From IMG/VR virus record IMGVR_UViG_3300030103_001924, positions 1 to 29,319 of that record: 29,319 nucleotides of DNA; one strand, given 5' to 3'. Below, one piece after another: positions 1-29,319 of the stretch. Position 1 is the first letter of the stretch; each line of letters opens with the position of its first letter. The notes under the pieces were generated by a model. That model saw nothing but the letters and a program-made list of their open reading frames with translations, was not told where the DNA came from and ran no database searches. The DNA comes from a virus. A program made the translations under genes and the position numbers.

Positions 1-696
1 GTTCAGAACCATGAAGTCTACACAGACATGGAACTTGCAATTATGATGTCTAAGTTAGATAAAACTGGCATGACTCGTAAAATCGAACTCTCCAATTTTG
101 GTGCAAGGACTGTAGTTACATATACGTTCCCTGCACATACTATTGAAGTGGCCGATAAAGACCCTGTTTGCTTGACGATAAAAGTTCTTAACTCTTATGA
201 TGGTGGATGGAGGTTCATGTCAATGGTTGGTGCTGTAAGAATAGCTTGTATGAATGGTCAGGTATTTACAGAGGGTAGCTCTACCATATATAAAGCTAGG
301 CATACTCGACAGCTAGATATTCACAAGGGTTCTCAGATTGTTGGTAAAGGTCTAGAGGTAATGATGCAGCAGAATGAGCTATGGAAGATATGGAATAAGA
401 CTGTTCCATCTCAGGAGATAATTAATACTATCTTTGCTGAAGCTGTTGGGATGGACTATACGGATGTAAATATCTATAACAACAGAAACTTTATATATCT
501 CTGTAAGGCATACACTGAGACTTATTCTAAGCGTCAGGGTAACAATCTCTGGGCAGTTTATAATGCTCTGACTGATTGGGCTACTCACTGCCAGCCAGCC
601 CGTAAAGGATCATCAGTAATATCCTTACAGAATCGTAGAGCCAATAAGGTTTCTAAGATTATTTCTAATGATCGTCTGTTTCTACAGGCAGCATGA
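1..696 (+). CDS. DUF932-like phage protein, 5'-truncated by window edge
   Basis: The reading frame is open from base 1 and the first codons (VQNHEVYTDM) continue the same domain, so the true start lies to the left; the ATG at 28 is internal. The visible 231 residues look like the C-terminal part of the DUF932 family (proteins of phages and plasmids, function unknown). The resemblance rests on the LTIKVLNSYDGGWRF and VRIACMNGQV segments and the NNLWAVYNALTDWATH segment near the end, which is the most characteristic part. No catalytic residues can be assigned. The stop overlaps the start of the next gene (ATGA), so it is the first visible member of the early operon. The family call is from memory of conserved segments. 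Confidence 0.75.
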   Translation, partial: VQNHEVYTDMELAIMMSKLDKTGMTRKIELSNFGARTVVTYTFPAHTIEVADKDPVCLTIKVLNSYDGGWRFMSMVGAVRIACMNGQVFTEGSSTIYKARHTRQLDIHKGSQIVGKGLEVMMQQNELWKIWNKTVPSQEIINTIFAEAVGMDYTDVNIYNNRNFIYLCKAYTETYSKRQGNNLWAVYNALTDWATHCQPARKGSSVISLQNRRANKVSKIISNDRLFLQAA

Positions 697-863
697 TGGT
701 TAGTGAGTCTACACTAACTGATCTAGTAGAACTAAGGGATGCCCTTCAAGGGTGTCCTTTAGATTCTAGATCTGATTTATTGTTCGTATATTCATTAGAG
801 AATGTTATCAATTACTTAGAGGAGCAAAGTAATGGAAAGAGAGAAGTTTTATCACAAGATTGA
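693..863 (+). CDS. small acidic hypothetical protein (56 aa)
   Basis: The start ATG overlaps the stop of the DUF932-like gene (ATGA), and the 3' end overlaps the next gene by 32 nt. The 56-residue product begins MMVSESTLTDLVELRDALQG and looks helical. I recognise no family. Support is positional: without it there would be a 135-nt hole in a block where genes otherwise abut, and ATGA coupling is the local habit. No strong ribosome binding site is visible, which fits translation by coupling. It could be noise; moderate confidence. Confidence 0.5.
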   Translation: MMVSESTLTDLVELRDALQGCPLDSRSDLLFVYSLENVINYLEEQSNGKREVLSQD

Positions 864-1083
864 TGATTGGGTTGCGTATAACTTTACAAAGATAGATTGT
901 CAGCTTCCTTCGCCGACCTTCATAGGAAAGTTTATTCATTTTGTTGAGGCAGAGTTAGCAGGATACGCAAAAAGCGATAAAGATAAACTCATGCCTTGGA
1001 CACAAGTAAACTCATATACAGAGCTAGATCAGCTATTGCCTATATGTTTTACAGCATACATTAATCAAGGAGCTAAACACTAA
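832..1083 (+). CDS. small hypothetical protein (83 aa)
   Basis: The ATG has a good ribosome binding site (GAGGAG at about 820-825). The product is 83 aa with no membrane segment, no cysteine pair and no motif I can name; it starts MEREKFYHKIDDWVAYNF and is rich in aromatic residues. The stop forms a TAATG overlap with the next gene, so both are probably translated together. It belongs to the block of small genes left of the SSB, where T7-like phages keep host-takeover genes. That role is inference from position only. Confidence 0.7.
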   Translation: MEREKFYHKIDDWVAYNFTKIDCQLPSPTFIGKFIHFVEAELAGYAKSDKDKLMPWTQVNSYTELDQLLPICFTAYINQGAKH

Positions 1084-1343
1084 TGAGAAGTATAGATCAC
1101 TCAGAATCAAACCAAATTATAGCCGACTATCTAGGAGATAATATTTATAGTAAAGAAGTCTATTATGCAAATCTAGATAGAGCATACGACTCTATGAAGA
1201 ATCAATGGAATCCTCGTTACATGTATTCAATTCACAATGGTAATAATAAAAAGATATCAATAAAAGTTTATCGCAAAAGATATAACGAAGTATCAAAAGA
1301 ATACTATGGCGATGAACTCTTAGGGTACTTAGGAGATTACTAA
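1083..1343 (+). CDS. small hypothetical protein (86 aa), basic and Tyr/Asn-rich
   Basis: The start overlaps the previous stop (TAATG), with AAGGAG at about 1066-1071. The 86-residue product is rich in Tyr, Asn and Lys and ends YYGDELLGYLGDY. No family is recognised. It ends in another TAATG overlap, so translation is probably coupled on both sides. An early, host-directed role is only inferred from location. Confidence 0.65.
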   Translation: MRSIDHSESNQIIADYLGDNIYSKEVYYANLDRAYDSMKNQWNPRYMYSIHNGNNKKISIKVYRKRYNEVSKEYYGDELLGYLGDY

Positions 1344-1522
1344 TGCATAGATTTACAGCTAAACAAAAAGTTACACAAATGATTGCAGATAATTTTATAC
1401 ACGTTGAATCGACTGATGATTATACACCAATGCATTATAACTTAAAAAATACTATTGATAACGTAGAAGTATTACTACTTGATTTAATAGATAAAATTTA
1501 TAAGGAGAATGAGGATGAATAA
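1343..1522 (+). CDS. small hypothetical protein (59 aa)
   Basis: The ATG overlaps the stop of the upstream gene and is preceded by AGGAG at 1331-1335, 7 nt before the start, a near-ideal ribosome binding site. The 59-aa product starts MHRFTAKQKVTQMIADNFIH and has an Ile/Leu-rich, probably helical C-terminal half ending in an acidic tail. No homologue is recognised. The 3' end overlaps the next micropeptide gene by 8 nt. Confidence 0.6.
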   Translation: MHRFTAKQKVTQMIADNFIHVESTDDYTPMHYNLKNTIDNVEVLLLDLIDKIYKENEDE

Positions 1523-1598
1523 TGATGACTTTGAAGCAATTGGAATAGTAGTAACAGTTGGCTTTTTTATATTAATTCCTCTAATGATTTGGGGATAA
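1515..1598 (+). CDS. single-span membrane micropeptide (27 aa)
   Basis: A 27-residue frame with AAGGAG at 1502-1507 placed 7 nt before the ATG. A short acidic head (MNNDDFEA) is followed by one uninterrupted hydrophobic stretch (about residues 9-26, IGIVVTVGFFILIPLMIW). The clean split between a charged head and one transmembrane helix, plus the good ribosome binding site, favour a real membrane micropeptide. Its 3' end lies 3 nt before the next start. Phage proteins of this kind can alter host membranes or inhibit host enzymes, but nothing here shows which. Confidence 0.5.
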   Translation: MNNDDFEAIGIVVTVGFFILIPLMIWG

Positions 1599-1601
1599 GC
1601 T

Positions 1602-1793
1602 ATGACAACTAATAAAGCATTACAAATATTGTTTGATGAGAGTTCTACTTACTATGATTTCTGTGATGATGCCGATAGACATAGAGCATTAGAGTGGGCG
1701 GGAGCATGGAATCATATTACAAATCAGCTAGGTGTTGTCTTTGATAAAGAGACTGAGCAATGGGTAACTGCTGACACAGGGGATGTAATATGA
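1602..1793 (+). CDS. tandem paralogue A, hypothetical (63 aa)
   Basis: ATG preceded by GGGGAT at 1591-1596. The 63-aa product opens MTTNKALQILF and ends with the block HITNQLG, VFD, TEQWV, ADTG, VI, which is nearly identical in the next gene. The middle (about residues 12-32) differs. The family is unknown to me. The last codons contain the ribosome binding site and ATGA start of the second copy, so translation is coupled. Conservation of this block between copies supports both being real proteins. Confidence 0.75.
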   Translation: MTTNKALQILFDESSTYYDFCDDADRHRALEWAGAWNHITNQLGVVFDKETEQWVTADTGDVI

Positions 1794-1987
1794 TAAGTAA
1801 TATGACAACCAGTAAAGCACTAGAAATTATATTTAAATACGCTGATTTTGGTATTCAATATCACGATGATGAAGATGCAGATACTCAGTGGAGTGAAGCT
1901 ATGGCACATATCACTAACCAACTAGGTATGGTTTTTGATGGAACGACTGAGCAATGGGTAGCTGCTGACACGGGAGAAGTGATATGA
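1790..1987 (+). CDS. tandem paralogue B, hypothetical (65 aa)
   Basis: The start overlaps the stop of paralogue A (ATGA) and has AGGGGAT at 1778-1784 as ribosome binding site. A second ATG at 1802 begins MTTSKALEIIF, which aligns with residue 1 of paralogue A, so a 61-aa product starting there is also possible; the ribosome binding site favours 1790. The C-terminal block HITNQLG/VFD/TEQWV/ADTGEVI matches the first copy. The central part is more acidic (HDDEDAD). The stop again overlaps the following gene (ATGA). Confidence 0.75.
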   Translation: MISNMTTSKALEIIFKYADFGIQYHDDEDADTQWSEAMAHITNQLGMVFDGTTEQWVAADTGEVI

Positions 1988-2139
1988 ACAAACGATTTTT
2001 TGTTGAGTTCGAAAACCATAGTTATATCTACGTTTACGCTAAATCTGCGGAAGAGGTTCGACAAATTATTGAAACAACTGAAGACACTGAGACTTTGCAT
2101 GGTACTTCACCCATACTCTCTGTTGAGGCTACTGAGTGA
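1984..2139 (+). CDS. small hypothetical protein (51 aa)
   Basis: The ATG overlaps the stop of paralogue B, and GGGAGAAG lies at about 1972-1979. The 51-residue product starts MNKRFFVEFENHSYIYVYAK and continues SAEEVRQIIE, a strand-strand-helix pattern typical of tiny alpha/beta phage proteins. No family name can be given. Good ribosome binding site, coupling and amphipathic pattern support it as a gene. Confidence 0.6.
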   Translation: MNKRFFVEFENHSYIYVYAKSAEEVRQIIETTEDTETLHGTSPILSVEATE

Positions 2140-2179
2140 AGAGTGGGCTAATAAACTTAAATCTGGAGATATGTTTTGA
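2099..2179 (+). CDS. possible 26-aa overlapping micro-ORF
   Basis: A 26-codon frame starts at an ATG inside the end of the 1984-2139 gene and ends in a stop overlapping the TTG start of the next gene (TTGA). The last half (EEWANKLKSGDMF) looks protein-like, and the frame would bridge the only gap of about 36 nt here, allowing translational coupling. No convincing ribosome binding site precedes its ATG and I recognise no homologue, so this is tentative. Confidence 0.25.
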   Translation: MVLHPYSLLRLLSEEWANKLKSGDMF

Positions 2180-2463
2180 ACTATTTAAAAACTTTGTGGA
2201 GATATTTCCAATACAGAAAATATTTAACTATAGACAAACAAACCTTAGAAATTCTAAAAGATGCAGCAAGCGAGCATCACTCTAATTTAGAGTTTTGGAT
2301 TGATAACTACGGCATGGACGAGATTGAATGGGTAACGGCTTGTTGCATTACCGGCGAAACGACATCTGAAGAGCTTAAAGATTATAACGAAAAGCTCGGC
2401 AGTGCATTGGCTAAATCAGGAGAACACGGCTTGATCAGTTATAGACTGCGTAACAATGATTAA
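2176..2463 (+). CDS. hypothetical protein (95 aa), TTG start
   Basis: The frame starts at TTG, chosen because GGAG at 2165-2168 lies 7 nt upstream; the nearby ATG at 2171 is in another frame and stops after two codons. The 95-aa product begins with a basic aromatic stretch (MNYLKTLWRYFQYRKY) and continues as an acidic, probably helical domain. It has a Cys-Cys pair (TACCITGE) about two thirds along. No family recognised. Confidence 0.65.
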   Translation: MNYLKTLWRYFQYRKYLTIDKQTLEILKDAASEHHSNLEFWIDNYGMDEIEWVTACCITGETTSEELKDYNEKLGSALAKSGEHGLISYRLRNND

Positions 2464-2493
2464 TGAGACAATAAAAGACATAGAGGAGTTACT

Positions 2494-3024
2494 TTGAATA
2501 TATTTTATTTAGATAATGACCCTATAAACTGTGCTAAACAACACTGTGATAAGCATGTAGTCAAGATGATACTTGAGTATGCACAGTTACTATCTACGGC
2601 TCACAGAGTTCTTGATGGTGTAAAGTATTATGAGCCATCAAGACGCTCTGGCCGTATGGTCAAACGCTTTCACCTTGATGGGCCAAGAGCTAAACTCTAT
2701 CAAGCTACTCATATAAACCATCCCTCCGCTGTTTGGTGCAGAGAAACTATTAGTAATTACATATGGTTATCAGACTTATTTAATTCTTTACTTGATGAAT
2801 ATACTTATCGTTATGAGAAGGTTCATAAGTGTGCAGAGCTAAAAGATTTGTTAATGGAGGCTCCAGATAATATTGACATAGGAGCTTTCACGCCTCCTAC
2901 ACTGGCAATGCCACAAGAAAATAAAGTTTCAGACTGTAACATTGAGTGTTATCGTGACTATTATCATACTAAACACTTTGCTAAGTGGACTAACAGACCC
3001 ATACCGGAGTGGTTTAATGGCTAG
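2494..3024 (+). CDS. conserved phage protein with CDKHVVKM motif (176 aa)
   Basis: Starts at TTG with GAGGAG at 2483-2488. The product belongs to a family I recall from many marine phages and some bacteria, marked by an N-terminal FYLDNDP..CA..HCDKHVVKMILEYAQLLSTAHR pattern, a central NHPSAVW segment and a C-terminal PEWF. The His and Cys residues in HCDKH and the His of NHPSAVW could be metal or active-site residues. A distant link to pyrimidine-dimer glycosylases (T4 DenV-like) is possible but unproven from the sequence alone. The 3' end overlaps the next gene by 8 nt. Confidence 0.8.
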   Translation: MNIFYLDNDPINCAKQHCDKHVVKMILEYAQLLSTAHRVLDGVKYYEPSRRSGRMVKRFHLDGPRAKLYQATHINHPSAVWCRETISNYIWLSDLFNSLLDEYTYRYEKVHKCAELKDLLMEAPDNIDIGAFTPPTLAMPQENKVSDCNIECYRDYYHTKHFAKWTNRPIPEWFNG

Positions 3025-3202
3025 TAATTATACTCAACATCAATTGCTTCAAAGATTAGCTGTACTAACTAATCAAGAATATGATAACTATATAATTAAT
3101 AAGAAGGCGTTAGATCTTTGGTATAAAGTACACACAGAAGGAGTGCAACATGCAAGAACATCTAGAATTAAAAGATTTTTTACTAAATCCAAAAATGGGT
3201 AA
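3017..3202 (+). CDS. small basic hypothetical protein (61 aa)
   Basis: ATG at 3017 chosen because GGAG at 3006-3009 is 7 nt upstream; a longer in-frame version from 2942 would lie wholly inside the previous gene and lacks such a site. The 61-aa product starts MASNYTQHQLLQRLAVLTNQ and ends in a basic tail (RTSRIKRFFTKSKNG) that could bind nucleic acid. The C-terminal 53 nt overlap the next gene. No family recognised. Confidence 0.55.
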   Translation: MASNYTQHQLLQRLAVLTNQEYDNYIINKKALDLWYKVHTEGVQHARTSRIKRFFTKSKNG

Positions 3203-3443
3203 CAAAGCTAGGACTTGGTTTTATGTTGATGGTTTGAGATTATGTGATATAGCCATAGGTAGAAAGTATATTTTTGTTAAACCTTTGTATGGCAATTACG
3301 TTAAGAAGAAATACACAATACGAAAAGCAAAGGAGATATTAAAGAATATGTATTGGAAAGCAGCATCTACTGATGCATACTATAAGGCTTTAGAGTTAGG
3401 TAGAAAGCGTAAACCTAATAACTGGGAGAAGAATTATGTTTGA
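3150..3443 (+). CDS. small basic hypothetical protein (97 aa)
   Basis: The ATG has a textbook ribosome binding site (GAAGGAG at about 3137-3143) although it lies inside the 3' end of the previous gene. The 97-aa product is strongly basic, with a strand-rich N-terminal half (ARTWFYVDGLRLCDIAIGRKYIFV) and a helical Lys/Arg-rich C-terminal half. DNA or RNA binding is plausible from charge only. The 3' end overlaps the next micropeptide by 8 nt. Confidence 0.6.
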   Translation: MQEHLELKDFLLNPKMGNKARTWFYVDGLRLCDIAIGRKYIFVKPLYGNYVKKKYTIRKAKEILKNMYWKAASTDAYYKALELGRKRKPNNWEKNYV

Positions 3444-3507
3444 GGTAATTCTTTCGTGTGTTATAATTGTATATGTAATATATACTATATTTAATAGACC
3501 AACATAA
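3436..3507 (+). CDS. single-span membrane micropeptide (23 aa)
   Basis: A 23-residue frame preceded by GGGAGAAG at about 3423-3430. It is almost entirely one hydrophobic helix (VILSCVIIVYVIYTIF, residues 4-19) with a short charged tail (NRPT). It fills the gap before the SSB gene. With the peptide at 1515-1598 it makes two independent one-helix micropeptides in this early block. Alternatively it is chance sequence; the ribosome binding site argues against that. Confidence 0.4.
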   Translation: MFEVILSCVIIVYVIYTIFNRPT

Positions 3508-3519
3508 GGAGTTATAAAG

Positions 3520-3945
3520 ATGGCTATTGTTGAAGGTACAGCTTATTGGGCTAGTGTTAAACGTCCCAATACAACATATGAACCTGTCTATACTGTTAAT
3601 CTTGTAGTAGCCGATGATACTGCAAAGGATTTCAAGCGTAGAGGTTTTAAAGTTAAGGATATGAATGAAGGACCAGCACTAATTATCAAACGTAAAGTAA
3701 ACGGTGCTAAAGGCCAGAGAGAAGCACCAAAGCTCTATGATCGCATGAAGAATGAGATAGACATAGAGGTTGGTAATGGCTCTAAGGTTAAAGTCCAATA
3801 CCGTGAGTGGGAGATGGACAGAGGCCAGCAGCATTTCCAAGGTCTAGAGTTTATGGCTATGCAAGTTATAGATCTAGTTCCCTACAACAGCGGAGGTGCT
3901 GGAGATGAGTTTGATGTTGAGGATGAGATGGAGGATGAGTTGTAA
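3520..3945 (+). CDS. single-stranded DNA-binding protein, T7 gp2.5-like
   Basis: Predicted OB-fold protein of 141 aa that would coat single-stranded DNA at the fork and recruit polymerase and primase-helicase. Seen in the sequence: alternating strand-like segments (about residues 1-120, e.g. EPVYTVNLVVAD, ALIIKRKVNG, KVKVQYREWEM) and a flexible, very acidic C-terminal tail (DEFDVEDEMEDEL) containing an aromatic residue. Such a tail is the partner-binding element of T7 gp2.5-type SSBs. Ribosome binding site AAGGAG at about 3507-3512. It lies just upstream of the primase-helicase and polymerase, as in T7-like phages. It is shorter than T7 gp2.5 (232 aa), so the family call rests on tail, pattern and context. 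Confidence 0.75.
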   Translation: MAIVEGTAYWASVKRPNTTYEPVYTVNLVVADDTAKDFKRRGFKVKDMNEGPALIIKRKVNGAKGQREAPKLYDRMKNEIDIEVGNGSKVKVQYREWEMDRGQQHFQGLEFMAMQVIDLVPYNSGGAGDEFDVEDEMEDEL

Positions 3946-4160
3946 TGTCTTCTATCTATAAAGCCAAGGATGGCAAAACCTATGATGTATCAAAGTTATC
4001 TGAGTTGGCTCAAGAAAACTTTAACCTTGCCGCTGAGATAGAGGCAGAGATACAGGTTTTACAAAAGAAAATGAAAGTAATATCACTAGCTAGAGATTCT
4101 ATTATCGTATGGCTAGAGGATAAAGCATTGTGTGAGGAAGCGTTGTGTGCTGATGATTAG
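3945..4160 (+). CDS. small coiled-coil protein (71 aa)
   Basis: The ATG overlaps the SSB stop (TAATG). The 71-aa product has an acidic helical middle (NLAAEIEAEIQVLQKKMKVI) likely to form a coiled coil, followed by IIVWLEDK and a Cys-containing tail. Family unknown. Tight coupling to the SSB suggests a replication accessory role, which is inference. The terminator stem begins at its last base. Confidence 0.65.
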   Translation: MSSIYKAKDGKTYDVSKLSELAQENFNLAAEIEAEIQVLQKKMKVISLARDSIIVWLEDKALCEEALCADD

Positions 4161-4183
4161 GGGGCTTCGGCCCCCGTTTTTTT
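4160..4183 (+). terminator. rho-independent terminator with UUCG loop
   Basis: Perfect 6-bp GC stem: GGGGGC (4160-4165), loop TTCG (4166-4169), GCCCCC (4170-4175), then G and seven Ts (4177-4183). C(UUCG)G is an exceptionally stable tetraloop. It closes the early/SSB block on the + strand. The T-run is followed directly by the primase-helicase ribosome binding site (AGGAG, 4184-4188), so read-through or an undetected promoter must serve the downstream genes. Confidence 0.92.
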
Positions 4184-4194
4184 AGGAGCGATTA

Positions 4195-5844
4195 ATGGCA
4201 TTTGTAAAGACACATTTACCCTGTCCTGACTGTGGTGGTAGCGATCCAGCTGCCTTGAATGAAGATGGTTCTATGTATTGTTTCAGCTGTGATAAGCTGA
4301 CTCCTGCATCTAGAGATCATCATCCCTCCCCACAGCCAATAGAATTTAAAACGTATAAAAATAACTCTATGAATACCTCCGATGGTTCATTCAATGAGCT
4401 TACAGATAGGGGTATTTCCCTAAATACCGCCAAGAAATACGGAGTTAAAAGCATATTAAACTCCAAGGGTGAGGTGGATACTCACATCTATCCCTACTAT
4501 AACGTCAATGAGATCGGTGCTTATAAGCTACGTGATGCTAATAAAACTTTCTTTTGGCAAGGCTCATCCGCTGGCACAGGATTATTTGGTCAGCAGCTAT
4601 TCCAAGAGAGCGGTAAGTTTATAACTATCACTGAGGGTGAGTGTGATGCTATGGCAGCTTATGAGTTGCTGGGATCTAAATACCCTGTAGTGTCTCTAAA
4701 GAATGGTGCGGCTGGTGGAGTTAGAGATGTTAAGTCTTCTCTAGAGTTTCTTGAGAAGTTCGATAAGATAGTAATAAACTTTGATAATGATACTCCGGGC
4801 AGAGAAGCAGCTAAGAAAGTGGCTAGACTTTTTACACCCGGTAAATCATTAATATTAAACTTACCAGAGGAGTATAAAGATGCTAATGATATGCTTCGTA
4901 GTGGTAATCATAGATTGTTTACTACTTCTTGGTGGGCGGCAAAACCGTATACACCATCAGGAATAATGAGTGCAAAGGATATCATGAATAAATATCATGA
5001 GCGTCCTGAGAAAGAATCTGTAGCTTATCCTTGGCATGGATTGAATGAAAAGCTATATGGCCTTAGAACCGGAGAGCTAGTTACATTTACAGGTGGTACG
5101 GGACTAGGCAAGTCCAGTATCACTAGAGAGCTAGAACATTGGTTAATAAAGAACACTAAAGATAATGTAGGTATCATAGCTCTTGAAGAAGATTACTATA
5201 AGACTGCTGATTGTCTAGTGTCTATTGAGGCTAACGCAAGATTATATATTGACCACATCAGAAAAGATTATCCAAAAGAGCAACTAGATACCATGCTCAA
5301 TAATCTTTTTGGCGATGATAGAGTATGGATACATTCTCACTTCGGGTCTAATGATTTAGATGAGATATTCTCTAAGATTAGATACATGATTGTAGGTTGT
5401 GATTGTAAATGGATAGTAGTAGATCACCTACATATGTTATTGTCTGCTAGTGCAGAGGGAGATGAGCGTAGGACTATTGATACAATAATGCATAAGCTAA
5501 GATCTATCGTTGAAGAGACAGATGTAGGTATGCTTTTAGTATCTCACCTTAAAAGGATAGAGGGTAACAGAGGCCATGAAAATGGTGTTGTAGTTAACCT
5601 TAGTCATCTTAGAGGTTCTCAGTCTATAGCTCAGTTATCAGACTGTGTGATTGCTCTAGAGCGTAATCAACAATCAGATGATCCTAATGAGGCTAATACA
5701 ACACATGTAAGAGTGTTAAAGTCTAGATATACTGGTGATGTTGGTATGGCTACACATCTACTATACGACAAAGAAACTGGCAGACTCTCAGAGCTTCTAA
5801 GTTATGGAGATGAGGATGAGCTAGATGCGGAAGAAGCACTATGA
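4195..5844 (+). CDS. T7 gp4-like DNA primase-helicase
   Basis: Bifunctional replication protein of 549 aa (T7 gp4 is 566) that unwinds the fork as a hexamer and lays RNA primers. Domains in order: zinc-binding domain with C10-x2-C13 and C29-x2-C32; TOPRIM primase core with E147 (TEGECDA) and the D-x-D of NFDNDTPG (D197, D199); RecA-fold helicase with Walker A GGTGLGKSS (300-308), EEDY just after, Walker B-like WIVVDHLHML, LVSHLKR, and the HLRGSQSIAQLSD and ALERNQQ segments that closely track T7 gp4. The acidic C-terminal tail (YGDEDELDAEEAL) matches the polymerase-contacting tail of gp4. ATG with AGGAG at 4184-4188, and the stop overlaps the polymerase start (ATGA). Confidence 0.97.
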   Translation: MAFVKTHLPCPDCGGSDPAALNEDGSMYCFSCDKLTPASRDHHPSPQPIEFKTYKNNSMNTSDGSFNELTDRGISLNTAKKYGVKSILNSKGEVDTHIYPYYNVNEIGAYKLRDANKTFFWQGSSAGTGLFGQQLFQESGKFITITEGECDAMAAYELLGSKYPVVSLKNGAAGGVRDVKSSLEFLEKFDKIVINFDNDTPGREAAKKVARLFTPGKSLILNLPEEYKDANDMLRSGNHRLFTTSWWAAKPYTPSGIMSAKDIMNKYHERPEKESVAYPWHGLNEKLYGLRTGELVTFTGGTGLGKSSITRELEHWLIKNTKDNVGIIALEEDYYKTADCLVSIEANARLYIDHIRKDYPKEQLDTMLNNLFGDDRVWIHSHFGSNDLDEIFSKIRYMIVGCDCKWIVVDHLHMLLSASAEGDERRTIDTIMHKLRSIVEETDVGMLLVSHLKRIEGNRGHENGVVVNLSHLRGSQSIAQLSDCVIALERNQQSDDPNEANTTHVRVLKSRYTGDVGMATHLLYDKETGRLSELLSYGDEDELDAEEAL

Positions 5845-7586
5845 AGTCCTTAGTATTTGATATAGAAACAGATGGCATTACAGATGTTACAGTCATCTGG
5901 TGTATATCAGCAGTTGATTTAGATAGTAATGATGTCTATGAGTTTGGGCCTGATCAAATAGATGAAGGTGTCTCTTTGCTAAAGAGTGCCGATAAGTTGA
6001 TAGGTCATAATATAATAAACTATGATATTCCTTGGATACGAAAACTATGTGGCATTGATCTGTCCGATAAAAAGCTGGTCGATACATTAGTTATATCTAG
6101 ACTATTCAATCCAGTTCGTGAGGGAGGTCACGGCCTGAAACAGTGGGGCGAGGCGATAGGATACTCCAAGGTAGAGTATGATGATTTCTCTGGATTCGAT
6201 GAAGGTATGTTAGAGAGATGCACTGGGGATGTTATATTAAATAAAAAAGTATACTATGAACTCCGTAAAGAAGCGGCTGGATTCTCTAAGCAGTCTATAG
6301 ATATAGAGAATACAGTCGCTAGTATACTCAAAGAGCAAGAAGATCATGGCTTCTTACTTGATCAGAAGACAGCAACCATCTTACTAGCAGAGCTACAAGA
6401 AGAGATGGACAAAGTTACATCTGAGGTGAAGAAGAGATTCAAACCAAAGGTAGAAAAGCTAGAGATATTTAAAAGGAGAACTAAGACAGGTGCTATATCT
6501 AGAATGGGAGAAACTCTAGAGGGCAGAGGTGTTAGGCTTACTGGAGAGGACTTTCAAGAGATAAAGAAGAAAGGCTCTATAATTAGAGAGAAGCGTATAG
6601 AGTTCAACTTAGGATCACGTAAACAAATAGGAGAATATCTACAGGAGTTTGGTTGGAAGCCTAAGAAGTTTACTCCTACAGGTCAGCCAATGGTTGATGA
6701 AAAGATATTATCCAATGTAAAGAATATACCAGAGGCAGTGCTAATAGCTAGGTATCTAATGCTTCAAAAGCGTATAGCCCAAGTCAATTCATGGTTTAAA
6801 GAGCTAGGGAAAGACGGCAGAGTACACGGTTTTGTTAACCATAATGGCACTGTTACTGGTAGAATGACTCACAGGAACCCCAACATGGCTCAAGTTCCTA
6901 ACTGTTCCGCTCCTTACGGGAAGGAATGCAGAGCCTGTTGGGTAGTTCCTTCTAATTATAAGTTAGTCGGTATAGACGCTAGTGGGTTGGAGCTTAGAAT
7001 GCTGGCTCACTATATGAATGATGAGGGGTTTATAGATGAAATACTCAATGGAGACATACACTCGGCTAATCAAAGACTTGCAGGACTTGAATCAAGAAAT
7101 CAGGCAAAGACTTTCATATATGCCCTTATATACGGGGCAGGAAATGAAAAACTTGGAAGTGTGGTTGGAGGAAACAAAGCGCATGGCAAGAGACTTAGAG
7201 AATCTTTCCTCAATAATCTCCCATCATTTGCTGCTCTTATCACTAAAGTCTCAAGAGCGGCTCAAAAAGGATTCCTAAGAGGATTAGATGGTAGGAAAAT
7301 AAAAGTAAGATCACAGCATAGTGCTTTGAATGCTCTTCTCCAAGGTGGTGGAGCTATCGTCATGAAGAAAGCACTGATGATATTTCATAAAGAAATACAG
7401 CAATATGGTGCTGTTGTAGTAGGTAATATACACGATGAGTGGCAGGTAGAAGTACCTTGGCAATACGCTGACGCAGTTGGTAAAGCAGGTGTCAAAGCAA
7501 TTATACAAGCTGGTGAAGATCTAGAACTTAGATGTCCTTTAGATGGCGAATATAAAATAGGAGACAACTGGAGTGAAACTCACTGA
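5841..7586 (+). CDS. family A DNA polymerase with 3'-5' exonuclease, T7 gp5-like
   Basis: Replicative polymerase of 581 aa, shorter than T7 gp5 (704). The proofreading domain keeps D7 and E9 (VFDIETDG), D62 (NYDIPW) and D130 (CTGDVI). The palm and fingers carry motif A with D379 (GIDASGLELRML), motif B/O-helix (RNQAKTFIYALIYG, K423, Y427) and motif C with H531-D532-E533. Y427 sits where T7 has Y526 and E. coli Pol I has F762, a residue linked to nucleotide discrimination. The start overlaps the helicase stop by 4 nt, and the 3' end overlaps a nuclease-like gene by 14 nt. All catalytic residues are present, so it should be active. Confidence 0.97.
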   Translation: MKSLVFDIETDGITDVTVIWCISAVDLDSNDVYEFGPDQIDEGVSLLKSADKLIGHNIINYDIPWIRKLCGIDLSDKKLVDTLVISRLFNPVREGGHGLKQWGEAIGYSKVEYDDFSGFDEGMLERCTGDVILNKKVYYELRKEAAGFSKQSIDIENTVASILKEQEDHGFLLDQKTATILLAELQEEMDKVTSEVKKRFKPKVEKLEIFKRRTKTGAISRMGETLEGRGVRLTGEDFQEIKKKGSIIREKRIEFNLGSRKQIGEYLQEFGWKPKKFTPTGQPMVDEKILSNVKNIPEAVLIARYLMLQKRIAQVNSWFKELGKDGRVHGFVNHNGTVTGRMTHRNPNMAQVPNCSAPYGKECRACWVVPSNYKLVGIDASGLELRMLAHYMNDEGFIDEILNGDIHSANQRLAGLESRNQAKTFIYALIYGAGNEKLGSVVGGNKAHGKRLRESFLNNLPSFAALITKVSRAAQKGFLRGLDGRKIKVRSQHSALNALLQGGGAIVMKKALMIFHKEIQQYGAVVVGNIHDEWQVEVPWQYADAVGKAGVKAIIQAGEDLELRCPLDGEYKIGDNWSETH

Positions 7587-8055
7587 GAGCGAACAGAAGA
7601 TAGCGAATTATATAGCAAAGTCTAGATATACAAACTCTAGAAAGAGTGGAATTACAGATAACAAAAAGGGGCCACAGTCCAACTACGAGACTGATCTAGA
7701 GGGTGTCGGTTCGGAGATGGCTGCTGCCAAGATATTAAATCTTTGGCCTGACCTTGGTACTTCTGGAGAAATACCCGATCACGATTTAATTATAAATAAT
7801 AAAACTATAGATGTTAAATCTACAAAGTATAAAACTGGAAGATTGATAGCGGGATTACATAAGAAAAATAAGGCTTGTGATTACTATATGCTAATGATTG
7901 GCTCTTTCCCAGAGTATGAATGTGCTGGTTTTTGTAAAAAAGAAAATATTCTAAACGATAAAACAATAACTAATTTAGGCTGGGGTGAGCTTCATGCGGT
8001 TGAGCAGATAGTCTTACAATCTCTAGAGGATTTTTTAGATGAAGCAAATTCATAG
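7573..8055 (+). CDS. putative PD-(D/E)XK nuclease (160 aa)
   Basis: Starts at GTG inside the end of the polymerase gene, with AGGAG about 10 nt upstream. The nuclease call rests on a restriction-endonuclease-like signature: helix with E48 (GVGSEMAAAK), D69/D71 on a strand (IPDHDLIINN), then IDVKST with D80-x-K82. This D-(8)-D-x-K spacing is typical of the PD-(D/E)XK core, and the D71 strand and DVK strand are adjacent. The N-terminal 40 residues are basic and may contact DNA. Substrate unknown; it may cut host or branched DNA during replication. It is the first of three such proteins in a row. Confidence 0.65.
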   Translation: MKLTESEQKIANYIAKSRYTNSRKSGITDNKKGPQSNYETDLEGVGSEMAAAKILNLWPDLGTSGEIPDHDLIINNKTIDVKSTKYKTGRLIAGLHKKNKACDYYMLMIGSFPEYECAGFCKKENILNDKTITNLGWGELHAVEQIVLQSLEDFLDEANS

Positions 8056-8335
8056 CCCAAGTAGGATTGGAGATTTAGCAGAACACTATGCTATCACTTG
8101 GTTGTGGGATAATGGCTATCATGTTTTTAAAAACTGCGGCTGCACAGGCCCCGTTGATATTGTTGCCCTATCCCCAGATGGTAAGGTGACTTTAATTGAC
8201 GTTAAATCATATAAAGATGCTAGGCTTTCCTCTAAAACAAGTCAGCAGAAAAAATTAGGAGTGCAATATCTACACTACAATTCAGAAACACGTAAATGTA
8301 GATTTGTGAAACACAAAGATGAAATCACTAAATAA
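8039..8335 (+). CDS. PD-(D/E)XK nuclease, Hjc/YraN-like (98 aa)
   Basis: Minimal nuclease-fold protein with AGAGGA at 8025-8030 and ATG overlapping the previous gene by 17 nt. Key residues: E15 in the first helix (RIGDLAEHYAI), D40 (GPVDIVAL) and D54-x-K56 (TLIDVKSYK), the E...D...DxK signature of archaeal Hjc-type Holliday-junction resolvases and related small endonucleases. At 98 aa it is close to the smallest length that can hold this fold. A Cys-Gly-Cys pair (NCGCTG) precedes the catalytic strand. Probably a structure-specific endonuclease acting with the T7-type endonuclease I downstream; exact substrate not deducible. Confidence 0.75.
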   Translation: MKQIHSPSRIGDLAEHYAITWLWDNGYHVFKNCGCTGPVDIVALSPDGKVTLIDVKSYKDARLSSKTSQQKKLGVQYLHYNSETRKCRFVKHKDEITK

Positions 8336-9173
8336 TTTAATAGAAGATATATATACAAATATCCAACCTATATGTGATGGAGAGTCTCTGGACTTATCTG
8401 AAGAGCAGATAGATAAGTTTGGAGAAGACATGAAAAATGTTTTGCGGCACTGGTCTAGTCCTACTACTAGAGATTCTAATTTTACATTAAGGATGTCTAA
8501 TATAGGCAAGCCTATGCGACAGCTTTGGTATGATAGTAAGAGCAAAACAGATTCTTCTGTTACTCCTATAACTATGATTAAGTTCCTATATGGGCATATC
8601 CTTGAGGAAGTTGTACTACTACTTGCTAGATTATCTGGGCATCAGGTATCAGATGAACAGAAAGAAATAACAGTAAATGGTGTTAAAGGTCACATGGATT
8701 GTAAGATTGATGGCGAAGTTGTAGATGTAAAGACCGCATCATCTTTTGCATTCAAAAAGTTTAAATACGGAACGCTCCCTGATGATGATCCTTTTGGTTA
8801 TATCTCTCAACTTTCGGGGTATGAACAGTCAGAGGGTACTACAGAAGGAGGCTTCCTTGTTATCAATAAAGAAACAGGAGAACTTACCTTTTATGCTCCT
8901 GATGAGTTTGATAAAATTGATACAAGTAAAAGAATAAAAACTATTCGCAAAGCATTTAAGTCTAAAACTCCCCCAGAAAAATGTTATCCTGAAGTTCCCG
9001 AAGGAACTAAAGGTAACATGAAGATACATAGAGGATGTTCTTATTGTCCTCATAAGTTTATTTGCCATTCAGATGCTAATGACGGTCAAGGTCTTAGGGG
9101 ATTTAGATATGCAAAAGGTGTAACCTATTTCACTAAGGTTGTTAAAGAGCCTAACGTAGAGGAAGTTTTGTGA
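8319..9173 (+). CDS. RecB/Cas4/AddB-family exonuclease with likely Fe-S cluster
   Basis: 284-aa nuclease of the PD-(D/E)XK (RecB-like) group, probably the phage exonuclease that degrades host DNA and supports recombination, filling the position of T7 gp6. Motifs: H93 and E96/E97 (YGHILEEVV), D127 (GHMD), D136-x-K138 (VVDVKTAS) and the QxxxY motif Q164/Y168 (YISQLSGYE). A C-terminal cysteine cluster C240-x2-C243-x5-C249 has the spacing of AddB/Cas4 4Fe-4S domains; C19 (before the nuclease core) or C222 could be the fourth ligand. The start overlaps the preceding gene by 17 nt, and the stop overlaps the next start (GTG at 9170). Confidence 0.87.
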   Translation: MKSLNNLIEDIYTNIQPICDGESLDLSEEQIDKFGEDMKNVLRHWSSPTTRDSNFTLRMSNIGKPMRQLWYDSKSKTDSSVTPITMIKFLYGHILEEVVLLLARLSGHQVSDEQKEITVNGVKGHMDCKIDGEVVDVKTASSFAFKKFKYGTLPDDDPFGYISQLSGYEQSEGTTEGGFLVINKETGELTFYAPDEFDKIDTSKRIKTIRKAFKSKTPPEKCYPEVPEGTKGNMKIHRGCSYCPHKFICHSDANDGQGLRGFRYAKGVTYFTKVVKEPNVEEVL

Positions 9174-9424
9174 ACGGTAGAAAAAGTAAACTTTGCCGAA
9201 GACTAGGTAAAGAAATGGCATTAGAATGGTTGAAAACTCTAGTTAGTAAAGAGGAAGCAGAACAAATAAATAGCAATAATTTTATTTCTCTCATGCCAAA
9301 ACAGACACATATAATGAATGAAGGTCAGATGCGTTTGATGCCTAACAGCATTAAGTGGTTCTATAAAAGAGTAAAAGAATACGGTGTCAACGAAATCGAA
9401 AATAGAAAATCTAGAATCACTTGA
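9170..9424 (+). CDS. conserved small phage protein (84 aa), GTG start
   Basis: GTG start overlapping the exonuclease stop. The basic N-terminal helix (GRKSKLCRRLGKEMALEWLK), the SLMPKQTHI segment and the end NSIKWFYKRVK resemble a small phage family I recall near DNA-metabolism genes, with no known function. Charge suggests nucleic-acid binding. The 3' end overlaps the next frame by 41 nt. Confidence 0.65.
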   Translation: MNGRKSKLCRRLGKEMALEWLKTLVSKEEAEQINSNNFISLMPKQTHIMNEGQMRLMPNSIKWFYKRVKEYGVNEIENRKSRIT

Positions 9425-9569
9425 GCTTGATGAGCTTATTATTTCTGTTAGTTCTTATTTATTATCGCAAGATGGTGAGCTAGGTAATGTTCCTGATATT
9501 GTCATAGAAAGGCTTTGTGATTTAGCCGACTATGAGTTGGTTATAAGATCGGAGAGTCCTTTACATTGA
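9384..9569 (+). CDS. small acidic hypothetical protein (61 aa)
   Basis: GTG start in the frame +1 to the previous gene, with only a weak purine-rich site upstream, so the start is uncertain. The 61-aa product is Leu/Glu/Ser-rich and helical (LESLELDELIISVSSYLLSQ), without recognisable motif. It fills the space between two well supported genes and its stop overlaps the TTG start of endonuclease I (TTGA), which supports it. Confidence 0.5.
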   Translation: MSTKSKIENLESLELDELIISVSSYLLSQDGELGNVPDIVIERLCDLADYELVIRSESPLH

Positions 9570-10078
9570 GCAAGCCTAGAATAAGAAAAGGCTACAGGAA
9601 AAATAGAGTTAAACGTCCTGTAGAGAAAGATGTTCCTACCAGCTATGATTCTATATGGGAATATAATCTGCATAATGGTCTTCTAAAAAAATGGAAGCAT
9701 CATGGCAAGAAAGTTCCTTATGTAGTTAATCATACTTATCACCCAGACTTTAGCAAAAAGATAGGTAATAAAACTTATCTGATCGAAGCTAAAGGAAGAT
9801 TCTGGGACTATGCTGAGTTTAGTAAATACCTTTGGATTAAGAAAGCACTACCTAAAAATGTAGAGCTAGTGTTTTTATTTGCCAACCCAGCTGCTCCTAT
9901 GCCACAGGCTAAACGCAGAAAAGATGGAACTAAACGTAGTCATGCTGAGTGGGCAGGAGCCAATGGATTCAAATGGTTTAGTGAAGAAAGCATACCTGAT
10001 GATTGGATTGATAAGAAATATAGGGAGAGTGAGCAGTTTAAAGAAGAATATTTTGATATAGATAAGGAGCAAGAATGA
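9566..10078 (+). CDS. T7 gp3-like endonuclease I (Holliday-junction resolvase)
   Basis: 170-aa structure-specific endonuclease that resolves four-way junctions and branched DNA before packaging and helps degrade host DNA. It aligns well with T7 gp3: VPYVVNHTYHPDF against VPYV...NHTYTPDF, IEAKGRFWD against VETKGLWES, and the end NGFKWFSEESIPDDWI against HGIKFADKLIPAEWI. Catalytic residues corresponding to T7 E20, D55, E65, K67 are E32, D61, E74 and K76. TTG start with GGAG at 9551-9554, overlapping the previous stop. The C-terminal tail (about residues 150-170) is charged. The stop overlaps the DUF3310 gene start (ATGA). Confidence 0.93.
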   Translation: MSKPRIRKGYRKNRVKRPVEKDVPTSYDSIWEYNLHNGLLKKWKHHGKKVPYVVNHTYHPDFSKKIGNKTYLIEAKGRFWDYAEFSKYLWIKKALPKNVELVFLFANPAAPMPQAKRRKDGTKRSHAEWAGANGFKWFSEESIPDDWIDKKYRESEQFKEEYFDIDKEQE

Positions 10079-10341
10079 ATGATTTAGTAAATAAACCAGC
10101 CCATTATAACAATGGTCCTGTAGAATGTATTGAAGCTATAGAAAGTATGCTTACAAACGAAGAGTTTATAGGATACTTACGTGGTAATAGTCTTAAATAT
10201 AGGTGGAGATTCCGCTATAAGAATGGGATAGAAGATTTATATAAAGCTAGGTGGTATGAAGATAGACTTATAAAGTATATAGAGAAAACTGGGTATGAGG
10301 TAAAAGAGGAACCTTACCTAGATCATTTGAAGGAGCATTAA
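10075..10341 (+). CDS. DUF3310 protein (like C-terminal domain of T7 gp1.7)
   Basis: 88-aa protein with the DUF3310 signature: VNKPAHY near the N-terminus, ECIEAIESMLTNEEFIGYL, GNSLKYRWRFRYKNG, and DLYKARWYEDRLI. The same order is found in the C-terminal half of T7 gp1.7 (TKPSHY, IEAIEVIARSMTVEQFKGY, GNILKYRLRAGKK, LAKADFYKELF), a protein reported to act as a nucleotide kinase. Whether the single domain here is a kinase is not shown. Position right before nrdA fits a role in nucleotide metabolism. ATGA overlap with endonuclease I. Confidence 0.88.
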   Translation: MNDLVNKPAHYNNGPVECIEAIESMLTNEEFIGYLRGNSLKYRWRFRYKNGIEDLYKARWYEDRLIKYIEKTGYEVKEEPYLDHLKEH

Positions 10342-10342
10342 A

Positions 10343-12253
10343 ATGTCAGCAAAAATTGGTATACAAGATTATAAAGGTATAAAGATAGATTACTCCCGTG
10401 AATCTTTATTGGGAGACTTTGCAATAGCAACCCTGAAAGATAGATACTTTTGGGATAAGGAAGAATATGCCCAAGAAGCGTTTGCTAGGGCAGCAATATT
10501 TGGAGCAACTTATGGTGAAATTACTGACTATGCTTTGGCACAACGGCTTTATGAGTATAGTAGCTTACTTTGGTTCATGTTTAGCACTCCTATACTTAGT
10601 AACGGGGGTACAAGCCGTGGGCTTCCTATCAGCTGTTTTCTTAATTATGTTCCTGATTCCCGTGTTGGTTTATCTAATCACTATGATGAGAACATATGGC
10701 TTGCTAGTGGAGGTGGAGGCATTGGTGGATATTGGGGTGATGTTCGCAGCAATGGTGTGGATACTTCTAATGGCAGCAAGTCAACTGGATCAATTCCATT
10801 CATGCACGTAGTTGATAGTCAGATGTTAGCTTTCAATCAGGGAGTTACCCGTAGAGGAAGCTATGCAGCATATATGAATATATCTCATCCAGAGATAGAA
10901 GAATTTATAAATATGCGGAAGACTACAGGTGGGGATATAAATAGAAAATGTTTAAATTTACATAATGGTGTCAACATAACTGATGCTTTTCTAGAGGCCG
11001 TTAAGTGTGATGACGATTGGAGACTTATTGATCCTAAAACAAATACAGCTATAAGAACCGTATCAGCTAGAGATTTATGGTGGCTTCTGATATCTACTAG
11101 GGCAGAGACAGGTGAGCCTTATATTGTAAATATAGATAGATGCAATGAGAGTCTTCCTGATGAGCAAAAGGCATTAGGTTTAGATATAAAACAAAGTAAT
11201 CTTTGCTCCGAAATAACCTTGGCAACGGCAGAGGATCGCACAGCGGTGTGCTGCTTATCCAGTGTAAACCTAGAATACTTTGATGATTGGTCTATTGTAG
11301 ATACGTTTATACCTGATCTAATTACTATGCTAGATAATGTAATACAGCATTTTATAAATCATCCTCTTGATAGCTCTTGGCCGAATCATAATGAATATAT
11401 GAGAGACAAACCCTTGAGCTACTCTCAGTTCAAAGATATTTGTAGAGAAGATAGAATAGGATATTCAAAAGCTGCCTACTCAGCTTATCGGGAAAGATCT
11501 CTAGGGCTAGGGGCTATGGGATTTCACAGCTATCTACAAAAGAATAATATAGCATTTGAGAGTATGTATGCTGCATCATTTAATCATAAATCTTTTTCTC
11601 TTATAAAAGATCGGGCTGCTGCTGCCTCACGTAGTTTAGCTGAAGAGCGTGGAGAAGCTCCAGATATGTTAGGCAGTGGTAGGCGTAACGCCCATTTACT
11701 AGCTGTTGCTCCTAATGCTTCAAGCTCTATCATCTGTGGTGTTACAAGCCCCTCTATAGAACCCTTCAGAGCTAATACTTTTACCCATAAAACACTATCT
11801 GGTAGTTTTAGGGTGAAGAATAAATATTTAGATAAAGTATTAAAGTCTGTCTTTCCAACCAAGGAACAACGAGATAAGGCATGGAAAGATATTGCCGCTC
11901 ATGATGGATCGGTGCAACATCTAGAAGAACTATCTGATGATGTCAAAGAAGTGTTTAAGACTGCTCCTGAACTAAATCAGATATGGATTATAGAACACGC
12001 TAAGAACAGGCAAAAATACATATGCCAAAGCCAAAGCATTAATCTATTCTTTATACCTCCAAAGTCTACAGCAGATCAGGATACTCATGATGCATATCTA
12101 CAGTATGTTAATGATGTACACTGGGCGGGGGCTAAGAATCTTAAATCCATGTACTATCTCAGGTCAGATGCAGCTAGGTCTGCTGAGAATGTGAACATAA
12201 AGATACCTAGAATTAATTTATCTGATTCGGAGTGTTTGAGTTGTGAAGGCTAG
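10343..12253 (+). CDS. nrdA: ribonucleoside-diphosphate reductase alpha subunit, class I
   Basis: Catalytic subunit (636 aa) that reduces ribonucleoside diphosphates to deoxy forms for phage DNA synthesis. Seen: first redox cysteine C98 (PISCFLNY), the active-site loop N286-L-C288-S-E290, second redox cysteine at C303/C304 (TAVCCLSSVNL), and a C-terminal C631-x2-C634 pair (ECLSCEG) for re-reduction by thioredoxin or glutaredoxin. It is shorter than E. coli NrdA (761) because no N-terminal ATP-cone is visible, so activity control by ATP/dATP is probably absent, as in many phage enzymes. Start ATG with AAGGAG at about 10330-10335. The stop overlaps the next small gene (GTG at 12243). Its partner NrdB is 460 nt downstream. 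Confidence 0.96.
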   Translation: MSAKIGIQDYKGIKIDYSRESLLGDFAIATLKDRYFWDKEEYAQEAFARAAIFGATYGEITDYALAQRLYEYSSLLWFMFSTPILSNGGTSRGLPISCFLNYVPDSRVGLSNHYDENIWLASGGGGIGGYWGDVRSNGVDTSNGSKSTGSIPFMHVVDSQMLAFNQGVTRRGSYAAYMNISHPEIEEFINMRKTTGGDINRKCLNLHNGVNITDAFLEAVKCDDDWRLIDPKTNTAIRTVSARDLWWLLISTRAETGEPYIVNIDRCNESLPDEQKALGLDIKQSNLCSEITLATAEDRTAVCCLSSVNLEYFDDWSIVDTFIPDLITMLDNVIQHFINHPLDSSWPNHNEYMRDKPLSYSQFKDICREDRIGYSKAAYSAYRERSLGLGAMGFHSYLQKNNIAFESMYAASFNHKSFSLIKDRAAAASRSLAEERGEAPDMLGSGRRNAHLLAVAPNASSSIICGVTSPSIEPFRANTFTHKTLSGSFRVKNKYLDKVLKSVFPTKEQRDKAWKDIAAHDGSVQHLEELSDDVKEVFKTAPELNQIWIIEHAKNRQKYICQSQSINLFFIPPKSTADQDTHDAYLQYVNDVHWAGAKNLKSMYYLRSDAARSAENVNIKIPRINLSDSECLSCEG

Positions 12254-12503
12254 TGTAGTAGAGGTTAAATGGGAGGACGCTTGGATTGATACGCAAGACA
12301 TATTAATATCTGATGCTAAATCTCTTAAACCTGTTATTAGATCAACTGTTGGGTGGTTAGTATCCGATAACGAAAATGAAATTATACTTTCTACGGATGT
12401 GTTTCATAGTTTTAAAGAAAAAGAATATGTAAATTCAATAATGGTTATTCCAAAGGGAATGATTATTGATTATTGGGAGTATGAGTTTAATGTTACTAGC
12501 TGA
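12243..12503 (+). CDS. conserved small phage protein (86 aa) between nrdA and nrdB
   Basis: GTG start overlapping the nrdA stop. The 86-aa protein has a strand-rich pattern: VEVKWEDAWIDTQDI, then IRSTVGWLVSDNENEIILSTD, ending MVIPKGMIIDYWEYE. I recall similar small proteins (W-D-AW, T-GWL, IP-GM-YW) in many tailed phages, all without assigned function. Placement between RNR subunits suggests co-expression with nucleotide metabolism, nothing more. Confidence 0.75.
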   Translation: MKASVVEVKWEDAWIDTQDILISDAKSLKPVIRSTVGWLVSDNENEIILSTDVFHSFKEKEYVNSIMVIPKGMIIDYWEYEFNVTS

Positions 12504-12711
12504 TGGTTTTGAAAAGGCTTTTATAGGAGTTGGAAAACGCTGCGGTCAACCAGACATTGCCGTTTATGATCAATTAAAATGTATTGATATTTTAGAAAAA
12601 AGAGATGGCATGACGATTGATGAAGCTGAAGAGTTTTTTGAGTTTAATGTATTAGGGTCTTGGGTTGGCGAACAGACCCCCCTATTTTTGGATACGGAAA
12701 AGGAAAAATAA
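12490..12711 (+). CDS. conserved small phage protein (73 aa) between nrdA and nrdB
   Basis: ATG at 12490 chosen because GGGAG (12475-12479) lies about 10 nt upstream; the in-frame ATG at 12481 is too close to that site, and the TTG at 12466 has none. The product begins MLLADGFEKAFIGVG, has AVYDQLKCIDILEKRDGMTIDEAEEFFEFNV and ends GSWVGEQTPLF. This ADGFDxAFIG...AVYD...GM...A...FNV.GaWVGE pattern is common in tailed phages near DNA metabolism genes; function unknown. Overlaps the gene before it by 14 nt. Confidence 0.8.
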   Translation: MLLADGFEKAFIGVGKRCGQPDIAVYDQLKCIDILEKRDGMTIDEAEEFFEFNVLGSWVGEQTPLFLDTEKEK

Positions 12712-12712
12712 A

Positions 12713-13675
12713 ATGAGCTTATTATCAACGCGAGACTACTACAAACCCTTTGATTATCCTTGGATGTTTGACTATTACTTCCAACAAAATCAAATGCACT
12801 GGTTCCCCGAAGATGTGCCGCTACATAATGATGTAAAAGATTGGCAAGATATGTCAGACCAAGAAAAGAATCTCTTAACACAGATCTTTAGGCTCTTTAC
12901 ACAATCAGATGTAGATGTGGGAGCAGGGTATGTTGATAGGTATATGCGTATCTTCAAAAAGCCTGAAGCCCGTATGATGATGGGTTCTTTTGCAAATATG
13001 GAGTCTATACATCAACATGCCTATAGTCTTCTTTTAGATACTGTCGGAATGCCTGAGACAGAGTATAAAGCCTTTGCAGAATATGAGGAGATGTCTGATA
13101 AGCATGAATATATTAATGACTTAAAGATATCTAAATCAGACAAAAAATCTATTGCTAAAAACTTAGCGGTGTATAGCGCATTTACAGAAGGGCTACAGCT
13201 ATTCAGTAGTTTTGTAATACTCTTAAACTTCCCGCGCTTTGGTAAGATGAAGGGCATGGGACAGATTGTAAGCTACAGCATAAAGGATGAGTCTCTCCAT
13301 GTAGAGGCTATGACAAAGCTATTTAGGGAGTTTATAAAAGAGAATATTGATATATGGACTGATGATTTTAAGAAAGAAATATATCAGTCTTGCAGAGAGA
13401 TGGTAGATCTAGAGCAGAAGTTTCTAGACCTAGTGTTTGAAATGGGTGACATACCGGGCCTAACGAGAAAAGAGATGTCAGATTATGTGCAGTATATAGC
13501 TGATAGACGCTTGTTACAGCTAGGTTTGAAGCCTAACTATAAAATAAAAGATAACCCACTTGATTGGTTAGACGATGTTTTAGGTGTAGAGCATCAAAAC
13601 TTCTTTGAAGGCAGAGCAACTGCATACATGAAGGCTGGATTGAGGGGTAATCACCAAGGAATAACCTTTTCGTGA
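12713..13675 (+). CDS. nrdB: ribonucleoside-diphosphate reductase beta subunit, class I
   Basis: Radical-generating subunit (320 aa). ATG at 12713 is preceded by a purine-rich AGGAAAAATAAA; an in-frame extension to 12665 would lie in the previous gene and is rejected. Metal ligands matching the E. coli set are D66, E97, H100 (MESIH), E159 (TEGLQLF), E193 and H196 (KDESLHVE). Tyrosine Y104 lies 7 residues after E97, the place of the E. coli radical Tyr122, so a tyrosyl-radical (class Ia-type) enzyme is predicted rather than a tyrosine-less variant. The GTG of the next gene overlaps the stop. Confidence 0.95.
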   Translation: MSLLSTRDYYKPFDYPWMFDYYFQQNQMHWFPEDVPLHNDVKDWQDMSDQEKNLLTQIFRLFTQSDVDVGAGYVDRYMRIFKKPEARMMMGSFANMESIHQHAYSLLLDTVGMPETEYKAFAEYEEMSDKHEYINDLKISKSDKKSIAKNLAVYSAFTEGLQLFSSFVILLNFPRFGKMKGMGQIVSYSIKDESLHVEAMTKLFREFIKENIDIWTDDFKKEIYQSCREMVDLEQKFLDLVFEMGDIPGLTRKEMSDYVQYIADRRLLQLGLKPNYKIKDNPLDWLDDVLGVEHQNFFEGRATAYMKAGLRGNHQGITFS

Positions 13676-13896
13676 AAACAGGGAACATTATATCTCTAGC
13701 AATTCAACTAGGTACAGATGGGAATGTATATTCTGAAATGTCTGAACTACCTATTGAAGAAGTAGATGATATATTTAAAGATAAATATGAAGCATCTTTA
13801 GTAAAAACTATACATAAGTTTATGAATAGGAAATTTAGAGATGCTTCAATATCTTTAGAAAGAGAGCTACAGGCTGTAACATCTACTCTTAAGTAG
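13672..13896 (+). CDS. small hypothetical protein, last + strand gene (74 aa)
   Basis: GTG start overlapping the nrdB stop (GTGA), with AAGGA about 11 nt upstream. The 74-aa product has a strand-like N-terminus (NIISLAIQLG), an acidic middle and a basic helical C-terminus (HKFMNRKFRDASISLEREL). No family recognised. Its last 8 nt overlap the end of the opposite-strand lysozyme gene. Confidence 0.6.
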   Translation: MKTGNIISLAIQLGTDGNVYSEMSELPIEEVDDIFKDKYEASLVKTIHKFMNRKFRDASISLERELQAVTSTLK

Positions 13897-14302
13897 GATA
13901 GGTGTTATATCGTATCATGTCGGTAACTTCAGTGGATCTGGAGCCTACCTGTCTAGCCCATTTTGAGTCCATGAACTCATCAGCAGCTTTTTCATACTGC
14001 TTTTCCTCCATATAACTCAAGGCTTTTACGAACTTAGAGAGAGAATAGACACCTATATTAAAAGCTAGGTTCAATATAGCGTCCCTCCTAGCTCCCTCTA
14101 GATATTTATAGAAAGAAAACTTATCTAATAGCTGCTCATGAAAGCTGTGTATATCATTATTTAACAGATATATTGCTTCTTCTTTTGTTATGCCTCTATC
14201 TTCTAAGTTCCTACCAATACCTATTGTTATCTTATTAGATGTACAGCGGTAAGGTTTTAGCTTTATACCTTCATGCCTGATTAGTAAATCAATCAGCCCC
14301 AT
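13889..14302 (-). CDS. T4-type lysozyme (GH24 endolysin), E-C-T active site
   Basis: Muramidase of 137 aa that would cut the glycan backbone of host peptidoglycan at lysis. It follows T4 lysozyme: RHEGIKLKPY, then ITIGIGRNL, GITKEEAIYLLNNDI, RRDAILNLAFNIG and SKWARQVGSR near the end. Catalytic positions are E11, C20 and T26, exactly the T4 numbering E11-D20-T26 but with Cys for Asp. The E-8-D/C-5-T motif is known in phage GH24 enzymes. ATG at 14302 was chosen because it reproduces T4 numbering; a GTG at 14308 adds two residues. No signal peptide, so it needs the holin for export. It overlaps the monooxygenase gene upstream by 14 nt. Confidence 0.95.
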   Translation of the reverse strand: MGLIDLLIRHEGIKLKPYRCTSNKITIGIGRNLEDRGITKEEAIYLLNNDIHSFHEQLLDKFSFYKYLEGARRDAILNLAFNIGVYSLSKFVKALSYMEEKQYEKAADEFMDSKWARQVGSRSTEVTDMIRYNTYPT

Positions 14303-15593
14303 TTCCACGCTCTAATTTGATTTTATTATATCCTTCTTGATCAAGATGAGTGACAGCAATCCAAGCATGAGACATTTCATCTCCTGTGCGACTACCACCA
14401 TATACCCACTGATCAGGATCAGGGTTGTTGGGATTATCAGATGTGTTGTCATACCATTGCTTTACTACTAGTACTTCTCCCGCAAGCAACAAAGGAGCCT
14501 CTGAAGGATTGTATATATGGCTATGATGCCATGTAGCACTCCAATTAGATATTTGACTTACGGGCTTTGTACGGCCTGTAAACGGATTAAATATCTCTAG
14601 TGATGCAGCATTCATACGGAGATGTCCATGAGGCTGAAAACTGTCTATTCTTACGGGATGATCAAAGCTGTGAAAGCCTTGAGTCATGGCATAACCATGC
14701 GGGGGTACAATAAGATGACCATTTTCATAGCCTTCTCTCAATGGGTATAGTCTTAGGTCTTGCTTGTAAACGTCATTAACTTCTTCATAGTCCTTATCAT
14801 GGAACCACAAGCCAATCTCTACTACATTGTCTCTAATCATGTCTCCTTCGGCTGTAGCTCCTACGCCTCCGGGGAACATGTGGATATCCCAACGGACTAG
14901 AGAGTTGGCTGGAAATATACGGCATACCCCATCGGGCATGACCTCTCCCCATTTTCCCATTGCATATTCAGTAAGTTGCCCATATTGCTGTAGCTCACCC
15001 TGATCATCATACATATAAATATCTGAATTAGCATGATGTACAACCGCTGCTGCATCCCCTCTGGGCTTTACCTGTACTGCCTTGATGCATCTAGATTCTG
15101 CTAACTGCGGATCAGTAAACTCTTTACTCCAAAGATCATTCCCATTTGCAGGTATATCATAAGGAGAAGAAGGAATAACAAGATCTGGAGATCCAAACTC
15201 AGGTTCAAAATTCCATGCATCTAGACTAGGAAGTTTTGGAGTCTGTACTGTACGATCTATATCTCCATAAGGCGATCCAGAGTCTACCCATTCTACAATA
15301 GTGTCTATCTCTTCAGGCTTTAAACGCCAATCTCCTTCTAGATTTTGAATACCTATATGATCGTCATAAGCGTATGGAGGCATCTCTCTGTTGGCTACCT
15401 TGTAAGCAATCAAAGGACTCCAAGGTCTTACTTGCTCATAACCTTCAAAAGACATTGGACCTATGCCGCCCTCACGATGGCATACTAAACATTTATTATT
15501 TATAATATCTGCAACATCATCAACATAATCTACATGTTGAGCAGCAGCAGGGAAAGTTATAGCAGCACAAATAGCCAGTAAAGTCTTTTTCAT
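14289..15593 (-). CDS. secreted cytochrome c / type II copper monooxygenase fusion (PHM-like)
   Basis: 434-aa predicted periplasmic redox enzyme. ATG at 15593 has AGGTGG just upstream and opens a signal peptide (MKKTLLAICAAITFPAAA, cleavage near residue 18). Next is a small cytochrome c domain with C35-x2-C38-H39 and a probable axial Met (M71 in REMPPY), then W103-V-D-x-G-x-P, typical of these domains. The rest resembles Cu(II) ascorbate-dependent monooxygenases: H186-H187 (VVHHAN), H238 (IHMFPGG followed by IGLWF), H322-x-H324 (PHGHLR) and M407 (TGDEMSHAW), together the CuH and CuM ligand sets. C169 and C224 could form a disulphide. The substrate cannot be read from sequence. In family members haem c may pass electrons to copper. 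In a phage this is an auxiliary metabolic gene, expressed with late genes. Confidence 0.88.
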   Translation of the reverse strand: MKKTLLAICAAITFPAAAQHVDYVDDVADIINNKCLVCHREGGIGPMSFEGYEQVRPWSPLIAYKVANREMPPYAYDDHIGIQNLEGDWRLKPEEIDTIVEWVDSGSPYGDIDRTVQTPKLPSLDAWNFEPEFGSPDLVIPSSPYDIPANGNDLWSKEFTDPQLAESRCIKAVQVKPRGDAAAVVHHANSDIYMYDDQGELQQYGQLTEYAMGKWGEVMPDGVCRIFPANSLVRWDIHMFPGGVGATAEGDMIRDNVVEIGLWFHDKDYEEVNDVYKQDLRLYPLREGYENGHLIVPPHGYAMTQGFHSFDHPVRIDSFQPHGHLRMNAASLEIFNPFTGRTKPVSQISNWSATWHHSHIYNPSEAPLLLAGEVLVVKQWYDNTSDNPNNPDPDQWVYGGSRTGDEMSHAWIAVTHLDQEGYNKIKLERGNGAD

Positions 15594-15594
15594 A

Positions 15595-15765
15595 TTACCA
15601 CCTGTCAAATAACTTATCAGATGAACATTGAGGCTCAGACCTACAGTCTCTAACATTCATTTGGAATAGCCTCTGATTAACTTTATTATCAAACTCTATA
15701 GGAAAATCATATGTAGTTGTGGAACAATTTGTTAAAAGTATACATATTATAATTAATTTCTTCAT
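15595..15765 (-). CDS. small putative lipoprotein (56 aa), possible o-spanin
   Basis: The ATG overlaps the stop of the 1636-aa gene (ATGA) and the stop lies 1 nt before the monooxygenase start, so it is tightly built into the operon. The product starts with a signal peptide (MKKLIIICILLTNC) whose lipobox is L-T-N-C, with an unusual Asn before the Cys at 14. The mature part of 43 residues is Thr/Ser-rich at first and has two further cysteines (C41, C47) that could form a disulphide. It could be an outer-membrane spanin subunit like phage Rz1, or a helper of the monooxygenase. No proline-rich stretch, as in typical Rz1, is seen. Confidence 0.7.
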   Translation of the reverse strand: MKKLIIICILLTNCSTTTYDFPIEFDNKVNQRLFQMNVRDCRSEPQCSSDKLFDRW

Positions 15766-18700
15766 GATAACGCTCTTAGTATTTTACCTCCTTTCGCAAG
15801 TCCTTCTCTATCTCTGTCGATTGTAGCACCTACAGCACCCACTAAACCAAATACTTTTATCTGATCATATACTGGATGTTTCTTACCGCTTCTAGTAGAA
15901 ATCTCTCCTACTTTATTTCCTAGATGTACATTACCCTTTTTAGTGGGTCTGAGTCTTGGCTCTGAAGCAGATCGCTCATAACGTGTCATCTCAACACCCT
16001 CTGGAAACTCTGCTTGTAAGGTGTAGTAATGCTGGCTTCCGTCTTCTACAGAAACTATGGGAAAACTAGATGGAGGTTCTGGGTCAAATCCCTCTGGAAC
16101 TTGAGTCCATTTCCAACCAGCCTTCTTTTTAAATAAATTTGTTTTTATTTTTCTACCATCTGTGCGGGTTTCTCCATCTAATAATTCTTTAGAGACTTGC
16201 ATAACTGGTTTACCCTCTGGAGTAACACCAATAAGAGCTTTATCTGGAAACTCTCCAGTAATGTCTACTGGGCCTTCTGGCCCTCCCATTTCTAAATATC
16301 TCCCACCGGGCTGTTGCCCCATACTTCCTATAAAGGGCTTGTAGTCTCTGTTTTCAGGATCAAAAAATCTTTGAGGGGCTGGCATTACATTTCGAGGTTC
16401 TGATTCTCTAAATAGTCTAGCAGAGCTTTCAGGTATAGTTTCACTTTTAACAGCAACGCTCTCCTCAAAGTCATCATAAGCCATGTCTCTAGCTTTAATT
16501 CTATCTAGCTCAGTTGTTATTAAATAAGTTTCATCCATCAAGTCTACGCCAGTATCTACACCTATCTCATCAGCCAATTCATTTGATCTTTGAAAGACCT
16601 GAAACTCTTCATCTGTGTAGCCTCTAAGCCTTGAAAACTCTTCGCCACCTTCCCCAACTTGTTCTATTACTTCATCAGGTATAGGGCTATGCTTTTCATC
16701 TAGCAAAGAGCGAGTGTTGGTTTGCAAGAACTCTGAATACTTAGGATCATTTGTAGATAATTCAGGTACAAATTCTGCGTTCTCATCAACACGATTAACT
16801 ATTCTTGTTGCCGCCGATACAGCTGAATCTCTAGATACATTTCTTTTAGAGTAGTTTTCTATAACATCTGCTAGTAGCTCTATGACAACTTTGCCACCAC
16901 CACCAAACTCTACTCGCTCTTCCTCATCAATAAAGGCTCCACCAGCCTGTTCATTGTAAGGAACACCTGTCATCCTATCTATACGCTCATCGGGTTCTAC
17001 AGCTGTTCTAGGAACATCATAGACCTCACCGCCTATATTAAATAGAGTTCTTCTTAGCGGAGAATCTTCTTCAGGTCTTGCTAGTCTAGTGCCTATCATA
17101 TCGGAATATTGCTTAACAAGCTCTTTAACAGTAGACCCTACAGACTCTCCCGGTCCAAATCGCATCTTCTCATATGCGTTCTTAATCAAATCTGTAGATA
17201 CTTGTGTGGGCATATATCGACCACCAATAAACTGACCTATAGCTTTATTACTAAAATTACCTTCTTTTAAATATTGTGCTGTCTTCCCCTTTCCCACCAG
17301 ATCTATAGAGGCTTCAATTTTTCTAGAAAGTTCTTGAGCATTCCTGTACAAAGCCTTTTCTCTATTTACATAATCTCCTACTATCTCATCTTGTGTGGTT
17401 CTGTAGTTTACAAAAACACTCTGTAGGTTTCTGTTATCTTCATAGTAGTCTGATATAGCAAATCTTAAAGAATCTGCGGGGTCTAGCTCTTTAAACCTTA
17501 CACCTAACATTGCGACAAGTTCAGTAGCAGGTAATGCATTCTTTCCTGTGTATGTATTAGGTATATCAAGCCCTGCTTCAAAAAGATTTTTACCTTGAGT
17601 AACAAACCCCGGTTCAAATGCCTTTAGAATATGATAAGGAGTAGCCGTTAATTTTTCTTCCGTAGTCATGTCTGCGGTAAACAGAGCCTTTCCATCTGGA
17701 GTTCTTCCGTTACCTTTTAGAGCAAACCCAACATCTGTTATTGCTTTTGTAAGTATAGTTTCATCTACATATGGTCTTACTAAACTACCTGCTGCACTTA
17801 CAGCAGCATCACCTAAATATTTATCTAGCCTCTCTCCCTGTAAACTGCCATCTCGTATCTCACGATAAGCCGCCATTATTGGTTCTTTAATCACACTATA
17901 GCTATCTAAAAACTGTGTGTCAGATGTATGTAGCTTACCGTCTATTCTTAGAAATAACTTTGGTGCATCCTTTGACCAAGGAGTTTCAGTCAAAGTCTGT
18001 GCAGCTTGTCGTTCTTCTTCAGTTAGTCCTGCAAGTTTAGCCGTAGCTGACCCAGCAGCATAGAAGGCTCCGTTAGTTGCGAGGAATCCTCCAAACCTTC
18101 TTAGTCCTCTAGCTTTTAAAGTAGCATTACCTGAAGTTATTTCACGGGATGCTTGTCTAACTATATTTGCTGACGTTCTAATAATCTCAGCAGGAAAACT
18201 TACAAAGCTACCAAGCGGTGCGTTTCTTAAAGACTTTATACCTTTAGGAACTCTGTCATAGTTAGGCAAAGTATTCCTAATTACATCAGCAGCCTCTTCT
18301 TCAAGAGTGGCTAGATCTCTATCTGGGAATGCTTTTTTAAGAGTATCTAGCTCTTGATTGTATGCACTTATTTTGAATAGATCATCAGTAGCAACATATA
18401 CGTCTTCTACAAACTCAACAGCCTTGCCTCCATACTGTCCTAGCTTGCCTAATCTATCTTTTAATTTTCGAGGATCAATCAGAGTATCTCTGTCTGATTC
18501 TAATAAAGATCTAAATTCTCCTACCTTTACATTAGTGTTAATAACCCCTAGCCTTAGATACTTTTCATAAAGTTCATCTAGAGTTACATCTTGTCCTTTC
18601 ATTATTGAATTTTTAAGTGTTGTTCCCGCACCACTAAACTCGTAGGGTTTTAGGCCATTAGCTGTTCCAAACTGCAAACCACCTAATAGGTTTCTAGCCT

Positions 18701-20672
18701 GTGTAGTTACACTAAATACAGTTTTAGCAGCCTGTGAAGATCCTTTAAGGGACAAGAAAGATCTATATGCATTAGCCAATGCACCTTCAGCCTGTGGGGA
18801 CGATAAGAAAGACTCATTTTGTTTTATTGCAGCTATTATCTCAGGCGTTGTGTATTTATTATCTAGTACTGAATTAGTGCCTGTTATTTTATTAGCATCC
18901 TTGATTAAATCTACAGGAGCATTATTTTCATCAAAGATATATTTACCCTGAGTGCCTAGCCTATTTAAGTTATTATAAAACTTGCTAGTCTCTACAAACC
19001 TAGACATCTTGCTTACAGTAAGAACAATATTATCCGCAGGATCTTCTATTTCTCCCATTAAGGCTCTAATTTCAGGAGCTATTTCTTTTTTACCTTCTAA
19101 TATTTCTTTGTTAATTCTTCTAGATCTTACAAAGTATTCTCCTGCTGCATTTCTATCTGCAAAGCCTCCCTGATCTAGAATATTATTTATTTGTATTTCT
19201 GCTTGCCTGTAAGCCTCATCTAGATCCATTGCACCCTGAGTTTTATCCATAGCCTGTTGGACTAGATACTCTCTTGCATCATTAACAACATCTTCAGATG
19301 GCTTGAATCCTGTATCTTCAAATAAACTATAAGACCTTCTCAGATACGATCCTACATTTTCGTTTACAAGTTCTCTAACCTCTAAGGGTATGCTAGAGCT
19401 TCCTGTTATCTCTGTTGATAGATCATCAATAAGCTCTCTAGCATTTAAAACTTCTTCTGCTACCTCAGTAGAAAATCCAAACTCCTCTTCTATATCCATT
19501 AGAGCAAGTTTTCTATCTGATCTTGATAAATTTTTTAACTTTGGATCTGAAAGAACTTGTTGAACTCTCTCGCTTATATCAACATCAGAGTCTTTAGCCA
19601 TCTCATCCATAGCTGTAGTTAATCTGGAAGCTATGTGTTCGGCTCTACTAACAGCAGATCTCTGAGCATACTGGGCATCATCAAAAGCACTTTTAGCCTT
19701 GGGGGTAAAGTAACCTCTGCTAGTAAAAAGCTGCCTAAATACTCTATTCAAACGACTGCTTTGCTGCTGTTGTACTTGTGCAGCCCCTTCAGCAGTTTCG
19801 TTAAATTCTATTTGGTCTTCGCGCTTTTGTAGTCCTGCTCTTTCTCTAGAGTCTTTTAGATAATCTACAAATACCTCGCCCTTTTCTTCGGGGGTAAGGT
19901 CTTTAGCATTTTTATTAAACATTGAACGGGCTTTTGAATAGACACCTACCGCCCCTTTTCCACCTGCCACGGATAAATCTACTAAGGCTCCAAGTGCAAG
20001 ACCCTCACCCACCAACTTCAATCTCTTCTCAACTTCAGAGTCATCTTCATTAGTTGCTAGGTAAGCTGATATGTCACCTACGGTAGATTCGGGGAATGTT
20101 TCTTCTAAAAAGTTAAATAGATTTTCATCTTCATCGGCTAAAAGTTGATCTGTAAATAAACCAGCTAAAGCACCTTGAACAAGCCTTGGAGCTTGTTGAA
20201 TAGCTTTTGCTCCCGCTACTTTTGAGCCTACAGCCAAAAAGGGTGCAACTTCTGCAATCTTCCCCACAGTAGTTGTAGCCTCTCGTATTCTACCTGTCTC
20301 TGGGTCAACCAGATCTTCTTGGCCTTGAGTAGCTAAAGCTGTGCCTATTTGCCCAGACATTTGCTGAATGGCTTCACGCTCTTCACCGCCGGGAATAAGA
20401 TTAGATACAAAATCAACACCTGTTCCAATTAAATTTGCCTGAGTTCTTGCAAGAACTTTTCTAAAATCAAAACCTACCCCTTCCTTTTCTACAAGAATAT
20501 CTTTTACTTCTTCCTCTACAGGCTCTGGCTGCTCTACAGGCTCTGGCTGCTCTACAGGCTCTGGCTGCTTTGCACGTTTCTGAGCTACTTTAGCTTCAAC
20601 TTCCTCATCTGTAACATCATCAGGAACGTCAACAATAACTTCACCTGTAGATAATCTAACTGTTCTAGGCAT
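15762..20672 (-). CDS. giant internal-virion/ejection-type protein (1636 aa)
   Basis: Largest gene in the window. No enzyme motif was found. The N-terminus (LSTGEVIVDVPDDVTDEEVEAKV) is a short module seen at the start of large phage virion proteins, followed by three PEPVEQ repeats (about residues 37-53). Most of the rest is long, charged, probably helical sequence with a few apolar, Ala/Gly-rich stretches (about residues 140-175, and VAPFLAV; GGFLATNGAFYAAGSATAKLAG) that could enter membranes. The size and position last in the virion block, before lysis genes, parallel T7 gp16, which is ejected into the host and spans the envelope. The role is inferred from size, order and composition. Ribosome binding site AAGGA before ATG at 20672. 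Confidence 0.7.
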   Translation of the reverse strand: MPRTVRLSTGEVIVDVPDDVTDEEVEAKVAQKRAKQPEPVEQPEPVEQPEPVEEEVKDILVEKEGVGFDFRKVLARTQANLIGTGVDFVSNLIPGGEEREAIQQMSGQIGTALATQGQEDLVDPETGRIREATTTVGKIAEVAPFLAVGSKVAGAKAIQQAPRLVQGALAGLFTDQLLADEDENLFNFLEETFPESTVGDISAYLATNEDDSEVEKRLKLVGEGLALGALVDLSVAGGKGAVGVYSKARSMFNKNAKDLTPEEKGEVFVDYLKDSRERAGLQKREDQIEFNETAEGAAQVQQQQSSRLNRVFRQLFTSRGYFTPKAKSAFDDAQYAQRSAVSRAEHIASRLTTAMDEMAKDSDVDISERVQQVLSDPKLKNLSRSDRKLALMDIEEEFGFSTEVAEEVLNARELIDDLSTEITGSSSIPLEVRELVNENVGSYLRRSYSLFEDTGFKPSEDVVNDAREYLVQQAMDKTQGAMDLDEAYRQAEIQINNILDQGGFADRNAAGEYFVRSRRINKEILEGKKEIAPEIRALMGEIEDPADNIVLTVSKMSRFVETSKFYNNLNRLGTQGKYIFDENNAPVDLIKDANKITGTNSVLDNKYTTPEIIAAIKQNESFLSSPQAEGALANAYRSFLSLKGSSQAAKTVFSVTTQARNLLGGLQFGTANGLKPYEFSGAGTTLKNSIMKGQDVTLDELYEKYLRLGVINTNVKVGEFRSLLESDRDTLIDPRKLKDRLGKLGQYGGKAVEFVEDVYVATDDLFKISAYNQELDTLKKAFPDRDLATLEEEAADVIRNTLPNYDRVPKGIKSLRNAPLGSFVSFPAEIIRTSANIVRQASREITSGNATLKARGLRRFGGFLATNGAFYAAGSATAKLAGLTEEERQAAQTLTETPWSKDAPKLFLRIDGKLHTSDTQFLDSYSVIKEPIMAAYREIRDGSLQGERLDKYLGDAAVSAAGSLVRPYVDETILTKAITDVGFALKGNGRTPDGKALFTADMTTEEKLTATPYHILKAFEPGFVTQGKNLFEAGLDIPNTYTGKNALPATELVAMLGVRFKELDPADSLRFAISDYYEDNRNLQSVFVNYRTTQDEIVGDYVNREKALYRNAQELSRKIEASIDLVGKGKTAQYLKEGNFSNKAIGQFIGGRYMPTQVSTDLIKNAYEKMRFGPGESVGSTVKELVKQYSDMIGTRLARPEEDSPLRRTLFNIGGEVYDVPRTAVEPDERIDRMTGVPYNEQAGGAFIDEEERVEFGGGGKVVIELLADVIENYSKRNVSRDSAVSAATRIVNRVDENAEFVPELSTNDPKYSEFLQTNTRSLLDEKHSPIPDEVIEQVGEGGEEFSRLRGYTDEEFQVFQRSNELADEIGVDTGVDLMDETYLITTELDRIKARDMAYDDFEESVAVKSETIPESSARLFRESEPRNVMPAPQRFFDPENRDYKPFIGSMGQQPGGRYLEMGGPEGPVDITGEFPDKALIGVTPEGKPVMQVSKELLDGETRTDGRKIKTNLFKKKAGWKWTQVPEGFDPEPPSSFPIVSVEDGSQHYYTLQAEFPEGVEMTRYERSASEPRLRPTKKGNVHLGNKVGEISTRSGKKHPVYDQIKVFGLVGAVGATIDRDREGLAKGGKILRALS
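20521..20574 (+). repeat. 3 x 18-bp tandem repeat encoding PEPVEQ
   Basis: Three tandem 18-bp units at 20521, 20539 and 20557; the first two are identical and the third differs in two bases. On the - strand they encode the hexapeptide PEPVEQ. They form a Pro/Glu linker after the N-terminal module of the 1636-aa protein and could change in copy number by slippage without shifting the frame. Confidence 0.9.
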
Positions 20673-20682
20673 TACTTAGTCC

Positions 20683-22038
20683 TTATAGGCTATCGTATGA
20701 TTGTGGGCCAGTTCTGCGATCAAAATCTGCCATGTCTAATAGCACTCTATCGAAAAGGTTACCTTTTGCAGTTTCATATTCTTTTTGTGTCATCTCCCCC
20801 GCAGTAAGACTTTGTATTAATCGTTCTAATTCTACACCATCATCAATAATCAGATCATAACCCGCTTGTCTTTTAGCCATTAATAATGGGTTGACTACAT
20901 ATTCTGGATTCTGCAACATATCTGTAAATATTTCGCCTTCATCTTTCCATTGTTTATATGTTGTATAGTCTCCTACTGTCGAATAACCAGCCGCTTGAAC
21001 TTTTGTAGCAAACTCATTCTTACCTTTAGTAGTAAACTGACTATAAGCATCTTCCTTATAATTAACATTATTTTGGAGCATCTCTCGCAATTGCTCTGCT
21101 GCAAGCACAGGATTATCTTCTGTAGCATCAAAAATAACGGCTGGGTCACTTACTGTAGTAACAGTTTCCCCTGTAAATCTGTCTGTTCTTTTTATTGTCT
21201 TTTGTTGGATTAACCTAAAATTAGCTCCGGTTCCAACGCTAGTTATAGTTTCTACTGTGTCAACTTTATCTCTATCTGTAGGAGCTTCTAGCTCATGGAC
21301 AAACTCTGTAAACTTTGCAGCCTTTACTACATCTTTATTTTGTTCGTACTGCTCCATAAAGGTATTGAAAGCATCTCTGTTCTGAGCTAGTGGGCCTTGC
21401 TGAATTGCAAGCAGAGCTTCATCTTCAAAGTCTTGTCTAGACTTTCCTGAGATAGCTCCTCTTAGCTCACGACTTAAAAGTCCCATAACACTTGTAGGCT
21501 TGGCATTCTTAGACGATAGATCTACCATAGCTGAAAAGTCTTCGTAAGTTCCTACTTTCTGTGACAGAGCATAAGCCTCATCGTGGTTCTCTGCCATCGG
21601 AGTAATTATGTCTCCAAGTCTTTTTCTTATATCTGCATCGAATACATCTGGGTTAGCCGCAAAGTCTCTCCAGCCTTCTTCGCCTTCTCGTTCAGCTAAC
21701 TCTGCTCTGTAGCCCTCTTCAAAAGCAGGAAGATGCTGATCAAATAAAAAATCGTATGTAGACTTACCGGAGGAATCTATTTGATTTTGAATGGCTCCTA
21801 TTCTTGTTTTTCTATCGTCTGCTATTTTAGCTTGTATTCTTTCATTCATTATAGGAGCAGAATTAATAAAATTATTAGTACTATCTCGCAATGTATCACT
21901 CAATACAGATCCTAAAAACTTACCAGCTACGTTAGAAAAAGCACCTACAGCGTTCTCTCTTGCCTCACGTTTAGCAAGATCTTCGTACTGTTTACGCCTG
22001 TTGTTTTGTAACTTAGTAAAAACTGAATCAATAGACAT
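20683..22038 (-). CDS. predicted virion protein (451 aa), possibly internal
   Basis: Charged, mostly helical protein with no membrane segment or catalytic motif that I can identify. It starts MSIDSVFTKLQNNRRKQYED with a long N-terminal helix rich in Arg, Glu and Gln, and has an all-helical look through about residue 200. The site GGAATAAG precedes ATG at 22038. It lies between the 180-aa protein and the giant protein, where T7-like phages keep internal core proteins (gp14-gp16), so a core or ejection role is inferred. Only 10 nt separate it from the next gene. Confidence 0.6.
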   Translation of the reverse strand: MSIDSVFTKLQNNRRKQYEDLAKREARENAVGAFSNVAGKFLGSVLSDTLRDSTNNFINSAPIMNERIQAKIADDRKTRIGAIQNQIDSSGKSTYDFLFDQHLPAFEEGYRAELAEREGEEGWRDFAANPDVFDADIRKRLGDIITPMAENHDEAYALSQKVGTYEDFSAMVDLSSKNAKPTSVMGLLSRELRGAISGKSRQDFEDEALLAIQQGPLAQNRDAFNTFMEQYEQNKDVVKAAKFTEFVHELEAPTDRDKVDTVETITSVGTGANFRLIQQKTIKRTDRFTGETVTTVSDPAVIFDATEDNPVLAAEQLREMLQNNVNYKEDAYSQFTTKGKNEFATKVQAAGYSTVGDYTTYKQWKDEGEIFTDMLQNPEYVVNPLLMAKRQAGYDLIIDDGVELERLIQSLTAGEMTQKEYETAKGNLFDRVLLDMADFDRRTGPQSYDSL

Positions 22039-22041
22039 TGC

Positions 22042-22584
22042 TTATTCCTCTAACAAATTCTTTTCTCTGGGAGCCATCAAACTTTCTACAGGCAACTCTT
22101 CTATCTTCTCTTGGATCTCTTCAGGTATAGCACCTTTAGGTATGTTCTGGTTTTTATTTTTCATGTAAGCCGCCATGTCAACAGTCCTACCAGTTGCTAT
22201 GTTCTCTGCCTCTTCTTCCTCTTCTTCTTCTGCATAGATCACATAATCTACACCTGCTCTCTCAGCCAACCCCATAATTATATAAGTAGCTGGCTCTGCC
22301 AGAAGCATCATTAGGTCTGGATTCCATATGCCTTTATCGAATGCTGCAAAGAGTATAGTCTGGACTACCTCCATTACAGGCACACCCTCTATAACTAACT
22401 CCATGACCTCTGGATACACTTCTTCATTAGTAATCTTTGTAAAGAAGTACTCTATGCCATCTCTAAGGTTAGTTATCTGTGGAGCCTTTTCAAACTCATA
22501 CCTTTGATCAAAATCATTTGTAAGAGATTGTCCGGGGATAGACCTACCAGCCGAAACTATGTTTGATATATAATTTTCTTCCAT
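22042..22584 (-). CDS. conserved marine-phage virion protein with poly-Glu tract (180 aa)
   Basis: 180-aa acidic protein. The middle segment MLLAEPATYIIMGLAERAGVDYVIY is the most conserved-looking part and I recall it from other marine phages, always without function. It is followed by an acidic run of nine residues, mostly Glu, coded by GAA/GAG repeats (about 22207-22236). The C-terminal third is flexible and ends PREKNLLEE. Starts by overlapping the stop of the 388-aa gene (TAATG). Its place in the virion block supports a structural or assembly role. Confidence 0.65.
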   Translation of the reverse strand: MEENYISNIVSAGRSIPGQSLTNDFDQRYEFEKAPQITNLRDGIEYFFTKITNEEVYPEVMELVIEGVPVMEVVQTILFAAFDKGIWNPDLMMLLAEPATYIIMGLAERAGVDYVIYAEEEEEEEAENIATGRTVDMAAYMKNKNQNIPKGAIPEEIQEKIEELPVESLMAPREKNLLEE

Positions 22585-23750
22585 TATCCCATCATCCTAG
22601 CCCAAGTGCTTTTTGGTTTATATAGTCCATCATACTGAACCATAGGTAGTCCATATCCAACTTGAGGAAGTTGAGATATTTGCGAACCTGTTACATCATA
22701 TGCATTTTGTGCAACAACCACTGAACCTCCGTATGGTAGTGCCTCTTCTGGCTCTGGAGCCATCAAGCTCTTACCAACTTCTTTTATAGCTTCAGTCCCT
22801 GCCGCTGCTAATGATTTTTCTTTAATCATTAGACCTTCATAGTCTGATGTAACGCCTTCAATAACTTCATCACTGTAAGAGACTCCAGACTCTCCCCTAA
22901 CTCTATCTAGCAAAGAGGGCTTATCAAACCTAACTTCAGGTATATCCAAATCAACACCAGAGGGAAGCTCGATCTCAAACCCAGTAGTAGGATCAACTCT
23001 TTTTCCTACAACATCCATAGTTGTATAGTCACCCGCTGGAGGCTGACGCATTTCAAGACCTTGCCTAGTTAAATCCGCTGGTGAACTTCCTGCACTAACT
23101 TTAGGGTCAGGAATTAAAGAACTAAAATCATCAGCATAAGCTCCTTCTCTAACAAAATCTGGAGATGAAGGATCTGAAAACCTTGGCTCCATTCCTGTTT
23201 CTCCGGGCTTCAGAGATGTAAACCCTGAAACTTGATTCATCTCAGGAGTCCTTGCAAATTTTTTCCACCACTCTCCACTTCCTATGGTAGTATCCCAAGT
23301 CTTTCCAGTAGCTTGAGCCGCAATATCTAATGCACCGCCTTTGCCAAATACATTCGTAGCTGCATTCTCTATGTTGATTCCCGGTATCTTGTTAAGCATT
23401 GTTTTACCAACTTCACCCACATAGTTCTTAACAGCACTTGTAACAGTGTTAAATACTCTTCCTGCTCCTGCTGCAAACTTAGCTGCTCCATTAACGACAT
23501 GAGCCACACCTTTTACCAAAGCACCAGTTGCAGGATTAGCAAGCGCAGCAGTAGCCCACGCCCCTACATTACCTAACGTATTAGCAAGAGCAGCCCCAAC
23601 ACCGGGAAGAATAAAGGCCAATGCGATCTGACCAACAATCCCAATCTTGTTCATAAACTTGCCAACTTTTGTAGCAACTTTTTTGATGCCTTTGCCAATC
23701 TTCTTAAAGACTTTTTTTACGCCTTTAAATACCTTACTAAAAAATCCCAT
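22584..23750 (-). CDS. virion protein with lysine-rich amphipathic N-terminus (388 aa)
   Basis: The first 37 residues contain 12 lysines and no acidic residue, in a regular hydrophobic/basic pattern (GFFSKVFKGVKKVFKKIGKG) like membrane-active peptides. Then comes a strongly apolar, Ala/Gly/Val-rich stretch (about residues 38-110) that could form one or more membrane helices. From about residue 150 the protein is soluble-looking, with many Pro, Gly and Asp. This build fits a protein ejected with the DNA that inserts in the host inner membrane, as T7 gp14 or gp15 do. That role is inference; no homologue is assigned. Stop forms TAATG with the next gene. Confidence 0.65.
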   Translation of the reverse strand: MGFFSKVFKGVKKVFKKIGKGIKKVATKVGKFMNKIGIVGQIALAFILPGVGAALANTLGNVGAWATAALANPATGALVKGVAHVVNGAAKFAAGAGRVFNTVTSAVKNYVGEVGKTMLNKIPGINIENAATNVFGKGGALDIAAQATGKTWDTTIGSGEWWKKFARTPEMNQVSGFTSLKPGETGMEPRFSDPSSPDFVREGAYADDFSSLIPDPKVSAGSSPADLTRQGLEMRQPPAGDYTTMDVVGKRVDPTTGFEIELPSGVDLDIPEVRFDKPSLLDRVRGESGVSYSDEVIEGVTSDYEGLMIKEKSLAAAGTEAIKEVGKSLMAPEPEEALPYGGSVVVAQNAYDVTGSQISQLPQVGYGLPMVQYDGLYKPKSTWARMMG

Positions 23751-23760
23751 CTGTATTTAC

Positions 23761-26700
23761 CTATGACTCTAAAATTTTATCAGCTATTCCAACTAACTTA
23801 TCTATATAGTTAGCCTCTCCAGCAGCACCGGGGTCATTCGCTAGTGCTGTAGCATACAAGGTAGTCTTACGTTGCTCTTCATTCTCAAAAGCTGTTCTTG
23901 CATAAGAGGCATCATCTCTAAGTTGCTGCCAAACATTTGCAAGCTCTTGAGTAGTAATATTGTAAGCCTGTTGAGCCGCTGTTGCATTTGCTGCGTTTTC
24001 AGCCGCAGTGTTTATTGTATTAGCTTGTCTACGCCATTCAGTATTAGACTGCTCTATTGCCTGTGCATTTTGAGCATTCCACATTTCTCTCTGTGAATCT
24101 AACTGTGCATTAAATTGATCAAGCTGCGTGGTTAATTGATTGTTAAACTTTTCAACATCTATTTGATTTCCAGAATTTATAGCAGCTGTTCTGTTCTTTT
24201 CAGTAACATTAAATTGTGCCATAGCATTCTGCTGAGATACATTAAACTGTTCCATCTGTGCAGCTAAATTAGTATTGAACTGTGCTATCTGTGTTTCAGT
24301 CTGTGCATTAAACTGTCTAGCAGCATTTTGTGCAGATTGGTCTGATAAAAGTCTTTGCTGTTTAGACTGTTGATCTAATATTACAGCTTGCTGTTGGTTA
24401 GACAGATTAGCAATATCAAGTTGTAGAAAGTTATTAGCATTCTCTATAGCTACTCTAGTTCTTTGATCTACAGTAGCTAAATCTAAAGATGCTAAAGCTG
24501 TCGCATTCTGCATAGCTGCTTGTTGCCTAGCATTAAAATCAGATAGTGTTACAGTCTGCATAAATTGACTATTAGCAAGCTGTACTTGCTGGTCAGCATT
24601 AAATTTAGTTAAATCAATATTAGCAACTAACCTAGCGTTCTCTACAGCCCTTTGCTGATTAACATTCAACTGGGCTATACCCATCGCTTGAGCAATACTA
24701 GCTTGGGCAAGATTAGTCTCCATTCTGGAGTTTAAGTTTGCAAGCTCTGTCTGCTGGGCAGCACTTAGATTATCTGATGAAGCATTGTTTAGTGCTGTTA
24801 AGTTTGCAAGCCTTACTTGCTGATTAGCATCTAGATTAGCCAACTCCATTTGTTGCTTGAATGCTGCATTCTTATTAATAAAGTCTGCTGCTACTTGAAA
24901 CTCTGCAAGTCTTTGCTGATTCGTAGCACTCATATTTTCACGACCAGTAAGACTTTCTACCTCTAAGTTTGCAAGTTCTACTTGCTGTTCATTAGATAGA
25001 TTTAAAGAATTAGTAGCCTGTTGATTCTGTGCATTAACTTCAGCTGTTCTCTGCCGATTAGTTAAGTTTTGAGTTCTAATCTGTTGTGCTTGCTGTGCAG
25101 TTAAAACAGCAGCCTCTTGTGTGAACTGACTTTGAAGCTGTTGTATGTTTTGTGCAAACTGTGCTGTCTGACTTGCAGCGGTTTGTTGATTAGCAAGATT
25201 TTGTAGTCTTCTGCTAGACTCAAGCTGCGCTGTTTGTAAAGTGGCTTGCTGTTCGTTGGCTAAGTTTTGTGCTGATCTCTCCTGTAAAGCCTGTGCATTG
25301 GCTTGAGCTATAGGTACAGCATTTTGTATAATAGCATTAAACAAAGAATCTCTAGCAACAGTAGAGACTGCCATACCTCTTTCAGCTAATCGAGACTCTA
25401 CAATATCTACAGCAGGTCTTGCCCATGTAGGTATTTGACCAGACTCAAGACCTCCTAAAAGTGTCTCTAACTGTGAAGATACTAGAGCTTCAGTAGGTAA
25501 TGCTGCAACAGCTGCTTGAATATTTATAGGTTGTGTGTCTATAGCTGCCGTTACTGAAGCAGGGTTTTCTGCAACTGTTGCGGCAATAGCATCTGGTATT
25601 TGTCCTACCTCTGCTACCATTGAAGCAGCAGCACCTTTAGCAGCCTCACCTTTAACCACTCTAGCCTGTGCAGCTTCAAAGTTTACCGAATCTGTTATAC
25701 GTGCCTCTACACCTGTCATAGAGGTTGTAGTCAGTGCTTGTCTCTGCTGTGCTTCTATCTCAGGAGTCGCAGAGACTCTTATATCTGCTGCTGTAACTCC
25801 GGGTACAAAAGAATCTGGATTTATAGTGAACTGTGCTGTTTGAGCCATACCAGATGTGGTATCTCCCATTTGGGCAGCAGTTGCTCTAGAACTAAGATCT
25901 CTAAGTTCATCTATAGTTATAGGAGGTCTTTGATTTCCAATTGCGGGTACAGTCCTGTTTAGCTCACTTGCTAGAGCAGCTTCATACTGTGAAGCATCTA
26001 CCTGACCAGAGGTAATGCCTGTCTTTACATTTGCTACAGCCACTTCTATTTGTGCAGCTGTTACATTTTTAGGAGCAGGTATATCTACAAACTCATTGAG
26101 TTTCTGAACAGCATTTTCTTCGGTTATAGCAGTGCTTGTATCAACAGCAGCAGTTGTTGGTCTAGTTACATAATCTTCAACACTAACTACAGGAGGTGTG
26201 TAAGTTCCGGGTGTATCGTCTGTAACCCCTGCCACTTTTGTTTCAGCAACTTTAGCAGTTTCAAACTCAGAGCCTAGAGCGTCCTGATACATTTGAGTAG
26301 CAGTATCTCTATCAATGTCTAAAGCATCTGCTACTAAATTTACATCTGCCCCTGTGTCTCTTATAAATCTGGCAAGCTCAGTGTTACTAGCATTAGGATT
26401 GTTTTGTTGAAACTCTACAACTCTAGCAGTAGGCTCATCTGTCAGTGCAGAAAACATCTTGTTAGCTACACCAGAATCTACTCCTAACTTTCCAGCTAAA
26501 TCATTTAAATTTACATTGTTATCACGTATGTATCTTGCAATGCTTAAATTATCTGCTCCGCTTTGTGCATATTGGAAAGCAGCTTCTAGATTAGGATCAA
26601 CAACAGGATCAGTACCACTACCACCTGCAACAGTATCAGTACCACTACCACCTGCAACAGTATCAGTACCACTACCACCTGCAACAGTGTTAGCACCACC

Positions 26701-26820
26701 AGCAGCAGTGTTTATCTTCCTTTGCTCCATCTGAGCTTCTCTTAAATCGTCTGGATTTACGCTTCCTGCAAAATCACGATCTTCAAAACCACCAGTTTGT
26801 TTCTTTGTTCTCTTAGCCAT
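23761..26820 (-). CDS. Gln/Asn-rich helical-repeat virion protein (1019 aa)
   Basis: Low-complexity virion protein. Order of parts: a basic N-terminus; three VAGGSGTDT repeats (about residues 46-72); two copies of a helical motif 55 residues apart (LSIARYIRDNN...LAGKLGV, near residue 91; TELARFIRDTG...VADALDI, near 146); a Thr/Ala/Val-rich middle; then from about residue 500 to 960 a long Gln/Asn/Ala-rich array with recurrent QQxxLANL, with periods close to 22 residues (two hendecads), suggesting a very long helix or coiled coil. The C-terminal end (RKTTLYATALAND) is ordinary. A tape-like, fibre-like or ejected structural role is likely but not proven. No enzyme motif seen. Confidence 0.65.
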   Translation of the reverse strand: MAKRTKKQTGGFEDRDFAGSVNPDDLREAQMEQRKINTAAGGANTVAGGSGTDTVAGGSGTDTVAGGSGTDPVVDPNLEAAFQYAQSGADNLSIARYIRDNNVNLNDLAGKLGVDSGVANKMFSALTDEPTARVVEFQQNNPNASNTELARFIRDTGADVNLVADALDIDRDTATQMYQDALGSEFETAKVAETKVAGVTDDTPGTYTPPVVSVEDYVTRPTTAAVDTSTAITEENAVQKLNEFVDIPAPKNVTAAQIEVAVANVKTGITSGQVDASQYEAALASELNRTVPAIGNQRPPITIDELRDLSSRATAAQMGDTTSGMAQTAQFTINPDSFVPGVTAADIRVSATPEIEAQQRQALTTTSMTGVEARITDSVNFEAAQARVVKGEAAKGAAASMVAEVGQIPDAIAATVAENPASVTAAIDTQPINIQAAVAALPTEALVSSQLETLLGGLESGQIPTWARPAVDIVESRLAERGMAVSTVARDSLFNAIIQNAVPIAQANAQALQERSAQNLANEQQATLQTAQLESSRRLQNLANQQTAASQTAQFAQNIQQLQSQFTQEAAVLTAQQAQQIRTQNLTNRQRTAEVNAQNQQATNSLNLSNEQQVELANLEVESLTGRENMSATNQQRLAEFQVAADFINKNAAFKQQMELANLDANQQVRLANLTALNNASSDNLSAAQQTELANLNSRMETNLAQASIAQAMGIAQLNVNQQRAVENARLVANIDLTKFNADQQVQLANSQFMQTVTLSDFNARQQAAMQNATALASLDLATVDQRTRVAIENANNFLQLDIANLSNQQQAVILDQQSKQQRLLSDQSAQNAARQFNAQTETQIAQFNTNLAAQMEQFNVSQQNAMAQFNVTEKNRTAAINSGNQIDVEKFNNQLTTQLDQFNAQLDSQREMWNAQNAQAIEQSNTEWRRQANTINTAAENAANATAAQQAYNITTQELANVWQQLRDDASYARTAFENEEQRKTTLYATALANDPGAAGEANYIDKLVGIADKILES
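26611..26691 (+). repeat. 3 x 27-bp tandem repeat encoding VAGGSGTDT
   Basis: Three in-frame 27-bp units at 26611, 26638 and 26665; the first two are identical and the third differs at its end. A fourth decayed copy (AAGGANTV) lies next to them. They encode a Gly/Ser/Thr linker in the N-terminal part of the 1019-aa protein and do not disturb its frame. Likely to vary in copy number between related phages. Confidence 0.92.
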
Positions 26821-26825
26821 CTATA

Positions 26826-27113
26826 TCACCACTTAACCTTGTGCGACCAAAACCTAGCCGATAGTTTTGACGGATTAGAATCCTGTGCATTATGCCTAGC
26901 ATAGTAAGATTTCTTTCTTGCTTTATCTTTAGCTGTTGTAGGATTTTTACCTGCACCTTTTACACCCTGTTGCCCAAAACGAATTGTTTTTATTTTATCT
27001 CCTACTTTGGCTACAACGACATGACTTTTAGTAGGATGACTAGGAGTTCTTTTAGGTTTATTAAAACCTGTAACTCCTGCTCTAGCTAATCTAGGATCTT
27101 TTTCTTTAGCCAT
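26826..27113 (-). CDS. conserved basic phage protein (95 aa), DUF6321-like
   Basis: Very basic 95-aa protein. The segments DPRLARAGVTGFNKPKRTP, SHPTKSHVVVAKVGDKIKTI, RFGQQGVKGAG and the C-terminal KSYYARHN...ARFWSHKVKW follow a pattern I remember from many tailed phages (annotated, I believe, as DUF6321), often close to virion and lysis genes. The high charge suggests DNA or head-core binding. The start ATG has AGGAAAG upstream and overlaps the stop of the holin gene at 27113. Confidence 0.8.
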   Translation of the reverse strand: MAKEKDPRLARAGVTGFNKPKRTPSHPTKSHVVVAKVGDKIKTIRFGQQGVKGAGKNPTTAKDKARKKSYYARHNAQDSNPSKLSARFWSHKVKW

Positions 27114-27520
27114 TATTCTTTCCTATCTACCTTCTTAACTTTTTCTACTGTTCTCATAGCACCAAGACCTAGCATACCCATAAGCACAGGCATCATTAGA
27201 TCAAGTTCTATCATAGGGACTACTACTCCAGTTTTTAAAAGCTCTAAAGCCATATTTACAAAAGGTATTATTAAAAAGTTACCTGCCATTCCAAGACAAC
27301 ATACCCAACCAATTGCGGGCCTCCAGCCAGCTACAAACATACTGTGGTGCTGTGCTTCTGTTTTGTTTACCTCTATCTGAGCCTTAACTACTTCATGAGC
27401 ATGACGCTCTGCCATAGTAGCTATGTCATGTGCCAGTTTATCTTTTAGATCTTTATCAGTTACAACCTTATCTAAAATATCTGATACAGGACCAATTAAA
27501 GTAGAGATTAAACCAAGCAT
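27113..27520 (-). CDS. holin, GTA-type 3TM family
   Basis: 135-aa membrane protein that would permeabilise the inner membrane and release the lysozyme. It shows the 3TM holin pattern: hydrophobic N-terminal helix (LGLISTLIGPVSDIL), a charged amphipathic middle ending QIEVNKTEAQHHSMFVAGWRP, and two C-terminal hydrophobic segments (AIGWVCCLGMAGNFLIIPF; MMPVLMGMLGLGAM) with a basic tail. The EAQHHSMFVAGWRPAIGW segment is the hallmark of this family, first noted in gene transfer agents. The start overlaps the stop of the next small protein (TAATG). It lies about 13 kb from the lysozyme, so lysis genes are split. Confidence 0.88.
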   Translation of the reverse strand: MLGLISTLIGPVSDILDKVVTDKDLKDKLAHDIATMAERHAHEVVKAQIEVNKTEAQHHSMFVAGWRPAIGWVCCLGMAGNFLIIPFVNMALELLKTGVVVPMIELDLMMPVLMGMLGLGAMRTVEKVKKVDRKE

Positions 27521-27675
27521 TAAATAGCCACCAATACCAGCACAGTAACTATAGAAAGAGTAGATAATAGTACTACTGTTCTATTCTTTACAGACCTTTC
27601 AGCATCTAACCAAGCCTTTGCTTTAGTTAAATAGTCTTGGCATTTTTCTAATATTGTACCTAACCATGTAATCAT
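27520..27675 (-). CDS. small membrane protein (51 aa) in lysis cluster
   Basis: A frame of 51 residues between the holin and an upstream gene, with overlap at both ends (TAATG at both junctions) and a very strong ribosome binding site (GGAGGAG at 27680-27686 on the + coordinates). The product has a charged N-terminal half (EKCQDYLTKAKAWLDAERSV) and one hydrophobic C-terminal helix (TVVLLSTLSIVTVLVLVAI). With such signals and a clean topology it is a convincing gene. It may act as antiholin or pinholin partner; this is inference. Confidence 0.75.
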   Translation of the reverse strand: MITWLGTILEKCQDYLTKAKAWLDAERSVKNRTVVLLSTLSIVTVLVLVAI

Positions 27676-27917
27676 TATTCTCCTCCCCATCCCATATAAA
27701 TACCAACAGCTAAAGCTGTAAGAACAGCAGTAGTCAACATCCTAGCTATTGTTTGACCCACAGTAGTTTTTGTAGCTCTCCAAGAATCTAAAAGTCCACG
27801 TAATTCTTTTACGTCATCATAGGCACACTCATCAGAAAGTCCTATTTCTTTTAATGCTTGCTTTGCCCCCTCTTGAGCCGCAGCATGGATAATTAATTCT
27901 AGTTGCTCTTCATTCAT
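27675..27917 (-). CDS. small membrane protein (80 aa), DUF6127-like
   Basis: ATG at 27917 overlaps the previous stop (TGATG); a GTG three bases upstream is possible. Soluble acidic helix with LIIHAAAQEGAKQALKEIGL, then CAYDDVKELRGLLDSWRATK, and one C-terminal membrane helix (ARMLTTAVLTALAVGIYMGW). The pattern GA..AL..IGL.DE.A..D.KELR.LL..WR resembles the DUF6127 family, found with holin genes; the name is from memory. Probably part of the lysis machinery. Confidence 0.75.
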   Translation of the reverse strand: MNEEQLELIIHAAAQEGAKQALKEIGLSDECAYDDVKELRGLLDSWRATKTTVGQTIARMLTTAVLTALAVGIYMGWGGE

Positions 27918-28138
27918 CACTTATCCACTTTATTGTCTAACCTTCTAAAAATACCACGAATTTTTTCTTTTATTTCAGAGTCATTATGTCTGTAGTCTTC
28001 TTTGTTTACATATTCCTTTGTAATATTACTTAAATCATCATCTAACTTATCTAGCTCTGTAAATATTCTACTGAATATAAATCCTATAACAAATCCTGCT
28101 ATACCAATTGCTATATTAAATAGAACTTGATAGTCCAT
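27917..28138 (-). CDS. membrane-anchored coiled-coil protein (73 aa), i-spanin- or XhlA-like
   Basis: ATG at 28138 preferred because CGGAA lies upstream; an in-frame ATG at 28156 adds six residues but has no site. One N-terminal membrane helix (VLFNIAIGIAGFVIGFIFS) followed by a charged, heptad-like helix (ELDKLDDDLSNITKEYVNK...IKEKIRGIFRRLDNKV). This N-in topology is that of i-spanins (Rz) and of haemolysin XhlA-type proteins. It is close to the holin. If the lipoprotein at 15595-15765 is the o-spanin, this is the natural i-spanin partner, though the two lie 12 kb apart. Confidence 0.7.
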   Translation of the reverse strand: MDYQVLFNIAIGIAGFVIGFIFSRIFTELDKLDDDLSNITKEYVNKEDYRHNDSEIKEKIRGIFRRLDNKVDK

Positions 28139-28162
28139 TATGGTTCCGTAGGCCATGTAATA

Positions 28163-28420
28163 CTATTCAGACTCGCGTGGATCAACCCAACCTTCTACCA
28201 CTGTAAACGTACCGTCAGACGCGCAGGTGTACTTGCACCCGTACCAATCATCCGGTTCTGTGACTCCAGTAATAAGAGTGGCGTTGCCGCTGTTGAGATC
28301 ACCAATGATAAACTCAGCAGGATCGCCAACAATAATCGTGTCGCTTCCCATCGTGACTGACTTGTTATCCGCAAAAAGGTATCGGGATGTATTTGTTGCA
28401 TTATCGACTATGGTTTTCAT
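28163..28420 (-). CDS. conserved fibre-associated phage protein (85 aa)
   Basis: 85-aa, strand-rich acidic protein starting MKTIVDNATNTSRYLFADNK, with DTIIVGDPAEFIIGDLNSGN, TLITGVTEPDDW and GCKYTCASDGTFTVVEGW. I recall this pattern from marine phages directly after tail-fibre genes, function unknown; it may be a fibre assembly or tip protein. The ATG follows directly on the stop of the fibre gene (0 nt gap). Its GC content is visibly higher than that of the lysis genes on its other side. Confidence 0.75.
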   Translation of the reverse strand: MKTIVDNATNTSRYLFADNKSVTMGSDTIIVGDPAEFIIGDLNSGNATLITGVTEPDDWYGCKYTCASDGTFTVVEGWVDPRESE

Positions 28421-29319
28421 CTATACCCCTTTTAATAAAAGTGTCGTCGCGCTAAGTGCCAATCCAGCAACAACACTGGACGTTGTTGTAGACAGTGTGC
28501 CGCCATCTTGAACATAATAGGTTGAACCTATTGTCAAAGTAGCTAAATCAGAATTAGTAATTAAACCACCTCGCACAGTGACGCTACCAGATGCGCTATC
28601 TGATATTGCGGCGTTAGCAATCCCAACAAAATTAGTTGCAGTAACATTTGTTGATGCAACCTGAAAGACTAATGAAGTTCCGTAGTTGCTGTTGCCGCCA
28701 TCTTCAAAGGCTATAACAAACTTATCCGCATTTGTGTCGTAGCATATACCGTTTCTTTCTGTTGTAGCTGCTGCGAAAACAACAGGAGTTTCGTAAGTGA
28801 TGTCAGTACCACTTACCGAACCAACAGCATAAGTGCCATGACTACTAGTACTGGCGTCCATGTATACGAGAACGACTTTTCGGGCATCTGGACTAAAAGC
28901 AATCGCAGGGTCGGAAATATAGCTACTGCCTAAACTTTGCACTGTAGCTGTTGTCCCAAACGATATAGACGTACCGCTAACTGTACCGACAACAGATTCC
29001 ACATTTTTAGGAGCTGTATTTTCTCGATATGCGACAACTACTTTGTTGTTTACCGAATCAAAAGTAGAAACAACAGTTTCTGTTTGACCGGAATGAACAA
29101 CAACCGCAGTGCCAAACGAAATCGACGTTCCGCTGACAGTGCCTACGATTGCAGTTGCGCTGCCTGAATTATCGACATCACGATACGCTATGACTACTTT
29201 ATTGTTAGAGCTGTCAAAACAAGCACTGGTCTGCGTCATGTTCACTTGAGCAGATTCAAAAGTAACCGGAGTTCCGTATGAAATAGACGTTCCGCTTACT
29301 GTGCCTACGGCAGCGTAAC
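28421..29319 (-). CDS. tail-fibre-like repeat protein, 5'-truncated by window edge
   Basis: The frame stays open to base 29319, so the first part is missing; a GTG at 29245 is internal (repeat sequence continues upstream of it). At least three to four repeats of about 52-55 residues: each has F/Y-D-S/T-x-N-N-K-V-V-I-A-Y-R-D, then VGTVSGTSISFGT. The repeated strands suggest beta-propeller blades or a fibre stalk. The C-terminal 80 residues change to an Ala/Thr/Ser-rich region ending SSVVAGLALSATTLLLKGV. Probably the host-recognition fibre or an adhesin of the virion. Higher GC than neighbours suggests exchange. Confidence 0.75.
   Translation of the reverse strand, partial: YAAVGTVSGTSISYGTPVTFESAQVNMTQTSACFDSSNNKVVIAYRDVDNSGSATAIVGTVSGTSISFGTAVVVHSGQTETVVSTFDSVNNKVVVAYRENTAPKNVESVVGTVSGTSISFGTTATVQSLGSSYISDPAIAFSPDARKVVLVYMDASTSSHGTYAVGSVSGTDITYETPVVFAAATTERNGICYDTNADKFVIAFEDGGNSNYGTSLVFQVASTNVTATNFVGIANAAISDSASGSVTVRGGLITNSDLATLTIGSTYYVQDGGTLSTTTSSVVAGLALSATTLLLKGV

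Follow-up and report, generated by a model that had tools for sequence, protein, structure and literature searches.

The window analysed here, a linear IMG/VR virus record of 29,319 bases (IMGVR_UViG_3300030103_001924), carries a late gene for a secreted enzyme in which an N-terminal c-type cytochrome precedes a domain of predicted PHM/DBM fold. What looked like one odd gene is a recurrent phage-borne haem-copper oxygenase with a redox cassette, undescribed in the sources that we searched. The gene is accessory phage cargo and occurs in several unrelated phage backbones.

An intact gene in a late operon

The monooxygenase gene (14289..15593, minus strand) is an intact reading frame whose translation gives 434 amino acids and a stop, with a ribosome-binding site, AGGTGG, 5′ of the ATG at 15593. 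It starts 2 nt past the end of an upstream gene for a 56-aa lipoprotein (15595..15765, minus strand; lipobox LTNC, C-terminal CRSEPQC-LF), to which it is translationally coupled, and which itself overlaps by 4 bp the operon's upstream gene, coding for a late protein of 1636 aa (15762..20672, minus strand). This large protein is a conserved neighbour in relatives and is probably virion-associated; it had no confident Pfam match. On the other side, the monooxygenase gene overlaps by 20 bp that of a phage lysozyme (endolysin; 13889..14308, minus strand; PF00959, 6e-15; phrog_7). A preliminary description, made from the sequence alone, had taken the gene to be built into the late minus-strand operon and intact rather than decayed, and both points held: its neighbours adjoin it on both sides, the frame is uninterrupted, and dN/dS among viral copies was 0.03–0.11.

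Elsewhere, the window encodes a holin (27113..27520, minus strand; phrog_3427, 1e-35), a T7-type primase-helicase, a polymerase, an exonuclease, an endonuclease and RNR. The polymerase is nearest to those of the Pelagibacter podoviruses HTVC115P, HTVC103P and HTVC104P (49%). No Rfam RNA was found within the window.

A homologue of the small lipoprotein was located near the haem c-dicopper monooxygenase, hereafter type A, in 37 of 81 other loci examined and in none of 74 bacterial loci. No convincing homologue of its family was found in phage isolates, and the lipoprotein query, in a search run without a positive control, had no match in 136 host-family genomes. The family is recognizable by a lipobox and a C-terminal NxRxCRSxxxC-LF, and it recurs beside type A in many viruses. 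As a dedicated partner of the monooxygenase it is a weak candidate, most loci found with the lipoprotein query having no monooxygenase within about 5 kb. Another small protein, an EF-hand-like membrane protein of ~108 aa that is possibly a holin, recurs near the monooxygenase in unrelated viruses (L022, 11645-11974; L074, 12861-13187; L030, 3215-3541).

Domains and fold of the enzyme

Residues 1–18 (MKKTLLAICAAITFPAAA; 15540..15593, minus strand), read from the sequence, are a predicted signal peptide. They are followed by the haem c attachment motif C35-L-V-C38-H39 (15477..15491, minus strand) and by M71, in an MPP motif (15381..15383, minus strand), the probable sixth haem ligand. With CxxCH, a distal methionine at M71 and helices at residues 23–34, 52–67 and 93–104, this part has the features of a class I cytochrome c.

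A sequence search of the PDB with the protein and two profiles returned no PHM or DBM, only chance or cytochrome matches; therefore, a comparison of folds was needed. In the AlphaFold model built from an 81-sequence alignment (pLDDT 87.8, pTM 0.86), residues 131–421 (14331..15203, minus strand) were matched by VIA-align to human DBH (Z 18.9, 278 residues, 3.6 Å) and to PHM (Z 18.1, 252 residues, 3.2 Å), the next unrelated fold reaching only Z 8.1. The PHM/DBM fold proposed from the bare sequence was borne out by this structure prediction. The accompanying check with profile models went less well: Pfam Cytochrom_C gave a weak match just under the cut-off (E 0.003), and no Pfam copper-monooxygenase model, Cu2_monoox_C (PF03712) included, matched the window protein. 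PF03712 matches 7 of the 81 relatives at E ≤ 0.1 (best 5e-4), and some host paralogs exceed its cut-off. No model of PHROGs or NCBIfam matched the window protein, and Foldseek against viral structures gave only low-TM β-sandwich matches. We filed the enzyme in the PHM/DBM copper type II monooxygenase superfamily because fold and ligands agree, not because of the PF03712 model; by predicted fold and ligand order, this membership is well supported. The protein is a soluble, secreted β-sandwich, not an integral membrane CuMMO of three subunits (xmoCAB).

Copper ligands and the four types

The candidate copper ligands come in the order H, H, H (CuH), then H, H, M (CuM), as in PHM/DBM. For CuH, they are H186-H187 (15033..15038) and H238 (14880..14882); for CuM, they are H322-G-H324 (14622..14630) and M407, which shares a short segment with H409 (14367..14375), all on the minus strand. 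Checked against the translation, these ligands and C35, C38 and H39 were exactly at the positions given in the preliminary description. C35, C38, H39, M71, H186, H187, H238 and M407 were invariant in 81 of 81 aligned homologues, and the haem and copper candidates including H322, H324 and M71 in 52 of 52 close homologues. Because of the latter, the motif pattern is not a matter of chance; the claim of a complete ligand set held as well. The same residues were invariant in 80 viral copies (58 distinct sequences) that had been preselected for PHGHLR, a bias that touches only H322/H324. M407 is offset from M314 of PHM by 93 residues, as is the C-terminal end of the alignment (421 to 328 in 1sdw). 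This agreement backs the register of the last copper ligand; for the other ligands, placement relies on motif and order only.

The CuM histidine pair is conserved in types A, B and C, with type B, the second enzyme of the viruses, having PHMH and the bacterial type C having PHLH. In the bacterial type D (570 aa), this HxH is replaced by R-x-N. Type D proteins (bacterial loci L082-L156, for instance L103 1987-3696) have an AhpC/TSA-like domain, N-terminal in the members matched by Pfam, a cytochrome c and a PHM domain. Judging from these residues, type D, found opposite the tandem arrays described below, is a probable one-copper or non-catalytic relative.

Type A is set apart by an invariant histidine cluster of its own, W355-H-H-S-H359 (14517..14531, minus strand). 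HHSH at 356–359 was invariant in 207 type A copies except for one S-to-N and is not kept in types B, C and D. H409 is likewise invariant and H312 near-invariant in type A, neither being shared by the other types at the examined positions. PHM binds its peptide through R240, N316 and Y318. At these positions, as anchored on the ligands, type A has Q320, H409 and W411, invariant in the 207 copies. Hence, with the PHM substrate residues absent, a peptidylglycine substrate is unlikely, and type A is probably not a peptide amidase.

A second enzyme and redox partners

In many viruses, type A is the first gene of a redox cassette. A search with type B found 75 new loci, with type A upstream in 67 and a contig edge at the start of the other 8. 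Wherever it was visible (67/67), B lay downstream of A, and the two genes often overlap by 26–65 bp. The modelled fold of type B (pLDDT 78) matched PHM with Z 17.1 and DBH with Z 17.2.

A c-type cytochrome gene precedes B in 12 of the 75 type B loci. The fullest arrangement is a five-gene viral redox cassette (L031, 9947-13843) that encodes type A, a cytochrome c, a Trx-like/cytochrome protein, SOUL (PF04832, 3e-44) and a stand-alone PHM-domain protein with complete ligands; the L031 cytochrome was above the Pfam Cytochrom_C cut-off. Partial copies of this cassette were seen in L026, L027, L028 and L030. In some viruses, the second enzyme is split into a cytochrome gene and a PHM gene with a SOUL haem-binding protein between them. 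Since one virus fuses the haem and copper modules that another encodes as separate neighbours, they should work together (the Rosetta-stone argument). The haem may be a built-in electron donor, for which the phage cytochrome c and the split enzyme genes provide circumstantial support. In viruses with both enzymes, A and B probably serve one pathway.

Distribution among viruses

The search for homologues in viruses and in the likely host, proposed in the preliminary description, was fruitful on both sides: relatives were found in 182 to at least 311 IMG/VR stretches of uncultured viruses, depending on the query, and paralogs in Pseudohongiellaceae. The exact synteny of the window, with the monooxygenase between the large late gene and the lysozyme, recurred in about 20 independent contigs, and terminase was present in related records. 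An empty site was found in L367, whose RNR small subunit is 93% identical to that of the window: lipoprotein and monooxygenase are both missing, and the large gene overlaps the lysozyme gene by 20 bp. Among relatives selected by RNR, 15 had type A and 44 with enough downstream sequence did not. In T4-like backbones, sheath, portal, scaffold and major head genes lie directly upstream of the A-B pair, the major head gene being the immediate upstream neighbour in 10 loci; relatives selected by the head gene comprised 4 with the enzyme and 55 without. In both backbones examined, the gene is absent from most members; therefore, it is not essential. In keeping with an auxiliary metabolic gene, the genome is genuinely viral and the enzyme that it encodes is of cellular type, intact and under selection.

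Among 50,697 phage isolate records there was no match to A or B, and among 72,556 plasmids there was none to A. The nearest relatives of the window enzyme are viral. In the tree, its clade, which unites podovirus and T4-like copies, was nearest to bacterial array genes, and the other viral copies formed a second clade. A single viral clade was not rejected (AU test, p-AU 0.48), and we therefore make no claim of the several separate host-to-phage transfers that the tree had led us to expect. Exchange of type A between unrelated phages is likely because similar genes are carried by different backbones.

Two long records, L076 (339,794 bases) and L080 (216,820 bases), encode the A-B pair and a terminase and may represent jumbo phages. 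A 335-kb contig binned as Candidatus Neomarinimicrobiota (L150) has type A together with gene families common to viral loci and is probably from a large phage, its contig having been wrongly binned into a bacterial MAG.

Bacterial relatives and the likely host

Bacterial homologues reached 79% identity. Of 294 genomes sampled within the order of the bacterial locus L085, 6 had type A at E ≤ 1e-60, all of them in the same family as L085. With the limit at E ≤ 1e-15, a sample of 398 genomes from the phylum gave 2, including the L085 genome itself. Pseudohongiella loci fall in this family as well. By these sequence counts, the bacterial source is confined almost entirely to a single family, Pseudohongiellaceae/OM182, and our host assignment rests on this gene distribution. 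A North Sea study describes Pseudohongiellaceae as little studied and related to OM182 (PMC8371827). Type-B-like paralogs were present in 116 of 137 genomes of the family, commonly 10 or more per genome and at most 40 candidates.

Bacterial type A genes are located in tandem arrays, next to genes for an MFS transporter, a GMC oxidoreductase, gluconate 2-dehydrogenase subunit 3, a PQQ dehydrogenase or a cupin. A conserved secreted protein (~317 aa; L085 3757-4710) without a Pfam match precedes the arrays and was seen in 48 bacterial loci. The inference in the preliminary description that the host can mature cytochrome c fits the finding that, of 8 genomes from the likely host family, all 8 encode Cytochrom_C_asm (CcmF/CcmC-type) proteins. 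The PCuAC copper chaperone was found in 0 of these 8, which does not imply a lack of copper supply.

Discussion

The phage enzyme shares the fold (Z 18–19) and the HH-H-HxH-M order of PHM and DBM/DBH (Pfam Cu2_monooxygen/Cu2_monoox_C) but is only 11–15% identical to them, below Pfam detection. In front of the shared fold, it has a cytochrome c domain where other domains are found in DBH, and it differs from PHM in the replacement of the peptide-binding residues and in the extra WHHSH cluster. Its closest cellular counterparts, the cytochrome c-PHM paralogs of Pseudohongiellaceae/OM182, have the same architecture and invariant residues; unlike the phage gene, they are chromosomal, arrayed in tandem with dehydrogenases and numerous in each genome, and some, those of type D, have an AhpC/TSA domain and no CuM HxH. 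Phage pmoC and viral amoC (PMC7674155) are likewise viral and linked to copper-dependent monooxygenation in the host envelope. They encode one membrane subunit of a CuMMO, whereas the enzyme described here is complete and soluble, of another fold, with its own haem and sometimes with a partner cytochrome and a second enzyme. By analogy only, LPMOs are also secreted copper monooxygenases served by PQQ/GMC dehydrogenases through a cytochrome domain (PMC5960967), with an unrelated fold, mononuclear copper and polysaccharide substrates.

On balance, we lean towards regarding the gene as accessory cargo for a periplasmic copper-dependent C–H monooxygenase that combines the PHM/DBM fold with a c-type cytochrome at the N-terminus, is of the type known from marine Pseudohongiellaceae (OM182) and would prolong substrate oxidation by the host. 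For the enzyme class there is good support; the substrate and the role we infer. Late in infection, the enzyme would be exported by Sec and its haem attached by the host Ccm system. The periplasmic chain of the host would supply reducing equivalents to the haem, possibly from the PQQ and GMC dehydrogenases encoded beside the bacterial arrays. Electrons would pass from haem to CuH and on to CuM, this supply taking the place of the ascorbate used by animal PHM/DBM, and CuM with O2 would hydroxylate a small external substrate already oxidised by the many paralogs of the host. Carbon and energy intake could thereby last until lysis. A bolder reading, which we hold possible but rather doubtful, is that in phages of a single marine bacterial family A, cytochrome c and B, in some viruses with SOUL, form a self-contained periplasmic module for two-step copper oxygenation; type A, with an additional His-rich metal or substrate site (WHHSH, H409, H312) absent from PHM/DBM, might then provide new chemistry that phages spread between unrelated genomes.

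The position of the gene in the late operon, beside lysis genes or the major head gene, its patchy, moron-like distribution and the small lipoprotein gene that often adjoins it could also be explained if the enzyme oxidised an envelope component, a signalling molecule or a toxic metabolite, and so excluded other phages or protected the infected cell. We think this unlikely, since the close homologues are ordinary host genes whose arrays with dehydrogenases and a transporter look catabolic, and the lipoprotein is also found without the monooxygenase. Haem and copper on one chain, the further haem proteins added by phages and the extra invariant histidines of type A might instead suggest a protein whose main task is to buffer copper, oxygen or electrons in the dying cell's periplasm, with hydroxylation secondary. 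This seems less probable still, as all six catalytic ligands are under strong constraint; moreover, both copper sites persist in viral A and B, whereas the CuM HxH has gone from some bacterial paralogs, and therefore the catalytic site is selectively kept in phages.

An enzyme carried by the virion and active during entry would agree with the 10 loci in which the gene immediately follows the major head gene, and with its position next to large late proteins. It is, however, hard to reconcile a Sec-type signal peptide and haem c, which imply periplasmic maturation, with virion assembly in the cytoplasm, and the gene occurs with unrelated virion types, making such a function very improbable. Finally, bacterial homologues of such high identity could raise the suspicion that the viral assembly includes host DNA, decayed or chimeric. 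Identical junctions in about 20 independent contigs and the clean empty site of L367 contradict chimeric host DNA, and with viral nearest relatives and the low dN/dS there is next to no probability left for either origin. The reading of a cargo enzyme that prolongs host oxidation is the one that we favour.

No phage-encoded copper monooxygenase of PHM/DBM type was found in the isolate records, in PHROGs or in the open literature, which, with subscription papers and preprints outside its scope, yielded nothing relevant on a viral PHM or on the bacterial family. The fold and the concept are known, and the combination, the prevalence and the host restriction are new. If active, these enzymes, related to the animal hydroxylases that make hormones and neurotransmitters, would mean that phages bring a complete secreted haem-copper oxygenase, often with electron-transfer partners, into infected ocean bacteria, and viral infection would be linked to the way in which a little-known bacterial family oxidises dissolved organic matter with O2. 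Being compact, the phage-encoded enzymes also offer natural test cases for working out the function of a large uncharacterised family of bacterial proteins.
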